Origin: Natronobeatus ordinarius
Lineage (GTDB): Archaea; Halobacteriota; Halobacteria; Halobacteriales; Natrialbaceae
Direction of reading: 5' to 3'
DNA length: 64,000 nt
NCBI RefSeq assembly: GCF_024362485.1
Contig: NZ_CP101456.1
Location: 1,922,001-1,986,000 of the forward strand
Positions 1-64,000 of the stretch are shown piece by piece; positions within the stretch are counted from its first letter, which is position 1, and every line of letters begins with the position of its first letter. Both the position numbers and the translations under genes were made by a program. Below the pieces are notes generated by a model, which had not been told where the DNA came from, did not search any database, and saw nothing but the letters and a program-made list of their open reading frames with translations.

Positions 1-258
1 CGTGGCGGCGACGAGTCGATCGGTCAGTAACGAGATGTCAAAGCGCGTCTCGTACGTCTCGTCTTCGGCTTCGGTGAGCAGGTCGAACAGCAGCGTGCCG
101 ACACCCCGTTCGCGGAGGCGGTCGGCGACGAAGTTGTTTCGCGGGCTGTGTCGGCTGCTGCCGCTGCCATGTGCGAACAGGACGAGTCCGGGCGCGCCGT
201 CCGGGACGAGGAGTTCGCCCTCGAGGGAGACGCCGTCCGCTGAAATGTCGACGATCAT
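1..258 (-). CDS. Alpha/beta hydrolase (dienelactone hydrolase-like), 3' part cut by window edge
   Basis: Reading leftward from an ATG at 258, the first 86 codons are open and run off the window. The N-terminus alternates short strands (MIVDISADGVSLEGELLVPD) and then has GLVLFAHGSGSSRHSPRNN, the oxyanion-hole strand and loop typical of dienelactone hydrolase-type alpha/beta hydrolases in haloarchaea. The nucleophile elbow and the catalytic Asp/His would lie outside the window. It is probably a cytosolic esterase-like enzyme; the substrate cannot be inferred. No in-frame stop is visible because the gene is truncated by the edge, not by mutation. Confidence 0.75.
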   Translation of the reverse strand, partial: MIVDISADGVSLEGELLVPDGAPGLVLFAHGSGSSRHSPRNNFVADRLRERGVGTLLFDLLTEAEDETYETRFDISLLTDRLVAAT

Positions 259-444
259 CGGTTCTCGAGTTACTCCCACGGCGACCCACTTGATGCTTTA
301 GTGACAACTGAAACGGGTTACACACTGCTCGTGATCAAACGGCAGTACTGGTGTATTCTCGTCAGCACTGGCCGTTCTACTGCGAGCAGGGTTGCAGTGA
401 CGTTCAGTGGCCCCTCTACCAGCACGCCTCGTCGGACGTCGTCG

Positions 445-738
445 TCAGCCGCCGAGTTCGCGCTCGACGCTCTCGATGCGGTCGGCCGTGTGCTGGTTGC
501 GGTGTCGCTGGTCGTCGACCTCGAGCGACGTGATCACTCGATCTTCGTCCACCGCGTCGTGGGCCGCGCTGGCGGCCTCGAAGATCGGCCCGGTCTCGTC
601 GGCCTCGAGGACCGTTCCGATCGGCGTCAACTCGTACTCGACGTCGAACTCCTCGAGCACCTCGATGGCCGCGGCGATCTCGGCGGACATGTCGTGGTCG
701 CGAACTGGCGTGATCTCGAGTCTGGCGATTGCGGTCAT
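445..738 (-). CDS. MTH1187-family thiamine-binding protein
   Basis: 97 residues. The ATG at 738 is chosen because MTAIARLEITPVRDHDMSAE is the standard N-terminus of the MTH1187/YqgV family; longer in-frame extensions are Arg-rich and unlike coding sequence. The family has a ferredoxin-like fold (beta-alpha-beta-beta-alpha-beta), assembles as tetramers and binds thiamine or related ligands. The Pro-Ile-Gly-Thr-Val segment after the first helix and the Asp/Glu-rich turn fit the family. It is followed upstream by a universal stress gene on the same strand with a gap of about 125 bp. Binding of thiamine is family knowledge and not shown here. Confidence 0.82.
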   Translation of the reverse strand: MTAIARLEITPVRDHDMSAEIAAAIEVLEEFDVEYELTPIGTVLEADETGPIFEAASAAHDAVDEDRVITSLEVDDQRHRNQHTADRIESVERELGG

Positions 739-862
739 GGTCGTGTGGGACGCTGGCAGTCGCCACCGTCCGGGGAAACCACCACGTCGGGCACCAAGTT
801 CCTTTGCGGGGCAATGACGGTGCTCGAGTCGGCAGTCTGCCGGGGGCTGCCAAGCGGCTCGA

Positions 863-1273
863 TCACTCGACGACGAGCACCGGGATCGAGCCCTCTTCCT
901 CGACGCGGTCCGAGACGCCACCGCGGAGGAACCGGTCGAGTCCGCGGTGTCGACCCATGACGATCAGGTCCACGCCGTGGTCGTCCGCGTACCTCAGAAT
1001 CGCCCGGGGGCGAAGCCCGTGCGTGACCGTCGTCTCGACGTCCTCGATTCCCCGCTCGGCCGCCAGCTCGGCGACGTGATTCACCGCCCCCCGGCCGAGT
1101 TCCTCGAGGTCGTCGAAGTCGATGCCGGGAGCGATCGCGGCGGAGTTGATGACGTAGATGGTGTGCAACGTCGCGTCGTGGACGATCGCAAGCTCGATCG
1201 CTTCCTCGATCGCCCGCTGGGTGGCCTCCCGACCGTCCGTCGGGACGAGTATGTCGCCGTACATCGGCCCCAC
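863..1273 (-). CDS. Universal stress protein (UspA family)
   Basis: 136 residues (133 if the ATG at 1264 is used). A single Usp domain: the N-terminal strand ILVPTDGREATQRAIEEA, a long middle with YVINSAAIAPG, and a C-terminal nucleotide-binding loop VMGRHRGLDRFLRGGVSD followed by the last strand PVLVVE. The loop fits the G-2x-G-9x-G(S/T) ATP-binding pattern only loosely, so ATP binding is plausible but not certain. Such small cytosolic Usp proteins are numerous in haloarchaea and usually monocistronic. The start at 1273 gives MGPMYGDILV; the second Met gives the more typical family N-terminus. Confidence 0.88.
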   Translation of the reverse strand: MGPMYGDILVPTDGREATQRAIEEAIELAIVHDATLHTIYVINSAAIAPGIDFDDLEELGRGAVNHVAELAAERGIEDVETTVTHGLRPRAILRYADDHGVDLIVMGRHRGLDRFLRGGVSDRVEEEGSIPVLVVE

Positions 1274-1405
1274 GTTCGACCGGGACCGTCAAAGGGCTGT
1301 CGTGACCTCCTGTCCGGTGAGCACTCGCCGTCGATCACGCTCCGTTCGACTTCGATCGGGGTCTCGGGGAATCTCGAGCCGGACTGCTCGCGGTGCCGTC
1401 GACCG

Positions 1406-2374
1406 TCACTCGAGCTCTCGCCACGTCCCCGTCGCAGTGACGCGACCCCCGTCGACGTCGATCGACCGCTCGTCGGCGGAGGCGCCGAGTACGGCCTCGA
1501 GCGTGGCCTCGTCCGGATCGTCGACGATCGCCGCGAAGTCGCCGGTCGACGTCTCCTCGTCCTCGACGGTGAGCGACGAGACGACGCCCTCGGCGTCCTC
1601 GAGGCCGTCGAAATCGAACGTCGGCTCGGCGAGATCGCCGTACTCGCCGACACAGACCTCGCCGTCGCCGGCCGTCTCGAGGAGCCACGCGAACTCCTCG
1701 TCGTCGGTTGCCCGGTCGACGTCGCCCTCGGCGGCACCGATGGCCGTCTCGAGGGTCACCATCGCGTCGTCGGCTGTGTCGGCTCCGGCGGCGACGACGA
1801 GCGCCTCGTCACCGACGGCGATCGCTGCGTCCGCATCGCCCTCGACCGGCGTGTAGACGTCGTACTCGCCGATCGCGTCGGTCACCTCGAGCTGTCGCAT
1901 GAAGTCGGCGACCGGCTCGGCGGTGAGCTGCTCGTCGATCTCTTCACCTGTTATCTCGCCGGTCACGACGAACGCCTCGTTGCCCTCGAGGAGCCTCTCG
2001 ACGGTCGACTCGAACGCCTCGGCCTCGAGGAGTCGCCCGAGCCCGAACGGGGCGAGGGTGAGCGCGACGAAGAAGTACGTCGAGAGCAACCCCTGCGAGG
2101 CGGGGGCAATCATGGGGTCGTCCTCGAACTCCTCGGGAACCTCCTCGTCCGGACCTACGTCCTCGAATTCGTCCTCGACGTACGCCTCGAGGGCTTCCCA
2201 GTCGACGACCGTGAACTCGAGCGTGTCGTCCTCGAGCGTGAGCCACCGGCTGTACGCCGGGAGGTCGGGTTCGTCCTCGTCCTGGGCAGCGACGGGGGAC
2301 CATCCCAGAGTCCCGATGGCCGCCACCGTCGCCGCCGTGCCCATTCTCTCGAGAAATGCTCGTCGTCTCGGCAT
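1406..2374 (-). CDS. Tat-exported protein of unknown function
   Basis: 322 residues, starting at the ATG at 2374, which places a twin-arginine motif (MPRRRAFLERMG) at the N-terminus followed by a short hydrophobic segment and a probable cleavage after SPVAAQ. The mature part is strongly acidic, with repeated alpha/beta segments, for example SRWLTLEDDTLEFTVVDWEA and a stretch of hydrophobic Ala/Val strands around residues 215-235. There is no lipobox cysteine, so it is probably secreted soluble or weakly membrane-associated. No catalytic motif is recognised. It lies head-to-tail behind the ABC-2 operon, but a gap of about 80 bp does not prove cotranscription. Confidence 0.72.
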   Translation of the reverse strand: MPRRRAFLERMGTAATVAAIGTLGWSPVAAQDEDEPDLPAYSRWLTLEDDTLEFTVVDWEALEAYVEDEFEDVGPDEEVPEEFEDDPMIAPASQGLLSTYFFVALTLAPFGLGRLLEAEAFESTVERLLEGNEAFVVTGEITGEEIDEQLTAEPVADFMRQLEVTDAIGEYDVYTPVEGDADAAIAVGDEALVVAAGADTADDAMVTLETAIGAAEGDVDRATDDEEFAWLLETAGDGEVCVGEYGDLAEPTFDFDGLEDAEGVVSSLTVEDEETSTGDFAAIVDDPDEATLEAVLGASADERSIDVDGGRVTATGTWRELE

Positions 2375-2457
2375 CGGTAGAAACCGTACCCCGGCGACAC
2401 CGATATAGCCCGTGTCCTCGTTCGCTCTCGCGTGACGGTCACGTTCACGTACGCTGG

Positions 2458-3240
2458 TCAGATGTCCCGCCGTGTGAAGAGCAGGACGGCGATCCCGACC
2501 AGGACGACGAAGACGACCAGCAACAGTCCGGCGTCTCCGAGGGCGTACTCCTCGTGGACGAGGATCGCCGTCTGGTCGTAGTACCGACTCGGGGTGAACG
2601 CGCCGATCCACTCGTAGTCGGGGTCCACGCTCGAGACGCCCTCGACGAGCCAGAGGACGAACACCAGCACGAGCGCCGTCGCCCGGGCGGTTCGCACCCG
2701 GTCGAGGACGACCGAGGCGACGAGTCCGATACCGGCACAGACCAGGAGATACGGAATCGAGAGCAGGTGAGTCATCGCGAGGGCGACCGGATTGAACGAC
2801 TCGCCGATGGCGAGTGCGCCGACGTAGACGACGATCGGAACGGCGACGTTCAGCACGACTAGCGGGACCCAGAGGGCAGCGACTTTCTGGAGAACGACGG
2901 ACTCGCGCGAGACCGGGTTCGAGAGGATGAGGTCCATCCGTCGTTCGGCGACGTCCGCCGCGATCAGCCCGGCACCGACGTACGCGAAGTAGACGGCGAG
3001 CAGCAGCGCCCAGAAAAACGAGTAAATTTCAGCCGCGATGAACCCCTCGATCGTGTGGAGCTCCTCGATCCCGAACATGTCGAACATGAACTCCGGGAAC
3101 GCCTCTTCGAAGACGTCCATCTCCTCCTGGACGCCGGGGAACATCGAGAAGTACAGCGCCGATAGCAGGGCGAAGACGACGACCAAGATGACCGATCCCC
3201 GGACGCGTTTTCGTGACTCGAGGCGGAGAATTGCGGTCAT
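2458..3240 (-). CDS. ABC-2 family transporter permease (second copy)
   Basis: 260 residues with about six hydrophobic segments: a first helix near residues 15-35 (VRGSVILVVVFALLSALYF), four central helices and a last helix before a terminal RRDI. The large extracytoplasmic loop after helix 1 (VQEEMDVFEEAFPEF) is typical of haloarchaeal ABC-2 permeases. It is a clear paralogue of the next gene upstream (3242-4027); the two share long identical segments such as AFTPSRYYD and ILVHEEYA. The single base separating the genes implies cotranscription with the ATPase at 4024-4959. The substrate is unknown; such systems commonly export drugs, lipids or peptides. Confidence 0.85.
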   Translation of the reverse strand: MTAILRLESRKRVRGSVILVVVFALLSALYFSMFPGVQEEMDVFEEAFPEFMFDMFGIEELHTIEGFIAAEIYSFFWALLLAVYFAYVGAGLIAADVAERRMDLILSNPVSRESVVLQKVAALWVPLVVLNVAVPIVVYVGALAIGESFNPVALAMTHLLSIPYLLVCAGIGLVASVVLDRVRTARATALVLVFVLWLVEGVSSVDPDYEWIGAFTPSRYYDQTAILVHEEYALGDAGLLLVVFVVLVGIAVLLFTRRDI

Positions 3241-3241
3241 C

Positions 3242-4027
3242 TCAGATGTCCCTCCGGACGAAGTGCAGGATGGCGACGCCCAGCAGGGCGAGAAACGCCA
3301 CGAAGAGGAGTCCAGCGTCGAGGATGGCGTACTCCTCGTGGACGAGGATCGCCGACGGGTCGTAGTACCGACTCGGGGTGAACGCGCCGACCCACTCGAA
3401 GTCGGGATTCATCAGGGAGAGGCCGTCGACCAGCCAGAGAACGAACACCAGCACGAGCGCCGTCGCCTGGGCGGTTTCGACGCGATCGAGGACGACCGAG
3501 AGGACGATGCCGATGCCGGCACAGACCAGTAGGTAGGGAATCCCGAGCAGGTGCACCATCGCGAGGGCAAGCGGATCGATCGACTCCCCGAGGGCGACCA
3601 CACCAGCGACCAGTATCACCAGCATTCCGAGGTTCAACGCGACCAGGGGAACCCAGAGGGCAGCGACCTTCTGGAGGACGACGGACTCTCGAGAGACGGG
3701 ATTTGCGAGGGTGAGGTCCATCCGTCGCGTGCGGATGTCCCGCGAGATCATCCCGGCGCTGACGTAGGCGAAGTAGATCCCGCCCAGTAAGATCCAGATG
3801 AACGGGAATACGTAGCCGCCGACGAACCCTTCGATCGTGTGGAGCTCTTCGATTCCGAGTATCAAGAGGAGGTACTCCGGATACACGTCCTCGAACAGTT
3901 CGGCTTCCTCCTGGATGCTCGGGAAGACGACGAAGAACATCGCCGAGAGCAGCACGAGCAGGCCGGTCAGGATCAGCGACCCACGGACCAGTTTGCCCGA
4001 CTCGTTTCGGAGGATAGCCGTCATCAT
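3242..4027 (-). CDS. ABC-2 family transporter permease (first copy)
   Basis: 261 residues (260 from the second Met). Same architecture as its downstream neighbour: MTAILRNESGKLVRGSLILT at the N-terminus, six predicted membrane helices and a terminal RRDI. Its start overlaps the stop of the ATPase gene (4024-4959) by an ATGA-type overlap, indicating translational coupling. With its paralogue it probably forms the membrane heterodimer of one exporter. The tandem arrangement points to a local duplication followed by divergence, since conservation is strongest in the last 90 residues. Confidence 0.85.
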   Translation of the reverse strand: MMTAILRNESGKLVRGSLILTGLLVLLSAMFFVVFPSIQEEAELFEDVYPEYLLLILGIEELHTIEGFVGGYVFPFIWILLGGIYFAYVSAGMISRDIRTRRMDLTLANPVSRESVVLQKVAALWVPLVALNLGMLVILVAGVVALGESIDPLALAMVHLLGIPYLLVCAGIGIVLSVVLDRVETAQATALVLVFVLWLVDGLSLMNPDFEWVGAFTPSRYYDPSAILVHEEYAILDAGLLFVAFLALLGVAILHFVRRDI

Positions 4028-4959
4028 GCCTCCGAGCCGTCGTCCCCGTAGTAGTGTTTGAAGATCTCCTCGAGCTGTGGATCCCCGATGTCGACGTCTT
4101 CGATCTCGAACCCGACGAGGTGCTCGAGCAGCGCGGCGGGCTCGCCCGTGTAGGTGAACCGAACCGTGCTGTCGACGACTTCGAGGTCGATCATCTCTCC
4201 CGTGACGAACGCCTCCTCGTCGACCGGCTCGGCCAGTTGGACCCGAACCTCTTTGCCACCCCGTTTGAGCAACGTCTCGATGTTCTCGAGGGCCACGAGT
4301 TCTCCCTCCCGGATGATCCCCACCCGATCACACACGCGTTGCACCTCGCTGAGAACGTGTGAGGAGAAAAAGAGGGTCTTTCCAGCGTCGCGTTCTTCCT
4401 CGAGGAAGGCGTGCATCCGGTCCTGCTTGAGCGGATCCAGTCCGGACGTCGGCTCGTCCATGATGACGAGGTCCGGATCGTGCATGAACGCCTGGACGAT
4501 CCCGAGCATCCGCCGATTCCCGTGTGAGTAGGTCTCGATCGGCTTCTCGAGCGGCGGTTCGAACAGCTCGAGTAGTTCATCCCGGCGTTCGTCGCCGCGC
4601 ATTCGAGCGAAGTAGTCGAGTTGCTGTCGACCGGTCAGTCGCTCCTCGAAGCCGAGGTCGTCCGGGAGGTAGCCGACGTCGGCTTTGGCCTCGGTGAGCG
4701 CCCGTCGATCACGAACGTCCGCACCGAGCACCTCCGCGGTGCCCGCCGTCGGCTTGATGAGCCCGAGCAATAGCCGAATCGTCGTCGTCTTTCCCGCCCC
4801 GTTCGGCCCGAGGTAGCCGAAGATCTCGCCGGCGTCGACCTCGAACGTGACGTCGTCGTTCGCGGTAACATCGCCGTACCGCTTCGTCAGCCCGTCCAGT
4901 CTGATCGGCGCCGGTTCGAGATCCGGGGCGGTTTCGGCGTCCTCGAGCTGGGCACACAT
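4024..4959 (-). CDS. ABC transporter ATP-binding protein (ABC-2 exporter type)
   Basis: 311 residues. Walker A GPNGAGKT at about 51-58, Q-loop region near YLPDDLGF (97-104), Walker B LVIMDEP at about 164-170, followed by the D-loop SGLD and the switch His in FFSSHVL. The signature is YSHGNRRM (about 144-151), a departure from LSGGQ that is common in this exporter subfamily. A C-terminal domain of about 90 residues follows the ATPase core. It is the first gene of a three-gene operon with two permeases. It probably powers export of an unknown substrate from the cytosolic face of the membrane. Confidence 0.9.
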   Translation of the reverse strand: MCAQLEDAETAPDLEPAPIRLDGLTKRYGDVTANDDVTFEVDAGEIFGYLGPNGAGKTTTIRLLLGLIKPTAGTAEVLGADVRDRRALTEAKADVGYLPDDLGFEERLTGRQQLDYFARMRGDERRDELLELFEPPLEKPIETYSHGNRRMLGIVQAFMHDPDLVIMDEPTSGLDPLKQDRMHAFLEEERDAGKTLFFSSHVLSEVQRVCDRVGIIREGELVALENIETLLKRGGKEVRVQLAEPVDEEAFVTGEMIDLEVVDSTVRFTYTGEPAALLEHLVGFEIEDVDIGDPQLEEIFKHYYGDDGSEA

Positions 4960-5039
4960 ACCCCCTCATTCGAGAGCCACGGCAAAAAGTTGCAGCCGAC
5001 TCACACGACCGGACGCTGCCCGGTGTCGACGAAGTCGCC

Positions 5040-5210
5040 GGCTGCATCGCCGGTTCGTGGCCACACCGCTGAGTCACTGTCACATCGTCGGTTCACGGCC
5101 ACACCGCTGGGTCACTGTCACATCGTCGGTTCACGGCCACACCGCCGGCTCACAGCCCAGCCGCCGGTTCACAGCCCAGCCGCCGGTTCACTTTCACTCC
5201 GCACCGGTTC
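5040..5210. repeat. Nine-unit 19-bp tandem repeat array upstream of uvrA
   Basis: Contiguous 19-bp units begin at 5040, 5059, 5078, 5097, 5116, 5135, 5154, 5173 and 5192. Most end in GGTTCAC, GGGTCAC or GGCTCAC. Units 2 and 4 are identical (5078-5096 and 5116-5134), units 1 and 3 differ by one base, and units 6 and 7 are identical. The first and last units are degenerate. The array occupies most of the gap between the divergent ABC operon and uvrA and stops 44 bp before the uvrA start. Nineteen is not a multiple of three, so this is not a protein repeat; open frames across it are a side effect of composition. Confidence 0.85.
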
Positions 5211-5254
5211 GCAACCGACAGCCCTTCGTTGCTGCGGTGGTTGACACCGGCTAG

Positions 5255-8206
<2,952 letters not shown>

Positions 8207-8210
8207 GCCA

Positions 8211-8771
8211 CTACTCGTTCGCCGCCTCGTCGATCAGCCCCTCGGCGCGCCTGAGCAGACTCGCACTGAGCCGCGCACCCACCCCGTCCATCGCCAGCAG
8301 CGCGTCTTTTGCGTCGTCGGGCTCGAGGGCGTCCCGCTCGACCGCTGCGACGAGGACGCCGATCGAGCCGGAGACGTCGATCCCGAGGGCCGTGCAAGCG
8401 TCCCGGAGCGGGCGGTCGTCGGTGACGATCACGGGATCGGTACTGGCCACACCGCCCGCCGTCTCGGTCCCGGCCGTCGCCAGCGCGAGCAGGGCGACGT
8501 CGCCGTCGAGGTCGATCTCCTCGACGTCCCGCCCCAGGTGCGCCGCCGCGTGCCGGTAGGCGTCCGGATCCGCCTCGCGGATTCGCTCGTCGGGGATCGT
8601 GAGCCACGAGCCGGACGCCCCCTCGAGGTGGCTCGCCGCCGGCTCGTCCGTGATCTCGTCGGCGACCTCGCGGGGCACGACGACGGCTCCCTCGAGTTCC
8701 GCGAGCAGGTCGTGGTAGTCGATCGCCGACAGCGTGATGAACGCACTCGCGTCGACGACCAGGACCGTCAT
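8211..8771 (-). CDS. PIN-domain protein (VapC-like), toxin candidate
   Basis: 186 residues. It begins TVLVVDASAFITLS with the first PIN acidic residue at D7. Further conserved acidic positions are in PREVADEI, the EIDLDGDVALLALA helix and VIVTDDRPLRD. This pattern matches PIN ribonucleases of the larger DUF3368/VapC-like type, with a C-terminal helical extension. The start overlaps the stop of the upstream small gene (8768-9064) by four bases (ATGA), the usual coupling of antitoxin and toxin. RNA cleavage and toxicity are family inference. The 3' end faces convergently transcribed uvrA with only four bases between. Confidence 0.82.
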   Translation of the reverse strand: MTVLVVDASAFITLSAIDYHDLLAELEGAVVVPREVADEITDEPAASHLEGASGSWLTIPDERIREADPDAYRHAAAHLGRDVEEIDLDGDVALLALATAGTETAGGVASTDPVIVTDDRPLRDACTALGIDVSGSIGVLVAAVERDALEPDDAKDALLAMDGVGARLSASLLRRAEGLIDEAANE

Positions 8772-9064
8772 CGGAGCGCGTCGACGTCGGCCTCCAGGTC
8801 GGCCTCGTCGTAGTTCGAGAGCACGCCCCGGTCGTTCGCCTCGCGCAGCATCCGCGCGATGGTGACGTCGGCGATCTCGGCCGCCCCGCGCATGCCGACC
8901 TCGCCCTCGCGGTAGCGCTCGAGCGCGATCCGGATCAGCTCCTCGCGTGCGCCCCGGCGGACCGCTTCGCGGATGGCGTCACTCCGACCGCCACCTCGCT
9001 CGGCTGCGAGCCGGTCGAGAAGATCGAGTTCCTCGTCGCTCATCCGCGCGGTGACGTTCTCCAT
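8768..9064 (-). CDS. Antitoxin-like protein (ribbon-helix-helix plus UPF0175-like region)
   Basis: 98 residues from the ATG at 9064. The first half (NVTARMSDEELDLLDRLAAE then RSDAIREAVRRGARE) has the strand-helix-helix pattern of ribbon-helix-helix DNA-binding proteins. The second half (ALERYREGEVGMRGAAEIAD) resembles UPF0175-type antitoxins. Four-base overlap with the PIN gene downstream supports a toxin-antitoxin pair. The start is preferred over upstream in-frame ATGs because repeated operator-like boxes and a TATA-like element lie immediately upstream of 9064. Confidence 0.8.
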   Translation of the reverse strand: MENVTARMSDEELDLLDRLAAERGGGRSDAIREAVRRGAREELIRIALERYREGEVGMRGAAEIADVTIARMLREANDRGVLSNYDEADLEADVDALR

Positions 9065-9066
9065 GT

Positions 9067-9094
9067 GTAATGCAACGTAATGCATCGCAATAAG
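9067..9094 (-). promoter_or_regulatory. Probable autoregulated promoter of the antitoxin/PIN operon
   Basis: Read on the + strand, GTAATGCA occurs at 9067-9074 and again at 9077-9084, a 10-bp period (one helical turn). An AT-rich box (TTATTGC on the minus strand, 9088-9094) lies about 24 bp before the ATG at 9064, the distance expected of an archaeal TATA box for a leaderless transcript. Repeats between TATA box and start are well placed for repression by the ribbon-helix-helix protein. Binding is inferred. Confidence 0.5.
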
Positions 9095-9226
9095 CGTTGG
9101 CGGGACCGTGGGCATTCGGGTGACAGACCGCCCTCGTCCATCGCGTTCCGGTCATCCCTCGACCCTCGCCGGCGGGCGTACATGGTCGGGTGCCCGTTTA
9201 CCCCCTCTGCGTTCTCACCTCGAGTC

Positions 9227-10063
9227 ATGATCCCACCGATCGCGAGCAACTTCGTCGCGGGCGAGGAGCCGGCGACGGCGATCGATCACGTCCGGACGAT
9301 CAACGACGACGGAATCAACGGCATCCTCAACTTGCTCGGGGAACACTACGACGATCCGGCCGAGGCGGCGGCCGACGCCGACGAGTACGTCCAGCTGGTT
9401 ACAGACCTCAACGACGCCGGGCTCGACTGCTGTATCTCGGTCAAACCCTCCCAGATCGGGCTCGACCACGGCGACGACGTCTTCGCGGACCACCTCGAGC
9501 GGATCGTCGAGGCCGGGACCGAGCGCGACGTCTTCGTCTGGATCGACATGGAAGACCACACGACGACCGACGTGACCCTCGACGCGTTCGAGCGCCACGC
9601 CCTCGAGACCGACGGCAACGTGGGTGTCTGCGTCCAGGCCAACCTCGAGCGAACGATCGACGACCTCGAACGCCTCGCCGATCTTCCGGGGAAGGTCCGG
9701 CTGGTGAAGGGGGCGTACAACGAGCCGGCGTCGATCGCCCACCAGTCGAAGGAGGCGGTCGACGAGGCCTACCGCGACTGCATCGCTTACGCGTTCGAGC
9801 ACTTCGAGGACGGGGTCGCCGTCGGAAGCCACGATCCGGCGATGATCGACTACGCCCAGGAGTGTCACGCCGAGTACGGGACGCCGTACGAGCTCCAGCT
9901 CCTGATGGGCGTCCGCGAGCGCGCCCAGCGCGAGCTCGCCGCCGACTGTGAGGTCTACCAGTACGTCCCGTACGGCGACCGCTGGTTCTCGTACTTCTAC
10001 CGGCGCGTCCGCGAGCGCAAGGAGAACGCGCTGTTTGCGCTCCGGGCCGTCCTGCGACCCTAG
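9227..10063 (+). CDS. Proline dehydrogenase
   Basis: 278 residues from the ATG at 9227 (MIPPIASNFVAGE), the usual haloarchaeal start. It folds as an FAD-dependent TIM barrel: KPSQIGLD, FVWIDMEDH, VGVCVQANLERT, VRLVKGAYNEP, VAVGSHDP and ELQLLMGV are successive barrel strands. The C-terminal YVPYGDRWFSYFYRRVRERKEN with the RR pair for substrate carboxylate binding is diagnostic of the PutA/ProDH family. It oxidises proline to pyrroline-5-carboxylate, passing electrons to the respiratory chain. P5C dehydrogenase is not adjacent. A long hairpin follows the stop codon. Confidence 0.93.
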   Translation: MIPPIASNFVAGEEPATAIDHVRTINDDGINGILNLLGEHYDDPAEAAADADEYVQLVTDLNDAGLDCCISVKPSQIGLDHGDDVFADHLERIVEAGTERDVFVWIDMEDHTTTDVTLDAFERHALETDGNVGVCVQANLERTIDDLERLADLPGKVRLVKGAYNEPASIAHQSKEAVDEAYRDCIAYAFEHFEDGVAVGSHDPAMIDYAQECHAEYGTPYELQLLMGVRERAQRELAADCEVYQYVPYGDRWFSYFYRRVRERKENALFALRAVLRP

Positions 10064-10069
10064 TGCTTT

Positions 10070-10137
10070 GCCAAGCCTGATCTGCAGGGTCGAACCCGTC
10101 GCCGAAGGCCGGTTCGACCCTGCAGTCGACGCTTGGC
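10070..10137. repeat. Symmetric interrupted palindrome after the proline dehydrogenase gene (possible terminator)
   Basis: Arms are GCCAAGC (10070-10076) plus TGCAGGGTCGAAC (10083-10095) on the left, and GTTCGACCCTGCA (10112-10124) plus GCTTGGC (10131-10137) on the right. They are separated by 6-nt internal spacers on both sides and a 16-nt loop. All 20 arm positions pair perfectly. It lies 7 bp past the stop of proline dehydrogenase and 86 bp before the next gene. No T-run follows, so classical termination is uncertain. Confidence 0.8.
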
Positions 10138-10222
10138 GGAGTCCTAGCCGAGCGCGGGTGCTTTCTGGGGCTGAAATCGGACGTGACCGCTTTTCCCCTC
10201 GTACACCAATAGCCAGGTCGAG

Positions 10223-10915
10223 ATGACGCCGTCAGCACCCTCGAGACGCGACAGCGGGTACGCCGTCGGTGACCGCTTCCGAATCGTCGTCGACCGACAG
10301 ACGTACAAGAACCTGCTCTACCTGCTACTCGCGTTTCCGCTGGGCTTTGCGTACGCGATGATGCTCGGGTTTGGCCTCGCATTCGGCGCGATCCTCTCGC
10401 TCGTGGTGATCGGCTTCGCGATCCTGATCGGCACCGTCGTCGGCTCCCGGCTCCTCGCGCGACTCGAGCGCTGGCTCGCGAACGCGCTGCTCGGCCTCGA
10501 GCTCCGGGCGGCCGACGACATTCGGTCGCCGACGTCGGCGGGCCCGTGGGCGACGATCGGGCGCTACCTCGAGGCGCCGTCGACCTGGCAGGGACTGGGC
10601 TTTCTCCTGTTGAAGTTCTGGGTCGGCTTCGCTGCGCTCATGGTACTCCTCTTGCTGGGCACGTCGCTCTCGTTGCTCACGGCCCCGTTCCGGTATCCAC
10701 ACGAGGTCGAGTTCGTCACGGTCAACGACGAGCCGATCGTCTGGACGATCGAGACGCTCCCGGAGGCGCTCCTCGCCGCGCCGATCGGTGCGCTGCTCGG
10801 GCTCGCGTTTTTGCACGTCTCGAACGCGTTCGCGTCCGTCGCCGGCTGGATGGCGGTCGCCATGCTCGGCGAGCCAGAGGCGCTCGAGGACGGGCCGGCC
10901 GACCCGTCGAACTGA
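10223..10915 (+). CDS. Putative sensor-domain membrane protein
   Basis: 230 residues. A short cytosolic N-terminus precedes hydrophobic helices at about 30-50 and 53-75, then a charged loop with LARLERWLANALLGLELR, helices at about 130-155 and near the C-terminus around 190-220. The RTYKNLLYLLLAFPLG-like opening (here RQTYKNLLYLLLAFPLGFAY) and overall four-helix plan match the 'putative sensor' domain that precedes histidine kinases in actinobacteria and stands alone in haloarchaea. No kinase is attached. A role in membrane sensing is only family-level inference. Confidence 0.72.
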   Translation: MTPSAPSRRDSGYAVGDRFRIVVDRQTYKNLLYLLLAFPLGFAYAMMLGFGLAFGAILSLVVIGFAILIGTVVGSRLLARLERWLANALLGLELRAADDIRSPTSAGPWATIGRYLEAPSTWQGLGFLLLKFWVGFAALMVLLLLGTSLSLLTAPFRYPHEVEFVTVNDEPIVWTIETLPEALLAAPIGALLGLAFLHVSNAFASVAGWMAVAMLGEPEALEDGPADPSN

Positions 10916-10924
10916 CGGCAGGCA

Positions 10925-11899
10925 TCACCCCGTCGGCCCGTTGGTGATCGTCGTGTGCGCGCCGATGAGCGCCCCGGCCAGGTCGAGGTCTGCGAGCGTG
11001 GTTCCCTCGTCGATGATCGACCGACGGATGTCGGCGTTGCGAACCGTCGCCCCGGGGAAGACGATCGAGTAGTCGACGTGGCTGTCCTCGAGGGTCGCGC
11101 CGTCCATCACGTGGACGTTCTCGCCGACGGTGGCGTTCTCGAGGGTCGCGCTCTCGGCGACGAGAGACTCCCCATCCAGGTGCCAGCCGACGGCGTCGAG
11201 GTAGCTCTCTGGGGTGCCGATGTCGAACCACGCCCCCTCGAAGGTGAAGGCGTAGGTCGGTTCGCGATCCTGGAGCCACTGGACGAACCAGCCGGGCTCG
11301 TCGGGGTTGTTGCCGTTCTCGAGATAGGTCGAAAGCAACGAGAGGTGCTCGCGGGGAAAGGCGTAGCAGGCGATCGAGACGAGCGTACTCTTCGGGTCGT
11401 CGGGCTTCTCCTGGAAGGAAACGACGCGGTCGCCCTCGAGTTCGACCAGGCCGTAGGATTTGGCCTTCTCGCGCGAACCGACGTCGTAGGCGGCGAGCGT
11501 CGGCGCCCCCTGCTCCTCGAAGTAGTCGAGGAAGTCGGCGACGTCGAAGCTGATCAGGTTGTCGCCGGCGATGACGAGCAGGTCGTCGTCGACGCGCTCG
11601 CGGTCGACCAGCTGGGCGAGTGCGCCGACGACGCCGAACTTCTCGTCTTCCTCGGTCGTCTCCTCGACGGAGAGTCGGGGCTTTTCGTACTCGTTCTCGG
11701 CGAGGTGGGCCTCGAAGTCGGCGGCGAACCGCTCGTTGGTGCTGACGTACACCTCGTCGATCCGGTCGTCGGCCTCGAGTTCGGCGAAGATGCGGTCGAC
11801 GACGGTAGAGTCGCCGATCGGGAGGAACATCTTCGGTCGGTGTTTCGTGATCGGCCATAACCGGGTGGCATACCCGCCGGCAAGCACGACGGCCTTCAT
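10925..11899 (-). CDS. NDP-sugar nucleotidyltransferase with C-terminal hexapeptide repeats
   Basis: 324 residues from the ATG at 11899 (MKAVVLAGGYATRLWPITKHRPKM). The signature LAGGYATRLWPIT and the substrate Lys in RPKMFLPIGD identify a sugar-1-phosphate nucleotidyltransferase (RmlA/GlmU N-terminal fold). A GDN motif (LVIAGDNLISF) holds the metal-binding Asp, and WFDIGTPESY is the late active-site motif. After residue 235 the sequence becomes hexapeptide-like (ATLENATVGENVHVMDGATL), a left-handed beta-helix. It probably makes a nucleotide-activated sugar for surface glycans; the base and sugar cannot be read. It is far from the glycan cluster at 55-64 kb. Confidence 0.9.
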   Translation of the reverse strand: MKAVVLAGGYATRLWPITKHRPKMFLPIGDSTVVDRIFAELEADDRIDEVYVSTNERFAADFEAHLAENEYEKPRLSVEETTEEDEKFGVVGALAQLVDRERVDDDLLVIAGDNLISFDVADFLDYFEEQGAPTLAAYDVGSREKAKSYGLVELEGDRVVSFQEKPDDPKSTLVSIACYAFPREHLSLLSTYLENGNNPDEPGWFVQWLQDREPTYAFTFEGAWFDIGTPESYLDAVGWHLDGESLVAESATLENATVGENVHVMDGATLEDSHVDYSIVFPGATVRNADIRRSIIDEGTTLADLDLAGALIGAHTTITNGPTG

Positions 11900-11920
11900 G
11901 TCCCGTGATTTCACTGGCGG

Positions 11921-11928
11921 CATATAAG
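11921..11928 (-). promoter_or_regulatory. TATA box of the nucleotidyltransferase gene
   Basis: CTTATATG on the minus strand, ending 22 bp before the ATG at 11899, fits an archaeal TATA box serving a leaderless transcript. A 7-bp inverted repeat (AGTCACT ... AGTGACT) lies just upstream and could be an operator. The rest of the 11929-12167 gap shows no coding sequence. Confidence 0.55.
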
Positions 11929-12167
11929 TCACTTCTCCTTACTTCGTATTTAATTAGTGACTCGAACGGAGTGGAACATCCGGGGGGAACTGGCGTGGGC
12001 GTACCGGCCGAGCCGATCGAGTCGCCGACGGTCGCAGGATCGACGGCGTTCTGGCTGCGATCGGCGACTGGTGCGACGCCGACGTCGATCGATCGGCTCC
12101 GTACTTGGGTGGTGTGAAATCGGCCTCCGTGAACAACACTAAATCGCCACAGTGCGTTCGGTCGGAC

Positions 12168-12458
12168 ATGCGCGAGGCCGACGAAACGACGCGACGACGG
12201 ATCGCCGACGCGCTCCGGGAAGAGCCTGCCACACCGAGCGCGTTGGCTGTGGCGTTCGATCTCACGCCCGACGCCGCGCTGGGGCACGTCGAACACGTGG
12301 CTCGATCGGTGGGCGGGAACGGCGAACAGCTGCTCGTCGCGCCGCCGACGTGCCGAGAGTGTGGCTTCGACGGCTTCGACGAGCTACTCAATCGCCCCTC
12401 TCGCTGTCCGTCGTGTAAGAGCGAGTCGGTCGATGAACCGACGTTCACGATCGAGTGA
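12168..12458 (+). CDS. Small HTH plus zinc-ribbon transcriptional regulator
   Basis: 96 residues from the ATG at 12168. The N-terminal half (TTRRRIADALREEPATPSAL) is a winged-helix-like HTH; the C-terminal half carries two CxxC pairs, CRECGF and CPSCKS, forming a rubredoxin-like zinc ribbon. This matches a family of predicted archaeal HTH/Zn-ribbon regulators (COG3357 type). A TAAATC box about 30 bp upstream suggests its own leaderless promoter. The regulon is unknown. Confidence 0.78.
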   Translation: MREADETTRRRIADALREEPATPSALAVAFDLTPDAALGHVEHVARSVGGNGEQLLVAPPTCRECGFDGFDELLNRPSRCPSCKSESVDEPTFTIE

Positions 12459-12652
12459 CCGATAGCCACCCGCTACGCCCGTCGACGGTGGTGGGACGGG
12501 CCAGTCGTGCCGGATTCGATTTCGACACGCCTATTTACGGGGTCAGCTAGTACCCCACAGGAACCTCCGATGGAGTGGCCGCCGCTCTTGGGTACCGTAC
12601 GGCTTTCGTCTCCCTCTTCGCGTGCCCAGTCGGATACCTCCTGAGAGCACCA

Positions 12653-13012
12653 ATGACTGAGATCCAAAATGGGAACCAAGAATTCGTCGACGTCGCGCTG
12701 ACGGTCCTCGATCACCTCGAGGGGGACGATTTCCACCCCGAAGCCGTCGATGCGGCGCTTCGACTGCTGTCGGATCGACGACGACGGCTCTTTCTCGAAG
12801 TCGTTACGGCGTACGAGGAGGAACTGACGCTGGCTGACGCCGCGGAGGCGGTAGCCGAGCGCGAGGCGGGTCGGTCGGTCGTGGAGCTCTCGCCCGAACG
12901 CATCAAGGAGGTGTACATCTCGTTGTACCACGACCACCTACCGCGGCTGCTCGAGGCTGGCTTGCTCGAGTACGAACAGGAGCGGGATCTCGTCTCGCCC
13001 GGCTACCTGTAG
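12653..13012 (+). CDS. DUF7344-like helical HTH protein
   Basis: 119 residues from the ATG at 12653. Features of the haloarchaeal winged-helix DUF7344 family are seen: LRLLSDRRRRLFLEVVTAYE, then LADAAEAVAEREAG, then EVYISLYHDHLPRLLEAGLLEYEQE, a wing-like region near the end. The HTH is probably DNA-binding and cytosolic. A TATTTAC element lies about 120 bp upstream, so the true transcript may include a leader, or an upstream start may be used. Assignment of the domain number is from memory of the family pattern. Confidence 0.7.
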   Translation: MTEIQNGNQEFVDVALTVLDHLEGDDFHPEAVDAALRLLSDRRRRLFLEVVTAYEEELTLADAAEAVAEREAGRSVVELSPERIKEVYISLYHDHLPRLLEAGLLEYEQERDLVSPGYL

Positions 13013-13070
13013 CGCCCGTCGGTTTTCGGCTCGGTCACGTCGTCGATCGGGTCGCGAACTCCTCTCGTTG

Positions 13071-13988
13071 TCATCCCGAGAGTGAAACGAGGGCCGCACC
13101 GATCACGACGACGCTCGCAGCGGTCACGACCGTCGCCGTCACGCGCTCGAGTTGGCTGGGCAGGAACAGCGCCGACAGAACGACCACGAGTAGCGGCGTC
13201 GTCTGCAAGATGGGGACGACGACCACGACCGGTGCGACCTCGAGGGCGGCGAAGTAGGCGACCAGCCCGACCGTGCTCGAGACGCCCGCGCCGACGTACC
13301 AGCCCGTCGAGCCGGATCGAAGCGAGACCTGCGAGAGCACCTGGTACCACGCCAGGTAACCAACGAATCCGATGCCTCCAGCGATCGCCATGACGGTGAC
13401 GCCCGGAATCGCCGGCGTCCCCTCCGCCAGCCCGAGCGAGACGAAGATCGGCTCGATCCCGACCAGCGCGGCGGCCGTCACGGGGAGCAACAGCGAGAGC
13501 CCGAGTTCGCGAAGCGACTGGTCGGGTTCGGACGCCGAGGCGGTCTCCCAGGAGATCACCGCGACGCCGCCGACGATGCAGACGATGCCGGCGAAGTGCA
13601 GCGCCGTCAGGGCCTCGTCGAGGAAGACGACGGCCAGGACGGTCGCGAAGAAGACGTTCGCCGAGATGATCGGCGAGGTGCGACTCGCACCGATCGCCTC
13701 GATGCTCTTGTACATGAGCAGCCGCGCCAGGAGCGTTCCGGCCAGCCCTGCCGCGGCGAACGAGGCGATCGACACCGGCGTGAACAGCCCCGCGTACCAG
13801 TTCGGGTAGAAGAACACCACGAGCGGAACCAAGATTACGACGTTACAGACGATCGTCACCAGCACCGCGTCGAGGACGCGCCCGTCGTCGGTCCCAACCC
13901 TGATACAGAGGTACTGGATCGCCCACGCGAAGGCGGAGATCGTCGCGAGGATGATCCCGAGTATGGGATCGGAGAGCCCGAAGATCAT
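13071..13988 (-). CDS. EamA/DMT-family transporter
   Basis: 305 residues with ten predicted membrane helices in two five-helix halves. Recognisable pieces are GIILATISAFAWAIQYLCIR at the start of half one, the repeat boundary near residue 150-165 (a charged loop ETASASEPDQSLRELG), and the second EamA half ending in LPSQLERVTATVVTAASVVVIGAALVS. These transporters export amino acids, nucleobases or other small metabolites; the substrate cannot be read from sequence. Monocistronic by its isolation on the minus strand. Confidence 0.86.
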   Translation of the reverse strand: MIFGLSDPILGIILATISAFAWAIQYLCIRVGTDDGRVLDAVLVTIVCNVVILVPLVVFFYPNWYAGLFTPVSIASFAAAGLAGTLLARLLMYKSIEAIGASRTSPIISANVFFATVLAVVFLDEALTALHFAGIVCIVGGVAVISWETASASEPDQSLRELGLSLLLPVTAAALVGIEPIFVSLGLAEGTPAIPGVTVMAIAGGIGFVGYLAWYQVLSQVSLRSGSTGWYVGAGVSSTVGLVAYFAALEVAPVVVVVPILQTTPLLVVVLSALFLPSQLERVTATVVTAASVVVIGAALVSLSG

Positions 13989-14051
13989 GAAATCGATCGA
14001 CGGGCAATCCTCATAACGTTCTCCAAATCGGCCAGCCAGGAGCGGAGAGCG

Positions 14052-15059
14052 TTACCGGTGACGCGGGCGCTCAGAACTCGAGCGGCGACGACGGCCGATC
14101 GACCTCGTCCCGCCCTCGACGAAGGCGTCCGGGCCGTGGTCGTCCTGCCAGGCGAAGGCGAACAGCCGGCGAGCCGGAATCCGCTCGAGCGTCCGTCCGT
14201 CCTTGCTCTCGCCCGTCGCGCCGTCCCAGGTCGTCCCGTCGGCGGCGAACGTACTCGAACCCGCGGGCTCGAACGCGAGCCCCGGATCCTCGAACGCGTG
14301 GAGTCCCGCGTCAGTCGCGAAGACGACCACGTCGGTGTCGCCGACGGTCGCCCGGCTGACGCCGCCGGCCGCCTCGAGCCAGGGAAGTGGGAATCCAACC
14401 GCCTCGCCGCCGCGCTCGAGGCCGAGGACGACGGCTTTCGGCTCGAGGTCGTCGCGGTCCCACGCCCGGCTCTGGCTCTCCCCGCCGCGGTGGGCGTCTA
14501 AACCGAACCCGTCGCGCTCGAAGTACGCCTCGTAGGGGCGCTCGTCGTAGTCGATGGGTGCGGGTTCGTCGTCGTCGCTCGCCGCCTCGCTGTCGGCGTC
14601 GGTCGGCTGGAGCACGACGCCGTCCGGATACCGCTCCCGGAAGTCCTCCCACGGCAGCATCGCCGCTGGCCGGACCGCGAGGCGTTCGCCCTCGAGTTCG
14701 CCTGCGATGGCCGTCCCGAGGGACTGTTTCCACTCGGATCCCGTCTCCCGGTCGTACATCACGAGGTCGTCGTCGGCGAGCTTTCCGGAGACGCCGAAGG
14801 TGAGCGTCCGCCCGTCGACGACGCGTTCGTAGACGACGGCGCTCCCACAGAGCGGACACCACGTGACCGCGACGGGATCGTTCCCGAGGTCGTCGTTGAC
14901 GATCTCGTGGTAGTCGAGGATGCGAACCGGGTAGGCCCGCGGCGGCGAGGACTCGAGGACGAGCACCTCGTCGTCGGCCGCCCCGGCGTACGTCCTGGCG
15001 AATTCGGGCTCGTCGATGCTCGGGATGGCGTCTCTCGGAATGACCTGTCGGACGTTCAC
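14052..15059 (-). CDS. DUF3179 family protein, probable frameshift near the 3' end
   Basis: 335 residues from the GTG at 15059 (VNVRQVIPRDAIPSIDEPEF), the typical family start; a longer form from 15125 is less likely. The core has PVRILDYHEIVND, AVTWCPLCGSAVVYER (residues about 65-80), LTFGVSGKLADDDLVMYDRE and SEWKQSLGTA, all diagnostic of DUF3179, a family of unknown function possibly binding a metal or cofactor through the CPLCGS motif. The last 15 residues turn Arg/Ser-rich. A one-base change near 14107-14116 would restore an acidic ending DEVDRPSSPLEF with a stop at 14071-14073, so the native end is probably 14071. Confidence 0.82.
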   Translation of the reverse strand: MNVRQVIPRDAIPSIDEPEFARTYAGAADDEVLVLESSPPRAYPVRILDYHEIVNDDLGNDPVAVTWCPLCGSAVVYERVVDGRTLTFGVSGKLADDDLVMYDRETGSEWKQSLGTAIAGELEGERLAVRPAAMLPWEDFRERYPDGVVLQPTDADSEAASDDDEPAPIDYDERPYEAYFERDGFGLDAHRGGESQSRAWDRDDLEPKAVVLGLERGGEAVGFPLPWLEAAGGVSRATVGDTDVVVFATDAGLHAFEDPGLAFEPAGSSTFAADGTTWDGATGESKDGRTLERIPARRLFAFAWQDDHGPDAFVEGGTRSIGRRRRSSSERPRHR

Positions 15060-15169
15060 GGCCGGTCGTTCGTCGGGTCGAATAAAACGGCTTGCGGCGG
15101 GGCAGCGGTGGCGAACGCTGTCCACCCGCGTTCGGAACCGTTTATTCCCACCTCGTCGTTCCGTCGGTC

Positions 15170-15454
15170 ATGGCAGCGCTCAACCCGATCGCGAAACGGA
15201 TCCACAACGTCAGCCCCGACCCCGTCAGGCTCACGCTCGACGACGGAACGACGGCGACCTTCCACGTCACGGGGGCGGAGTTCTTCCAGCAGGAGTTCCA
15301 GGCCGAGGGCACTCGAGCAGACGACAATGCCGACTACCGGTTCGTCTCGAGCGAGGACAACGAATCCGTCCTCGTCGGTCGGAAGGGGCCGGCCGACGAC
15401 GGCTGGTCGATGGTCGGCGCCGTCGTCGACGTCGAGCCGGCCGACGCCGCGTAA
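15170..15454 (+). CDS. Conserved haloarchaeal protein of unknown function
   Basis: 94 residues from the ATG at 15170. Begins ALNPIAKRIHNVSPDPVRLT and is composed of short strands with Asp/Glu-rich turns (FVSSEDNESVLVGRKGPADD), suggesting a small beta-rich soluble domain. No catalytic motif or cysteine pair. A TTTATTCC box 20-29 bp upstream supports this start and a leaderless transcript. I cannot assign a function. Confidence 0.72.
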   Translation: MAALNPIAKRIHNVSPDPVRLTLDDGTTATFHVTGAEFFQQEFQAEGTRADDNADYRFVSSEDNESVLVGRKGPADDGWSMVGAVVDVEPADAA

Positions 15455-15485
15455 CGTTTACTTTCGAGTCCGCACTACCTCGACC

Positions 15486-16007
15486 GTGGACAGGATCCTC
15501 CTCAGCACCCTGGTCTATCGCTCCCCCGAGGTCGTCTTCCCCCAGCTGCGGACGTTCACGGCGTACCCGCGCTACGCTGACCACCTCGAGTCGGTCACGA
15601 GAGACGGCGACGGCAACGTCGGTACCTGCTACGACCTGCGATTCAGCTGGTGGAAGCTCACCTACACCGCCCGCTCGAAGGTGATGGCGATCGACGAACC
15701 GACCTCGCTCGAGTGGCAGCTGGTGAAAGACGTCGACGCCCACGGCGAGTGGCGCGTCGAGCCCGAACCCGAGTCAGCACCCGACGACGAGGCGACGGCG
15801 AGTCGGATCTACTTCGACGCTCGCTACGATCCCCACTCTGCGGACGCAGACGCCATCTCGCTCCCGCGATTCGTCTCGATCGACTGGGTGATCCGAAAAC
15901 TCAAGCCGCGGCTGCTCGAGGAGGCAGGAAACGTCGTCTCGCGACTCGTTGCGGACGTAGAGGGCGAACCGCGAGAGGTCGAGTTGACGATCCACGAGAT
16001 GCCCTGA
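15486..16007 (+). CDS. SRPBCC (START-like) family protein
   Basis: 173 residues from a GTG at 15486 (VDRILLSTLVYRSPEVVFPQ). The opening strand, the FPQLRTFTAYPRYADHLESV helix, the DLRFSWWKLTYTARSKVMAI strands and the long C-terminal helix (RLLEEAGNVVSRLVADVEGE) form the helix-grip fold of polyketide cyclase/coenzyme Q-binding proteins. Such proteins hold hydrophobic ligands; the ligand is unknown. A TTTACTTTC element ends 22 bp before the GTG, a strong leaderless-promoter position that decides the start. Confidence 0.8.
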   Translation: MDRILLSTLVYRSPEVVFPQLRTFTAYPRYADHLESVTRDGDGNVGTCYDLRFSWWKLTYTARSKVMAIDEPTSLEWQLVKDVDAHGEWRVEPEPESAPDDEATASRIYFDARYDPHSADADAISLPRFVSIDWVIRKLKPRLLEEAGNVVSRLVADVEGEPREVELTIHEMP

Positions 16008-16170
16008 CGGCTGGCGCTACCGTGGGTGGCGTCGACGACGTACTGGTCGGCGATGTCACGGGGTTCGATCGTGCGCGTGATCACCGTCGGAGCGGCCGGC
16101 TCGAGCGTCGCCGAATCGGTCGCCGACGAACACGAGGGAGTCGTCGACGTCGCGTTCCTGGGTCAATGTG
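16008..16170 (-). pseudogene. Possible gene remnant next to the MITE
   Basis: Minus-strand codons here are GC3-rich and protein-like in two different frames: one reads DVDDSLVFVGDRFGDA near 16105-16160, the other TVITRTIEPRDIADQYVVDA near 16035-16095. No intact start-to-stop gene can be built, and the MITE beginning at 16171 abuts it. It may be the end of a gene broken by indels and the MITE insertion. The family is not recognised, and chance composition cannot be excluded. The rest of the gap to 16368 holds the MITE and the promoter region of the GYD gene. Confidence 0.3.
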
Positions 16171-16272
16171 CTATAGTAACCGTTGAACGTCAGTGCATAC
16201 CCGGTCACGACCGTCGGCGGTCAGCCTCGTCGAGGAGATCGAGGCTGACCGCTCGGCTGTGACCGGGTGTCA
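16171..16272. mobile_element. Palindromic MITE, copy A (right end degenerate)
   Basis: Starts CTATAGTAACCGTTGAA and continues with ACCCGGTCACGACCGTCGGC and GGTCAGCCTC, then the inverted counterparts GAGGCTGACCGCTCGGC and GTGACCGGGTGT ending at 16270. The same layout occurs at 60014-60135. The left end is intact, but the last about 25 bp matching the right terminus of copy B have diverged, so this copy is probably immobile. The long near-perfect palindrome would fold as a hairpin. It lies between the SRPBCC and GYD genes. TA next to the left end suits an IS630-type target site. Confidence 0.72.
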
Positions 16273-16368
16273 CTCGCTTTTCGACCATCCGACGCGTGAG
16301 CCCGACAGCTGCTCGTGTGGGCTGGCGCGGATACAACTATGCATCTACTCGGTGTACCCGTCCGCGGT

Positions 16369-16659
16369 ATGCAGACGTACGTCCTCTTGACCACCTTCAC
16401 CAACCAGGGCATCGAAAACGTACGGGACAGCCCCGAACGAACGGACCACGCGAGAGAGCTGGTCGAGTCACTCGGCGGGACGTGGAAGGAGTTTTTCGTC
16501 ACCATGGGTCGGTACGACGGCGTCGTCATCGTCGACTTCCCGGACGACGAAACGGCTGCCCAGGCGGCGCTCACGCTCGCGGAAAGCGGCAACGTGACGA
16601 CCGAAACACTCCGGGCGTTCTCCCTCGAGGAGTTTCGCGACGTCGTCGAAGCCATGTAG
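16369..16659 (+). CDS. GYD domain protein
   Basis: 96 residues from the ATG at 16369 (MQTYVLLTTFTNQGIENVRD). Ferredoxin-like beta-alpha-beta pattern with the family motif in TMGRYDGVVIVDFPDDETA (GrYD) and the C-terminal TTETLRAFSLEEFRDVV. GYD proteins are small, soluble, dimeric and of unknown biochemical role. A short in-frame extension to 16315 would begin inside the intergenic region and is less convincing. No operon partner: the next gene starts about 260 bp on. Confidence 0.85.
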   Translation: MQTYVLLTTFTNQGIENVRDSPERTDHARELVESLGGTWKEFFVTMGRYDGVVIVDFPDDETAAQAALTLAESGNVTTETLRAFSLEEFRDVVEAM

Positions 16660-16919
16660 TGACCCACTCGTCGGTGCCGCTTCCGGTGCGTTGAAACTGA
16701 CGTGTCGCCGGAAATGGCCCGCGAAAATACTGGGAAAAACGGAGTTACCGCCGACTAGTTAGCCCAATTTCAGAATTCCGTGGTGAACACTCCAACAGAT
16801 ACTAACTACGTGCGGTATTAGGAACCTCGGATGAGTTTCGTGATAACACAGCACACATTTTCGAGTCGCGGCCGCTGGTGGGGAGCCGAAGGGCCGGGAC
16901 GCCGGAGGTGGGTGAGGGA
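16660..16919. promoter_or_regulatory. 5' region of the liv transporter operon
   Basis: Non-coding 260 bp, AT-richer than the genes around it. AT-rich boxes at GAAAATACTG (around 16715) and AGATACTAACTACG (around 16797) are TATA candidates; the distance to the start means a leader of about 80-180 nt. A purine-rich GGAGGTG ends about 10 bp before the ATG at 16920 and is the best ribosome-binding site in this region. No hairpin of note was seen. Confidence 0.35.
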
Positions 16920-18356
16920 ATGGTCGACACGGGGTTGAGTCACGCCGTCCTGAACGGACTGGTCACCGGGAGTTTCATCGCGCTCGGGGCCATCGGGCTC
17001 TCGCTCGTCTACACCATCGCGGACGTTCCCAACTTCGCTCACGGAGAGCTGTTGATGCTGGGGGCCTACTTCGCTCTCCTCGTGAATTTGCCGGGAACGA
17101 TGCCGGTGATCAGTTACGTCAGCGGCGGCGATCAGTCTGTCGTCCTCCTGGGGGCGGCCCTGCTGTTCGCCCTCACGGTTGGGGGCACGCTGGGCGTCAT
17201 CTACCTGCTCGGCGGTTGGCAGTCGTTCAGGGGTGCCTGGTGGCCGATCGACGTCCACCCGTGGATCGCCGTCGCGGTGCACGTCGGCCTGGCGCTCTTG
17301 CTGGGGGTGTACGTCGCCACCGGCGTTCCGGGCATGCTGCCCGCGTTCGTCCTCTCGGCGGTGCTGCTCGCCGTGATCGCCCCGCTGTTCGACAAGTACG
17401 TCTTCAGGCGGTTCCGGGAGGCAGAGGCCTCGCTCGCGGTGATGTTGATCGCCGCGATGGGGCTCGCGTTTTTCCTCCGGTACACGGCCCACGCTACCTA
17501 CGGCGGGTCCGTTCGGCGGTACGAGTATCCGCGAGTCCGCTCGATCTTCGGCCAGGAGATCAACGTCGCGGCGGCGAAGTACTTCGACTTCTACGTCAGC
17601 GACTGGGGGGTGACGTTTCGGGTGACCGATACGGCGGGAGTGGTCGGCGATCCGGTCGTCACCTCGCTTGAGTACACGTGGCTCACGTTCGTCGTCCTCG
17701 TGGGAGCCACCGCGATCGCGACGTACGGGGGGTATCGGTGGCGACGATCGGGGCTGGGCGAGCACGAGGCGGCCCAGACGATCGGCCCGAAGATGGTGGG
17801 GTCGCTGAGCGGCGTTCTCGTCCTGGTCGTCCTCGCGGTCGTGCTCGCCCAACCGGGCGGGAACCCCGACGAGTTCCTCTACGCGACGCGGATTCGGACG
17901 TCGGTGATGCGGCTCTCGGTGATCGCGCTGGCTGGCGCGCTCATGATCTTCCTGCACGCACTGTTGAAAGAGACGAAGCTCGGGACGGCGATGCGGGCGG
18001 CCTCGGACAACCTCGACCTCGCCAAGGCGACCGGCATCGACACGGGGCGAGTGATGATGACAACCTGGATCATCGCGGGCGCGTACGCTGCCGTCGCCGG
18101 CGTTACCGTGGGAATGCTGTTTCACAACATCGTCCCCAGTATGGGCTTTTACCAGCTGTTACCCATGTTCGCGGCGGTCATCCTCGGCGGCCTGGCGTCG
18201 GTCTACGGGGCGATCGTCGGCGCCTACGTCGTCGGTATCGCGATGGAGGTCGGCATCTTCACCTTCGGCTTCGGCGGCGTCCACCGCGTGTCGATGGCGT
18301 TTCTCGTGCTCCTGATCGTGTTGCTCGTCAGACCGGAGGGGATCATCGGACGGTGA
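16920..18356 (+). CDS. livH: Branched-chain amino acid-type ABC transporter permease LivH
   Basis: 478 residues against about 290-310 in typical LivH. The first 60 residues (HAVLNGLVTGSFIALGAIGL then NFAHGELLMLGAYFALL) and the C-terminal part (ETKLGTAMRAASDNLDLAKA coupling loop, MLFHNIVPSMGF, MFAAVILGGLASVYGAIVGAY) are clear LivH. Extra hydrophobic segments and loops lie around residues 75-130 and 190-330. The ATG at 16920 follows a GGAGGTG ribosome-binding site; an in-frame start at 16878 is possible. It forms the membrane channel with LivM. The solute is likely a branched-chain amino acid or related amide, but this is not proven. Confidence 0.9.
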   Translation: MVDTGLSHAVLNGLVTGSFIALGAIGLSLVYTIADVPNFAHGELLMLGAYFALLVNLPGTMPVISYVSGGDQSVVLLGAALLFALTVGGTLGVIYLLGGWQSFRGAWWPIDVHPWIAVAVHVGLALLLGVYVATGVPGMLPAFVLSAVLLAVIAPLFDKYVFRRFREAEASLAVMLIAAMGLAFFLRYTAHATYGGSVRRYEYPRVRSIFGQEINVAAAKYFDFYVSDWGVTFRVTDTAGVVGDPVVTSLEYTWLTFVVLVGATAIATYGGYRWRRSGLGEHEAAQTIGPKMVGSLSGVLVLVVLAVVLAQPGGNPDEFLYATRIRTSVMRLSVIALAGALMIFLHALLKETKLGTAMRAASDNLDLAKATGIDTGRVMMTTWIIAGAYAAVAGVTVGMLFHNIVPSMGFYQLLPMFAAVILGGLASVYGAIVGAYVVGIAMEVGIFTFGFGGVHRVSMAFLVLLIVLLVRPEGIIGR

Positions 18357-18360
18357 TACC

Positions 18361-20076
18361 ATGTCAGCATCGGGACTCCTGATCCACACCGCCACGTTCG
18401 TGGCGATCTTCGCGCTGCTCGCGCTCGGCTTGAACCTCAAGTTCGGCTACGCCGGGCTGCTCGACTTCGGGCACGTCGCGTTCTTCCTGGTCGGCGCGTA
18501 CGTGACCGCGCTGTTCGTCTTGCCGCCGCCCGACGCCTACCCAATCCAGACGTACGCGTTCGGGCTGGGACTGCCCTGGAGCGTCGGACTGCTCGCCGGC
18601 ACACTCGCGGCGGGACTGCTCGGCCTGCTGGTCGCGCTCCCTGCGATCAGGTTGCGCGCCGACTACCTCGCGATCGCGCTGCTCGGGGTCTCGGTCATCC
18701 TCGTGCGCATCGTGCAGACTGAGGGATGGCTCGCGAACGGCCCCGACTCGCTCCGCGGATTCGACCAGCCGTTGCGACACCTCTTCCCGCTCCCAGGCGA
18801 GACCCTCACGGCGGCGCTGGTCTTCGGCGCCGTCGTCTTCGTCGTCTGGTGCGTGCTCCTGTTCTTCGTGGCGAAGCTATCGATCCTCGACGCGCGCTCG
18901 ACGCTCGCCGAGCGCTCGTTACAGGGCTTGCTCGCCGTCGTCACGCTCGGCGTGGGATACGCTGCAGCGAGCCGTTCGCGTCGATCACGGGTCGATTCCG
19001 GCACCGAACAGGGCCACCTGGCGCTCGTGCGACCGTGGGATTACTGGCCGCTTTTCGCGGCCGCCCTCGCGCTGGGGGTGGTCGGTGCCGTCGGTTCGTT
19101 GGCCGGTTATCACACCTGGACGCTACTGGGACTGCTCGGCACGGCTTCGATCGCCACCTGGGTCGTCGCGGGCCTCAAGGTCCGGGAACACTACGCCGAC
19201 TACACCGCTCGCGAGGGGCTCTTCGGGCTGGTCATCGCCCTGGCCTTTTTGCTGACGCTCGCGCCCGCCCACCAGTTCGGTGAGGGCCACGGCGACGCGG
19301 TCTCCGCCGTCGCGACGGTGCTTACGCTCGTGCTGATCGCGGCGTTTCTCGCCGGTCTCTACCGCGCGTACCTCCGGTGGGAGGAGCTGTCGTTCGCGGG
19401 ATCGTTCCTCGGCGTCGTTGGCATCGCAACGGTCTGGCTGCTCACCATCCGGTACTTCGTTGTCTCGCTCCCCGGAACGTCCCTCTCGGGGATCAGGCTC
19501 TCTACGGAGCAGAACCTGCTCTGGCTCGTCGGCTTCAGCCCGGTCGGCTACGAACTCGACTACGGTCGATTCTTCCTCATCGCCGTCATCGCGACGGTCG
19601 CCGTCGTCTACGTCCTCATGGAGGCGACGGCGAAGTCGCCGTTCGGGCGCGTGCTCAAGTCGATCCGCGAGGACGAGGACGTCGCACTCGCGCTCGGGAA
19701 GAACACGTTCTCCTACAAGGTCCAGAGCATGGTGCTCGGAAGCGCCATCGCTGGCCTCGCCGGCGGGTACTACGCCATCTTCGTCCGGTCGCTGAACTAC
19801 GAGATGTTCCACCCCATCATCACGTTCATCGTCTTCCTCATGGTGATTCTCGGCGGGAAGGCGAACAACAAGGGCGTCATCCTCGGCGCGGCGATGTACT
19901 GGCTCTTCGTCCGGTTCACCATCGAGTTCGCGGACATGTTTCCGCCGGGCGTGGCGGGCCGGGTCACCATCCTTCGGAACGCCATCATCGGCCTCCTGCT
20001 GATCGGGATTCTGTACTATCGACCCTCGGGGCTGTGGGGGGAAGAACGGTTCCGCACGGAGGTGACGGGCGAATGA
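18361..20076 (+). CDS. livM: Branched-chain amino acid-type ABC transporter permease LivM
   Basis: 571 residues, much longer than usual LivM (about 320-420). The N-terminus (LALGLNLKFGYAGLLDFGHV then VGAYVTALF) and the C-terminus (ATAKSPFGRVLKSIREDEDV coupling loop, GKNTFSYKVQSMVLGSAIAG and PSGLWGEERFR) are canonical. Residues about 150-360 form a large insert with about six extra hydrophobic segments and a charged loop near 195-215 (SRSRRSRVDSGTEQGH). It begins four bases after livH and overlaps livG by four bases (ATGA), so the genes are cotranscribed and translationally coupled. Confidence 0.9.
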   Translation: MSASGLLIHTATFVAIFALLALGLNLKFGYAGLLDFGHVAFFLVGAYVTALFVLPPPDAYPIQTYAFGLGLPWSVGLLAGTLAAGLLGLLVALPAIRLRADYLAIALLGVSVILVRIVQTEGWLANGPDSLRGFDQPLRHLFPLPGETLTAALVFGAVVFVVWCVLLFFVAKLSILDARSTLAERSLQGLLAVVTLGVGYAAASRSRRSRVDSGTEQGHLALVRPWDYWPLFAAALALGVVGAVGSLAGYHTWTLLGLLGTASIATWVVAGLKVREHYADYTAREGLFGLVIALAFLLTLAPAHQFGEGHGDAVSAVATVLTLVLIAAFLAGLYRAYLRWEELSFAGSFLGVVGIATVWLLTIRYFVVSLPGTSLSGIRLSTEQNLLWLVGFSPVGYELDYGRFFLIAVIATVAVVYVLMEATAKSPFGRVLKSIREDEDVALALGKNTFSYKVQSMVLGSAIAGLAGGYYAIFVRSLNYEMFHPIITFIVFLMVILGGKANNKGVILGAAMYWLFVRFTIEFADMFPPGVAGRVTILRNAIIGLLLIGILYYRPSGLWGEERFRTEVTGE

Positions 20077-21101
20077 GCAAACCCGATGTCGAACGGACCG
20101 ACGCCCGCGAAGAAGTCGACGCCGACCAGGACGTCATCCTCGAGGTCCGCGACCTCCGGAAGACCTTCGACGGCATCGTGGCCGTCGACGACGCCTCGTT
20201 CGACCTCGAGCGCGGGAAGATCACCGGCCTGATCGGCCCCAACGGCGCGGGCAAGACCACCACGTTCAACCTGATCAGTGGTTTCTTCGACCCCGACGGC
20301 GGCGAGATCCTGTTCGAGGGCCGGGACTTGCGCGAGATCATGCGTCCGAGCAGCGCGGAGGAACGCATCTGGGTGGGCGCCGTCAGCGCAACCGGCGGGG
20401 CGCTTACGTTCGGCGCGGCGGCGACCCTCGGCGGCGGCCTTTCCGTGCTCGCGGGCGCGACCGCCCTCGGGCTCGGCGCGGGCGGCATCCTCGGCGCTGG
20501 CGCCTACTACGGCCAGGAGTGGGTCCGGCGTAACTACCTCGAGTACCGGCCGAACCGACCGTTCCAGGTGTCTCGAGCGGGACTCTCCCGGACGTTCCAG
20601 ATCACGCGCGAACTCCAGGGGATGACCGTCATGGAGAACATGCTGCTCGGCCCGCACGGGCAGCGCGGGGAGTCGCTGGTCAACGCGTGGCTCCGACCGC
20701 AATCTGTGAGCGAGGAGGAAGCCGAGATCCAGCGGCGGGCTCGAGCCCTCCTCGAACTGCTCCAGCTCGACCACCTGGCCGACGAGTACGCGGGGAACCT
20801 GAGTGGTGGCCAGCGGAAATTGCTCGAGCTGGGCCGCGTGCTCATGACGGACCCGGACCTGATCCTGCTCGACGAGCCCGTCGCGGGCGTCAACCCCACG
20901 CTCCAGGAGAATCTCTTAGAGCGGATTCAGGAGCTTCGCGACGAAGGTTACACCTTCTGCATCGTCGAACACGACATGGACGTGATCATGCGGATCAGCG
21001 ACGAGGTGATCGTGATGGACCAAGGGGCGGTGCTCGTCGAGGGCCCGCCGGAGATCGTTCGGACGGACGAACGCGTCATCGACGCGTACCTCGGAGGATA
21101 A
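20073..21101 (+). CDS. livG: Branched-chain amino acid-type ABC transporter ATPase LivG with hydrophobic insertion
   Basis: 342 residues against about 250-260 in typical LivG. The ATG at 20073 overlaps the livM stop. Walker A GPNGAGKT at 55-62, Q-loop RAGLSRTFQ at 168-176, signature LSGGQRK near 248-254, Walker B LILLDEP and switch His in FCIVEHDMDV are intact. Between GRDLREIM (83-90) and the Q-loop there is an extra segment of about 75 residues; residues about 101-148 are a Gly/Ala/Leu-rich stretch (GAVSATGGALTFGAAATLGG onward) long enough for two membrane-crossing or membrane-dipping helices. ATP hydrolysis should be retained. Confidence 0.92.
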   Translation: MSKPDVERTDAREEVDADQDVILEVRDLRKTFDGIVAVDDASFDLERGKITGLIGPNGAGKTTTFNLISGFFDPDGGEILFEGRDLREIMRPSSAEERIWVGAVSATGGALTFGAAATLGGGLSVLAGATALGLGAGGILGAGAYYGQEWVRRNYLEYRPNRPFQVSRAGLSRTFQITRELQGMTVMENMLLGPHGQRGESLVNAWLRPQSVSEEEAEIQRRARALLELLQLDHLADEYAGNLSGGQRKLLELGRVLMTDPDLILLDEPVAGVNPTLQENLLERIQELRDEGYTFCIVEHDMDVIMRISDEVIVMDQGAVLVEGPPEIVRTDERVIDAYLGG

Positions 21102-21102
21102 G

Positions 21103-21807
21103 ATGGCACTACTCGAAGCTCGGAACGTCGAGACCGGGTACGGCGACGCGAAAATCATCCACGGCGTCGACGTCGACGTCCACGCCGACGAACTGGTGAC
21201 GCTGATCGGTCCCAACGGGGCCGGGAAGTCAACCCTCATGAAGGCGCTGTTCGGCCTCATCGAGTGCTGGGACGGCACGGTCGAGTTCCGGGGTGAGAAC
21301 ATCACGAACGTGGAACCACACCTCGTCACCCGGAAGGGGATCTGCTACGTCCCACAGCTCGAGAACATTTTCCCGAGTCTGACCGTCCGAGAGAACCTCA
21401 ACATGGGCGCCTACATCCTGGACGAGGTTCCCGAGGCGGCGCTTCGCGACGTCTACGATCGCTTCCCGATCCTCGAGGAGCGAGCGAACCAGGTCGCTGG
21501 CACGCTGAGCGGCGGCCAGCGCCAGATGCTCGCGATGGGGCGCGGCCTGATGGTCGATCCCGACGTGCTGTTCATCGACGAGCCGAGCGCCGGCCTGGCG
21601 CCGGATCTCGTCGACGAGGTCTTCGAGAAAATCGTCGAGATCAGAGACGACGGGACGGCGGTGCTCTTCGTCGAGCAAAACGCCCGAAAGGCCCTCCAGA
21701 TCTCCGAACGCGGCTACGTCCTCGAGATGGGCAGGAATCGGTTCGAGGGGTCGGGAGACGAATTGCTCCAGAACGAGGAGGTCGAGCAACTCTACCTCGG
21801 CGGCTGA
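21103..21807 (+). CDS. livF: Branched-chain amino acid-type ABC transporter ATPase LivF
   Basis: 234 residues, normal length. Walker A GPNGAGKS near 36-43, Q-loop region GICYVPQLENIFPSLTVREN, signature LSGGQRQMLAMGRGLM, Walker B VLFIDEPSAGLAP and switch AVLFVEQNARKAL, where the LivF-type Gln-Asn replaces the switch His region, as is typical for LivF. One base separates it from livG. It completes the ATPase heterodimer of the transporter; livJ follows in convergent orientation. Confidence 0.93.
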   Translation: MALLEARNVETGYGDAKIIHGVDVDVHADELVTLIGPNGAGKSTLMKALFGLIECWDGTVEFRGENITNVEPHLVTRKGICYVPQLENIFPSLTVRENLNMGAYILDEVPEAALRDVYDRFPILEERANQVAGTLSGGQRQMLAMGRGLMVDPDVLFIDEPSAGLAPDLVDEVFEKIVEIRDDGTAVLFVEQNARKALQISERGYVLEMGRNRFEGSGDELLQNEEVEQLYLGG

Positions 21808-21856
21808 TGGCTCTCCCTCGGCTGACGAGGGCCGCGCATCCGCGCGACCTCGAGTT

Positions 21857-21930
21857 CCTGTGACGACTCCCTCGATCGAACGTCGTCGGCCAGTTCTCCT
21901 GTGACGACTCCCTCGATCGAACGTCGTCGG
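21857..21930. repeat. Direct repeat of 33 bp between livF and livJ
   Basis: Positions 21857-21889 and 21898-21930 are identical over 33 bp (beginning CCTGTGACGACTCCCTCGAT), giving a 41-bp period. They occupy the convergent gap between livF and livJ, where bidirectional termination is expected. No open frame explains them. A recent tandem duplication is the simplest reading. Confidence 0.85.
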
Positions 21931-21970
21931 ACAGTTCCACGAGAGGTCCCGACGAATGTCGGCTCCCGAA

Positions 21971-23224
21971 TCAGTCGATCAGCCCCTCGAACTCCTCGGA
22001 TGGGATCGTCTCGAGCGATTCGGTTTCGCCGTCGCTGATCTGCAAGATTGCGAACTGGTTCAGGTTCTCGACGTTCTCGGTCATCTCGATCGGGCTCGAG
22101 GCGCCGATGTACTTGATCTCCTCGCCGTCGTCGAGGAGCTCGACTGCCCGATCGAACTCGCCGACGGTTACCTCCTCACCCGGTTCGTTGGCGACGTCGA
22201 GGATGTTCGCCGCGATCGCCTCTCCCGTCGGCTCGCCGCCAGCGTGCATCGCCAGCGCCTGGAGGAAGAGTGCGTCGTAGGAGTGTGGAGCGAACAGCGT
22301 GACCTCGTCGCGGGGGAACGTTTCTTCGAACGCCTCCGCGCCGACGGTCTCTTCGGGGTCGGGCGTCGTCAGGTAGAACCCCTCGAGCTGGTCCGAGAGC
22401 CCGGCGATGAACTCGGGGTCGTTCAGCCCCTCGCTGAGGACCCACTCGCCGCCGTAGCCCCCCTCGTCCCACTGGATCATGATCGTCTCCCCCTCTCCGG
22501 GGTAGCCGATGAACCCGATGGCGTCCGGATCGGGCTCGAACAGCGCGTCGAGCGTGGACGTGAAGTCGGTCGCTTCGGGATCGTAGCCCACGGACGACAC
22601 CGTCTCGCCCTCGAAGTTCTCCTCCGCGACCGACGCGAGGCCCTCCCCGTACGGGTTGTCGATGTACAGGAAGCCGGCGGTGTCTGCCTCGAGGTAGTCG
22701 TCCATCGTCCGAGCCATCACGACGCCCTGCTGGGCGTCGTTGGGCGCCGTCCGGCCAAAGTACTTCAGGTCGCCGACCCACCCCAGGTCCGCGAAGATGG
22801 GGCTCGTACTCGCGGGGCTAACCATCATCACGCGATCGTCGGCGACGACCTCGGCGATCGGCGCCGAGACGCCGCTCGAGGCCGCGCCGACGAAGCCGAC
22901 GATGTTCTGTTCTGCGACGAGGCCCGCGTATCGGTCGACGCCCGCCTCCGGACGCGTTTCGCTGTCCCGGTTGTGGATCGTGATCTCGGCGCCAAGGGGT
23001 CCGCCAGCCTCGTTCGCGTGCTCGACCGCGAGGTTCACGGCGTCTTCCATGCCGGCACCGTAGGCCTCGAGTTCGCCCGTGATCGGGAGAATCGATCCCA
23101 TCGGAATGTCCTGCTGGAGGCCGCGAACGGCTCCCACGTAGCCCGGTCCGCCCGCCAGTCCGATCCCGGCGGCCACACCAGTCACCTTCAGGTACGTGCG
23201 TCGTGTAGTGCGCTTCTCTCCCAT
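21971..23224 (-). CDS. livJ: ABC transporter substrate-binding protein (Leu/Ile/Val-binding family)
   Basis: 417 residues from the ATG at 23224, giving a Tat signal (MGEKRTTRRTYLKVTGVAAG). The mature part is a type I periplasmic-binding fold: MGSILPITGELEAYGAGMED, LAVEHANEAGGPLGAEITI, IVGFVGAASSGVSAPIAEVV, DRVMMVSPASTSP, DAIGFIGYPGEGETIMIQWD and TLFAPHSYDALFLQALAMHA. No lipobox Cys is obvious; it may stay attached through an uncleaved signal or be released. It is convergent with livHMGF rather than part of that operon, so its expression is separately controlled. A 7-bp inverted repeat sits directly before the start. Confidence 0.9.
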   Translation of the reverse strand: MGEKRTTRRTYLKVTGVAAGIGLAGGPGYVGAVRGLQQDIPMGSILPITGELEAYGAGMEDAVNLAVEHANEAGGPLGAEITIHNRDSETRPEAGVDRYAGLVAEQNIVGFVGAASSGVSAPIAEVVADDRVMMVSPASTSPIFADLGWVGDLKYFGRTAPNDAQQGVVMARTMDDYLEADTAGFLYIDNPYGEGLASVAEENFEGETVSSVGYDPEATDFTSTLDALFEPDPDAIGFIGYPGEGETIMIQWDEGGYGGEWVLSEGLNDPEFIAGLSDQLEGFYLTTPDPEETVGAEAFEETFPRDEVTLFAPHSYDALFLQALAMHAGGEPTGEAIAANILDVANEPGEEVTVGEFDRAVELLDDGEEIKYIGASSPIEMTENVENLNQFAILQISDGETESLETIPSEEFEGLID

Positions 23225-23225
23225 G

Positions 23226-23270
23226 ACGCTAGCTAGCACTGTACAATAGGGCAAAAAACGTGTCTAGCGT
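23226..23270 (-). promoter_or_regulatory. Inverted repeat in the livJ promoter
   Basis: ACGCTAG (23226-23232) and CTAGCGT (23264-23270) are perfect inverted arms, starting one base upstream of the livJ start codon. The AT-rich stretch between them (GTACAATAGGGCAAAAAACG on the + strand) could hold the TATA element. This is a plausible operator for substrate-dependent control. The remaining gap to 23460 has no clear gene. Confidence 0.4.
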
Positions 23271-23460
23271 TAATAGATAGTTACGCGGATAATTTACCAT
23301 TAGCGCACGTTACCGAAACACACTGTCTGCTCCGACAATACGGTTCTGTCCGCAGACGGGCGAATCAGGGTTCTCGGATGCGTTTCCGGTTCGGTTGCGA
23401 TTGACTCCTCGATTGCCTCGAGTGTGGGGGTTTTCCTTCCAGTGGCCGCTACGCACACGT

Positions 23461-23709
23461 ATGAGCGAGTTGCCAGCCGAACTGAAAGCGGCGTTCGAAA
23501 GTCAGGGCTACGACGTCGGATCGGCGACCGAGAACCGCGACCAGCTCCGCGTGACGATCCTCGAGCGCGGCGCGCCGGCAGACGAGTTGCGATCGGTCGT
23601 CCACGACGTCGTCGGTGAAGACCGCGTCCGCGGGATGAACGTCTCGACCGAGACGCTCGAGGGACAGGACGTAGTCTCCACGGTGGTGTCGGTTCGCTAC
23701 CGCTCCTGA
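23461..23709 (+). CDS. Small conserved haloarchaeal protein
   Basis: 82 residues from the ATG at 23461 (MSELPAELKAAFESQGYDVG). Pattern helix - strand (QLRVTILERGA) - helix (ADELRSVVHDVVGE) - strand (GMNVSTETLEG) - strand (VVSTVVSVRYRS) suggests a compact alpha/beta domain. No motif or cysteine gives a function. It stands alone, convergent with the aminopeptidase gene, with a 24-bp gap. Confidence 0.7.
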   Translation: MSELPAELKAAFESQGYDVGSATENRDQLRVTILERGAPADELRSVVHDVVGEDRVRGMNVSTETLEGQDVVSTVVSVRYRS

Positions 23710-23733
23710 GCGATCGGAGGAGGCGATCCCGGC

Positions 23734-24804
23734 TCAAAGGGTGTAGTCGAACTTCCCGTCTTCGGTCTCGAGGAACGCCTCGAGGAGGTCGATCGTTCCG
23801 GCGACGTCGTCGACGTGAGCGGCCTCGGTGGGCGTGTGGAGGTACCGCGTTGGGACCGAGATCGCACCGACAGGTTTCGCGCCGTAGCTGTGCTGGAAGC
23901 CCGCGGTGTCGGTGCCGCCGGCGGGGAGCACCTCGAGCTGGTAGTCGATCCCGCGCGCTTCGGCCACCGATCGCAGCCGCTTGTGGACCTTGGGGCTGGT
24001 GATGACGCTCGAGTCTTTGAGCTTGATCGCTGTTCCCTCGCCGAGCCGAGTGACGTGTTCGCCTTTCTTGAACTCGGGCACGTCGTTGGCGACGGTAACG
24101 TCGAGGGCGATCGCCAGATCCGGGTCGATGTCGACGCCGAGCGCGCGGGCACCGCGGAGGCCGACTTCCTCCTGGACGGTGGCGGCGAAGTGGATCGTCA
24201 CGTCCGGCGCTTCGATCCGGCGGGCGGCCTCGAGCATGGCGAACAGGCAGACGCGGTCGTCGAGCGCCTTCCCGGTGACGGTGTCGCCGACGCGTTCGGT
24301 CCGCGCGTCCAGGGTTACGAGGTCACCCGGGGAGACCCGTTCGTTCGCGGTCTCGGCCGGGAGCCCGAGGTCGACGTAGACGTCCTCGACGTCGGGCGTC
24401 TTCTCGCGTTCCTCCTCGTCCAGCGTGTGCGGCGGCGGTGAGCCGATGATCCCTGGCAGGTCGCCGTCGTCGGTGTGGACGGTGACTCGCTGGGCTTTCA
24501 GGATGCGGGCATCCCAGCCGCCGAGCGGGTCGAGCTTGAGGAAGCCGTGTGTGTCGTCCTTGTCGCTCGTGACGTGTCGGACCATGAAGCCGATCTCGTC
24601 CATGTGGGCGGCGACGGCGACCGAGTACTCCGAGGCGCCCTCGAGCGTGCCGACGACGTTTCCCATCGCGTCCGTCCGGACCGTATCGACCGAGTCTTCG
24701 AACTCGCGTCGAACGACGTCTCGGATCCGATCCTCGTAGCCGGGGACGCCGCGTTCTTCGGTCAGTTCGGTCAGCAGGTCGAAGTCGAGCGTCTCCTCTG
24801 CCAT
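23734..24804 (-). CDS. M42 family metallopeptidase (aminopeptidase/endoglucanase-like)
   Basis: 356 residues, the usual length. The binuclear metal centre is complete: AAHMDEIG (His ligand near residue 67), GKALDDRVC (bridging Asp near 180), TVQEEVGLRG (catalytic Glu and ligand Glu near 211-213), IALDVTVAND (Asp near 236) and VPTRYLHTPTEA (last His near 320). Such enzymes form cytosolic dodecameric TET-type shells that trim peptides from N-termini. The substrate preference cannot be read. Single gene, minus strand. Confidence 0.92.
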   Translation of the reverse strand: MAEETLDFDLLTELTEERGVPGYEDRIRDVVRREFEDSVDTVRTDAMGNVVGTLEGASEYSVAVAAHMDEIGFMVRHVTSDKDDTHGFLKLDPLGGWDARILKAQRVTVHTDDGDLPGIIGSPPPHTLDEEEREKTPDVEDVYVDLGLPAETANERVSPGDLVTLDARTERVGDTVTGKALDDRVCLFAMLEAARRIEAPDVTIHFAATVQEEVGLRGARALGVDIDPDLAIALDVTVANDVPEFKKGEHVTRLGEGTAIKLKDSSVITSPKVHKRLRSVAEARGIDYQLEVLPAGGTDTAGFQHSYGAKPVGAISVPTRYLHTPTEAAHVDDVAGTIDLLEAFLETEDGKFDYTL

Positions 24805-24938
24805 GCCCGTTTCTGGGCGAGTTCCCGTGATAAACCTGCGGAAGGCGGCCGTTCAGTCGTGACGGCCGATCGACACGGGTCTCGAGGTTCGAACGTCAAC
24901 CGCGAGCTTTTAGCAGGTCGGTTTGCTAGACCGTGTGT

Positions 24939-26105
24939 ATGAGCGACGTACGAGTAGCCGGCGTCGGCCTCACGGAGTTCGGGAGTAGTCCCGAGCGAAC
25001 GGGGCGTGACCTCTTCGCGGAGGCGAGTATCGAGGCGTTCGAGGATGCAGGCGTTCCGCGTGAGGACGTCGAGGCGCTCTTCTACGGCAACTTCATGGGC
25101 GAACTGGCCGAACACCAGGGCCACCAGGGACCGCTGATGGCCGAGGCGGCGGGCGTGCACGCCCCCGCGACGCGGCTCGAGTCAGCCTGCGCGTCTGGCG
25201 GGGTGGCCGTCCGCGAGGCAGTCAGCCGAATCCGCAATGGCGAGCACGACGTCGTCCTCGTCGGCGGCGCCGAACGCATGACCAACCTCGGCACCGGCGG
25301 CGCGACCGAAGCGCTCGCCATCGCCGCCGACGACCTCTGGGAGGTTCGCGCGGGCGTGACCTTCCCCGGTGCGTACGCGCTGATGGCCCAGGCGTACTTC
25401 GAGGAGTTCGGCGGCGAGCGCGAGGACCTCGCCCACGTCGCCGTCAAGAACCACGAGAACGCCGTCCCGAACGAGAAGGCCCAGTATCGGCGCGCGATCG
25501 AGGTCGACGACGTCCTCGAGGCGCCGATGGTTTCTGCACCACTCGGCCTCTACGACGCCTGTCCAATCTCCGACGGCGCCGCAGCGGTCGTCCTCACGAG
25601 CGAGGCCTACGCCGCCGAACACGACCTCGAGGCCCCCGTCGCAATCACCGGCTCGGGACAGGGCGGCGACCGGATCGCCCTTCAGGACCGAACGCATCTC
25701 TCGCAGTCGCCTGCAGCCCGCGAGGCGGGCGCGGAGGCGTACGCCGACGCCGGGATCAGTGCCGCGGACGTCGAGGTCGCTGAGGTCCACGACTGCTTCA
25801 CGATCGCCGAGGTACTCGCTCTCGAGGCGCTGGACCTCGCGCCCGTCGGCGAGGGGATCACGGCCGCTCGAGACGGGCTGACGACCGCCGACGGCGACCT
25901 CCCGGTGAACCTCTCGGGCGGGCTGAAAGCCAAGGGTCACCCCGTCGGCGCGACCGGTGCGGCGCAGGTCGCCGAGCTGACGGCACTGCTCCGCGGGGAC
26001 CACCCCAACAGCGACCACGTCGACGACGCGACGGTCGGCCTGACGCACAACGCGGGTGGGACGGTCGCGAGTGCGGTCGTTCACGTACTGGAGGTGGTCG
26101 CATGA
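24939..26105 (+). CDS. Thiolase family protein (acyl-CoA acetyltransferase)
   Basis: 388 residues from the ATG at 24939, with a TTTTAG box about 27 bp upstream. Nucleophile Cys84 in ESACASGGVAVREA, HDCFTIAEVLALE and the C-terminal NLSGGLKAKGHPVGATGAAQ with the catalytic His identify the SCP-x-like archaeal thiolase family. In archaea such thiolases partner with a DUF35 OB-fold protein, and this gene is followed by one (26212-26595). Likely acetoacetyl-CoA formation for the mevalonate pathway or beta-oxidation; which one is uncertain. The stop overlaps a micro-ORF by ATGA. Confidence 0.9.
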   Translation: MSDVRVAGVGLTEFGSSPERTGRDLFAEASIEAFEDAGVPREDVEALFYGNFMGELAEHQGHQGPLMAEAAGVHAPATRLESACASGGVAVREAVSRIRNGEHDVVLVGGAERMTNLGTGGATEALAIAADDLWEVRAGVTFPGAYALMAQAYFEEFGGEREDLAHVAVKNHENAVPNEKAQYRRAIEVDDVLEAPMVSAPLGLYDACPISDGAAAVVLTSEAYAAEHDLEAPVAITGSGQGGDRIALQDRTHLSQSPAAREAGAEAYADAGISAADVEVAEVHDCFTIAEVLALEALDLAPVGEGITAARDGLTTADGDLPVNLSGGLKAKGHPVGATGAAQVAELTALLRGDHPNSDHVDDATVGLTHNAGGTVASAVVHVLEVVA

Positions 26106-26215
26106 ACGGAGTGAATGCGATTACGCCAGAGCTTTGCTCTGGAGGTGGTCGCATGAGCGAACGCCGTGAGCGAATGCGATTACGCCAGAGCTTCGCTCTG
26201 GAGGTGAGAGAATGA
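26090..26215 (+). repeat. Duplicated hairpin/ribosome-binding-site linker between thiolase and DUF35 genes
   Basis: GGAGGTGGTCGCATGA occurs at 26090 and 26141, and a variant GGAGGTGAGAGAATGA at 26200. The 22-bp block starting GAATGCGATTACGCCAGAGC occurs at 26113-26134 and 26172-26193. Each block ends in a 7-bp-stem hairpin, CCAGAGC-TTT-GCTCTGG (26126-26142) and CCAGAGC-TTC-GCTCTGG (26185-26201), whose right arm contains the first two bases of GGAGGT. The hairpins could partly hide each Shine-Dalgarno site. Confidence 0.8.
26102..26215 (+). CDS. Micro-ORF coupling thiolase to DUF35 gene
   Basis: 37 residues, beginning MNGVNAITPELCSGGGRMSE. Its ATG overlaps the thiolase stop (ATGA) and its own TGA overlaps the ATG of the DUF35 gene (ATGA). 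The composition of the second half (ERRERMRLRQSFALEVRE) is basic and unlike haloarchaeal proteins, so it is more likely a by-product of the local duplication or a translational relay than a functional peptide. Confidence 0.3.
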   Translation: MNGVNAITPELCSGGGRMSERRERMRLRQSFALEVRE

Positions 26216-26595
26216 GCGACGCACGAGACGCCGGCTACGACGACTGGCTCGAGGCCGTCGAGGAGGGCGAGCCCTACTATCTCGAGTGTCCCGAGGGGCA
26301 CGGCTCGCTGCCGCCCCGTCGCGTCTGTCCCGACTGTGGCGCGACCGACCTCGAGGAGACGCCGCTGCCGGCGGCGGGCGAAATCGCGACGTTCACGATC
26401 ACGCACGTTCCGACGCCATCGTTCGCCGACGACGCGCCCTACGTCGTCGGCGTCGCCGACTTCGGCCCCGTGCGGATCACCGGCCAGGTCGTCGGGGTCG
26501 ATCCGACGGCCGTCGAGACGGGGACGGCCGTCGAACTCGAGGTTGCGACGTCGGAGACGACGGGCGATCGAGTGCTGGCGCTCCGACCGCGGTAG
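26212..26595 (+). CDS. Zn-ribbon OB-fold protein (DUF35)
   Basis: 127 residues. The N-terminal zinc ribbon has two pairs, an incomplete one at LECPEGHGSLPPRR (Cys plus His) and CPDCGATDL. The C-terminal OB fold follows (ATFTITHVPTPSFADDAPY, VGVADFGPVRITGQVVG). DUF35 proteins bridge thiolase and HMG-CoA synthase in archaeal complexes that channel acetoacetyl-CoA; here the thiolase is directly upstream. HMG-CoA synthase is not in the window. The start at 26212 is set by overlap with the micro-ORF stop and the GGAGGTG site 12 bp before. Confidence 0.88.
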   Translation: MSDARDAGYDDWLEAVEEGEPYYLECPEGHGSLPPRRVCPDCGATDLEETPLPAAGEIATFTITHVPTPSFADDAPYVVGVADFGPVRITGQVVGVDPTAVETGTAVELEVATSETTGDRVLALRPR

Positions 26596-26779
26596 TGCCA
26601 CGAGGCCGGTTCCGATCGGATCGAGGGGCCCGTCGCGAAACGGCGACGGACCGTTCGATTTCGACCGTGCGAGCCGGTCGGTGGTTTCGCCGCCCCAGCT
26701 TGCAGTGATTTCGCGGCCAGGCACTTCGCTCAGCGTTCACGAAACGTCAAAAATGCATGTTCGGTCGTGTTTCAGGAGA

Positions 26780-27871
26780 TCAGACCTCGGCGCTACCGGC
26801 AGCTTCGAGCAGGCTAACGACGTCGGCAGCGTGGATTCGCAGTGTGACCGCCTGTTTTTCGGTCAGCTGTGATCCAGAGAGCCCGTCGAGCTGGTTTTGC
26901 ACAGCCTCCAGTTCGTTGATCGCCGACTCGATCCGATTGTCGATCGAGTGAATCGGCTGTCCACCACCGGCTCCGTCGTGAGTGTTGCCATACTCTTCGA
27001 GTTCATCCAGCAACTCGTTCAGCCGTCGGCTGGTCGTCTCTAGCTTGGCGAGGATTCCCGGGATACCTCCCTGGCTACCCCGCCCACGGTCCGACGAGTC
27101 GGTTTTGTCCGTGACGGCTTCCTCGAGGCTCAGGAGCGCTTCCAGCGCCTGCTGGAGGTATCCTGCTTTGTCGACGATTTCGACGACAGTCGTCGCTGTC
27201 TCGGTGACGCCATCACCCACGGCGTCTAGCTCGATGGCTCCGTGACGAGCCGCTGCGGCTGTGCCGGTAACCGTCAGGTCCGCGCTCGAACCCGCTGTAA
27301 GTTCGCTGATCGTGGCTGGATCGACGGCGAGGTCGGAGACGACTTCACCGAACTCTTCGACGTGCTGAACATCGACGTCGACGGTTTCGACACGTCGGGA
27401 GCCGAGATTTTCCAGCGTGTAGGTGAGCTCGAGAGGTGCACCTTTTGGAACGGTCACCTGGTCGGATCCGAACAGCATGACCAGCGGTGGGAGCGGAACC
27501 TGGTGTTTGTGGTCGTGGAGCTTTTCTGCACGCTGGTTGACTGCACTGTGTGCCTCGATGAGCGTCTCCACTCGAGCGGCGAACTCCTCTGCGGGGAGGT
27601 CTCCCTCGCTAAAGGCGAGCCACTCGAACGTGTGCTCGAGTCGGTGAGACTGGGCCTGAGTAGCGGACTCGAGCAGCTGGTGCGCCGCTCGATTGGCTTG
27701 ATTGGCTGCATCCGTGCGGGCGGTAATACCTCGTGCGAGCGTTCGCAACCCCCGTTCACGGTCGGCCTGCACCTGAAGGGCTGTTTCCGCATCGTCGTAC
27801 AGTTCCAGGGCACCCTCGACGTCGTTAGCCATCAAGCACTCGTAGAGCGCTTCTAGACGAGGATCACCCAT
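26780..27871 (-). CDS. Unknown protein: helical N-terminus, Ig-like middle, coiled-coil C-terminus
   Basis: 363 residues from the ATG at 27871, which overlaps the end of the upstream gene by eight bases. Residues about 1-120 are helical (RLEALYECLMANDVEGALEL). Residues about 135-240 look like an immunoglobulin-type beta sandwich (GAPLELTYTLENLGSRRVET, TAGSSADLTVTGTAAAARHG), as in CARDB-like modules. The rest is helical with heptad-like patterns (LETTSRRLNELLDELEEYGN) and a Gly/Ser linker. No signal or membrane helix is seen, so it is probably cytosolic or carried by its partner. Codon use is less GC-rich than in flanking genes. Function unknown. Confidence 0.75.
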   Translation of the reverse strand: MGDPRLEALYECLMANDVEGALELYDDAETALQVQADRERGLRTLARGITARTDAANQANRAAHQLLESATQAQSHRLEHTFEWLAFSEGDLPAEEFAARVETLIEAHSAVNQRAEKLHDHKHQVPLPPLVMLFGSDQVTVPKGAPLELTYTLENLGSRRVETVDVDVQHVEEFGEVVSDLAVDPATISELTAGSSADLTVTGTAAAARHGAIELDAVGDGVTETATTVVEIVDKAGYLQQALEALLSLEEAVTDKTDSSDRGRGSQGGIPGILAKLETTSRRLNELLDELEEYGNTHDGAGGGQPIHSIDNRIESAINELEAVQNQLDGLSGSQLTEKQAVTLRIHAADVVSLLEAAGSAEV

Positions 27872-29798
27872 GCGAAACACCTCCCAGATCGTCCTCGACG
27901 AGTCCGGTCACACCCACGTGGTGGAGGTTCGCGTAGTACAGCGTGACCCCGGCACCGACGGAGGCCTGGAACAGGTCGATCAACGTTTGGAACGCCGCTA
28001 GCTTCGCACCGAACACCGCTGCTTTGACCGCGACCGCGGCCGCCTTGATTGCCAGGGGGATGCCCTTGATAGTGACGAACAGCAGCCCCGAAGCGATCAA
28101 CAGCCCTGCCGTCATGTTCGAGAGCGTATCTTCGAACCATCCGACTTTGCTTCCGAGCCAGTCTGCATTCTCGTGGATGGCGTCAGCGACGTCATCAATC
28201 GCGTCAATCCCACCAGCGAACACGTCTCTGACGTGCCCGCGGGCTGTGGCGTTCTGCTGCTGGAGCTCTTCCAGGCGCTGTTCCAGAACTGCCATCCGGT
28301 CGTCGATCGAAGTATTGACGCCCGACGGTTCTCCAGGATCCGTTCCGAGACTGGTTCGGACTTCGTGGACGTCGGTAAACACCGGCACGTCCGGTAGCGG
28401 GATGGCCGGCGTCTCCATACTGATGGTGATCTCGTCGTCGATAGGAGGCAGCCCCCAGTCCGGTAAGAACCCCGTTGGTAACTGGACAGTTACGTCGACG
28501 TCGGGTAGCTCGAGTTCACTGGGTGCTGGCACGTGCATCTCGGGTACCCACGGTGACTCGTAGTATCCCTTGAACAGCAGCTGCTCGAGACCAGTCTGTG
28601 GGTCGGAGGCGTCACCGGGGACGTCCTCGAGGCGACTCTCGATAGCGTCGGTGATACCGAGCCCGTCGCCCGCTTGCTTTGCAGCGGTGGCACCACCGTC
28701 GAACGCCTCGTCGATGATCTTCTCCCAGGGTTCGTCTTCGGGATCGAAGTAGTCGTGATCGCCATCGTCGATCGCTCTGACAGTGGCAGCGGTGTAAATG
28801 GCGATGCTATTGAGGCGACGCTGGATCGTGTTGAACACGTTCTCGTCGATAACGCCACGGCCAGCGTAACTGTCGAGAAGGGTGTTCAGTCCCTCGACCA
28901 CTCGGGTGACGACACCGTTGACGAACCGTCGCGTCAAGCCACCAGCTTTCCGTCTGATGAGTTTGGTACCCTGTGCTTTCGCGACCTCGACGAGGAGCCC
29001 GGCGATCCGCTCGAGGGTACCTCCGGGCTCGGTCGCGACGGCTGTGGACCGTTCGGTGACCTCCTCAGCGGCGATCATCCGATCGAGAGCCTCCTCCAGT
29101 TGTTCGAGTTCGTCTTCGTCTTCGGCATCGGCGCAATCGTCTTCGTCTGCGATTTCGCCGTCGAGGAGTGCTTCTGCGTTTTGATCGACCGACTCACGGG
29201 GGAGTCCGAACCCCTCCGCCATGGTTCTAATGGTCCCGATGCTGTCCCGTTTGGCCTCGATTTTTGGTTTCAACGGACAGCCGACTTCTATTGGAACCGT
29301 CTCGGAGTCAACGAGCACGCCGTCACGCAACATCTCTCCGTTGACGTTCCACTGGCCTTCCGGATGCTCGAGGCCGAGGGCATCGGCCCACTCGGTGGGC
29401 GTCCCGAGCTCCCAGGTTCGTGCTACTGTTTCGTATCCCTGTGTCCAGCTCTGTTCGTCGAACGAGTGGGACAGTCCCGTCTCGACGTGTTCGACTTCCA
29501 GCAATCCCGTGACAGTGAACGGTCCCGGCTCACAGTACAAACCGGGACAGAAAATCGTGTAATACCACGTTTGAGTTAGCTCTTCGTGTGGATAGACGAT
29601 TTCGGTGCTCGTCGTCTCTACGTCGGTCGTTTCCGCTGCGACTGTCCCCTCCGGTTCGGCCGCCTCGTCCGTGTCGTCGGCGACCGCAGACGTCGATCCG
29701 AGGCCGATCCCGGCAACTGCGCCGCTGTACTTCAGGAACCGTCGTCGCTCGAACCGATCCTCGAGCGGTGTGTGGTTCCCCCCTAGTTCATCGTCCAT
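27864..29798 (-). CDS. Large Tat-signal protein with C-terminal membrane region, unknown function
   Basis: 644 residues. A Tat motif is at residues 18-28 (RRRFLKYSGAVAG) and a likely cleavage after GSTSAVA. A beta-rich first domain holds three Cys (FCPGLYCEPGPF and VGCPLKP), then helical regions with acidic clusters (ADEDDCADAEDEDELEQLEE), a Pro-rich stretch near 425-480, a coiled-coil-like segment (RMAVLEQRLEELQQQNATAR), and hydrophobic helices around 560-630. It is coupled to the 363-residue gene downstream by an eight-base overlap, so the two products probably act together at the cell surface. No homologous family is recognised. Confidence 0.75.
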   Translation of the reverse strand: MDDELGGNHTPLEDRFERRRFLKYSGAVAGIGLGSTSAVADDTDEAAEPEGTVAAETTDVETTSTEIVYPHEELTQTWYYTIFCPGLYCEPGPFTVTGLLEVEHVETGLSHSFDEQSWTQGYETVARTWELGTPTEWADALGLEHPEGQWNVNGEMLRDGVLVDSETVPIEVGCPLKPKIEAKRDSIGTIRTMAEGFGLPRESVDQNAEALLDGEIADEDDCADAEDEDELEQLEEALDRMIAAEEVTERSTAVATEPGGTLERIAGLLVEVAKAQGTKLIRRKAGGLTRRFVNGVVTRVVEGLNTLLDSYAGRGVIDENVFNTIQRRLNSIAIYTAATVRAIDDGDHDYFDPEDEPWEKIIDEAFDGGATAAKQAGDGLGITDAIESRLEDVPGDASDPQTGLEQLLFKGYYESPWVPEMHVPAPSELELPDVDVTVQLPTGFLPDWGLPPIDDEITISMETPAIPLPDVPVFTDVHEVRTSLGTDPGEPSGVNTSIDDRMAVLEQRLEELQQQNATARGHVRDVFAGGIDAIDDVADAIHENADWLGSKVGWFEDTLSNMTAGLLIASGLLFVTIKGIPLAIKAAAVAVKAAVFGAKLAAFQTLIDLFQASVGAGVTLYYANLHHVGVTGLVEDDLGGVSHG

Positions 29799-30172
29799 TT
29801 ATTGTATTCTCCTTGTATTAAGACTCGTCATATTACAACACATCAACTTCATCAACAGAAACTAATTCGAGGAGACATTATAAATAATCTATGGTTATTC
29901 CCGATGGCTGTGAATTGGCGCGGTAATAGATCGGAGGTTGGGTACGAGCGACAGGAACGAGAGTGGGTCCCTGTCGTTCAAGAAGAGAACACGTACTGAG
30001 GGGCCACGGTCACGGGTAGAAACGAGTGATCTGCCCGTAGAACACCGACGGTACAGTACAGAAGGCCAGCTATCTTGCTGGTGGGAACCAGCCATAATGA
30101 CGGTTGTAACTGTTTATCAGTGATCACCCCACCAGGACGGCGATCACCGGTACGAGACTACAACCATCGTTA
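29799..30172. other. AT-rich gap between the Tat operon and the helix-hairpin-helix gene
   Basis: 374 bp without a convincing gene. The end next to 29798 carries AT-rich elements (minus strand TTAATAC about 20 bp before the ATG) that probably form the Tat-operon promoter. A symmetric interrupted palindrome occupies 30102-30165. Composition is lower in GC than the core genes, in keeping with an accessory insertion. Confidence 0.5.
30102..30165. repeat. Symmetric interrupted palindrome downstream of the helix-hairpin-helix gene
   Basis: GGTTGTA (30102-30108) and GTGATC (30120-30125) on the left pair with GATCAC (30142-30147) and TACAACC (30159-30165) on the right. The unpaired spacers are 11 nt on both sides and the loop is 16 nt. 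The symmetry of both spacer lengths argues against chance. It lies 7 bp beyond the stop of the gene at 30173-30763 and may act as a terminator or protein-binding site. Confidence 0.6.
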
Positions 30173-30763
30173 TCAGCTGAGCAACTCGCGTGCGTTGTAC
30201 CGCCACATCCGGACGTGGAGTACGTCCAGCTCGAGCAGCTTCGCGACTTCGCCGGCGTCGATCGTCGCGAGTCGCTCTGCGGAGATGATCCCCGCCTCAG
30301 CGAGTCGCTCCGCGTTTTCGGGACTAACGCCCGTGACGGCCGTCACCGGGGTCGGCCGCGGATACGGCCGCTCTTTTTGCTCCTCCGACTCGTCGTCCTC
30401 GGCTCGAGTTCTGACGGCGTCGAACGCCTGCCAGTCCTCGTCTGCGCTGGCGGCGACCCATTCGCGCTCTCGCTCGCCCAGGCCACGGACCTCACTCGAG
30501 CGTCGGTCGAGATCGCCGTCGGCCTCGAACGACCACGGCAGGGAGAACTGTCGGCGGAGCGCGGTCGCCACCGATTCGTCGACGCCGACGTCGAGCAGCG
30601 ACCGGTAGGACCACTCCTTGTTCGCGACCGCCTCGGGCGCAATGCCGGCCGCCTCGAGTTCCGCGCGAGCGGCGGGGTCGACGGTCGTGACGGCGTCACC
30701 GGATTCTTCGACGACGTTTTCCTTGCTCACACGAGTCACCGGACTGTCCGTACCTCGAACCAT
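30173..30763 (-). CDS. Helix-hairpin-helix domain protein
   Basis: 196 residues from the ATG at 30763 (MVRGTDSPVTRVSKENVVEE). Two DNA-binding-type helical hairpins can be seen: ARAELEAAGIAPEAVANKEW with the following LLDVGVDESVATALRRQF, and TAVTGVSPENAERLAEAGII followed by ATIDAGEVAKLLELDVLHVR, the latter resembling the HhH module of RNA polymerase alpha or PolX tails. The middle is an acidic linker. Likely a nucleic-acid-binding protein; its partner is unknown. It is divergent from the 3-hydroxyacyl-CoA dehydrogenase gene. Confidence 0.7.
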   Translation of the reverse strand: MVRGTDSPVTRVSKENVVEESGDAVTTVDPAARAELEAAGIAPEAVANKEWSYRSLLDVGVDESVATALRRQFSLPWSFEADGDLDRRSSEVRGLGEREREWVAASADEDWQAFDAVRTRAEDDESEEQKERPYPRPTPVTAVTGVSPENAERLAEAGIISAERLATIDAGEVAKLLELDVLHVRMWRYNARELLS

Positions 30764-30913
30764 CGGCTCTTGAACGTTACTCTCCTGCGTCGGTCTTGAG
30801 TGTGTTGGTGAGTTGATATCTGGGTCGGCGTGAGTGACCGTCGAAGGAGGTGATTCGAACGCCGTCGACGGGTTCATCGGTACACTTACGAGCGGATCGG
30901 GAGAAAGCCGGAT

Positions 30914-31768
30914 ATGGTTCGTGAAAACATCGACCGAATTGGCGTCGTCGGCGCAGGCACGATGGGGAGCGGCATCGCACAGGTCGCCGCCACGAACGGC
31001 TACGAGGTCGTCATGCGCGACATCGAGGACGACTTCGTCCAGAACGGTTTCGAGACCATCGAGGGGAGCCTGGCGCGCTTCGACGAGAAAGGGGTCCTCG
31101 AGGAGTCCCCCGAGGCGATCGTCGAACGGATCGAGGGGACGACCGAGCTCGGCGACCTCGCCGCCTGTGACGTCGTCGTCGAGGCGGCCCTCGAGAACAT
31201 GGACGTGAAAAAAGAGATCTTCGAGGACCTCGAGGCGGTCGTCGACGAGGACGTGCTGCTCGCGACGAACACGAGCACGCTCTCGATCACGTCGATCGCC
31301 GCGGCCACGGACTCGCCCGAGCGCGTCGTCGGGCTTCACTTCATGAACCCGGTGCCCATCATGGAGGGCGTCGAGATCGTCGTCGGACAGAAGACCGACG
31401 AAGCGGTCGTCTCCCTCGCGCACGACCTCGCCGAGGACCTCGGGAAGACGACCTGGGAGTCAGACGACAAGCCGGGATTCGTCACGAACCGCATCCTGAT
31501 GCCCTGGCTCAACGAGGGCATCCGCGCCTACGACGAGGGCGTCGCCAGCAAGGAGGATATCGACGCGGGGATGGAACTCGGCACCAACGTCCCGATGGGG
31601 CCGCTCACGCTCGCCGACCACATCGGACTCGACATCTGTCTGCACGCCTCGGAGACGCTGTACGAGGAGCTTGGCGACCGGTACAAGCCGGCCTACCTGC
31701 TGAAGCGGAAGGTCGAGGCGGGCGAACTCGGCAAGAAGACCGGAAAGGGCTTCTACGAGTACGACTAG
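30914..31768 (+). CDS. 3-hydroxyacyl-CoA dehydrogenase
   Basis: 284 residues, a complete single-function enzyme. The NAD-binding Rossmann motif GVVGAGTMGSGIAQ is at 10-23, NTSTLSITSIA and RVVGLHFMNPVPIMEGVE carry the catalytic Ser/His/Glu region, and the C-terminal helical domain has FVTNRILMPWLNEGI and GKKTGKGFYEYD. It catalyses the third step of fatty acid beta-oxidation (or the reverse in butanoate metabolism) in the cytosol. Two acyl-CoA dehydrogenases elsewhere in the window would supply earlier steps. Confidence 0.94.
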   Translation: MVRENIDRIGVVGAGTMGSGIAQVAATNGYEVVMRDIEDDFVQNGFETIEGSLARFDEKGVLEESPEAIVERIEGTTELGDLAACDVVVEAALENMDVKKEIFEDLEAVVDEDVLLATNTSTLSITSIAAATDSPERVVGLHFMNPVPIMEGVEIVVGQKTDEAVVSLAHDLAEDLGKTTWESDDKPGFVTNRILMPWLNEGIRAYDEGVASKEDIDAGMELGTNVPMGPLTLADHIGLDICLHASETLYEELGDRYKPAYLLKRKVEAGELGKKTGKGFYEYD

Positions 31769-31867
31769 CCGCGCCGGCCGATCGCCGAGCGCGACGGCTC
31801 CGGTCGTGGCGGACCACGAATACTGTCGCCGAAGGATATTTATCAATCCGTTTCAGTTATCCGAGTG

Positions 31868-33205
31868 ATGCGCCCTCCACTCGCCGCATTCGTCCTCGTG
31901 AGCGTCGTGATCGGTGCCGGCATCGTCGGCCTCGCCGTCGCTGCACCACCACCGACCGTCATCTGTGCCGTCTGTGACGGCGACCTCGAGGGAGCCACCG
32001 GCCCCGGAACCCTCGACGTCTACCTCGAGGAGAGCGGCGACGCCGAGTGGGTCGAACGCGTCCCGGTCGACGCGACCGCTGCCGACCGCTACCGCGACGA
32101 TCCCGAAGCGCTCGAGGCCGCGGTTGAGGAGGCGTGGGCTCCGTTCTCCCACGTGACGGGTGAGGAGGTGACCGACGTCGAAGGCGACCTCGAGGGTGAC
32201 GACGTCGTCGTCACGTACGCCGTCGCGGACGTGGCGCGGCCGGGAGTCGGCGACACCTGGCTCGTCGACTACTTCTACGCGGGCGGGACGGCGACGCGCT
32301 ACCACGTCGGCGGGGAGCGGGTCACGATCCACCCACCGGACGGACACGTGGTGACGAACCGGCCGCCGGACGGCCACCTCGCGGACGGTGCGGTGGCGTG
32401 GGACGGCGGCGATCCGGGACCACTGGCGAGCGACTTCGACTCCAAAACCGTGGTGACGTACGGACCCGACGACGACGTCGCCACGACGGCCGCCTCCTAC
32501 GCGACGATCGCCGCGGCGATCGGTCCCCTGGCCGTCAGACACGGCGTGCTCGCCGGCGTCATCCCGGCGCTCGTCGTCTCGGGGGGCGCGCTGGCGGCGA
32601 CGCGACTCGAGCGCAGCGCCGGCAAACTCCGACGGCTCCACGCTCGCGTTTGCGGACGCGACGTGGACGAACTCGGGCGGAGGATCGTCCTCGTTGGCAT
32701 CGCCGGCGTGCTCGTGGCGCCGCTGGTCGGGTACGCGCTCGCGGGGCAGCCGATCACGCTGGATTCGGTCGCGTTGGCGGCGGGCGCGGCGGGATACGCC
32801 GTCCTCGGTGCGATCGTGCGTCAGCTCGAGGGCGACGTCCGGACCGGGTCGCTTCTCGCCGTCGCCGTGGCCGTCGCGCTGGGCAGCGGCACGGTGAGCT
32901 GGCTGGTTCTCAGTCCCGCCGGCGCCGTCGTCGTGGCGTCGTTCGTTCTCTCGGCCGCGGCGTTTCTCCCGTTCGGCCACGCGATGGCGCGTGGTCGGGG
33001 CGCCGCCCTCGCGTTCGGTCCGGTCGTGGCCGGTCCGTTCGCGGCGGCGGTCGCGATCGCCCCGGTGTACGTGTTCGGGCTGAGCCCGCTCGTCTACGGC
33101 CTCTTTCTGGCTCCGACGGCGGTGCTCGTCGTTGCCGCTGGCTACCCGCTCTCGGTCGTCGGTCGAGCGCTGGCGGTGGAAAACGAGGCTGGGATGACCG
33201 GCTAG
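31868..33205 (+). CDS. Polytopic membrane protein with N-terminal extracellular domain
   Basis: 445 residues from the ATG at 31868 (a GTG three bases earlier is possible). A signal/anchor helix (AAFVLVSVVIGAGIVGLAVA) is followed by a domain with CAVCDGDL, an acidic loop region up to residue about 215, then about eight hydrophobic helices to the end. The CxxC pair in the external domain may bind metal or form a disulphide. No transporter signature is evident, and I do not recognise the family. The stop directly abuts the stop of the convergent phytoene synthase gene. Confidence 0.75.
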   Translation: MRPPLAAFVLVSVVIGAGIVGLAVAAPPPTVICAVCDGDLEGATGPGTLDVYLEESGDAEWVERVPVDATAADRYRDDPEALEAAVEEAWAPFSHVTGEEVTDVEGDLEGDDVVVTYAVADVARPGVGDTWLVDYFYAGGTATRYHVGGERVTIHPPDGHVVTNRPPDGHLADGAVAWDGGDPGPLASDFDSKTVVTYGPDDDVATTAASYATIAAAIGPLAVRHGVLAGVIPALVVSGGALAATRLERSAGKLRRLHARVCGRDVDELGRRIVLVGIAGVLVAPLVGYALAGQPITLDSVALAAGAAGYAVLGAIVRQLEGDVRTGSLLAVAVAVALGSGTVSWLVLSPAGAVVVASFVLSAAAFLPFGHAMARGRGAALAFGPVVAGPFAAAVAIAPVYVFGLSPLVYGLFLAPTAVLVVAAGYPLSVVGRALAVENEAGMTG

Positions 33206-34252
33206 TTACTCGTGGAGTGGCCGCTCGGCCATCTCGTTTCGAAGCTCGCCGACGTGCGTCCGGGAGACGCCCTGCTCGAACTGCTGGAGGAGGGCGAACA
33301 CCTCCGCGCGTGAGATCTTGACGTTGCCCTCCGTCAGGACGTCCTCCGGTCGTTCACGGAGCTCGCGGAGGGTGCCGACCGCGAGCAGGTAGGGGATTGC
33401 CCAGGCCGAGAGCGTGTTGCCGCGGTGTTCGGGGAGCACCTCGAGGTAGTGCTGGGCGTCGTCGAGGTAGCCTTCGGCACGACCTGTCACCCGGCGGATG
33501 ACGTTCGTCACACCGTGGTGGTTCTCCTCGCAGGTGACGGCCTCGACGTCGACGTTCTCTTCTTCGAGCCACTCGGCGGGGAGATAGACGTTGTTCTCCT
33601 CGTGATAGTCACGCTCGACGTCCTTGGCGATGTTGACGAGCTGGAGGAGCAGGGCGAACGACCGGGCGTTGTTCCGGAGCTCCTCGGCGCGATCGGGCGA
33701 CGCGCCGCGGGAGACCAGTCCCGTGATGAGCGTGCCGACGGTGCCCGCCGCGTACCAGCAGTACTCCTCGAGTTCCTCGAGCGTCTGAAGGCGGAGGCCA
33801 CCTTCGTCCGCGTAGCGGGCGGTGAACATCGCCATCCCGTCGACGAGTTCCCGGACGGGCTCGCGCATGATCTCGCGGGGCTCACCCTCGAGCGATTCGA
33901 ACGTTCGGAGCACTCGCGGAGTTCGGGCGACGACCTCCCAGTCGGTGTTCGGCTCCTCGGGGATCCACGGCTCGACGTCGGCCATGAACGCCTCGACCGT
34001 GGTCGGGTCGTCGGGATCGAGCAGCTGGTCGTACGTCGAGAGGAGATCCGTCTGCACCCCCGGGGGGATGTGTCCTGCGTCCTCGATCGTGTCGGCGATT
34101 CGACAGAGGAGGTAGCCGAGGCAGATGTGTCTCGCCATCGGCTCCTCGAGCCGGTCGATCGTGATCGAAAACGTCCGTGAAACACCGTGTACCGCCTCGT
34201 AACACCACTCCAGGTCGGCTTCAGTTGTCCGTTCGGGCTGGCCCGTTGTCAT
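33206..34252 (-). CDS. Phytoene/squalene synthase family protein
   Basis: 348 residues. The two aspartate-rich motifs of head-to-head prenyl synthases are present: RIADTIEDA at about 51-59 and LVNIAKDVERD at about 205-215. FSITIDRLEEPMARHICLGY, YCWYAAGTVGTLITGL and VYLPAEWLEEENVD also match. It condenses GGPP to phytoene (bacterioruberin route) or FPP to squalene; sequence alone does not decide. No other carotenoid genes adjoin it. Probably membrane-associated in the cytosol. Confidence 0.92.
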   Translation of the reverse strand: MTTGQPERTTEADLEWCYEAVHGVSRTFSITIDRLEEPMARHICLGYLLCRIADTIEDAGHIPPGVQTDLLSTYDQLLDPDDPTTVEAFMADVEPWIPEEPNTDWEVVARTPRVLRTFESLEGEPREIMREPVRELVDGMAMFTARYADEGGLRLQTLEELEEYCWYAAGTVGTLITGLVSRGASPDRAEELRNNARSFALLLQLVNIAKDVERDYHEENNVYLPAEWLEEENVDVEAVTCEENHHGVTNVIRRVTGRAEGYLDDAQHYLEVLPEHRGNTLSAWAIPYLLAVGTLRELRERPEDVLTEGNVKISRAEVFALLQQFEQGVSRTHVGELRNEMAERPLHE

Positions 34253-34381
34253 CTACTTGCGACCCTTTCGAGCGCATCCCGGAAAAACACCCCGGTCCCG
34301 GCGGAATACTTTCGATCCCGCCCGCGAACGCGAACGCCGATGAAGACAACAATAAAGAACTGACCACGCGATAGCTCTCGC

Positions 34382-35524
34382 ATGGACTTTACGCTCTCCC
34401 CCGAACAGGAGCAGATCAGGGACATGGTTGCCGAGTTCGTCGACGAGGAGATCGTCCCCGTTGCGAGTGAGATCGACCACGACGACGAGTTCCCCCACGA
34501 CCTCGTCGCCGAGATGGGCGAACTTGGCCTGATGGGCATGCCCTTCCCCGAGGAGTACGGCGGGGCCGGCCTCGATTATCACTCCTACGCGATCGGCCTC
34601 GAGGAGATTTCCCGTGGCTCGGGCGGCATTGGGACGATCGTCGCTGCACACATCTCGCTGGCGGGCAACATGCTCTACGAGTTCGGCGACGAAGCCCAGA
34701 AAGAGCAGTATCTGACGCCGCTGGCCGAGGGAATCGACGTCGGCGCGTTCGCGCTCTCGGAGGCCGGCGCGGGAAGTGACGTCCCGGCGATGGACACGAC
34801 AGCCGAACGCGACGGCGACGAGTACGTCCTCAACGGCGGCAAGCTCTGGATCTCGAACGGCTCGGTCGCCGACACGGTCACCGTCTTCGCGAAGACCGAC
34901 CCCGATGCAGGCAACAAGGGCATCTCCTCGTTTATCGTCCGCCCCGACGAGGACGACGGCTTCTACGTCGAGGGCACGGAGGAGAAACTCGGCGACAAGG
35001 GCTGTCCCACCGCCGAACTTCGGTTCGACGACCTCCGACTGTCCGAAGACCGGCTGCTCGGCGAAGAGGGCGACGGCTTCGTTCAGGCATTGAAGACGTT
35101 AAACGGTGGCCGCATCACGATCGCCGCTCGCAGCATCGGCATCGCCCGCGCCGCCTTCGAGGAGGCCCGTGACTACGCCAGCGAGCGCGAGCAGTTCGGC
35201 CAGCCCATCGGCGAGTTCCAGTCGATCAAGCACAAGCTCGCGGACATGGACACGAAGATCCAGGCCGCCAAACTGCTCATGCACAAGGCCGCCGACAACA
35301 AGATCCGCGGCGAAGACTACATCAAGGAGGCCGCCCAGGCGAAGCTGTATGCCTCCGAAGTGAGCCGCGAGGTGGCCAACGAGGGGATCCAGATCCACGG
35401 CGGCTACGGCTACACCAAGGATTTCCCCGCCGAGCGGTTCTACCGCGACGCCAAGCTCAACGAGATCTACGAGGGCACGAGCGAGGTCCTCCGAAACACC
35501 ATCGGCGACCAGCTCCTCCGCTGA
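34382..35524 (+). CDS. Acyl-CoA dehydrogenase
   Basis: 380 residues, the full length for the family. FALSEAGAGSDVPAMDTTAE and LWISNGSVADTVTVFAKT are the FAD/substrate-binding signature, IAARSIGIARAAFEEARDYA and IQIHGGYGYTKDFPAERFYR the tetramer and FAD regions, and IYEGTSEVLRNTIGDQLL carries the catalytic Glu. It removes alpha-beta hydrogens from acyl-CoA, passing electrons to ETF. The start is about 15 bp after an AT-rich stretch containing AACAATAAAGAAC, a likely promoter. Confidence 0.94.
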   Translation: MDFTLSPEQEQIRDMVAEFVDEEIVPVASEIDHDDEFPHDLVAEMGELGLMGMPFPEEYGGAGLDYHSYAIGLEEISRGSGGIGTIVAAHISLAGNMLYEFGDEAQKEQYLTPLAEGIDVGAFALSEAGAGSDVPAMDTTAERDGDEYVLNGGKLWISNGSVADTVTVFAKTDPDAGNKGISSFIVRPDEDDGFYVEGTEEKLGDKGCPTAELRFDDLRLSEDRLLGEEGDGFVQALKTLNGGRITIAARSIGIARAAFEEARDYASEREQFGQPIGEFQSIKHKLADMDTKIQAAKLLMHKAADNKIRGEDYIKEAAQAKLYASEVSREVANEGIQIHGGYGYTKDFPAERFYRDAKLNEIYEGTSEVLRNTIGDQLLR

Positions 35525-35612
35525 TGACGACCCACACCTCGACGTGCGTTAACATCCGTTTCGGTCGAACGTATAGCGAAGACAGATTATCGTCCAGCAC
35601 AGTAACTCAGGT

Positions 35613-36914
35613 ATGACTGACGAATACGACGTGATCGTCGCCGGGGCCGGACCCGCCGGCGCACAGTGCGCACGCGACCTGGCCGCTCGAGGCTACGACG
35701 TCGTCGTTCTCGAGACCGAACGCGAAGCCGAGTTCCCACGGACGAGCAACAAGTCGACTGCCGGGACGTTCCCGTCGATGATGACGGCGTTTTCCATCCC
35801 CGACGACGTCGTCATGAACTACACCGACGCCGTCGTCCTCGAGTCGCCGAACGATCACTTCGTCCAGGAACAGGCCGGCGCCGTCCTCGAGTTCGCCGAC
35901 TTCAAACGGTTCCTGGTCGAAGACGGCCGTGCCGACGGCGCGGAGTATCGCTTCGACGCCCGCGTTACGGCGCCCATCATGGAAAACGGGGAGATCGTCG
36001 GCGTCCGGTACAACGGCGACGAGGAGGTCTACGGGAAGATCGTCGTCGACGCGACCGGTCCGAGCGCGCCGCTGGCGAAGGCCCTCGGCGTGAGCGACCT
36101 CAAACGGGAGAATCACGCCATCGGCGTCGAGTACGAACTCGAGGGGATCCACGTCGACCACCCCGGCTTCGCCGACCTGACCGACGCGATGATGCTCCGG
36201 CTCGACCACAACCTCGCCCCAGGTGGCTACTCCTGGATCTTCCACACCGGCGAGGACACCGCGAAGGTCGGCCTCTGTTACATCCAGAACGAGAGCCACC
36301 GGCAGAACGCTCGCGAGAGTTTCGGCATCGACGATTACCTCGAGTTCTGGCTCGAGACTGACCCCCGATTCCGCGACGCCGAACGGATCGAGGGCGTCCA
36401 GCATCGGGGCTCTGCGCACATCCAGCTGCCCGGAGAGCGGCTGAGCACGGACAACTTCATGGCGATCGGTGACACGGTCCCGACGGTCGATCCGCTCTGG
36501 GGCGAGGGTATCCACAAGGGTATGAAGTCCGCCCGTGCCGCGGCGGCGACGGTCGACGCCTGCCTCGACAAGGGCGTCGAGGACACCTCCGCCGAGCAGA
36601 TGGCGCTGTACGACAAACTGTGGCACCGGGACGTCGCCCCGCAGATGTCCACCCGGCTGCTCATGACTGAGCTGCTCTATCTCGCGCCCAACGAGCGCTA
36701 CGACCGGCTGATGGCCGACCTTCGCCGACTCGACGAAAACACGCTGGCGAAGGCCAACCGGGGGAACAAGCGGGCGATCGCGAAACTCCTCCACCTCGAG
36801 GACCTGCCGCTGCTGGCGCGCTACCTGCAGAACCGTCGCGGGATCGAACTCCCGTCGGCTCTCGACCGAACGCTCGAGCGCACGGCGGGTGCGAGCCCGG
36901 GCCGGTTCGACTGA
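35613..36914 (+). CDS. Geranylgeranyl reductase family FAD-dependent oxidoreductase
   Basis: 433 residues. The dinucleotide-binding motif VAGAGPAGAQCARDLAARGY is at 10-29, followed by a GGR-type GTFPSMMTAFSIP region, IVVDATGPSAPLAKALG, and FMAIGDTVPTVDPLWGEGIH with the FAD-binding Gly-Asp. Archaeal members saturate the geranylgeranyl chains of ether lipids or menaquinone. Longer than the classical digeranylgeranylglycerophospholipid reductase (about 400), with an extra C-terminal helical region (ALYDKLWHRDVAPQMSTRLL onward), so another isoprenoid substrate is possible. Confidence 0.85.
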   Translation: MTDEYDVIVAGAGPAGAQCARDLAARGYDVVVLETEREAEFPRTSNKSTAGTFPSMMTAFSIPDDVVMNYTDAVVLESPNDHFVQEQAGAVLEFADFKRFLVEDGRADGAEYRFDARVTAPIMENGEIVGVRYNGDEEVYGKIVVDATGPSAPLAKALGVSDLKRENHAIGVEYELEGIHVDHPGFADLTDAMMLRLDHNLAPGGYSWIFHTGEDTAKVGLCYIQNESHRQNARESFGIDDYLEFWLETDPRFRDAERIEGVQHRGSAHIQLPGERLSTDNFMAIGDTVPTVDPLWGEGIHKGMKSARAAAATVDACLDKGVEDTSAEQMALYDKLWHRDVAPQMSTRLLMTELLYLAPNERYDRLMADLRRLDENTLAKANRGNKRAIAKLLHLEDLPLLARYLQNRRGIELPSALDRTLERTAGASPGRFD

Positions 36915-36942
36915 CCGCGAGCGGACGCTCGCCCGTCGCGGT

Positions 36943-37248
36943 TCACGGCTCCCGTGGCGGCCGGTCGGCTGCGTCCTCGAGACACCCCTCCACCCACGCG
37001 ACGTGCTTGCGGAGGCGCCGCTCGCCCGCTTCGGTGAGCGCGTAGGCGTCGTGGATGCCATCGGCCCGTTTCTCGACGAACCCGCCGTCGACGAGCGCCG
37101 ACAGCGAGCCGTAGAACGACTTCGGCTCGAGTCGTTCGTCGTAGTGAGACTCGAGTCGCGACTTCAGTTGCTGGCCGCGTAGTTCGCCCTCGGCAACGAG
37201 CAGATAACACATGTCGCGTCGTCGGCCGCTCTGGAGCCACCTGGTCAT
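36943..37248 (-). CDS. PadR-family transcriptional regulator
   Basis: 101 residues. RRRDMCYLLVAEGELRGQQL starts the winged helix, LKSRLESHYDERLEPKSFYG is the recognition region and SLSALVDGGFVEKRADGIHD the wing, ending with ALTEAGERRLRKHVAWVEGC. This is the PadR pattern with a short C-terminus. Probably a dimeric DNA-binding repressor; the target may be one of the convergent or divergent neighbours, but no operator was identified. Confidence 0.82.
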   Translation of the reverse strand: MTRWLQSGRRRDMCYLLVAEGELRGQQLKSRLESHYDERLEPKSFYGSLSALVDGGFVEKRADGIHDAYALTEAGERRLRKHVAWVEGCLEDAADRPPREP

Positions 37249-37284
37249 GATGGGTGGCCAGTTCGTTCGAGCGTGGCTCGAGCC

Positions 37285-38202
37285 TTACGATTCGGCGCGG
37301 GAAACTGCGTGAACGACCGCTGAACCTGCGGCCCAGGCGAGCCCGCCAAGCGTCGACGACGCGACCAGCACGGGGCCGCCGAGTTCGACCGAGACGGCGT
37401 ACTCATCGGGATCGAGTTCGTGTCGGAGAAGAAACCACGTCCCGCCGGGGTCGCCGAGGACGACGTCGCCGGAGCCGACGATGAGCGAGGTAACCACCAC
37501 CGTAAACAGGCCGAACACGAGCAGCGTAAACGTCACGGCCGCTCCCGTGACGAACGCCGCGAGACGTCGCTCGAGCGAGCGTCGGCGGCTGGATCGGCGG
37601 CTAGCCGCGTCGTACACGGCAAGTCCTTGCCCCCGGTCCGTCGGCAATCCCGCGATGCGGGCGCTCGAGGGATATCGCAGGATGGCGGCGGCCATCCAGA
37701 GATCGCTGACGGAGCCGGCGACGTTCGCTGCGATCGGGACGAGCAGCAGTGGTGACTGGACGACGGCCAGGAGAACGAGCCCGGTGGCCGTGATGACGAC
37801 GAACGGGATGAGCAAGATCACGAGTAACTGGTTTCGCGTGAACGCCAGCTCCGAGCTCTGCACGTAGGCGTGTGGCCTGACGAACCCCGAGACGCCGACG
37901 CCGTAGCTCGGTGCCGCCCCGTAGCGCGTCATGGCCAGCCCGTGGAGCAACTCGTGCGGGACGACGACGAGCACCAGCAGGACGATCACGAACAGGACGC
38001 CGACGAGCAACTCGAGCGGCGAGGAAGCGACCACCGTGATCGGCTCGAGGGCGCGGCCGGTGATCACCTCGAGGACGACCCCCAGGAGGGCGACGGACCA
38101 GAAGAACGAGGCCGTCGAGACCACGCCGAGTCGGACGGCGACCGAGCGCGTGACCCTGACCGAGGCGAGCGGCTGGCGTTCGGTCGGCTCGGCGGACGAC
38201 AC
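37285..38202 (-). CDS. DUF3267-type membrane metalloprotease-like protein
   Basis: 305 residues if the GTG at 38202 is the start; no ATG is available nearby, so the 5' end is uncertain. It has HELLH in VVPHELLHGLAMTRYGAAPS, the zinc-binding pattern of DUF3267 (M50-like), between membrane helices near residues 75-100. Further helices follow (LVILLIPFVVITATGLVLLA, TFTLLVFGLFTVVVTSLIVG). Intramembrane proteolysis is plausible from the motif but unproven for this family. The last 80 residues form a final loop and helix. Confidence 0.72.
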   Translation of the reverse strand: MSSAEPTERQPLASVRVTRSVAVRLGVVSTASFFWSVALLGVVLEVITGRALEPITVVASSPLELLVGVLFVIVLLVLVVVPHELLHGLAMTRYGAAPSYGVGVSGFVRPHAYVQSSELAFTRNQLLVILLIPFVVITATGLVLLAVVQSPLLLVPIAANVAGSVSDLWMAAAILRYPSSARIAGLPTDRGQGLAVYDAASRRSSRRRSLERRLAAFVTGAAVTFTLLVFGLFTVVVTSLIVGSGDVVLGDPGGTWFLLRHELDPDEYAVSVELGGPVLVASSTLGGLAWAAGSAVVHAVSRAES

Positions 38203-38322
38203 GGTCAGCACTCGCGGGACGAGCGTAAAAGCGATGTCGATGTCGGTTCGCTGACCCGTCGAACTGGCGTTCTGCCGGTCGAAACCGATAGCTTGGCCTT
38301 CGCCGACGCCGCAAGAACGTGT

Positions 38323-38604
38323 ATGACCGACGGTGCACACACCCTCGAGGAGAACGACGTCATCGCGACGTACACCGAAACCGACGCCGAACGCCGCCTC
38401 GAGTTCGAACGGGGGAATCGAACGGCCGCCATCGCCCAGAACGTCGACGGCTACGCCATGCTGAAAGTTCGGCCGACGGTCGACGGGGACGAACTCGAGC
38501 GCTACTACGGCTTCGACATGGCGCTCGACCACGCGGCGGAGTTGCTGGGCGTTTCGCCCACCGATCTGCCAGTTCCCGAACCGGCCGAAGACCTTGGGAT
38601 GTGA
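38323..38604 (+). CDS. Small conserved haloarchaeal protein
   Basis: 93 residues from the ATG at 38323 (MTDGAHTLEENDVIATYTET). A beta-strand meander (RLEFERGNRTAAIAQNVDGY AMLK) leads to a C-terminal helix (FDMALDHAAELLGVSP) and a Pro-rich tail. No known motif. The start is supported by the poor coding quality upstream, where the divergent DUF3267 gene begins. Function unknown. Confidence 0.72.
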   Translation: MTDGAHTLEENDVIATYTETDAERRLEFERGNRTAAIAQNVDGYAMLKVRPTVDGDELERYYGFDMALDHAAELLGVSPTDLPVPEPAEDLGM

Positions 38605-38735
38605 GCCGACTCGAGTAGCCGTTCGTCCCCCCACCGGCTCCCTGGCGTCGCTTCGTCGGCGGGCTACGAGTAGTTTGACCGTCGAAAACGGGACAGATAA
38701 GTACAGTCGGCCGAATCCCCCCACTAGAGCTAGCC

Positions 38736-40172
38736 GTGGCATCGGACCCCTTCCCCCGGCCAATCGGGACACGAACGCGTTTTTCGGGACTGCTCGCAGC
38801 GACTGCGCTCGGCGTCTACCTCCTGCTCGTCGTCGGCGCGACCACGTCGCTCACCGGCGCGGCCTCCTCGTGTACGACGTGGCCGCTCTGTCACACGCCT
38901 GCGGACCCGCTGAGCCAGACGGAGCTCACCATCGTCTGGAGCCACCGACTCGCGGCCGTCATCGTCGGGCTGCTCGTCGTCGCCTCGACGGCCGCCGCCT
39001 GGCTCGGCGACGGCTCGAGTCGCGTCCGGTACGCCCTCGTCGCCGGCGTCGCCCTCTACGCGGTCCAGATCGGCGTCGGCGCAGTTACGGCGACGATGGG
39101 GCCTGCGGCCATCGTACCCGGCCTCCACCTCGCGCTCGGTATCGTCGTCTTCACCGTCGTCGTTCTCGCGCTCGCGTGGGACCTCGAGGCGACCACCGGG
39201 AGCGACGACGACGCGATCGACGTCTCGCCCGAGCCGCTCCCGCTCGAGGAGGAGCCGGCCCCCACCCGAAGCCTGCCATCGGGCCGCCTCGCTCGCGCGA
39301 AGCTCACGGCCGCGGCGTACCTCGAGATGATGAAGCCGCGGCTGATGTGGCTGCTCTGTCTCGTCGCCGCCGCCGGCATGGCGCTCGCGGCAGGGCCGGC
39401 ACTCGACGCCTACACGGTCGGCGCGACGCTGCTCGGCGGCGTGCTCGCGATCGGCGCGTCGGGGACGTTCAATAATGTCTTAGAGCGCGACGTCGACCAG
39501 CGGATGTCCCGGACGTCCGACCGGCCACTCGCGACCGACCTCGTCCCCGTCCGCAACGCGCTGTTGTTCGGGCTCTTTCTCACCGCGGCGTCGCTGTCGG
39601 TCTTCCTGACGATCAACGCCCTTGCCGCGGCGCTCGGGCTGGCCGCAATCTTATTTTACAGCGTCGTCTACACGCTGTTGCTCAAACCCAACACGGTCCA
39701 GAACACGGTCATCGGCGGAGCGGCCGGGGCACTCCCGGCCCTGATCGGCTGGGCGGCCGTGACGAACGAGATCGGCCTTCCCGCGCTCGCGCTCGCCGGC
39801 GTCATCTTCCTCTGGACGCCCGCACACTTCTACAACCTCGCGCTGGCGTACAAGGACGACTACGCCCGCGGCGGCTTCCCGATGATGCCCGTCGTTCGCG
39901 GCGAGACCGAGACCCGAAAACACATCGTCTACTACATCGCCGCGACGCTCGTCGGCGCGATCGCCCTCGCCTGGATTACCACGCTCGGCGCCGTCTACGC
40001 CGCCGCCGTCGTCGTCTTCGGCGGGGTCTTCCTCTGGTTCGCCGTCCGGCTCCACTTCGAGCAGACCGAAGCCGCCGCGTTCCGGGCGTTCCACGCTTCG
40101 AACGCCTTCCTCGGGGCCGTGCTCGTCGCGATCGTCGTCGACGCGTACGTGCTCACCGGACCGTTCCTCTAG
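38736..40172 (+). CDS. ctaB: Fused haem A synthase-like / protohaem IX farnesyltransferase (CtaA-CtaB)
   Basis: 478 residues, starting at a GTG (VASDPFPRPIG). Residues about 15-155 resemble half of CtaA: four helices, a CTTWPLCHTP loop with paired Cys, and the haem-ligand His in IVWSHRLAAVIVG. Residues about 190-478 are CtaB: YLEMMKPRLMWLLCLVAAAG, the prenyl-diphosphate motif NNVLERDVDQRMSRTSDRPL and LWTPAHFYNLALAYKDDYAR. CtaB makes haem O from haem B in the membrane; the fused part may act in haem A formation. Such fusions are known in haloarchaea. Cytochrome oxidase genes are not in the window. Confidence 0.9.
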   Translation: MASDPFPRPIGTRTRFSGLLAATALGVYLLLVVGATTSLTGAASSCTTWPLCHTPADPLSQTELTIVWSHRLAAVIVGLLVVASTAAAWLGDGSSRVRYALVAGVALYAVQIGVGAVTATMGPAAIVPGLHLALGIVVFTVVVLALAWDLEATTGSDDDAIDVSPEPLPLEEEPAPTRSLPSGRLARAKLTAAAYLEMMKPRLMWLLCLVAAAGMALAAGPALDAYTVGATLLGGVLAIGASGTFNNVLERDVDQRMSRTSDRPLATDLVPVRNALLFGLFLTAASLSVFLTINALAAALGLAAILFYSVVYTLLLKPNTVQNTVIGGAAGALPALIGWAAVTNEIGLPALALAGVIFLWTPAHFYNLALAYKDDYARGGFPMMPVVRGETETRKHIVYYIAATLVGAIALAWITTLGAVYAAAVVVFGGVFLWFAVRLHFEQTEAAAFRAFHASNAFLGAVLVAIVVDAYVLTGPFL

Positions 40173-40180
40173 CGCGTCGG

Positions 40181-40430
40181 TTATTCGTCGACGCCTCGAG
40201 CGGACTCGAACCACCCGACCACCTCGTCGACTCCTCTGCGTGCCGATCGGAACGTCGACGAACTCCTTCGGAAGGTCGCCATTCCCTGTCAACACTGCGC
40301 CAGCGAGCCGCGAGTACGGGGAGACGGTGTCGTCCAGATCCGCACAGCCGTCGCAGCCGTCGTCCACGACGTCGTTGTCGAGCGGCTGGTCGTCTGGGCC
40401 ATCGACCTCTCCCGCCCCTGGCTGATTCAC
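40181..40430 (-). pseudogene. Small Cys-containing haloarchaeal gene with an apparent frameshift
   Basis: From a GTG at 40430 the frame reads VNQPGAGEVDGPDDQPLDND, then DGCDGCADLDDTVSPYSRLA and GNGDLPKEFVDVPIGTQ. Near 40231-40245 the coding character moves to another frame that reads GVDEVVGWFESARGVDE and ends in a TAA at 40181-40183. The span is 250 bp, one base over a multiple of three. The CDGC pair looks like half a zinc site. Either a genuine inactivating indel or a sequencing error; function unknown. Confidence 0.45.
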
Positions 40431-40673
40431 CGTGAACGGGTGGCTATTGTGGCCACGTTCGATCGCCGAAACCGTTCACGCCTCATGTACTTCTCGAGTT
40501 TTGAACTGATAAATAAGCGGTTTCCATAGAGATAGAAACCCATATGTAAGAGTAGGCTAACCCTACGGCGAGTACGCCTCCCGAAGCCGTGATACGGTGT
40601 TCAGCCGCCCTCGGACGGATATCGGCCGTCGACCTCGGCTTCCTCGCCCGCGTGCTACACTCGTACCCCCACC
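40431..40673. other. Gap with inverted repeat between two small genes
   Basis: CGTGAACGG (40431-40439) and CCGTTCACG (40472-40480) form a perfect 9-bp inverted repeat with a 32-bp spacer, beginning exactly at the GTG of the small minus-strand gene. An AT-rich stretch follows (GATAAATAAGCGG, around 40509), then GTAGGCTAACCCTAC (around 40550), a short hairpin. These could regulate the divergent small genes. No coding sequence is seen. Confidence 0.4.
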
Positions 40674-40838
40674 ATGTCCGAAGAGACGCTCGTCGTCGAC
40701 AAGTGTGCCGTCTGTGAAACGTACTTCCTCGTCAGCTCGGTCGCCGACCTCCGTCGCCGCGTGAACGCCCACGAACTCGAGGCCCACGGCCGAATCAAGC
40801 CGACTCGAGTCGACCACGGCGCGACCGACCACCGGTGA
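40674..40838 (+). CDS. Small zinc-finger-like protein
   Basis: 54 residues, beginning MSEETLVVDKCAVCETYFLV. CAVC is a knuckle, and two later His residues (NAHELEAHGRIK) could complete a zinc site, giving a C2H2-like arrangement. The frame is GC3-rich and ends with a clear stop just before the convergent F420-type oxidoreductase gene. Such tiny zinc-finger proteins are numerous in haloarchaea and mostly uncharacterised; nucleic-acid or protein binding is a guess. Confidence 0.6.
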   Translation: MSEETLVVDKCAVCETYFLVSSVADLRRRVNAHELEAHGRIKPTRVDHGATDHR

Positions 40839-40866
40839 CGACGGCCGTTCGCCGACCGCCCGGTTC

Positions 40867-41829
40867 TCAGTCGAGTTCCGGCAGCACCGATTCCTCGTAG
40901 CACTCGAAGAACGAGTCCTGGTCCGGCCCAATCTGGTGGACGTAGACGTGGTCGAACCCGGCATCGATCGCCTCGTGGATACTCTCGAGGTGATCCGCCG
41001 GCTCTGGACTCGTCACCGTCGCCCCCTCGGCGATGTCTTCGTACTCGACCATCTGCGCTGCCTGCTCGAAGTGGGCTGGCGTCGGTAGCTCCTGACTGAG
41101 TTCACCGGGAAGGGCCGTGTTCGGCCAGTGCTCGAGGACCGTCTCGATCGCTTCCTCCTCAGTTTCGGCGTAACAGACGTCGAGCTGGGTGTACGTCGGT
41201 CCCTCGCCGCCGGCGTCCTCGTAGGCCTCGAGCACGTCCTCCTTGATGCCGACGGTCCACAGCCCATCGCCGTACTCGGCGGCCATCCACGCGGTCTTCG
41301 GACCGAACGCCGAGACGGCCACCGGCGGCTTCTCCTCGGGGAGGGTGTAGAGGCGGGCGTTCTCGACGGTGTAGTGTTTCCCACGGTGGCTCGTGTTCTC
41401 ACCTTCCCAGAGGGCGTCCATCAGCTCCATCGCCTCCTCGAGCAGCTCGAGGCGGACGTCGTGTTCGGGCCAGCGGTCGCCGAGGACGTGCTCGTTTAAG
41501 TTCTCGCCGGTTCCGACGCCGAAGGTAAAGCGGCCCTCGAACATCGCGGCGACGGTGGCCACGGCGTGGGCGCAGATTGCGGGGTGCATTCGGATAGTGG
41601 GACAGGTGACCCCGACACCGACGTCGAGGTCGTCGGTCGCGTGGGCGATTGCCCCCAGCACGCTCCAGACGAACGGCGAGTTCCCCTGCGTCGAGGTCCA
41701 GGGGTGGAAGTGGTCGGAGATCGACGCGAAGTCGAAGCCGACCGCCTCGGAACGGACGGCGTTTCGGACGAGGTCGTTCGGGGGGTGTTCTTCACTCGAG
41801 AGGGTGTAGCCGATCTGTGCGTCTGTCAT
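40867..41829 (-). CDS. F420-dependent LLM-class oxidoreductase (TIGR03557/G6PDH-like subfamily)
   Basis: 320 residues from the ATG at 41829 (MTDAQIGYTLSSEEHPPNDL). A TIM-barrel of the bacterial luciferase type: FDFASISDHFHPWTSTQGNS, VGVGVTCPTIRMHPAICAHA, MFEGRFTFGVGTGENLNEHV and PVAVSAFGPKTAWMAAEYGD are typical of the archaeal F420-dependent subfamily related to glucose-6-phosphate dehydrogenases. The substrate is unknown; haloarchaea contain F420. Single gene; the downstream end faces the zinc-finger-like gene. Confidence 0.9.
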   Translation of the reverse strand: MTDAQIGYTLSSEEHPPNDLVRNAVRSEAVGFDFASISDHFHPWTSTQGNSPFVWSVLGAIAHATDDLDVGVGVTCPTIRMHPAICAHAVATVAAMFEGRFTFGVGTGENLNEHVLGDRWPEHDVRLELLEEAMELMDALWEGENTSHRGKHYTVENARLYTLPEEKPPVAVSAFGPKTAWMAAEYGDGLWTVGIKEDVLEAYEDAGGEGPTYTQLDVCYAETEEEAIETVLEHWPNTALPGELSQELPTPAHFEQAAQMVEYEDIAEGATVTSPEPADHLESIHEAIDAGFDHVYVHQIGPDQDSFFECYEESVLPELD

Positions 41830-41915
41830 CGAGGCTCCTATCACGACCGCCCTGCTAACGGCTGGGCTTGCGACGGCAGGAACGACTCGATCACGGCAGC
41901 GACGGTATCGGGCGT

Positions 41916-42521
41916 TCACTCCCAATCGAGCGCCGCCGGAAGCTCGCCGAACCCGGACCCGGTGTAGCGGTGCGCGGCCCACCCGGCGGCCTCCGCCCCC
42001 TCGACGTCGGCGTCGGCGTCCCCGACCATCGCGTACGCCCGCGCCGGGAGCCGCTCCTCGGCGACACGGAATGGAGCCCCGTCTGGCTTGTGGGCACCGA
42101 CCTCGTAGGTGGCGACGACGACGTCGAAGTGTCGCTCGAGGTCGTGCTCGCGGAGTTTCGCCCGCTGCCACCCGGGGAGGCCGTTCGTGAGGACGCCGAG
42201 CGCGTACGTCTCCGACAGTCGCTCGAGGTCGTCGTGGACGGCTTCGGGCGGTCGACACGCCGCTCGCTCCCGCCTGTGGAGTTCCTCGGCGAGGGCGGCC
42301 GGGCTCGAGGGGGCGTCGATACTGGCGAACGCCCGTTCGGCCGGATCCGGCTCGCACGCCCCGAACAGTTCGAAGAACGCGTCGGTGTACTGCTCGAGCC
42401 ACGCCTCGCGCACTTCGCCCGCCACCGCGGTGAACGTCTCCGCCAGTAGCTCACGATACGGGCGGTCGAATCGCAACAACGTCCCGTCCAGGTCGAAGAA
42501 GATCGCTTTCGTGGAAGTCAT
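41916..42521 (-). CDS. HAD-superfamily hydrolase
   Basis: 201 residues from the ATG at 42521. Motif I FFDLDGTLL (nucleophile Asp at about residue 9), motif II GVLTNGLPGWQRAKL, motif III Lys in YEVGAHKPDGAPF and motif IV MVGDADADVEGAEAAGW are all present. The helical cap between motifs I and II is of the C1 type as in phosphoglycolate phosphatase and YjjG. The likely role is a small-molecule phosphatase; the substrate cannot be read. Confidence 0.9.
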   Translation of the reverse strand: MTSTKAIFFDLDGTLLRFDRPYRELLAETFTAVAGEVREAWLEQYTDAFFELFGACEPDPAERAFASIDAPSSPAALAEELHRRERAACRPPEAVHDDLERLSETYALGVLTNGLPGWQRAKLREHDLERHFDVVVATYEVGAHKPDGAPFRVAEERLPARAYAMVGDADADVEGAEAAGWAAHRYTGSGFGELPAALDWE

Positions 42522-42655
42522 CGTCTCTCGAGAGAAGCCTCGCACGGACCTGTGGTCTGCCGTCACTTATCGCTTTTCACACCAGTTCGGACGACCGTCG
42601 TCGTTCGGACGTAACCGCCCCGTAGGTACGAGTCGGACGAACGGAGCGGGGGTCG

Positions 42656-43780
42656 TCACTCCGTGAGGTGTCGGGCGATGATCTTCTGCTGGATCTCGGA
42701 GGTCCCCTCGTAGATCGTCGTGATCTTGGCGTCGCGGTAGTAGCGCTCGACGTCGAAATCCTTGGTGTAGCCGTAGCCGCCGTGGACCTGCACCGCCTCG
42801 CTGGCGACGTCGACGGCCGTCTCGCTGGCGAAGTACTTCGCCATGCTCGCAGCCATCGGATCGAGGCCCGCGTCGTTCTTCCGGGCGGCGTCGCGGGTGA
42901 GCAGCCGGGCGGCCTGGACGTTCGTCTGCATGTCCGCGAGTTTGTGGGCGATGGCCTGGTGCTCGATGATCGGCTTGCCGAACTGCTCACGCTCGTTGGC
43001 GTAAGAGACGGCGTCGTCGAGCGCCGCCTGGGCCACACCGACGGCCTGGGCTGCGATGGCAATTCGGCCCCCGGTCAGAATTGAGAAGGCGGCCTTCAGC
43101 CCCTCTCCAACTTCGGTCAGCCGGTTCTCCGCGGGGATGCGAACGTCGTCGAAGATGAGCGTCGTCGTGTCGCTCGCGCGGAGGCCGAGTTTGTCCTCCT
43201 TCTTGCCCACCTCGAGTCCCTCGGCGTCCGCGGGGACGAGAAACTGCGTGACGGTGTTCGGGTCCTCCCGGTCGGTCTTCGCGAAGAGGATAATCACGCC
43301 CGCTCGCGAACCGTTGGTGATCCACTGCTTGTCGCCGTTGATCACGTACTCGTCGCCCTCGAGTCGCGCCTCGGTGCTCATCTCTGCGGGATTCGAGCCC
43401 GCGTGGGATTCGGAGAGGGCGAACGCCCCGACCGGCCGTCCCCGGGCCATCTCGGGAAGCCACTCCTCACGCAATTCGTCGCTCGCGAACTCGTCGATGC
43501 ACGAGGTCGCCAGCGCGTGAACCGAGAGCGCGGTCGCCACCGAGAGGTGGCCGTAGGCGACCTCCTCGTTGACGATCGCCTTCGTCATCTCGTCGGCGCC
43601 GAAGCCGCCGTACTCCTCGGGAACCGTCAGACCGGTGAGGTCGAGTTCCGCGAGCCCATCCCAGACCTCCTCGGGGAACACCTGGTTCTCGTCGGCCTCG
43701 TCCACGACGGGACGCATCTCCGCCTCGGCGAACTCCCGGATCGTCTCCTGAATGAGCCGCTGTTCGTTCGAAACTTCCAT
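42656..43780 (-). CDS. Acyl-CoA dehydrogenase
   Basis: 374 residues from the ATG at 43780 (MEVSNEQRLIQETIREFAEA); a GTG at 43786 is possible. It carries FALSESHAGSNPAEMSTEAR, KQWITNGSRAGVIILFAKTD, QAVGVAQAALDDAVSYANER and VQVHGGYGYTKDFDVERYYR, with catalytic Glu in IYEGTSEIQQKI. It differs substantially from the first acyl-CoA dehydrogenase (34382-35524), so the two probably act on different chain lengths or branches. Single gene. Confidence 0.94.
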   Translation of the reverse strand: MEVSNEQRLIQETIREFAEAEMRPVVDEADENQVFPEEVWDGLAELDLTGLTVPEEYGGFGADEMTKAIVNEEVAYGHLSVATALSVHALATSCIDEFASDELREEWLPEMARGRPVGAFALSESHAGSNPAEMSTEARLEGDEYVINGDKQWITNGSRAGVIILFAKTDREDPNTVTQFLVPADAEGLEVGKKEDKLGLRASDTTTLIFDDVRIPAENRLTEVGEGLKAAFSILTGGRIAIAAQAVGVAQAALDDAVSYANEREQFGKPIIEHQAIAHKLADMQTNVQAARLLTRDAARKNDAGLDPMAASMAKYFASETAVDVASEAVQVHGGYGYTKDFDVERYYRDAKITTIYEGTSEIQQKIIARHLTE

Positions 43781-44027
43781 GCTCACCCTATTTCGGCAAC
43801 GCGATAGTAAATGTGTGTCTCGATCGGTCAGGTGTCCCCGTTGACCAGCTTCTCACCCTCCCAGTCGCCTGCCAGGCCGACCGAACCACGAGGTCGCGGC
43901 GGCGCATCCCGCGTGTCCCGGCGGCGCGACAGCGTCGCCGGACACGCACGCCACTGCGCCGCCGGGGAGGTGTGGCGGCTCTCCATCGCGAGGGCGGCTC
44001 GAGCACTGCGAGAGCCGCACGAGCCGG

Positions 44028-44618
44028 TTACCGTACGAGCAAGAACGCCGCGACGGCGACGCCGGCGACGACGACCAGGAACGCGACGAAAGCGACTGCC
44101 CCACCAACGACGGCCGCCGTCGCCGCCGCGAGTCCGATCGCGAGCAGCGCCAGCACGAGGACCCCGAGCGCTCCAGCGTCGAAACTCCGTTCGACGACTG
44201 ATTGGGACAGCCGTTCTCCGGCGGCCGACGCGTTCGGCTCGTCCGGCTCCCGTGGCGGTCTGGCGAGCGACTCGTCGACCTCGACCGACGGCGGGCCGGG
44301 CGTGACAGTCACGTCGATCGTTACCGACGTGGCCCCGTAGCCGGTCGACAGCTCGAGCGTCCCCTCGACGGGTTCGGAGACGTCCCCGACGACGACGGGC
44401 ACGAACGTCTCTTCGGTGGTATCGACGTAGTAATTCGATCGATCGAGGGTGGCGATCCGGGCGAGGGCACCGCCGAGCCGACAGTGGACGTGTACGGGCC
44501 TCGAGTGGCTCTCGAGGACGACCCCGAACGACGCCTGCGTCTCGAGAGACTCGCTGTCCACGGTGATCGTGTCCGGGCCATCGCGGCCCACGCTGACGGT
44601 GAGTTCCTCCCCCGGCAC
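44028..44618 (-). CDS. Haloarchaeal protein with beta-sandwich and two C-terminal membrane helices
   Basis: 196 residues from a GTG at 44618 (VPGEELTVSVGRDGPDTITV), eight bases after the stop of the Trm112-like gene; longer in-frame forms overlap that gene and are Arg/Ser-rich. The first 125 residues are beta-rich (ASFGVVLESHSRPVHVHCRL, ATLDRSNYYVDTTEETFVPV). The end holds two hydrophobic helices (ALGVLVLALLAIGLAAATAA, VGGAVAFVAFLVVVAGVAVA). Close spacing implies cotranscription with the Trm112-like gene, but no functional link is evident. Confidence 0.7.
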   Translation of the reverse strand: MPGEELTVSVGRDGPDTITVDSESLETQASFGVVLESHSRPVHVHCRLGGALARIATLDRSNYYVDTTEETFVPVVVGDVSEPVEGTLELSTGYGATSVTIDVTVTPGPPSVEVDESLARPPREPDEPNASAAGERLSQSVVERSFDAGALGVLVLALLAIGLAAATAAVVGGAVAFVAFLVVVAGVAVAAFLLVR

Positions 44619-44625
44619 GGTCGCC

Positions 44626-44820
44626 TCAGGCGGGGGTCCCCTCGCGCATGTCCGGCGGGAGCAGGTTCGGAATGCCGTCCTCGATGGGATAGCGCTCGCC
44701 GCACTCGCTGCAGACGAGCGTCCCCGAAACGATCTCGTCGCCGTCGTACTCGGCGTCCTCGAGCTCGAGTTCGTGTTTATCCATCGGGCAACAGAGAATC
44801 TCAAGCAGCGACTCTTTCAT
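44626..44820 (-). CDS. Trm112/UPF0434-family zinc protein
   Basis: 64 residues from the ATG at 44820. MKESLLEILCCPMDKHELEL and TLVCSECGERYPIEDGIPNL form the zinc-binding four-Cys domain of the Trm112 family. In archaea and eukaryotes Trm112 activates several tRNA, rRNA and protein methyltransferases by binding as a small subunit. The genomic partner methyltransferase is not adjacent. First gene of a probable two-gene operon. Confidence 0.85.
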   Translation of the reverse strand: MKESLLEILCCPMDKHELELEDAEYDGDEIVSGTLVCSECGERYPIEDGIPNLLPPDMREGTPA

Positions 44821-44955
44821 ACTACTACGGGTGTCCGCGGAGAGCAAAAGGTTTCGGGAACGAAGCGAATCGACCGCCCGACTGACGCTCGGGTGGCCGA
44901 CAGCTCGCTGCAAGACTCCGCCTCCGGCCCGATTCGAACAGATCCGCCACAGCGT

Positions 44956-45963
44956 CTACCGGACGACGGCCAATCCGCGCGGCGTCACCGTCTCGAGTCG
45001 GTCGGCCCAGTCTACGGCCAGCTGAGACCAGGAGTCCCCGAAGTCACTCGAGCGGAAGAGTCCGTGGTTGGTCACGCCGTACACCGCTCCGGGCTCGCCG
45101 GTCGTCGCGAAGATCGCCCGGACGACGCCCTCGCCCGTTGGGAGCCCGCGACCGTCGAGGCGCTTCCAGGGATCGTCCCCTTCGCGTCGGTAGACGTACG
45201 ATTCGGCCGTCCGGGCGGTGTGGGCCGATCGCGCCCCGCTCGCACTCGAGACCAGCACCCGGTCGGGGTCGCCGGGGTCGGGGACGACGCTCCAGCAGTA
45301 GGTGTGCTCGAGGCCGTCGTGCACCTGCTCCCAGGAGTCGCCGCCGTCGTCGCTCTGGGCGTAGCCGTCACCCGCCGCCGAGTAGACGCGCCCCTCGCGG
45401 TCTGGGTGGGTCGCCAGGCTGTGATTGTCCCGTCTCGAGCCCGGCGGCCGTTCCCGCCAGCTGTCGCCACCATCGTCGCTCAGGACGAGCGCGCCGAGTT
45501 CGATACCGACGTAGAGGCGCCCGGGATCGAACGGGTCGACCTCGAGCCAGCGGACGTGGTGGGTCTCGGGCCGCGGCGGGAAGAACCACTCCGGCTCGGA
45601 GGGGAGGTCGGTGATTCCCTCGAGGTACGTCCAGGAGTCGCCACCGTCGGTCGATCGATAGACGCGACTGGGCTCCGTCCCGGCGTACATGACGTCGGAA
45701 TCGTGGGGGCTCACCGCGAGCGACATCACCGCCTCACTCTCGACGTCCGTCTCGAGGTGCTCGAACGTTTCGCCGCCGTCGGTGCTCCGGAAGAGTCCGT
45801 CCTCGAAGGTGCCGACGAGCACACGGTCTGTCCCGCCGGACGCGACGACGCACCTGGGGTCGGAGCCCTCGAGCCGTTCGGCCGTCGTCCAGCCCTCGGC
45901 CGATCCGTCGTTTCCCTCGCACACGAGCAGCCGATTCTTCAACGCGACGTAGGCGGTCGGCAT
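44956..45963 (-). CDS. BNR/YCF48-like beta-propeller protein
   Basis: 335 residues. Repeated Asp-box units are seen: GLFRSTDGGETFEHLE, RVYRSTDGGDSWTYLE, LVLSDDGGDSWRERP, YAQSDDGGDSWEQV, YVYRREGDDPWKRL and GLFRSSDFGDSW, about six blades of a beta propeller. There is no signal peptide, so it is probably cytosolic. Asp-box propellers range from glycosidases to assembly factors such as Ycf48; the sialidase catalytic residues are not evident. Function therefore unknown. Confidence 0.85.
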   Translation of the reverse strand: MPTAYVALKNRLLVCEGNDGSAEGWTTAERLEGSDPRCVVASGGTDRVLVGTFEDGLFRSTDGGETFEHLETDVESEAVMSLAVSPHDSDVMYAGTEPSRVYRSTDGGDSWTYLEGITDLPSEPEWFFPPRPETHHVRWLEVDPFDPGRLYVGIELGALVLSDDGGDSWRERPPGSRRDNHSLATHPDREGRVYSAAGDGYAQSDDGGDSWEQVHDGLEHTYCWSVVPDPGDPDRVLVSSASGARSAHTARTAESYVYRREGDDPWKRLDGRGLPTGEGVVRAIFATTGEPGAVYGVTNHGLFRSSDFGDSWSQLAVDWADRLETVTPRGLAVVR

Positions 45964-46013
45964 GCGCCGGAATAGGGAGTCGTCGGTGAGAAATCTTGTC
46001 CTGCCCGCCTCCT

Positions 46014-46041
46014 CGATCTGCCCGAGTCGATCTGCCCGAGT
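46014..46041. repeat. Short tandem repeat, 14 bp twice
   Basis: GATCTGCCCGAGTC occurs twice in a row, followed by GATCGG. It lies in the gap between the propeller gene and the aldehyde dehydrogenase gene, which otherwise shows no coding sequence. Probably a slippage duplication without function. Confidence 0.6.
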
Positions 46042-46139
46042 CGATCGGAAGACCGGGAGTTAAACGTCGACGGGATGAACGTCAGCGCGGTCCTCGAGCG
46101 TCAGACTCGAGTTGGTTCGGCGAGTCGGCGGTCAGCCGT

Positions 46140-47675
46140 TCAGTCGTCCTGGGTGGTGATGTCGGCGGAGAGGCCCTGGGCCATCTCGATCTCTTTGGAG
46201 TTGTTGAGCGTCCAGGCGGTGCGCTCGGTGACGGCTTCGATGGCTTCGCGGGCCGAGGGGTAGCCGTTGCCGGACTTTTTCACGCCGCCGAAGGGGAGCT
46301 GGACTTCTGCGCCGATGCAGGGGAGGTTGGCGTAGGCCAGCCCGATTTCGGCGTAGTCACGGAAGTAGTTGATCTGGCGATAGTCTTCGGAGATGATGGC
46401 GCCGGCGAGCCCGTAGGGAGTGTCGTTGTGGATCTCGACGGCCTCTTCGATGTCGCCCGAATATTTCAAGAGCGCGACGTGGGGGCCGAAACACTCCTCT
46501 TTCAGACACCGAAGCTCGGTGTCGTACTCGATCTCGTAGACGAACGGGCCGACCCAGTTGCCGTCTTCGTGACCCTCGGGGATTTCGGCCTCGTCGAGTT
46601 CGGCGCGGTCGACGAGCACCTCGGCGCCCTCTTTGACCGCTAACTCGTTGTGTTTGTGGATCTTCTCGACGTGGGCGGGCTCGATGGCGGGCCCCATGAA
46701 GGTGTTCTCCTCGAGGGGGTCGCCGACGGCGACCGAGTTGGCGGCCTCGACGTAGCGCTCCTTGAACTCGTCGTAGACCTCCTCGTGGACGATCAGGCGC
46801 TCGGAGGAGACGCAGCGCTGGCCCGTGGTCTTGAAACTCGACATGACTGCCGAGTGGACGGCGATGTCGAGGTCGGCCTTCTCGGTGACGACGATGCCGT
46901 TTTTTCCACCCATCTCGCAGGCGGCGATCTTCCCGGGTTCGGCGCCGACCTTCCCCGAAATTTCGTGGCCGACTTCGGCCGAGCCAGTGAACAGCACGGT
47001 GTCGACGCGGGCGTCGTCGACGATGGCCGCCCCGGCGTCGCCGAAGCCCTGGACCATGTTGAAGACGCCCTCCGGAATGCCGGCGTCGTCGAGCATCTCG
47101 GCGATGATCTGAGCGCACCACGGCGTCTGCTCGGCGGGTTTCCAGACGACGGTGTTGCCCTCGACCAGCGCGATCGCCATGTGCCAGAACGGGATCGCGA
47201 CCGGGAAGTTCCAGGGGGTGATGCAGCCGATGACGCCGCGGGGCTTCCGGCGCATGTAGGCGTCCTTGCTCGGGATCTCGGAGGGGACGAGGTCGCCGTG
47301 GGGGTGGCGGGCGTTACCGGCGGCCCACTCGACCATGTGGTAAGCCTCGACGACGTCCGCCCGGCCCTCACTGATCTCTTTGCCACACTCTCTGGTGACG
47401 ATCTCGGCGAGTTCGTCCGTGCGCTCGCGCAGCTCGTGGTAGATGTCCCACAGATATTCGGCGCGGTCGATGTACGACAGCGAGCGCCACTCGTCGAAGG
47501 CCTCATCGGCCGCCTCGAGCGCGGCGTCGACGTCCGACTCGGTTCCCCGGTGGAACGTCGCCAGGCTCTCGCCGGTGGCGGGGTTGTGGCTCTCGAAGGT
47601 CTCCTCGCCGTCGCCGTCGGTCCACTCGCCGGCGACGTAGTGGCCGTAAGTCTCTGCTGCGGTTTGCTGGCTCAT
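46140..47675 (-). CDS. Aldehyde dehydrogenase (NAD(P)-dependent)
   Basis: 511 residues from the ATG at 47675. ITPWNFPVAIPFWHMAIALV is the substrate/cofactor entry, VLFTGSAEVGHEISGKVG the Rossmann turn, AACEMGGKNGIVVTEKADLD holds the general-base Glu, and TGQRCVSSERLIVHEEVYDE the nucleophilic Cys. LPFGGVKKSGNGYPSAREAI is the C-terminal signature. Similar in plan to haloarchaeal succinate-semialdehyde/alpha-ketoglutarate-semialdehyde or betaine-aldehyde-type enzymes; the exact substrate is undetermined. Monocistronic by its gaps. Confidence 0.93.
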   Translation of the reverse strand: MSQQTAAETYGHYVAGEWTDGDGEETFESHNPATGESLATFHRGTESDVDAALEAADEAFDEWRSLSYIDRAEYLWDIYHELRERTDELAEIVTRECGKEISEGRADVVEAYHMVEWAAGNARHPHGDLVPSEIPSKDAYMRRKPRGVIGCITPWNFPVAIPFWHMAIALVEGNTVVWKPAEQTPWCAQIIAEMLDDAGIPEGVFNMVQGFGDAGAAIVDDARVDTVLFTGSAEVGHEISGKVGAEPGKIAACEMGGKNGIVVTEKADLDIAVHSAVMSSFKTTGQRCVSSERLIVHEEVYDEFKERYVEAANSVAVGDPLEENTFMGPAIEPAHVEKIHKHNELAVKEGAEVLVDRAELDEAEIPEGHEDGNWVGPFVYEIEYDTELRCLKEECFGPHVALLKYSGDIEEAVEIHNDTPYGLAGAIISEDYRQINYFRDYAEIGLAYANLPCIGAEVQLPFGGVKKSGNGYPSAREAIEAVTERTAWTLNNSKEIEMAQGLSADITTQDD

Positions 47676-47742
47676 AACAGGCAATATTTTCGATCACGGT
47701 GGTGAAAAAGGCTGCTACTTGCGTTCCGTAAAGCGGTCGCCC

Positions 47743-48582
47743 TCAGTCGGATTCGCTCGAGGCACCTCCGAAGAACGGGCGACTCTCGGGAACGACCAGC
47801 GTGGGGAGTGAGCTGTCGGCCGAAATCGTCACCTGCGAGTCGACGGTGAGGGTCGCGGCGGTGGATCCGTCGACGACGAGGGCGACGGTGCCGTCTCGCT
47901 CGACCGACAGTGAAAGGCCCTCGTCGGGGAGGATCCAGCGTCTGGTCCGGGTGACGAACGGCCCGACCGGGACGACGGTGACCCCGCCGACGCCGGGTGA
48001 GAGCAGCGGGCCGCCCGCGTCGCTCGCGTAGTCGTGACTGCCGGCCGGCGTCGCGACGACGACGCCGTCGGCGCGAAACTGGGTGACCGGCTCGTCACGA
48101 CTCCGAACGGCGTACTCGGAGATGCGCGCCGGTTCGTCGGTGACGAGCGCGACGTCGAACAGCGCACGGCATCGGTCACCGTCGTCGGTGTCGACGCCGA
48201 GGATCGGGTGGTCTCGACGGACCCCGTCGCCGCCGACGACCGAGTCGACCGCCGACGGGAGCCGATCCGCCGAAACCGATCGAACGCCACGGCCGGCGTC
48301 CACGGGGAGGACGGGGACGTCGACGGCCGCGCGAACGGCCTCGAGCAGCGCCGCCTCGCCGACGGTCACCAGAAACGAGGGGTCGGCCTCGAGCACCCGC
48401 TCGAGCGACCCCGTCTCGACGTCGCCGCCGGCGTCGGCGACCGTCGACTCGAGGCCCGCGACGATCGACTCGTGGTCGGCCGTTCTGTCGGCTCGTTCGT
48501 CCGAATCCGTGTCGACGGCGGTCGTCTCGCCGACGAGCCCGACGAGCGACGTCCCGTCCACCGTCCACTCGACGGAGGTCAT
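47743..48582 (-). CDS. NAD kinase-like protein with incomplete active site
   Basis: 279 residues. The second NAD-kinase motif is clear, FRADGVVVATPAGSHDYASD followed by AGGPLLSPGVGGVTVVPVGP. The first motif GGDG is not recognisable in the place where it should sit: the region reads DPSFLVTVGEAALLEAVRAA. The N-terminal domain is shorter and acidic. It may bind nucleotide without phosphorylating NAD, or have another substrate. A separate canonical NAD kinase would be expected elsewhere in the genome. Confidence 0.75.
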   Translation of the reverse strand: MTSVEWTVDGTSLVGLVGETTAVDTDSDERADRTADHESIVAGLESTVADAGGDVETGSLERVLEADPSFLVTVGEAALLEAVRAAVDVPVLPVDAGRGVRSVSADRLPSAVDSVVGGDGVRRDHPILGVDTDDGDRCRALFDVALVTDEPARISEYAVRSRDEPVTQFRADGVVVATPAGSHDYASDAGGPLLSPGVGGVTVVPVGPFVTRTRRWILPDEGLSLSVERDGTVALVVDGSTAATLTVDSQVTISADSSLPTLVVPESRPFFGGASSESD

Positions 48583-48667
48583 TGCTACTCTCTTTTCTCG
48601 GACCGACCAAAAGCGTGCGGATGTCCGTGGTACTCGCCACCGCGGCGCGGGCGGTGTGGGTGGACGC

Positions 48668-48835
48668 TCAGTGGGCCGCTGCGACCTCGAACGCGGAGTA
48701 CGTCAGTCCGAGGATGGCTCCGCCGACGATCGCGACGGTCGTCAGGCCACCCATGAAGATCCCGACGATGAGCACGATCAGGCCGAGTACGAGTCCAGCG
48801 AACGGTGCACCGAACTTGATCGTATCGTCCTCCAT
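48668..48835 (-). CDS. Small two-helix membrane protein
   Basis: 55 residues, starting MEDDTIKFGAPFAGLVLGLI. Two hydrophobic helices (about residues 11-30 and 32-50) are joined by a tight Gly turn (FMGGLTT), and the termini are polar. GC3 is high and the length is a clean reading frame between a start and a stop. It is isolated, so its role cannot be inferred; similar short membrane proteins are common and unnamed in haloarchaea. Confidence 0.6.
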   Translation of the reverse strand: MEDDTIKFGAPFAGLVLGLIVLIVGIFMGGLTTVAIVGGAILGLTYSAFEVAAAH

Positions 48836-48929
48836 GAGGAGTACTACCAGTTACCAATACATAATGTTGTAGCCACCCATCGAGTTCCGGCCACGAACGA
48901 CTCTCCTTACGGCGGCGAGGAGTGACAAG

Positions 48930-49577
48930 TCACCACGACGAGTACTCGCGAATCCGCTCGAGTGCCTCGCGTTCTCGCTCGTCCCCCGCCCGCTCGACGA
49001 CCGACGCACAGTACTCGAGCCGATCGCGGAGGATCTCCTCGTCGTAGCCCGCGACGCCGAGTCGCGAGGCGGCGACGGTCGCCTCGATCACGGCGCCGAA
49101 TCCTCGATCGATCGTCGGCACGCGCGTCTCGAGGACGGCTGCCTCGAGCGGTCGGAGCTCCCACTCTTCCCAGCGCGTCTCGCCGTCGATTCCCTCGTCG
49201 ACCTGCTCGGCGGCGACCTGGACCCAGGCGTCGGCGGACTCGAGGATCGGCTCGTCGCGCTCGGTGATCGAGAGCGCGGCGTCGACGAACGTGATCGGGT
49301 CGTGGACGAACTGGACGTAGCCGCCGCCCTCGCGGTGAAAGTTCCGCCTGGTGCGGGTGTTTCCCCAGGTTCGCGCGGTGACCGGATCGCCGGCGAACAG
49401 CCCGAGCGCGGCGACGTTGAAGCGGTCGTTCGGCCCGCGCGTCGTGATGACCGATTCGGTGACGCCGCGGAGGTCGACGGGCCACTCGGCCGCCTCGTCA
49501 CCGTCGCTACTCGCCTCGTCGCCGTCGTCGCTCGCCTCGTCGCCGTTTCCGGCCACCTCCACGTCGTCCTCGCTCAT
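48930..49577 (-). CDS. DUF447 family protein
   Basis: 215 residues. After an acidic low-complexity start (EVAGNGDEASDDGDEASSDG), the DUF447 core begins at RGVTESVITTRGPNDRFNVA, with GLFAGDPVTARTWGNTRTRR and HDPITFVDAALSITERDEPI, a flavin-reductase-like split-barrel pattern. The stop-side gene (49574-50425) overlaps its start by four bases. In methanogens and methylotrophs DUF447 genes cluster with tetrahydromethanopterin/tetrahydrosarcinapterin biosynthesis genes; this haloarchaeal pair may relate to a pterin or folate cofactor. That is inference. Confidence 0.85.
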   Translation of the reverse strand: MSEDDVEVAGNGDEASDDGDEASSDGDEAAEWPVDLRGVTESVITTRGPNDRFNVAALGLFAGDPVTARTWGNTRTRRNFHREGGGYVQFVHDPITFVDAALSITERDEPILESADAWVQVAAEQVDEGIDGETRWEEWELRPLEAAVLETRVPTIDRGFGAVIEATVAASRLGVAGYDEEILRDRLEYCASVVERAGDEREREALERIREYSSW

Positions 49578-50425
49578 ATCTCGACGGCTTCGCGCTCGAG
49601 GGCGATGAACAGTCCGGCGGCGGTGAGGTCTGCCGTCGTCCCCGGATTGATCCCGCGGGCGACGAGCTCGTCGGCGAACGCCTCGACGGCCTCGCGATCC
49701 GTCGCGAACGCGTCGGCCTCGCGTAACGATGCGGCGCGGTCGGTCACTTCGTTCGCCACGCCCTCACCGTGTTTCGTCGCGACCAGGGTGTCCGGACGCT
49801 CGGCCAGCAACGAGAGGAACGTCTCGGCAGCCCGATCGGGGAGGGGCCCGTCGGCCTCCGCGATCCGTTCGGCGGCGGCGAACGATCGCTCGAAGCCGCG
49901 GACCCACTCGCGGGCCACGTCGTCGCCCGCCGCGCTCAGACTCATCACGTCGAGCAGCGTCAGTCCGCGTTCCTCGAGCGTCGGAATCGCGTCGGCGCCG
50001 CGGCGGACGTCGAGCGCCTCGAGGTCGGCCGGCGGCTCGCCCACGAAGACGTCGACGTGCTCGAACGCACGGTAGAAGGCCGCCGCGTCGGCGACGGTCG
50101 TCCCCTTCAGCACCGACTCGAGGACGGGCTGAGAGAGCTCCCGGCGGGCGGCGCTGACCAGCGGCACGAGCAACAGCAACGCGCCGAACTGGGTGTTTCC
50201 ACCCCGCTGGGCGGCCATCCCCGCCACCGCGCGCTCGAATGCCGGGCCGACGGCCGCGCCCGTTTCGGCCATCCGCAGTCCTTCCGCTGCGCCGACGGCC
50301 CCCGCGAGGAAGTGTTCGAATCGCAGCTCCTCGAGGTCGCGGTGGCGGTCGACGTTCCCCGGCTTCGGTGTGCCGGCGACCTCGAGCAAGAGCGCAAGTT
50401 CGCCGTTTGCTGCGGGAGATCGCAT
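49574..50425 (-). CDS. CitG/triphosphoribosyl-dephospho-CoA synthase-family protein
   Basis: 283 residues. LLLEVAGTPKPGNVDRHRDL is the nucleotide/phosphate-binding opening, AAQRGGNTQFGALLLLVPLV the central motif, and VATKHGEGVANEVTDRAASL and ARGINPGTTADLTAAGLFIA the final motifs of the CitG fold. Classical CitG makes the citrate-lyase prosthetic group, which haloarchaea lack, so a different substrate is likely. It is cotranscribed with the DUF447 gene and lies eight bases downstream of radB. Confidence 0.85.
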   Translation of the reverse strand: MRSPAANGELALLLEVAGTPKPGNVDRHRDLEELRFEHFLAGAVGAAEGLRMAETGAAVGPAFERAVAGMAAQRGGNTQFGALLLLVPLVSAARRELSQPVLESVLKGTTVADAAAFYRAFEHVDVFVGEPPADLEALDVRRGADAIPTLEERGLTLLDVMSLSAAGDDVAREWVRGFERSFAAAERIAEADGPLPDRAAETFLSLLAERPDTLVATKHGEGVANEVTDRAASLREADAFATDREAVEAFADELVARGINPGTTADLTAAGLFIALEREAVEI

Positions 50426-50432
50426 GATCAGC

Positions 50433-51134
50433 TCACAACCGTGTCGTGCCGTCGGCTCCCTCGAGCCCGTTGCCCGTGATCCGGAACGTGACGGCGTCGC
50501 CGGCGGGCTTCGAGCGGTGTTTCTCGAGCGTCGCTCGCCGGTTGCCGCCGCGAAAGCGTTCGATCCGGACGACGGCCCCGGTCCAGTGCTCCAAGGTGTT
50601 CCCGCCGAGTGGCCGGGTTCGGTCCGAGTCGGGGTCGGCGAACACCTGGTTGGTGACGACGACCGCGAGGTCGTGTTTGCGCGCGAGCGAGAGTAAGTGC
50701 GTAATTTGGCGAGTCACCGCTCGCAAGGCGTCTCCTTCGGCGGCGTCCTCGCCACGCTCGAGTCGGTAAAAGCCGGTCGCGCTGTCGAGAGCGATCAGAT
50801 CCGCGCGGGGGGCGAACTCTTCTGCGTCGCGGACGGCCTCGGCCTGCTCCTCGAAGTCGAGCGCGTCCTCGAGCACGATCCTCGAGGCGACGGACTCGAC
50901 GTCGTCGGCCCGCGCCGTGAGCAGTTGCTCGAACCGGTCGACCGAGACGCCCTCGGTGTCGATGTAGACGGCGGTTCCCCCCTCGGCGGCGGCTTCGATC
51001 GCGCCGGAGAGCGCGAGATTAGTCTTCCCGGACGCCGGCGGGCCGTACAGCTGCGTCACGGTCCCGCGCTCGAACCCGCCACCGAGTAACTCGTCGACCG
51101 GTGGACAGCCGGTCGAAATCGCCTCCCCGTTCAC
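50433..51134 (-). CDS. radB: DNA repair and recombination protein RadB
   Basis: 233 residues, the normal RadB length. Walker A GPPASGKT at 31-38, Walker B LIALDSATG at 113-121, the archaeal RecA signature GGNTLEHWTGAVVRIER and the short C-terminal tail are seen; the N-terminal HhH domain of RadA is absent, as in RadB. It is an accessory RecA-family paralogue in homologous recombination, interacting with RadA and resolvase. First gene of a probable three-gene operon with CitG-like and DUF447 genes. Confidence 0.94.
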   Translation of the reverse strand: MNGEAISTGCPPVDELLGGGFERGTVTQLYGPPASGKTNLALSGAIEAAAEGGTAVYIDTEGVSVDRFEQLLTARADDVESVASRIVLEDALDFEEQAEAVRDAEEFAPRADLIALDSATGFYRLERGEDAAEGDALRAVTRQITHLLSLARKHDLAVVVTNQVFADPDSDRTRPLGGNTLEHWTGAVVRIERFRGGNRRATLEKHRSKPAGDAVTFRITGNGLEGADGTTRL

Positions 51135-51226
51135 GAGTGACGTTCGTGGTAGCCGGGGAAAAAGTCCACGAAACGAAACGAACCGGCGTCGACGCGGCGG
51201 GAGCCGTCGCGACCGTGCTGAACACG

Positions 51227-51234
51227 CTTATATC
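51227..51234 (+). promoter_or_regulatory. TATA box of the RNase H-fold gene
   Basis: CTTATATC ends 23 bp before the GTG at 51257, a textbook distance for a leaderless archaeal transcript. The upstream region is shared with the divergent radB gene. This box is the main reason for choosing the GTG over a start further upstream. Confidence 0.6.
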
Positions 51235-51256
51235 GGCCGCGGGCAAAGCCTCGAGC

Positions 51257-52030
51257 GTGATCGTCGTCGCCACGACGGACTTCGAGTGTTACCACGGCGT
51301 CGTCAACGAACTCCGCGACCGCGGGGTGACGTTCACGACGATCGAACCGGACGAGCAGCTCCCCGAGCGGACGCGCGTCGTCGTCACCGACGAGGCGCAC
51401 GCGGGGACGTTCGGGGACGTGCCGACGATCGTCGCCGACCCCGAGGACGCGAGACGGGCTGTCGACGGGGCGCTGGCTGCCCTCAGTGGCGGCGGTGGCC
51501 GAACGATCGTCGGCGTCGATCCCGGCCGCAAACCGGGGATCGCCGTCCTCTCCGGCGACGTCGTCGTCGCGGCGTTCCAGGTGCCGCTGGCCGACGCCGT
51601 CGACGTCGTCGAACGCGAGGTCGCCGACGCCACGGACCCCGTCGTCCGGATCGGCGACGGCGCACGCCTCCAGGGCGCACAGCTGGTCAACGAACTCGAG
51701 GACGTCCGCGTCGAACTCGTCGACGAGACGGGCACCACGCCCTATCTCGGCACCGGCACGCGCGGGATGGGCGACGTCCTCGCCGCGGTCAACATCGCCC
51801 GCCTCGAGGGCGAGGTCGTCGACGCGCGGACGATCGAACCCACGGCTGGCGAACTGCAAGTGATCAAGGACCGCTCACGGGAGCGCAGCGAGACGAATCG
51901 ATCGATCGACGAGGCGCTCGCCCGCCGAGTTGCGGCCGGAGAGCTGACGATCGACGAGGCGCTCGCCGAGCACCGTGGTCGAGACAGCGAAGAGACGGAC
52001 GACAGGACGAGCGAGCCCGGTAGCCACTGA
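51257..52030 (+). CDS. RuvC/YqgF-type RNase H-fold protein (conserved haloarchaeal)
   Basis: 257 residues from a GTG at 51257 (VIVVATTDFECYHGVVNELR). The N-terminal 80 residues are Rossmann-like. From residue 80 the RNase H-like fold begins: RTIVGVDPGRKPGIAVLSGD has the first acidic residue in the VGVDPG strand, followed by VVVAAFQVPLADAVDVVERE. GIGDGA-like VRIGDGARLQGAQL and TRGMGDVLAAVNIARLEG hold later acidic residues. This suggests a Holliday-junction-type nuclease or its relative. It is divergent from radB with a 122-bp shared promoter region, which fits a recombination role, but catalysis is unproven. Confidence 0.78.
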   Translation: MIVVATTDFECYHGVVNELRDRGVTFTTIEPDEQLPERTRVVVTDEAHAGTFGDVPTIVADPEDARRAVDGALAALSGGGGRTIVGVDPGRKPGIAVLSGDVVVAAFQVPLADAVDVVEREVADATDPVVRIGDGARLQGAQLVNELEDVRVELVDETGTTPYLGTGTRGMGDVLAAVNIARLEGEVVDARTIEPTAGELQVIKDRSRERSETNRSIDEALARRVAAGELTIDEALAEHRGRDSEETDDRTSEPGSH

Positions 52031-52224
52031 CCGTCAGCCCCCACCTGCTCGCGAGTCAGCACCAGAGCCGTCGGTGTGTCGCCAGGTCTGGCTGCCTCTG
52101 TGATCGGGGTTACCTCGTTTCAGTTGTCACTGGCGTCCGTTCGAGGTCGTCGAAAAATCCGCTCGAGTTCCGGCGATCGCCGGTCGATCGCCCGCGTTCG
52201 GTGCAAATACTGTTGGAGGTCGCC
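52031..52224. other. Gap between convergent genes, nothing recognised
   Basis: 194 bp with no convincing open frame or strong repeat, only GCGATCGCCGGTCGATCGCC, a short self-complementary stretch near 52172. It probably holds the 3' ends and terminators of the convergent RNase H-fold gene and the surface-protein gene. Confidence 0.4.
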
Positions 52225-54135
52225 CTACCGTTCGCTCACGAATCGTGCGGCGCCGACGATTCCGAGCGCCACGAGTGCAACGAGGACTCCGAAGCCAGGG
52301 ATACTGTCTCCGGGCTCGTCGTCTACGACACTGCCATCGTCGTCCTCGGACGGTCCGACTCGGTCGCTCGACCTATCGTCGTCCTGCCCGGTCTTCTCAT
52401 CGTCATGTTCGGTCTTATCGTGGTCGTCGTGTTCGTCCTTGTCGTGGTCGTCGTGTTCGTCCCTGTCGTGGTCGTCTTCACCCTTCTTGTGGTCGTCGGG
52501 GTCGTCACCGACGAGTTCGCCTTCGGCGACGGTCGTCGACTCGGCGGAGGCGAACTGGATGTTCTCGTTCTCCTGAATCGTCAGCTGCACCGTGTCGGCG
52601 CTGCCGTTGTCCTCGGCCACGGCGAACGCACCCTGCTGCTGGTTGAGGTTCACCTGCATGATCTCCTGGCTCTGCTGGACTTCGGCGTTGGACCACTGCT
52701 CGACGTCGTTCAGCTGCTCGTTGCTGCCGTCGTAGTCGAACGAGAGGTGACTGGCCCCTTCGACGGCGTCGCCATCGAGTGTCACCGACGTGGTGTTCGT
52801 CAAGACGAGGCTGTCGAAATTGTGTTCGTCCGTGTGCTTTTTCTCGCCTTTCTTGTGCTCGTCGCCATCTCCAATCTCCGCTTCGAAGATGTTCAGCGCA
52901 TCTGCAGAGGCGATCTGTGCGTTGATGTTCTGCTGGAACGATAGCTGCACGGCCGTCGCCTGGCTGTCGTTGACTGCGATCGCGACGGCTGCGCTCTGGT
53001 TGTTGAAGTTCGCCTGTTCGACGCTCTGGATCTGCGTGACGCTGGCTTCGGCGGTCTGCGTGACGTCCGCTTTGTCATCGTGACCCTTCTTCTCCTCCGG
53101 GTGGAGTTTCTCCTTGCCATCTTTCGTCAGTAGATCGTTGCCGGCGTCGGTACCGGCCATCGCGACGTTCATCCCGGCCGTTTGCATCAGGATGTTAGCC
53201 GCTTCAGCCGTGCCCACCTGTTCGTTCAGGTTGGTCTGGTCGGTCATCTGAATCGCCGTCGCGCTCGAGTTACTTCCGACGGCGATCGCGACTGCACTGT
53301 GCTGCTCGTTGACGTTGAGCTGATCGACTACCTGAACCTGCTCGACGGTGGCATCAGCATCCTGGTCGGCATCGATCCCGACGCCGCCATCGTGCTTTTT
53401 GTGTTTGGCGTGTCTGTCTTTGTCCTCGTCGAGGTCGGCAGCGAACACGTTCGTCGCGTTCGCTGCACCCTCCTGAAGGTTCAGGTTGGACTGCTGGGAG
53501 AGCTGGAACGCAACGGCTTCGCTTCCGTTCTCGGCGAACGCGAGCGCGGTGCTCTGCTGGTTGACGTTCGCCTGCGCGACTTCCTGTCCCTGCTGGACCG
53601 TCGCCTCGGCCACCTGACTAACCGAGATCTCTTCACCGTCTCCGTCGCCGATTCCCCAGCCAGTGAAGCGCTGGTCATCGCCGTTGCCGAAGATGAGAGT
53701 AACGTCACCGACGTTCTCGAACTCGGCGCTGTAGCGGTCGACCTCCGCGTTCACGGCAGTCGCTTCACCCGTCTGGCTGTTGGCGTTCTGCTGGGTCGCG
53801 TCCTGGATCGCTACCGCTTCACCGCCGTCGATCGAAACCGACGCCGCCTGACCCTCCTGGGTCACTTCGACGTTCTCGACGTCCGTGTACTCGACGACGT
53901 CGACGTCGTCACCGGGGTTTGCTTGCGTTTCGATATACTCCTCGAGCGTCTGATCGCCGAGATCGGCGCCGAAGACCAGGTAGAGGCCTTCGTCGTTCTC
54001 GAGGGCGTGGAACTCGTCGTTGTTGTCTCCTTCGTCCGCGAGCGCCGGTCCGGCTGCGGCAACCAGCGAGAAGGCGAGCATCACCGCGACGAGTGTCGTC
54101 ATCAGTTGTGATCGTGAGACCGTCCTGTAATTCAT
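52225..54135 (-). CDS. Secreted, PGF-CTERM-anchored repeat protein with curlin-like Gln/Asn/Ala repeats
   Basis: 636 residues from the ATG at 54135; a longer start at 54198 is possible. A Sec signal (MTTLVAVMLAFSLVAAAGPA, cleavage near ALADEG) precedes five repeats of about 60-66 residues, at about 90-131, 171-234, 256-320, 356-421 and 480-541. Each alternates Q-x-N-x-N-x-Q and A-V-A-I-A type strands, for example VEQANFNNQSAAVAIAV and AVQLSFQQNINAQIAS, resembling curlin repeats. His/Asp/Lys linkers (HAKHKKHDGG; HPEEKKGHDDK; DEHKKGEKKHTDEHN) separate them. A HDDHDKDE-type tail at about 547-582 precedes PGFG (613-616) and a last helix ending RFVSER, a PGF-CTERM signal for archaeosortase processing. 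Expected on the S-layer-side surface. Confidence 0.85.
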   Translation of the reverse strand: MNYRTVSRSQLMTTLVAVMLAFSLVAAAGPALADEGDNNDEFHALENDEGLYLVFGADLGDQTLEEYIETQANPGDDVDVVEYTDVENVEVTQEGQAASVSIDGGEAVAIQDATQQNANSQTGEATAVNAEVDRYSAEFENVGDVTLIFGNGDDQRFTGWGIGDGDGEEISVSQVAEATVQQGQEVAQANVNQQSTALAFAENGSEAVAFQLSQQSNLNLQEGAANATNVFAADLDEDKDRHAKHKKHDGGVGIDADQDADATVEQVQVVDQLNVNEQHSAVAIAVGSNSSATAIQMTDQTNLNEQVGTAEAANILMQTAGMNVAMAGTDAGNDLLTKDGKEKLHPEEKKGHDDKADVTQTAEASVTQIQSVEQANFNNQSAAVAIAVNDSQATAVQLSFQQNINAQIASADALNIFEAEIGDGDEHKKGEKKHTDEHNFDSLVLTNTTSVTLDGDAVEGASHLSFDYDGSNEQLNDVEQWSNAEVQQSQEIMQVNLNQQQGAFAVAEDNGSADTVQLTIQENENIQFASAESTTVAEGELVGDDPDDHKKGEDDHDRDEHDDHDKDEHDDHDKTEHDDEKTGQDDDRSSDRVGPSEDDDGSVVDDEPGDSIPGFGVLVALVALGIVGAARFVSER

Positions 54136-54663
54136 GTTTCGCTTGATGTGTTCCGTGAGGTTCTTTTGTTGCTGAGTTTCTGCGATGCAAACCACCATAT
54201 TTCGAAGACGGTCTTTGTTATCTGTAGGTTGGAAAATCGAATGGAACGACTACCCAGATTCGACGACTAACGTCGAACGCAATGTATCGAACGGCGCGAA
54301 AATCCTTCTGGAGCCCACGGCTCGAGTCCGCTCGAGGCCACTCACTGCAGCCGGTTTCTCCGGAACGCGATCGATGCGTTAGGTGCCCCTATCGTCGTTT
54401 TAGCGGGCGTTTATGTCGGGTGGAAGAACGGAGTAGTACGATCCTGTTGGTTAGAGACGAGGTCCTGTGCCAGAAGCCGTCCTATGGTGGTTAGAGACGA
54501 GGTCCTGTGCCAGAAGCCGTCCTATGGAAATTCACCGACGAGTGGGAGACGCGATGACGATGGTCGGCCTGGTCGAAGAGGAGTTACGGAGAACGTTGCG
54601 CACAGAACGCCATCGGTGCTCGAGTTCGTCGGTCACAGAGATTCGAGGCAAAAGCCCACGACG
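54136..54663. other. Non-coding region with perfect tandem duplication
   Basis: 528 bp. The 5' end near 54136-54240 probably contains the promoter or leader of the repeat-protein gene. The rest has no convincing gene; open frames on the + strand are short and change register over the duplication at 54448-54527. No similarity to a known element is recognised. Confidence 0.5.
54448..54527. repeat. Perfect 40-bp tandem duplication
   Basis: Positions 54448-54487 and 54488-54527 are identical over 40 bp, starting TGGTTAGAGACGAGGTCCTG and ending CCGTCCTATGG. There is no gap between copies. It resembles a recent slippage or recombination duplication in a non-coding stretch. The repeat contains no inverted arms. 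Confidence 0.9.
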
Positions 54664-55362
54664 TTAGTTGTGGGAGGAAGCCGACTGAAGAGCGGACCAC
54701 CGACGAACACTCCACCACGTTGTGGCACCCCCTGCACAGCCGACGAACGCCAGCCAGCCGTCGACGCTCCCGCCGGTCACCACAACTGCCAGGCCACCGA
54801 GGAGTGACGCACCGACGAACGCCAGCGTTGGATTCTGCTTCGTCAGCCTCGTCGCCAGGGAAAGGTAGGCGAGCCCGAACGCGACCGATGCGACGACGTC
54901 GACGACGTAGTGAACGCCGAGCGCGAGACGCGAGACGCCGACCAGACCGACGGCGAGTGCCGCCAGCTGATATCGTCGACGAGCCGTGAACCGCTGGCCC
55001 CAGCGAGCGAGCGCGACCCAGAGAACGGTGGCGGCCATCGTGTGTCCGCTCGGAAAGCCGTCCCCGTCTCGAGGGACGGCCTGCAGCGACGATGGGGGTC
55101 GCGGGGCGCCAAACGCCGCCTTCAGAACGAGTGTGAGCGCGAGGCCACCGAGGACGATGGCCAGAACGAACGCCGTCCTGTTCGACAGCAACTGATCGGA
55201 ACCGTCTCGGACGGACCGCTGTACGTCCACGACTGCGACTACCAGTAACACGCCAACGACGACGAACACGTCACCGAGGAGGGCTATGAGTTCGAAGACC
55301 GGGACGGCCCACTCGGGAAGCATCGTTCGGACCAGTTCGGTAACGCCGACGTCTCGGTTCAT
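54664..55362 (-). CDS. PAP2 phosphatase family membrane protein
   Basis: 232 residues with about six membrane helices. The three acid-phosphatase motifs are complete: KAAFGAPRP at 81-89, PSGH at 104-107 and SRLALGVHYVVD at 144-155. It is probably a lipid phosphatase (phosphatidic acid, diacylglycerol-pyrophosphate or a prenyl pyrophosphate) acting at the outer membrane face. Next to the glycan cluster, recycling of polyprenyl pyrophosphate carriers is possible, but nothing in the sequence proves it. Confidence 0.9.
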   Translation of the reverse strand: MNRDVGVTELVRTMLPEWAVPVFELIALLGDVFVVVGVLLVVAVVDVQRSVRDGSDQLLSNRTAFVLAIVLGGLALTLVLKAAFGAPRPPSSLQAVPRDGDGFPSGHTMAATVLWVALARWGQRFTARRRYQLAALAVGLVGVSRLALGVHYVVDVVASVAFGLAYLSLATRLTKQNPTLAFVGASLLGGLAVVVTGGSVDGWLAFVGCAGGATTWWSVRRWSALQSASSHN

Positions 55363-55575
55363 TGTGTGCTAGACGGGATCGGACGACCACGCTGTACAAC
55401 AGTCCGACAGTTAACTCTTTCAAACTAGGTAGCGAGGCGGATTCCCCGCCCCACTGTGCGCGGGGCAGTTGACTTCGAGCTGTAAGTGGGTGATACAGGC
55501 AGATCGGCGGCTGAAACTGGTATTCACAAATTACAGGGGGAAGCTATTTACCCGGATTTGGAGTGGTCGTAGGCC
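55363..55575. promoter_or_regulatory. Divergent promoter region before the glycan cluster
   Basis: 213 bp between the PAP2 gene and the first cluster gene. It contains a GC-rich hairpin (CCCCGC ... GCGGGG, around 55453-55465) followed by an AT-rich stretch with AAATTACAGG and AAGCTATTTACC. GCTATTTACC lies about 28 bp before the ATG at 55576 and is the best TATA candidate. Confidence 0.35.
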
Positions 55576-56346
55576 ATGCAAGCTGTCGTCTTATCAGCAG
55601 GAAAGGGAACTCGACTCCGTCCGCTTACCGAGGACAAGCCGAAGGTCCTCGTCGAGGTCGATGGACGTCCCATCATCGAGGACGTCTTCGACAATCTGCT
55701 CGAGGTCGGTGTCGACGAGCTGATCGTCGTCGTGGGGTATCTAAAGGAACAGATCATCGATCACTACGGAGACGCCTACGAGGGCGTGCCGATCACGTAC
55801 GCCCATCAGCGTGAACAGCTCGGACTGGCCCACGCTATTTTGCAGGTCGAATCGTTCATCGACGACGATTTTATGCTCATGCTCGGGGACAACGTGTTCC
55901 GTGCGAACCTCGCGGACGTCGTCAACCGGCAGCGAGAAGATCGTGCCGATGCGGCCTTCCTCGTCGAACAGGTGCCGTACGACGAGGCATCTCGATACGG
56001 CGTGCTGGATACGAACGAGTACGGTGAGATCGTGGAAGTGATGGAGAAGCCAGCCGATCCCCCGTCGAACCTCGTCATGACCGGCTTCTACACGTTCACG
56101 CCGGCGATCTTTCACGCGTGTCACCTCATCCAGCAAAGCGATCGCGGGGAGTACGAACTCCCGGACGCGATCGACCTGCTCATCCAGTCCGGTCGCACTA
56201 TCGATGCGATCCGCATGGAGGGGTGGCGCATCGACGTCGGCTATCCAGCGGACCGGGACCGTGCGGAGCAATTGCTCCGTCAGTCGGAGGGGGCTGTCGA
56301 GTCAGCGTCGGAGGCTGCCCGCTCGTCGAACGCTGGAACGGATTGA
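55576..56346 (+). CDS. Sugar-1-phosphate nucleotidyltransferase
   Basis: 256 residues. MQAVVLSAGKGTRLRPLTED has the family signature, with the catalytic Lys in KPKVLVEV, GDNVFRAN supplying a metal-binding Asp, EKPADPPSNLVMTGFYTFTP the substrate loop and GWRIDVGYPADRDRA the C-terminal motif. It activates a sugar phosphate to a UDP- or dTDP-sugar for the glycan cluster. It begins the cluster and is followed six bases later by an epimerase gene, consistent with an operon. Similar to AglF-type enzymes of haloarchaeal N-glycosylation. Confidence 0.9.
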   Translation: MQAVVLSAGKGTRLRPLTEDKPKVLVEVDGRPIIEDVFDNLLEVGVDELIVVVGYLKEQIIDHYGDAYEGVPITYAHQREQLGLAHAILQVESFIDDDFMLMLGDNVFRANLADVVNRQREDRADAAFLVEQVPYDEASRYGVLDTNEYGEIVEVMEKPADPPSNLVMTGFYTFTPAIFHACHLIQQSDRGEYELPDAIDLLIQSGRTIDAIRMEGWRIDVGYPADRDRAEQLLRQSEGAVESASEAARSSNAGTD

Positions 56347-56352
56347 ACACCC

Positions 56353-57339
56353 ATGGTACGTGCACTCGTCACCGGTGGTGCAGGGTTTATCGGCTCTCAC
56401 ATCGCCACCGGGCTCCTCGAGCGGGGCCACGCCGTCACCGTGCTCGACAGTATGGAGCCGTACTACGATCTCCGTATCAAAGAACGCAACATCGAACGCT
56501 GTCGAGCGCTCGGTAGCGAGCGATTCGAGTTCGTCGCCGGTTCGGTCACCGACGGTACGCTCGTGGACGACCTCTTTTCGAACCACGACGTGGATATCGT
56601 CTACCACCAGGCCGCCCAGGCAGGCGTCCGGACGAGCGTCGAGAATCCGAAGAAACCACACGAGATCAACACGACCGGCCTGCTCACGCTCTTGACTGCT
56701 GCCGACGAATACGGCGTCCGTCGATTTATCAATGCGTCGTCGTCATCCGTCTACGGCGACGTGGAATACCTGCCGTACGATGAGGAGCATCAGACCCTTC
56801 CCCAGAGCCCCTACGGTGTGACCAAACTCACGGCAGAGCACTACTGTCGCGTCTGGGACGAGCTCTACGACGTCCCCACCGTCAGCCTCCGCTACTTCAC
56901 CGTGTACGGACCACGAATGCGGCCGAACATGGCGATCACGAACTTCACTTCCAGGTGTCTCAACGGCGCGTCACCCGTTATCTATGGCGACGGCCAACAG
57001 ACCCGCGACTTCACGTACGTCGACGACGTCATCGAAGCGAATCTCTCGTTACTCGAGCGGTCTGCCGCCGACGGCGAGATAATAAACGTCGGCTCGACGC
57101 GAACCATCACGATCGAGGAACTCGCCGAGCACGTCGTCGAAGAAACCGGCGCCGACGTCGGCCTCGAGTACGCCGACCCGAAAGAGGGTGATGCGCGTCA
57201 CACCCACGCCGATGTCACGAAGGCCCGCGAACTACTCGACTACGAGCCAAGCGTAGGAATTCGAGACGGCGTCTCACAGTTCGTCGACTGGTATCGAGAG
57301 AACCGCGAGTGGTACGAACCGCTGGTGATCAGATCTTGA
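56353..57339 (+). CDS. NAD-dependent sugar epimerase/dehydratase
   Basis: 328 residues. TGGAGFIGSH near 7-16 is the NAD-binding motif, ASSSSVYGD the catalytic Ser/Thr region, and the YxxxK pair is in SPYGVTKLTAEHYC near 155-159. DSMEPYYDLRIKERNIERCR near the start is typical of UDP-glucuronate 4-epimerases and their relatives. It is probably cytosolic and acts on a nucleotide sugar made by the preceding enzyme. Six bases separate the two genes. Confidence 0.9.
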   Translation: MVRALVTGGAGFIGSHIATGLLERGHAVTVLDSMEPYYDLRIKERNIERCRALGSERFEFVAGSVTDGTLVDDLFSNHDVDIVYHQAAQAGVRTSVENPKKPHEINTTGLLTLLTAADEYGVRRFINASSSSVYGDVEYLPYDEEHQTLPQSPYGVTKLTAEHYCRVWDELYDVPTVSLRYFTVYGPRMRPNMAITNFTSRCLNGASPVIYGDGQQTRDFTYVDDVIEANLSLLERSAADGEIINVGSTRTITIEELAEHVVEETGADVGLEYADPKEGDARHTHADVTKARELLDYEPSVGIRDGVSQFVDWYRENREWYEPLVIRS

Positions 57340-57361
57340 TCGAGACAGCCTCCGCGACGAG

Positions 57362-58501
57362 ATGACCGGATTCAGTCGCTCAGAAACCGAACGTGCACAA
57401 CCCGCACGGAGTGGACACTCCCTGTCGAAGCCGGAGACGGACACGTGCAATCTACTGTACGTGATCAACGATCTCGAGGTCGGCGGGGCGCAGATTGGAA
57501 TGAGTCGATTACTGGACGGACTGGACGAGGACCGATACGACGTGACCATCGTAACGATCAACGGCTACGACGAGACGTTCGTCGATCGCCACGTTCCGCA
57601 TACCGAATCGATACTCGACTGCAAACAGTTCACCAGCCCACGTGACGTGTTTCGGCTCGTTTCGGCAGTAGCTGACGCTGACGTAATCGTTGGGTCACTC
57701 TTTCACTCCACGCTCGCTGCTCGACTCGCTGGTGTCGTTAACCGAACCGCCGTCGTGGTCACGTGGCAACACAACGAACGATTCAAGTCCACGAGGCGAA
57801 GGCGGCTGTTCAGCACTACGTATTCGATGAGCGACGTCGTGCTTGCGGATTCGAAAGCCGTCGCAGCGATGCTTCGCGATGAGTTCGGACTGGCGAACGG
57901 ATGCGTCGAAACAGTTCCGATCGCTGGCATACCGCTACGCGAGTTCGAGCGTCGGGAACACGCCCCCACCGACCCGGTAGTCGTTGGAAGCGTTGGAGTT
58001 CTTTCGGACCAGAAGAACTTCCGGACGCTTCTCACAATTGCGGACGAACTCCGAGAGGACGGAATCACGTTTCAAATCGCCGGCGAAGGGCCAGCCTACA
58101 GGGAGCTTGCGTCTCGAATCGAATCAGCGAGTATCGAAAACGTCGAATTACTCGGATACGTACAGGACTTGCCACAGTTCCTGAACTCGATCGACATTTA
58201 CATCCAGCCATCGTGGTACGAGGGACTCTGCATCACCGTCGTCGAGGCGATGGCAGCAGCCCTCCCCGTCGTCGGCAGTTCTGTCGGTGGAATCGAGCAC
58301 ACTGTGTCCGAAGGTGAGTGTGGGCACCTACACAGCCCAGACGACGTCGAGGGGTTTTGTCGTTCCATTCGAAAGCTGGCCGCAGATCCGGCGAAACGAC
58401 AGCAACTCGGCGACCGTGGGCGAACGTTCGTCGAACAGAACTACACACAGGAAGTCCTCGTAGAGGAATTCGAGCGCGCTATCCAGGAGGGATCGACGTG
58501 A
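57362..58501 (+). CDS. Glycosyltransferase, GT4 family
   Basis: 379 residues. The N-terminal domain has YVINDLEVGGAQIGMSRLLD, the donor-site opening of GT-B enzymes. The C-terminal domain has VVGSVGVLSDQKNFRTLLTI, FQIAGEGPAYRELASRIES and the diagnostic EX7E region IQPSWYEGLCITVVEAMAAA with AAALPVVGSSVGG. It transfers a sugar from an activated donor onto a lipid-linked or polysaccharide acceptor at the cytosolic face. It starts 22 bp after the epimerase stop. Donor and acceptor are unknown. Confidence 0.9.
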   Translation: MTGFSRSETERAQPARSGHSLSKPETDTCNLLYVINDLEVGGAQIGMSRLLDGLDEDRYDVTIVTINGYDETFVDRHVPHTESILDCKQFTSPRDVFRLVSAVADADVIVGSLFHSTLAARLAGVVNRTAVVVTWQHNERFKSTRRRRLFSTTYSMSDVVLADSKAVAAMLRDEFGLANGCVETVPIAGIPLREFERREHAPTDPVVVGSVGVLSDQKNFRTLLTIADELREDGITFQIAGEGPAYRELASRIESASIENVELLGYVQDLPQFLNSIDIYIQPSWYEGLCITVVEAMAAALPVVGSSVGGIEHTVSEGECGHLHSPDDVEGFCRSIRKLAADPAKRQQLGDRGRTFVEQNYTQEVLVEEFERAIQEGST

Positions 58502-58562
58502 GAGCGAGCGCACCGACGTCGTGGCCCGCGTCGGAGGATAGGGTCGAATTCCCGGTGGTGTG

Positions 58563-59825
58563 ATGCTCGTCGCCGCGATCGCCTCGGCCTGTCTCCTCCT
58601 GGGTCTCGTCCTGTTCGTCTACGAGGACTCGTTCTACCGGCGAGTCGCGCCGATCGCCTTCCTGATTCACCTCGCTTTCGGACTGGTCGTCGTTCCGGCC
58701 CTCCCGTACGTCTGGGACGTCGGCTACTTCCACACGACGGCCGTCGACCTCCTCGAGGGGGCCGATCCCGACGCCTCCGACACGGTCATCGCGTTTGCCA
58801 CGTTTCAGGCATTCCTGTACCTGGTTTTCGAACCGTCTGTCTCCGTACTCGCCGTCTTCAACGCCCTCTTCGCCGTCCTGGTCCCGATTCCCGCGAGTTA
58901 CGTCGCGCGCCGGCTCTACCCGTCGACGACCTCGACCGACGGCATCACACTCCTCGTCCTCTTCCTGCCGTTGCCGGCGTTTTTCACTTCGGTCCCGATG
59001 CGGGACGCGTTCGTGCTCCTGGTGGCGTTCGTCTCGCTCGCGCTCCTCGTTCGGGGGCTCCTCGATCAGTCGATCCGGTCACTGACGCTCGCAGTTCCGT
59101 TGCTCGGTGTTCTCTACCTGACCCGCGTCGAACTCGCGCTATTGTTCGTCCTCGGAGCCGTTGCCGGCGCCGGTACCTGGGTGGTGCTCGAGTCGACCGA
59201 CCGTGAAATCTCGACGACCACCGTCGTTGGACTCGTGCTTCCGGTGTTGGTCCTGGGACCCGCGCTCTTCTCCCGGTACTTCCCGCTCGGGTCGGTGAAT
59301 TACCAGCGACGAATCCGAATGAGTGGGGGAGCGGTGTACCTCGAGGGACTCACCTACGAATCCTGGATCGACGTGGTGCTCTCGGGGCCGGCGACCTCGA
59401 TCTACTTCCAGTTCGCCCCGTTCCCGCTCCACGTCGACTCGCTCTTTCACTTCGCGGCGGCCGCGTACACGCCGATCGTGATCGTGCTCGCTGTCAGTGC
59501 CGTTCGTTCGCTTCGACGAGGCAATCTGGCGTACCCTGTCGCGACAATGCTCGTCGTCGTTTACCTCGCGGGCGTGGCAGGCTACGGCCTCGTGAACAGC
59601 AACTTTGGAACGACGGTTAGACATCGGATGTTCTTCGACTTTCTGCTCGTCGTCCTCGCCGCGCCGGTCGTCGAGCGGTGGGAGCGGTCAGTCAGCGAGC
59701 GGATCGGTGAGTGGCCACGTGAGCACGACGACGAGGACGAACAGGGCGGCGAAGCTCGCAAACTGTACGCTCGCCGCCAAATCGGAACGGAGGACGAAAA
59801 CAACGCTCACCACGACGGCAACTAG
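58563..59825 (+). CDS. Polytopic membrane protein of the glycan cluster (polymerase-like)
   Basis: 420 residues from the ATG at 58563 (a GTG three bases earlier is also in frame). About eleven hydrophobic helices are seen, with a cytosolic acidic C-terminal tail (EWPREHDDEDEQGGEARKLY). The layout, with loops such as RRIRMSGGAVYLEGLTYESW and the final VNSNFGTTVRHRMFFDFLL, is reminiscent of Wzy-like or EpsG-like polysaccharide polymerases, but no signature settles it. The last 45 codons are antisense to a separate small membrane-protein frame. Neighbour genes make a glycan role likely. Confidence 0.75.
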   Translation: MLVAAIASACLLLGLVLFVYEDSFYRRVAPIAFLIHLAFGLVVVPALPYVWDVGYFHTTAVDLLEGADPDASDTVIAFATFQAFLYLVFEPSVSVLAVFNALFAVLVPIPASYVARRLYPSTTSTDGITLLVLFLPLPAFFTSVPMRDAFVLLVAFVSLALLVRGLLDQSIRSLTLAVPLLGVLYLTRVELALLFVLGAVAGAGTWVVLESTDREISTTTVVGLVLPVLVLGPALFSRYFPLGSVNYQRRIRMSGGAVYLEGLTYESWIDVVLSGPATSIYFQFAPFPLHVDSLFHFAAAAYTPIVIVLAVSAVRSLRRGNLAYPVATMLVVVYLAGVAGYGLVNSNFGTTVRHRMFFDFLLVVLAAPVVERWERSVSERIGEWPREHDDEDEQGGEARKLYARRQIGTEDENNAHHDGN

Positions 59826-59861
59826 GGCGAGCAATTGTATCAGGAGGATCGTTCGGCCCAT
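59688..59861 (-). CDS. Small membrane protein antisense to the end of the polymerase-like gene
   Basis: 57 residues. It begins MGRTILLIQLLALVAVVVSV and has a second hydrophobic helix (VQFASFAALFVLVVVLTWPL), with short polar loops; this is a credible two-helix membrane protein. A purine-rich stretch precedes the ATG only weakly. It overlaps the last 138 bp of the gene on the other strand, whose translation there is charged and repetitive, so one of the two is likely not translated in full. Confidence 0.5.
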   Translation of the reverse strand: MGRTILLIQLLALVAVVVSVVFVLRSDLAASVQFASFAALFVLVVVLTWPLTDPLAD

Positions 59862-60013
59862 CGTCTCGGGCGGTTCATCGACCCATGGTAAGTAGATTTC
59901 TCACGGTTAGCGACTGGTAGTCTCACCGAGTATCCCAGCGAATGCGTCGGGAGCCAGCACCGTCGTCCGGCAACGCACGTCGTCGGCTACGGAGTGTTGT
60001 AGAGTCGAGCGGC

Positions 60014-60135
60014 TATAGTGCTCGTTGAAACGATTTACACCCGGTCACAGCCGAGCGGCCAGCCTCGGCCTCGTTGGTGAGGCTGGCCGCCAACGGTCGT
60101 GACCGGGTGTGCAATGACTTTCAACGGTTACTATA
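60014..60135. mobile_element. Palindromic MITE, copy B (both ends intact)
   Basis: 118-bp element flanked by TA on both sides (60014-60015 and 60134-60135). The left end TAGTGCTCGTTGAAA and right end, read inward, TAGTAACCGTTGAAA continue into inverted CACCCGGTCAC and GGCCAGCCTC arms. It is the complete version of the copy at 16171. Its ends match the IS630 element at 62231-63284, most closely the left end of that IS (about 21 of 29 positions). It lies two bases after the stop of the glycosyltransferase gene at 60138, leaving that gene intact. Confidence 0.8.
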
Positions 60136-60137
60136 TC

Positions 60138-61088
60138 TCAGTACGTGGGTCGATTTCTCGCCCGCTCGAGTGCGCGTTTTATTCGGGTAGCCAGTCTGAA
60201 TCCGGGCGGCCCGAACAGTGCGAACACGTACGAAACCACCCCTCGAAGCGTCGGTTCGTATCGAAGTGCCTCTCGCAGTTCCCGTCGTCCCATTGCCGTA
60301 TTCCCGCTCTGAGCGTACGCGATGCCGGCTTCGCGGTGAAGCGCCGCCCACGCGGCATTGTAGACGCCGTGGGTTCGTAACTCGGAGTGATACCGGTTTA
60401 GGAGTCGCTCGCCGTAGGCTTTCTGCGTGGTGACGTCTGTGGACATCCCGCCCCGATGGGTGAGTCGCGTCACGAGCGGGGCCGGAACGCAGCCGATCTC
60501 GTACGCTCGAGCGATCCGAAGGTAGAAGTCCCAGTCTTCCTGATGACGAAGCTCCTCGTCGAATCCGCCGACGGCCTCGAAAGCCTCGGCGGTCACCATC
60601 GCTCTCGAGGGGCTTCCGATCACGTTGTGTACCAGCAGGTCACGGTACGCGTCGCCGTCGACCGACGGCCGTGCAGTGTGGACGTGTTCGCCTGACTCCG
60701 TTCTCGAGACGCGCCCCGTGTACGAGAGACCAATCTCGTGATCGCTGGCTGTGAACTGCGCCACCTGGCGCTCGATTTTCTCGGGGTGCCAGCGGTCGTC
60801 GTCGTCGAGGAACGCGAGAAACGTGGCGTCGGTCACCGTTGCAGCCTGATTTCGCGCCGCGGGAAGTCCCTGTGGCTCGTCGTTTCGAAAGTACGTGATC
60901 CGATCGTCACCGTACTCCTCCCGGTATCGATCGACGACCGATGGCGTCCGATCCGTACTCCCACCGTCGACGACGATGGCCTCGAGTGGCCGGTAGGTCT
61001 GTGCGAACACGCTCGCCAGGGCTGCGTCCAGGCGCTTGGCTCGGTTCATCGTCGGAACGATAGCAGCGACGGATGGTGCGTCGGTCAT
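60138..61088 (-). CDS. Glycosyltransferase, GT2 family
   Basis: 316 residues. VAAIVPTMNRAKRLDAALAS and AIVVDGGSTDRTPSVV open the GT-A fold, FLAFLDDDDRWHPEKI holds the metal-binding DxD-type motif, and SPSRAMVTAEAFEAVGGFDE with LRHQEDWDFYLRIA the catalytic region. The C-terminal about 90 residues are Arg-rich and may bind the membrane. It is divergent from the next gene at 61268. Its end lies directly beside the MITE. Donor sugar unknown. Confidence 0.9.
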   Translation of the reverse strand: MTDAPSVAAIVPTMNRAKRLDAALASVFAQTYRPLEAIVVDGGSTDRTPSVVDRYREEYGDDRITYFRNDEPQGLPAARNQAATVTDATFLAFLDDDDRWHPEKIERQVAQFTASDHEIGLSYTGRVSRTESGEHVHTARPSVDGDAYRDLLVHNVIGSPSRAMVTAEAFEAVGGFDEELRHQEDWDFYLRIARAYEIGCVPAPLVTRLTHRGGMSTDVTTQKAYGERLLNRYHSELRTHGVYNAAWAALHREAGIAYAQSGNTAMGRRELREALRYEPTLRGVVSYVFALFGPPGFRLATRIKRALERARNRPTY

Positions 61089-61267
61089 CGGGGAGGCTCG
61101 TCGTGGAGCGCCGTTCGTTCGAATCGGTATTACGTTTTTGCAGCCTACGGCATCGTCGACCGACAGCCCAACTGGTCTGTGCCGCTGCTAAGCCGCTGCT
61201 ACCGGCGCGTAACGGGGCAACGTTGATACGGCAGCCTCTCGAACCGGCCGGCGACCCAGTACGTACC

Positions 61268-62173
61268 ATGGACCTCGAGAGGAACGGCGACGAGTCGGTC
61301 GCGATCGGTGTGAAGGTGTTCGACCGGACCGACCGGTTGCGCGCACTCTTCGAATCGATTCCGGCAGGCGAGTTTTCGACCGTCTACATCGCCGACGACG
61401 GACCTCCCGCCGGGAAAGCACAACGGCGAACGCAGCTGTACGACGGCGAGTACCCGTTCGACCTCGAGGTGCTCGGTCTCGAGTACGATACCGGTCTTGG
61501 CTACGGTCGCCACAGAATTGTCGAGGCGTCCGACGAAGAGTACCTGCTGATGCTGGACTCCGACAATCACGTTCCGAACAACGTCTCGGTACTCCTCGAG
61601 CTGATGAACCATCGATCGGATCTCGGTGCCGTGTCTGGCTGTTTAGCCGAGCCCACGGAACACCGTATCACGATGATGGGTGCCGACTTCGGTGAACGAG
61701 ACGGGACGCTCCTCCTGAGCCCGTACCTTCACGAAAAGGAAGTCGAGTTCGTTGAAGGCTACCCGCTGCTCGAGTTCGATCTGATCGCGAACGTGGGCCT
61801 CTTTCGCCGCGAGTGTCTGGAGGATTACTCGTGGGACCCAAACTCGATACAACCGTTTGACCACGAAGACTTCTTTATCGCGCACTGGAAGCAAACTGAT
61901 TGGTCATTTGCTTCCTGTCCCCAGGTCGTTATCCCGCACTATCCCGGTGGTGACAATGCGTACCTCTCTCGACGATGGCGAGATCGAGACGAAGCGGAGC
62001 AGTATTTTCTCCAGAAGTGGAACTATGATGCGTTCAAAGCGGACCGGTATTCCTGGCTTGAAGGTGGAAGACCGAACTCCGTCACCGACCGAGCGAAGCA
62101 GATTTATTTCCAAGATGGCGTGCTCGCTCTGGCACGCCGATCGCTTTCGTTCATCAAGCGACTCTCTGGGTAA
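61268..62173 (+). CDS. Glycosyltransferase (GT-A fold)
   Basis: 301 residues from the ATG at 61268 (MDLERNGDESVAIGVKVFDR). FSTVYIADDGPPAG, EEYLLMLDSDNHVPNNVSVL (DxD-like motif) and IANVGLFRRECLEDYSWDPN followed by FDHEDFFIAHWKQTDWSFAS fit the GT2/GT-A plan. The C-terminus has basic and aromatic stretches but no membrane helix. It lies between the GT2 gene and the IS630 element. Function in the cluster is probably to add a further sugar. Confidence 0.82.
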   Translation: MDLERNGDESVAIGVKVFDRTDRLRALFESIPAGEFSTVYIADDGPPAGKAQRRTQLYDGEYPFDLEVLGLEYDTGLGYGRHRIVEASDEEYLLMLDSDNHVPNNVSVLLELMNHRSDLGAVSGCLAEPTEHRITMMGADFGERDGTLLLSPYLHEKEVEFVEGYPLLEFDLIANVGLFRRECLEDYSWDPNSIQPFDHEDFFIAHWKQTDWSFASCPQVVIPHYPGGDNAYLSRRWRDRDEAEQYFLQKWNYDAFKADRYSWLEGGRPNSVTDRAKQIYFQDGVLALARRSLSFIKRLSG

Positions 62174-62238
62174 GCACACTGGTGAGCCCCGGTTGATTCG
62201 GGCGATGATGCCCGATCCGTTCGCTGCTATAGTAAAAA

Positions 62239-62730
62239 TTAGAAATAATTGCTCACTTTTGGTATAGAGATCTGGTCAAGAGCTGTATCAATCGCCGTTG
62301 TAAGATCGTCGAGTGACTCAAAGAAACGGTTGCTGAGAGCGGCTTGGAGTTGTCTCCAGCACTCCTCGACAGGATTGAGCTCTGGCGAGTACGCCGGTAA
62401 CGTGACGAAGTCGAGGTCGTCACGGGCCGCCAGGTCCGTGACGGCCGACGCCTGGAAATACGACGCTCCATCCAGCACGATGAGCAAATCATCTGCAAAT
62501 TCTTCGCATAATGCAAGAATGAAATGTTTGGCGTGTTCGGCGGTTACGTACTCTTCGAATCGAGCGAAAAAGCGATCACCGTCTTCGGTGATCGCGCCCA
62601 ACAGGCACGTCCAGTCGCGTTGGCCGGATAATTCGACGGCCGGCCGCGTGCCGCGAGGAAACCACGCGGCACGCGGCTCGACTTGCACGGATTTCTTGGT
62701 CTGATCGATACAGACTACTGTGGCGTCCAT
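62239..62730 (-). CDS. IS630 transposase, catalytic (DDE) frame
   Basis: 163 residues counted from the ATG at 62730, but it is probably made as the C-terminal part of a fusion. The catalytic triad is seen: first Asp in VVCIDQTKKS, second Asp in LLIVLDGASYF, third Glu in SPELNPVEECWRQLQ. A -1 slip at the A7G run (62741-62747, minus strand) would join it to the upstream helix-turn-helix frame, reading AAG CGG CGG GAG before the ATG. Confidence 0.88.
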   Translation of the reverse strand: MDATVVCIDQTKKSVQVEPRAAWFPRGTRPAVELSGQRDWTCLLGAITEDGDRFFARFEEYVTAEHAKHFILALCEEFADDLLIVLDGASYFQASAVTDLAARDDLDFVTLPAYSPELNPVEECWRQLQAALSNRFFESLDDLTTAIDTALDQISIPKVSNYF

Positions 62731-63239
62731 CTCCCGCCGCTTTTTTTGAACTCTTCGCGGAAGGTTTCTTGCTCGTCAGCATCAGATTCGGCGGCTGTAC
62801 GGCGTGGTTTTTGATAGCTCAATCCCGCTTCTTTGAGTAACCGCCGGCAGCTCGGGATTGAGTACTCGACATCGTAGGTTTCCTCAAGATATTGCTGGAC
62901 GAGCGCCGGCGTCCACGCCGGCGCGTCGATCCCGACTTCCTTGGGAGGTTCGTGAACGGTTTGTTCGAATTCTTCCTGCTGTGTTTCTGAGAGCTTCCGG
63001 TTTCTTCCGGAGCGGTGAGCATCAGAAACGGCTTGCTCAAACGGTTCGTCCGTATCGAGTCGCATGAGCCAGCTGTAGATCGTTCTTCGACCGGTGTCGT
63101 GCCACTCTGCAAGTTCGGTCTGCGTAACGCCGTTTTTGTACGCGATCGCCGCTAGTAACCGCTGTGTCGGCTTGTTCTCCTCAACCCTGTCGAGAGCGTC
63201 TTGGAGTTCTTCGACGGAGATCTCGTCGAGATGGTCCAT
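62715..63239 (-). CDS. IS630 transposase, DNA-binding frame
   Basis: 174 residues. The N-terminus has a helix-turn-helix (LLAAIAYKNGVTQTELAEWH then RRTIYSWLMRLDTDEPFEQA) and the second winged region (VQQYLEETYDVEYSIPSCRR). It ends in a slippery A7G run after EEFKK, before a stop 35 bases on. It overlaps the catalytic frame by 16 bp. In IS630 elements this arrangement makes full transposase by -1 frameshifting. Confidence 0.88.
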   Translation of the reverse strand: MDHLDEISVEELQDALDRVEENKPTQRLLAAIAYKNGVTQTELAEWHDTGRRTIYSWLMRLDTDEPFEQAVSDAHRSGRNRKLSETQQEEFEQTVHEPPKEVGIDAPAWTPALVQQYLEETYDVEYSIPSCRRLLKEAGLSYQKPRRTAAESDADEQETFREEFKKSGGRWTPQ

Positions 63240-63429
63240 TGACTACAGTAACAATATCTGGGCGGAAAATTCTAACGGTTACTATAGCTGGCTTGATTGT
63301 TTCCGACGCTGGAGCCAGGTTTGTTCTGCTGACTGTTGGAGGTGTAGTGGGGAGTAGGAGTTACAATTCCGGACCGTCTCCTGAAAACGACAATAACTTT
63401 CACCTTCGGTGGTGACGACACTCCGCTCT

Positions 63430-64000
63430 ATGCTCCGCCGTACCGCCCGTTCGGTTCTCAAAGCCGGAAACACTCGAGTCGACTTCGCTCGGAGATTCCC
63501 GGACGAACACGACGTGGTGCTTCATTATCACGCGGTCGGCGGCGTTGGCTGGGATAGCATTCCACCGGCGTGGTTTCGGTCCCACCTCGAGTGGCTGACG
63601 AGGCAGTACCGGATCGTCGACTTGCCGGAGATCCTCACTCCCGCTTCCGAAAAACGGATCGTGTTGACGTTCGACGACGGTCTGCAGTGTTTTTACGACA
63701 CAGTGCTTCCACTCGTTCGCGAATACGGGATTCCCGTTACCGTCTACGTGATCGGAGACGCCATACGGGACCGAGAGCCGGATTACATGCCTGTTAAATG
63801 TGAGTTCATGACGCGAGTGCAACTCGACGAGCTCGTCGACGAGCCACTCGTGACGATTGGCAACCACACACGGACCCACGCTCGGTTACCGGCGCTCGAT
63901 CGATACGCCATTGAAGCGGAAGTAAACGGCGGAAAAGAGATAATCGACGCCGAACTCGGTATCGACGTCGATCGGTTCTGCTATCCACACGGGGAATCCG
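63430..64000 (+). CDS. Polysaccharide deacetylase (NodB domain), 3' end cut by window edge
   Basis: From the ATG at 63430 (MLRRTARSVLKAGNTRVDFA) the frame stays open to the last base. VVLHYHAVGGVGW is the typical start of the domain, VLTFDDGLQCFYDTVLPL holds the catalytic and metal-binding TFDDG, and TIGNHTRTHARLPALD the H-x3-H zinc ligands, with CYPHGES following. It removes acetyl groups from a polysaccharide, probably N-acetylhexosamine. Its place at the end of the cluster suggests modification of the same glycan. Confidence 0.88.
   Translation, partial: MLRRTARSVLKAGNTRVDFARRFPDEHDVVLHYHAVGGVGWDSIPPAWFRSHLEWLTRQYRIVDLPEILTPASEKRIVLTFDDGLQCFYDTVLPLVREYGIPVTVYVIGDAIRDREPDYMPVKCEFMTRVQLDELVDEPLVTIGNHTRTHARLPALDRYAIEAEVNGGKEIIDAELGIDVDRFCYPHGES

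Follow-up and report, generated by a model that had tools for sequence, protein, structure and literature searches.

The window analysed here comprises 64,000 nt of the Natronobeatus ordinarius genome (contig NZ_CP101456.1, positions 1,922,001-1,986,000). On its plus strand, which carries both genes and all linker features described below, the open reading frame list places a gene for a thiolase-domain protein at 24939-26105 (Pfam Thiolase_N/Thiolase_C_1; NCBIfam PRK06064 above its cut-off; a longer alternative start is GTG at 24933) and, downstream, a gene for a DUF35/OB-fold protein at 26212-26595 (Pfam OB_ChsH2_C). The thiolase stop codon TGA (26103-26105) lies within the first ATGA of the linker between them. 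Three copies of a Shine-Dalgarno motif followed by RTGA were read from the sequence, GGAGGTGGTCGCATGA at 26090-26105 and again at 26141-26156, and GGAGGTGAGAGAATGA with a spacer diverged to AGAGA at 26200-26215; they stand 51 and 59 nt apart. A first-pass annotation of this DNA had described these three GGAGGTG-ATGA units, two hairpins with 7-bp stems that draw part of the Shine-Dalgarno motif into the stem, and a 37-codon reading frame from the thiolase stop to the DUF35 start. All of these features were found again. The micro-ORF at 26102-26215 overlaps both the thiolase stop and the DUF35 start by an ATGA and was also recovered by the chain walk introduced below (chain 37, offset 110).

Measured from ATGA to ATGA, the linker divides into unit 1 of 51 nt (26102-26152; covariance model E 2.2e-16) and unit 2 of 59 nt (26153-26211; 89.9 bits). 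Each unit spans the stretch between two successive Shine-Dalgarno-RTGA junctions and has two covarying hairpins. Unit 1 is of a frame-0 type and runs on into unit 2, which restores the frame; the sum of 110 nt equals 2 modulo 3. As unit 1 measures 51 nt, a simple one-unit micro-ORF is broken here and a relay would pass through the fused frame only. The two known hairpins, termed H2, were exact in palindrome search and agreed with covariation: CCAGAGC-TTT-GCTCTGG in unit 1 (26126-26142) and CCAGAGC-TTC-GCTCTGG in unit 2 (26185-26201; also seen in the fold), their 3' arms including the leading GG of the GGAGG that comes next, in Shine-Dalgarno copies 2 and 3, respectively. A further hairpin per unit, H1, went beyond the first-pass annotation and emerged from covariation in 40 units and a separate set of 38. 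It pairs TCGCAT with ATGCGA over the start codon, in unit 1 at 26098-26103 with 26115-26120 (whole hairpin 26098-26120) and in unit 2 at 26149-26154 with 26174-26179 (26149-26179), there with a GC/GC mini-stem as cap and with agreement of the fold.

The repeat arrangement of the linker is not due to chance. In the complete 4.2-Mb genome there are 26 instances of GGAGGTG-N5-RTGA (reversed control 0), and 3 of these 26 copies fall inside 126 bp at the linker, while the CCAGAGC-NNN-GCTCTGG palindrome was not found again in the 4.2-Mb genome with up to one mismatch allowed. The fold of the linker region was more stable than 200 of 200 shuffles (z -4.6). Searching with the 135-bp linker yielded one other good match in the same genome, of 73% identity, located between a paralogous thiolase and a paralogous DUF35 gene. 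This second linker, also new compared to the first-pass annotation, consists of two 50-nt units, each with a 17-codon micro-ORF and GTGA overlaps. A private duplication limited to the window was ruled out, as units are present at this paralogous pair and in many further genomes; the window linker consists of two tandem units of a haloarchaeal element of 50/59 nt that is dispersed over many loci. Elsewhere in the same genome, three long palindromes (L234, L235, L243; C1:1476024, 1476487, 3842208) end in GGTTCAAATCCC-like arms and share the cap GCGAACGNNGTGAGC with the relay units. Other tandem repeats of the window include four copies with a 38-bp period (5045-5197), a perfect 40-bp duplication (54448-54527) and a 41-bp duplication with 97% matches (21856-21937), the latter just below the end of a minus-strand ORF (21971-23254).

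Spread over haloarchaea and number of units

A pattern search with a free gap returned 49 places in 26 of the 392 genomes of the order, with 0 throughout in the reversed control. The periods were 50, 51, 53, 59, 60 and 65, and 47 of the 49 equal 2 modulo 3. This frame statistic is the least biased one because the gap could take any length; the loci added afterwards came from a model trained on units of this kind. Using a covariance model built from the alignment of 40 distinct units, matches were obtained in 148 of 392 haloarchaeal genomes and 53 of 95 genera (E<=1e-3, 12 candidates per genome scored), the weaker ones at this threshold including relatives away from junctions. In a sample of the phylum (196 genomes) 7 genomes matched at E<=1e-5, all of them from the order of the window. 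As the units are mutually related, the counts given here and below represent non-independent trials. No match to 4,227 Rfam families was found for eight unit-bearing loci at E<=0.1, and a known RNA family was ruled out on this basis. Viral cargo was dropped as a reading based on a single narrow exact pattern without a match in viral contigs; viruses are still possible carriers. In two plasmid records RefSeq has no annotated feature in the unit stretch, which is left as a short gap between genes; the element would therefore also be of relevance for annotation.

In total, 107 loci (99 unique junctions) were assigned to 23 gene-pair clusters. Thiolase-DUF35 pairs account for 57 of the 107 loci and other gene pairs for 50, which rules out a thiolase-specific feature; the element is not specific to the thiolase and DUF35 enzymes. 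Pairs identified by Pfam were the halves of glycine dehydrogenase (GcvP), the subunits of the electron-transfer flavoprotein (ETF), an ABC ATPase with a permease, a COX1 terminal oxidase subunit with a small protein, DUF58 with a transglutaminase, an Ssb-like protein with its neighbour, and two GFO/IDH/MocA oxidoreductases. Further genes, which we take from reading their sequences, in place of a family search, to be LeuC-LeuD, ribosomal protein L13, HPr-like and V-ATPase F-like, also carry units. In a LeuC-LeuD linker (L197, genome G035) a different 83-nt insert with ATGA at both ends was seen, whose 28-codon frame, by reading, stops at the LeuD start; other types of elements may follow the same relay rule. 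In another genome (L199, G036) a GAGCGAAGCGA palindrome was seemingly inserted in frame right after the LeuD start and would lengthen the protein.

The same repeat was found at unrelated gene junctions for which relatives with empty sites exist, as documented for thiolase-DUF35 and LeuC-LeuD. Of 48 named haloarchaeal thiolase-DUF35 loci 47 were measured: 37 overlap by 4 nt, 4 overlap by 1 nt and 6 carry units. The empty sites, 41 of the 47 junctions, are consequently all -4 or -1 overlaps. LeuC-LeuD relatives without a unit likewise show mostly 4- or 1-nt overlaps, and eight unit-bearing loci are spaced by about 50-100 nt. The first-pass annotation had suggested checking relatives for one or two units; the number actually ranges from one to five per junction and varies between congeners. 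Five near-identical units were found at one locus (L085). Natribaculum breve carries 2, 2 and 3 units where N. luteum carries 1, 1 and 1 at orthologous junctions with flanks that are mostly 94-97% identical, and strain AArc-T1-2 has 2 units on the chromosome versus 1 at a nearly identical plasmid copy. Away from coupled junctions, a near-identical related two-hairpin palindrome was observed at L183, L184 and L185 (genomes G270 and G261, with 7 and 9 model matches, respectively, mostly weak). This palindrome possibly represents the parent family of the units.

The relay frame and the pairing are kept, the peptide is not

The reading frame was analysed by a chain walk from the upstream stop to an overlapping start, translating to the next stop and repeating this until the downstream gene was reached. 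The total offset modulo 3 was dropped in favour of this measure, because in arrays of separate micro-ORFs each unit, and not the sum, has to equal 2 modulo 3. The walk was complete in 105 of 107 loci; when the set was narrowed to unique junctions whose two flanking genes both look coding, it was complete in 82 of 82. Among the 82, 79 were linked via micro-ORFs with overlapping stop and start; in the other 3 the length of the insert is divisible by 3, and the insert directly extends the downstream protein in frame. Success in the controls was 53% for shuffled sequence of random length, 69% for shuffled sequence of the same length, 38% after a 1-nt deletion and 91% after a 2-nt deletion; the last of these yields frame-0 inserts. 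The null of 53% is high because frame-0 inserts also score as success; with such controls the strong contrast is therefore that of 79 relay to 3 direct cases with zero failures. Stop and start overlap by 4 or 1 nt at the unit junctions, and the relay micro-ORFs are mostly 15 to 24 codons long, longer in fused units, with 37 codons in the window. Units of 44, 50, 53, 59, 62, 65, 71 and 101 nt and fused totals of 110, 119, 161 and 170 nt all keep the relay frame. Frame-0 units of 51 or 60 nt sit in arrays that end with a frame-restoring unit, such as 51+59 in the window, 60+101 (L056), 60+59 (L120, L145), 60+50 (L170) and a whole chain of 170 nt (L129). A shortened 44-nt unit without H1 (L247:1573-1619, Halorussus aquaticus plasmid) lies between two ABC permease genes, where it forms a 15-codon relay and precedes a full unit.

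A check for coding signal flagged 17 of the 107 loci as non-coding-like, on account of the upstream ORF in 15 cases and of the downstream ORF in 2. A second walk from the nearest coding-like stop was complete in 12 of these 17, with one overlap of 14 nt at L131 and overlaps of 8 nt at L173. For the A+T-rich thiolase of L140 the rule found no coding-like stop, yet the locus was complete in the first walk. The remaining L166, L172, L174 and L181 were not completed by the second walk and are counted against the relay reading. A second harvest covered 75 of the 79 loci L110-L188 (four were already covered) and gave 78 hits, from which one per locus, i.e., 75, was taken; 13 hits that did not have both RTGAs were analysed separately. 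Five of the 13 showed a complete relay with micro-ORFs of 20-41 codons and 8 showed none, 2 of them inside a coding-like ORF and 6 with neither.

The encoded peptide, on the other hand, is not kept, as translation runs through an identical core in either of two frames, used by 21 and 24 of 45 units, with unrelated peptides as a result; a conserved micropeptide was ruled out on these grounds. Gain or loss of arm length and an H2 of 16 or 17 nt offset each other, and the stop still meets the next start.

Base pairing was evaluated in the 40 aligned units. For H1 (TCGCAT/ATGCGA), the GC/GC mini-stem and H2 together, 94.8% of the cells were paired and 62 cells carried double changes, compared to 17 in shuffled and 0-8 in slid controls. 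In the 38 further units, read without gaps, 89.3% were paired with 68 double changes versus 22, where it has to be considered that this set leans towards the model because it was found by the model. The base pairs covary beyond the controls, as expected for a conserved structured RNA element, and the pairing is therefore maintained; covariation says nothing about its role. Both copies of the TCGCAT-type stretch can in principle serve the H1 arm. Among the 10 of 40 units with differing copies, 9 have an arm that fits the upstream copy better and 0 have one that fits the downstream copy better, and a maintained fold with the downstream copy was rejected despite a nearly equal overall score. Since the arm tracks the upstream copy, the stretch encoding the last residues of the upstream gene is part of the structure that is maintained. 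When single units were folded thermodynamically, the downstream-copy pairing was often preferred. A further stem, GGUG/CGCC, which would cover the Shine-Dalgarno motif, was 99% paired and nearly invariant; it shares its CC with H2, which makes the two structures mutually exclusive. An excess of G-U over A-C, as pairing in RNA would be expected to produce, was clear in the first set (30 to 9) and weak in the second (33 to 23). This uneven excess makes an RNA rather than a DNA structure likely, though unproven.

A probable micro-ORF relay at coupled gene pairs and its alternatives

Two studies on Haloferax volcanii provide the framework for the interpretation. Downstream translation was strictly dependent on upstream translation, and Shine-Dalgarno motifs were not used at 5'-UTRs and had variable weight in reinitiation (PMC6728339); overlaps of -4 nt were by far the commonest, and coupling of native pairs was lost at a spacing of 22-23 nt (PMC10666635). 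RTGA overlaps with a Shine-Dalgarno motif in the upstream gene are common to the termination-reinitiation pairs described there (Huber et al., 2019; Huber et al., 2023) and to the units. Ordinary pairs, however, overlap directly, whereas the haloarchaeal units interpose one to five micro-ORFs. An insert of at least 50 nt should uncouple a pair, given the loss of coupling at 22-23 nt in Haloferax. We consider it probable (roughly 0.78) that the linker consists of tandem copies of a dispersed element that settled at stop/start overlaps of co-translated pairs, with the coupling kept by a micro-ORF relay. The start of each unit lies within an RTGA overlap, and its end supplies another Shine-Dalgarno-RTGA. 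A ribosome ending the thiolase would reinitiate at the micro-ORF and next at DUF35; with an RTGA at both ends the micro-ORF would restore the ribosome path, and an insertion that otherwise uncouples the pair would leave the genes coupled. The passage from thiolase via micro-ORF to DUF35 as proposed by the first-pass annotation is in this way strongly supported by sequence comparison, namely by the 82/82 chain, the two core frames and the frame-restoring arrays. Within this relay H1 would cover the start codon of the micro-ORF together with the spacer before it, and H2 would sequester part of the Shine-Dalgarno motif that follows. As a consequence of this coverage the two start sites should be accessible chiefly to ribosomes that come from the upstream gene, i.e., the hairpins would mask them. 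The first-pass annotation also proposed that the hairpins set the ratio of the two enzymes, which they may do. The element probably also moves as a unit.

The number of units might in addition act as a regulatory rheostat, in which each unit adds a reinitiation step and a hairpin pair, lowers the downstream enzyme stepwise, and is selected in number for the enzyme ratio. We regard this as possible but rather unlikely. The whole-unit differences between Natribaculum breve and N. luteum (2, 2, 3 versus 1, 1, 1) and between chromosome (2) and plasmid (1) of AArc-T1-2 would suit it, as would the share of thiolase-DUF35 pairs (57/107 loci) and the gene-pair specific reinitiation efficiency reported for Haloferax (PMC6728339). 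However, most relatives do without any unit (41 of 47 thiolase-DUF35 junctions), presence is independent of the gene pair, and the fast change in number resembles drift as much as tuning. A wider version sees a mobile archaeal family exploiting termination-reinitiation, with a throw-away micro-ORF, a fold opened by the upstream ribosome only, GGUG/CGCC versus H2 as a two-state gate, and unit gain or loss as evolvable stepwise control of subunit ratios. It is proposed tentatively and is, as a whole, rather unlikely.

Structured mRNA spacers, or REP-like hairpins for processing or stability with an incidental micro-ORF, are improbable. They would account for the strong covarying hairpins and for palindromic relatives outside junctions, some within ORFs, but leave the relay frame across lengths of 44-101 nt and fused totals of 110-170 nt as well as the 79 relay versus 3 direct cases unexplained. 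A start of DUF35 translation de novo at its own Shine-Dalgarno motif, the junction being a neutral tandem duplication, appears quite improbable. Tandem duplication clearly occurs, as in the five near-identical units of L085, but the same core at unrelated junctions indicates more than local duplication, and in Haloferax such motifs have no role in starting translation de novo at 5'-UTRs (PMC6728339). Functional small proteins are hardly credible: the frames are open without internal stops, but the core read in two frames gives unrelated peptides, and the 37-aa product has no Pfam or NCBIfam match and is unannotated in the RefSeq plasmid records.

The closest known counterparts of the relay element are the MIRUs of mycobacteria. 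MIRUs are about 50-100 bp in size and stand between adjacent operon genes as tandem repeats of variable number. We know of no description of a MIRU with two covarying start-masking hairpins or a two-frame peptide. A 2025 review (PMC12548453), which cites Supply et al. (1997), describes MIRUs as mobile repeats that insert at start codons, carry an internal ORF coupled at -4 nt to the gene there, and have a minimal effect on the expression of the gene at the site. With MIRUs the haloarchaeal units share the ORF that overlaps the neighbouring ORFs by 4 nt, the unrelated junctions and the variable tandem number. They differ in their taxon, all carriers examined being haloarchaea, and in their 50/59 nt, the two covarying hairpins, which would cover the start site and a portion of the Shine-Dalgarno motif that follows, and the two-frame peptide. 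The best reading is an archaeal insertion element that would preserve termination-reinitiation in the manner of MIRUs, with hairpins that would mask start sites; because the taxon differs, it is not filed as a MIRU. In the open-licence literature no archaeal counterpart of the mycobacterial MIRUs was found. Insertions that respect archaeal operon coupling imply strong selection for coupling at the gene pairs concerned. The loci offer natural constructs with 0 to 5 relays, two frames and matched empty sites, from which the number of reinitiation steps and the cost per step could be approached.

Rickettsia palindromic elements and other MITEs (PMC10969869) are likewise small palindromic repeats that are open when inserted in coding DNA. 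They fuse into the protein with a conserved peptide, whereas the haloarchaeal units lie between genes, end at a stop and do not keep the peptide; with their two-frame core they do not show the in-frame insertion of a conserved peptide typical of the Rickettsia elements. Two of the related palindromes from the second harvest (L178, L182) run in frame through coding-like ORFs of 791 and 564 codons and recall the Rickettsia palindromic elements.

Follow-up and report, generated by a model that had tools for sequence, protein, structure and literature searches.

The window analysed here, a stretch of 64,000 nucleotides from the haloarchaeon Natronobeatus ordinarius, carries on its minus strand (52225..54135) the gene for a secreted protein of 636 aa built on five repeats. 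Homologues occur in most Natrialbaceae genomes, the repeats keeping their residues and their lengths in those that were aligned, and at many of these loci the gene is accompanied by one or more small secreted proteins related to the repeats in sequence. Each repeat probably folds as one layer of a beta-solenoid, and we put at about even the chance that the protein is a layered matrix subunit that forms a fibre.

Biofilms of Haloferax volcanii stain with Congo red and thioflavin T; the protein responsible has not been established, and HVO_1403 was suggested as a candidate by the authors (PMC4180959). In open-licence papers we found only dye-staining work on curli-like or amyloid proteins of haloarchaea, and no description of the present family. 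The near family-wide gene pair of the Natrialbaceae is a concrete candidate, open to deletion and testing.

Results

Architecture of the Five-Repeat Protein

The open reading frame runs on the minus strand, as do all the features of the protein given below, from an ATG at 54135 to a stop at 52225 and is supported by homologues; a further in-frame ATG lies upstream at 54198. The protein begins with a putative Sec-type signal peptide (aa 1-34, ...LVAVMLAFSLVAAAGPALADE; 54034..54135), already recognized from the sequence alone, for which AF2 predicts a helix at residues 9-27 and whose hydrophobic segment aligns in the homologues. It is followed by a conserved N-terminal segment (aa 45-72, LYLVFGADLGDQ.LEEY; 53920..54003), a possible cap, in which F55 and G56 are invariant in 47 sequences and the AF2 confidence is low.

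All five repeats appear in the AF2 prediction, and repeats 2 to 5 are also matched by a profile of the companions described below. Repeat 1 (aa 82-131; 53743..53892), with predicted strands at 77-93, 97-102 and 106-129, is the shortest layer. Repeat 2 occupies aa 172-236 (53428..53622; companion profile E 4.3e-13), repeat 3 aa 256-321 (53173..53370; E 1.4e-12), repeat 4 aa 358-421 (52873..53064; E 4.6e-14) and repeat 5 aa 476-538 (52522..52710; E 5.4e-14). The sequence-only reading had described five regular repeats of about 60-66 residues; the number stands, as does the size for the last four (62-66 aa), while the first has only about 50. The repeats are rich in Gln, Asn and Ala, and their half-repeats read [SG]-x-A-x-A-x-Q. 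Nine copies of the motif Q-x-N-x-N-x-Q are present, most of them paired at a spacing of 27-28 residues (the first has a degenerate partner); shuffling the region 20,000 times gave 0.03 copies on average and never more than 2.

The description of the linkers as His/Asp/Lys-rich fails for linker 1 (aa 132-171), which is not rich in His or Lys and consists of a conserved F-E-x-V-G-D-V...G-W segment. This segment and two other conserved stretches outside the repeats (aa 45-72 and 440-475) could form caps that block stacking between monomers.

After the last repeat comes an acidic low-complexity spacer with HD repeats (aa 540-609; 52309..52518), which is not conserved (column identity 0.07) and whose HD stretch is specified by a tandem repeat of 24 bp in the DNA (52400-52476). 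The C-terminus (aa 609-636; 52228..52311) is a PGF-CTERM-like anchor containing a TM-like helix in the AF2 model (aa 615-635). It scores just below the cut-offs of TIGR04126 (21.9 bits, cut-off 24.5) and PF18204 (14.8 bits, cut-off 18.8), but the anchor scores better in homologues of the same family (best E 3.3e-6), and the genome encodes an archaeosortase (TIGR04125, 327 bits, above cut-off).

Upstream of the gene, the intergenic region contains a perfect 40-bp tandem duplication (2.0 copies; 54448-54527), possibly a recent event in the control region of the gene. A bacterial-type promoter scan found nothing, though such a scan says little about an archaeon.

Predicted Fold of the Repeats

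AlphaFold2 (AF2), run with a 47-row alignment, predicted the same three-strand layer for every repeat: about 23 residues in the first, long strand (17 in repeat 1), 6 in the short middle one and 24-27 in the second long one. The pLDDT was about 80-90 in repeats 2-5 and low in the linkers, the tail and the N-terminus; for the whole protein pLDDT was 55 and pTM 0.47. A Foldseek search of the PDB with a limit of E 10 yielded seven matches in all, at E-values of 2 to 10, and none of them is significant. Most are parallel beta-helices, and the seven include the two bacterial functional amyloids of solved structure, CsgA (8c50, E 4.2) and FapC (9u4u, E 5.5). A second aligner (VIA) scored a chain of the SufB-SufC-SufD complex at Z 7.8, CsgA at 4.9 and FapC at 2.6. 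Since these E-values are so high and no Z exceeds 7.8, no fold family can be assigned; stacked beta-solenoid shapes are the nearest known structures to the model. The beta-helix alignments span all five repeats, from which we infer that the layers may stack in register, and we regard a beta-solenoid layer fold as probable.

The prediction thus gave long-strand repeats and not an unrelated globular fold, and the homologues keep the repeats with the same periodicity. Both results agree with the sequence-only reading of a beta-solenoid or cross-beta repeat protein, secreted and, in this copy, probably surface-anchored.

Distribution and Conservation

No family covers the repeats in searches of Pfam, NCBIfam, PHROGs and PDB sequences. 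Homologues were found in 100 of 125 Natrialbaceae genomes and, in a class-wide sample, in 84 of 391 genomes, 79 of them Natrialbaceae (the genome of the window included) and five from three other families; the family is also found in Haladaptataceae. Plasmid-borne copies, annotated as hypothetical or PGF-CTERM proteins, occur in Haladaptatus, Halomicrococcus, Haloterrigena, Natronorubrum and Natrononativus. In Natronorubrum bangense the repeat locus is present both on the chromosome and on plasmid unnamed1, with identical ORF coordinates over 13.5 kb (L039/L040). The homologue from Haladaptatus pallidirubidus (L104:6851-8392) has a twin-arginine-like signal (KRRGYLKG), in contrast to the Sec-type signal of the others.

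Of the invariant columns in an alignment of 47 homologues, nearly all belong to the Q/N/A ladder. The repeats hold their length, repeat 3 having 66 aa in 47/47 sequences, repeat 4 60-64 and repeat 5 57-63, while the linkers vary, linker 2 from 1 to 62 aa and linker 3 from 22 to 67 aa. Exact residues and repeat lengths are thus kept at an overall identity of about 50%. Fixed repeats joined by variable linkers are as expected of ordered layers connected by loops.

Most homologues have no anchor, their sequence stopping after the last repeat, so that the surface tether proposed for the window protein, plausible here from its motif and the archaeosortase, is an exception within the family. On the maximum-likelihood tree, built from 63 proteins, no fewer than three changes are needed to explain the anchored state; the copy in the window falls with the main anchored group.

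Small Secreted Companions

In relatives, one to four genes for a small secreted protein lie a short distance upstream of the large gene and point away from it. When the non-redundant loci were searched with a profile in all six frames, a companion lay no more than 3 kb away in 44 of the 62 (38/47 unanchored and 6/15 anchored). Most companions have about 110-220 aa, some being longer. The clearest are four tandem copies in Haladaptatus salinisoli (L080), essentially one repeat plus a signal peptide each; those of the Natrialbaceae are more degenerate. Run against the window protein, a profile built from nine companion rows gives a separate match to each of repeats 2 to 5 (E 4.6e-14 to 1.4e-12). 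Modelled alone from the nine-row alignment, the companion was predicted to be disordered (pLDDT 52), which fits template-driven assembly and equally fits poor prediction.

The gap between companion and large gene is near-constant (median about 630 bp), and the divergent spacer is possibly a shared regulatory region. Across L034-L075 the divergent intergenic regions are long and fairly constant, mostly about 500-700 bp. No genome of the 391-genome sample has a companion match without the large protein; because the large protein is itself hit by this profile, only this absence of companion-only genomes is informative. The pair of genes recurs in Haladaptatus and Halomicrococcus beside quite different flanking genes, so that shared synteny alone does not account for the linkage.

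Some companions (the longer ones of L037, L042, L044, L046 and L054, together with L070:158-1222, L072:1-857 and L074:52-1116) carry a large insert between the two Q/N strands or are members of a related secreted family, which is marked by repeats of an 'IDTITFYNDDG' domain and has a signal peptide of the same type.

The Locus in N. ordinarius

No companion adjoins the large gene in the window, and the companions were therefore invisible to the sequence-only reading. In many Natrialbaceae the order is CDC48-type AAA ATPase, nickel insertion protein, companion(s), large gene, DUF460-like protein, RadB and CBS protein. The window retains the last part of this order next to the large gene: a convergent unnamed conserved protein with weak resemblance to DUF460 (51101..52030, plus strand), syntenic with other Natrialbaceae loci, and the flanking housekeeping gene RadB (50433..51134, minus strand), also syntenic. 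The first part lies about 27 kb away, where an intact companion (G000:C1:2003191-2003565) is followed by the nickel insertion and CDC48-type AAA ATPase genes. About 20 kb from the anchored copy, in the polysaccharide region described next, there is a remnant of an unanchored large gene, reduced to its last repeat (G000:C1:1995616-1995894; L081:9616-9894). This small hit (L003) resembled a companion at first sight and was rejected as one, since its roughly 55 aa belong to the last repeat of an unanchored relative, with 66% identity to L025.

Between the two halves of the locus lies a surface-polysaccharide region with a PAP2 phosphatase, a nucleotidyltransferase, an epimerase and glycosyltransferases. 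The PAP2-family phosphatase gene (54664..55362, minus strand) precedes the large gene here, and an equally placed and oriented PAP2 gene accompanies the anchored copies L033, L009 and L085, the last also having the nucleotidyltransferase and the epimerase. It is likely that the ancestral unanchored gene gave way to the anchored form, brought in by an island or by recombination with one. The polysaccharide region also contains an IS630 transposase in two overlapping frames (62239-62730 and 62715-63239; 62239-63239 in all), a split that points to programmed frameshifting or to decay.

Discussion

A Proposed Model for Assembly

The conserved ladder and the predicted layers allow us to propose how such a protein might work. 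Exported through Sec, the protein would fold each repeat into one flat layer of a long, a short and a long strand, with Gln, Asn and Ala side chains pointing inward as ladders. The five layers would pile along one axis, the charged linkers looping out, and the open edges would take up further monomers as well as the single-repeat-like companions, giving a cross-beta fibre in the extracellular matrix. In N. ordinarius archaeosortase would link the C-terminus to a membrane lipid, so that the fibre or its base would be tethered, while in most relatives, which are unanchored, it would be released. Whether molecules assemble into such a fibre we judge to be an evenly balanced question; no Csg-type secretion gene was found in the genome, which counts against it. 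Tentatively, the family may represent a two-component archaeal functional amyloid, unrelated in sequence to curli and Fap, in which five-layer and one-layer-like subunits co-assemble into matrix fibres and the switch between anchored and unanchored forms sets cell-bound against free fibres; this fuller picture is possible, if somewhat doubtful.

The strongest rival to a fibre is a beta-solenoid that is capped and stays monomeric, standing out from the S-layer (or set free) as a rigid stalk or adhesin, with the companions as small soluble partners or decoys. The best structural matches of the model, beta-helix folds of the SufB/SufD type (Z 7.8), would suit it, and single surface proteins commonly carry an acidic spacer followed by PGF-CTERM. 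Caps could be formed by the conserved segments at the two ends and between repeats; those at aa 45-72 and 132-171 favour the monomer. However, companions that resemble one repeat of the same ladder, in one to four copies per locus, are best explained as co-assembling subunits, and the prevalence of unanchored forms, odd for a stalk, likewise favours assembly; we consider the capped monomer rather unlikely. A low-complexity, largely disordered Q/N-rich protein forming prion-like or gel-like condensates with no fixed layer fold would account for the composition, for the low overall pLDDT and for the predicted disorder of the lone companion. Prion-like segments, though, drift in length and position, whereas here residues and lengths are kept at about 50% identity and the repeats are predicted at pLDDT 80-90, which makes this explanation improbable.

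Two further explanations take up features stressed in the sequence-only reading. One is a surface fibre that binds metal through its His/Asp/Lys linkers and tail. The tail of the window protein has 10% His and 48% Asp/Glu, but the His-rich tail is unique to the window copy (0-5% His in the other 14 anchored homologues) and is the product of the 24-bp tandem repeat, so metal binding is unsupported; many homologues, moreover, lack the His-containing linkers, whose length is variable. We regard a metal-binding fibre as very improbable. The other is that the protein is a true curlin (CsgA/CsgB) acquired from bacteria and then diverged. Its paired Q/N-bounded strands recall curlin, and the half-repeats resemble the N/S-x-Psi-x-Psi-x-Q half motif (PMC10192328). 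Nonetheless, PF07012 (Curlin_rpt) matched none of the 47 homologues at E up to 10 and nothing in the genome, E. coli serving as positive control; the tandem 22-23 aa double motif N-x-Psi-x-Psi-x-Q is absent from all 63 proteins, a relaxed form giving three matches in total; and a repeat of about 64 aa stands against one of 23 aa. CsgE, CsgF and CsgG, not visible in the earlier reading, were not found in the whole genome either, a weak argument because an archaeon has no outer membrane. Membership in the curlin family was rejected on these grounds; the proposed likeness does not extend to kinship, and descent from a bacterial curlin seems extremely improbable.

Should the layered subunit indeed form fibres, layered Q/N-ladder amyloids would have arisen, or be used, in Archaea, with sizes and partners unlike those of curli and Fap, and would work in near-saturated salt, which would be useful in materials work and in studying the convergence of such folds. 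If the two-component reading is true, Halobacteria would have a layered-repeat system known from its genes and not from dye staining.

Comparison with Known Systems

The overall layout resembles that of the PGF-CTERM haloarchaeal surface proteins processed by ArtA (PMC7157517), which share with the window protein the signal peptide, the acidic spacer, the C-terminal PGF motif with helix and basic end (here just under the profile cut-off), and the archaeosortase; the repeat domain, in contrast, matches no named family, and most homologues are unanchored. The sheath protein SH of Methanospirillum (PMC10593813, PMC6242892) is likewise an extracellular archaeal assembly described as amyloid-like, although it forms the sheath cylinder of a methanogen, is compared here by description, and the window protein has no PDB sequence match.

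Curli (CsgA/CsgB; 8c50, PMC10192328) share a Q/N ladder in beta-solenoid repeats and a major and a minor repeat protein. They differ in their 23-aa strand-arc-strand unit, against a predicted three-strand layer of about 64 aa here, and the present family has neither PF07012, the double motif nor Csg export genes, with a Foldseek match of only E 4.2.

For Fap of Pseudomonas, a pattern search for the FapBC motif GN-Psi-G-Psi-N...NqQN found none in the 63 proteins, and FapC membership by motif was rejected. FapC has three repeats of about 38 aa, as opposed to five of about 64 aa in the window protein, and its Greek-key layer (9u4u) aligns to the model at only Foldseek E 5.5 and VIA Z 2.6. The partner in Fap has three repeats while the partner here is small, clearest at about 110-150 aa, and our family belongs to an archaeal envelope without an outer membrane and with an optional PGF-CTERM anchor. 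On the other hand, FapC has repeats fixed in length and variable linkers (PMC12392863), a feature also found in our 47-homologue alignment. FapC/FapB and the present proteins have in common a few imperfect repeats, a conserved Asn/Gln framework with small hydrophobics, one cross-beta layer per repeat (here predicted) and two related repeat proteins per locus (PMC12392863). The window family may therefore work like the curli and Fap amyloids, while membership in either family is not supported. Its best analogue appears to be FapC, closer than CsgA, by architecture and not by descent.
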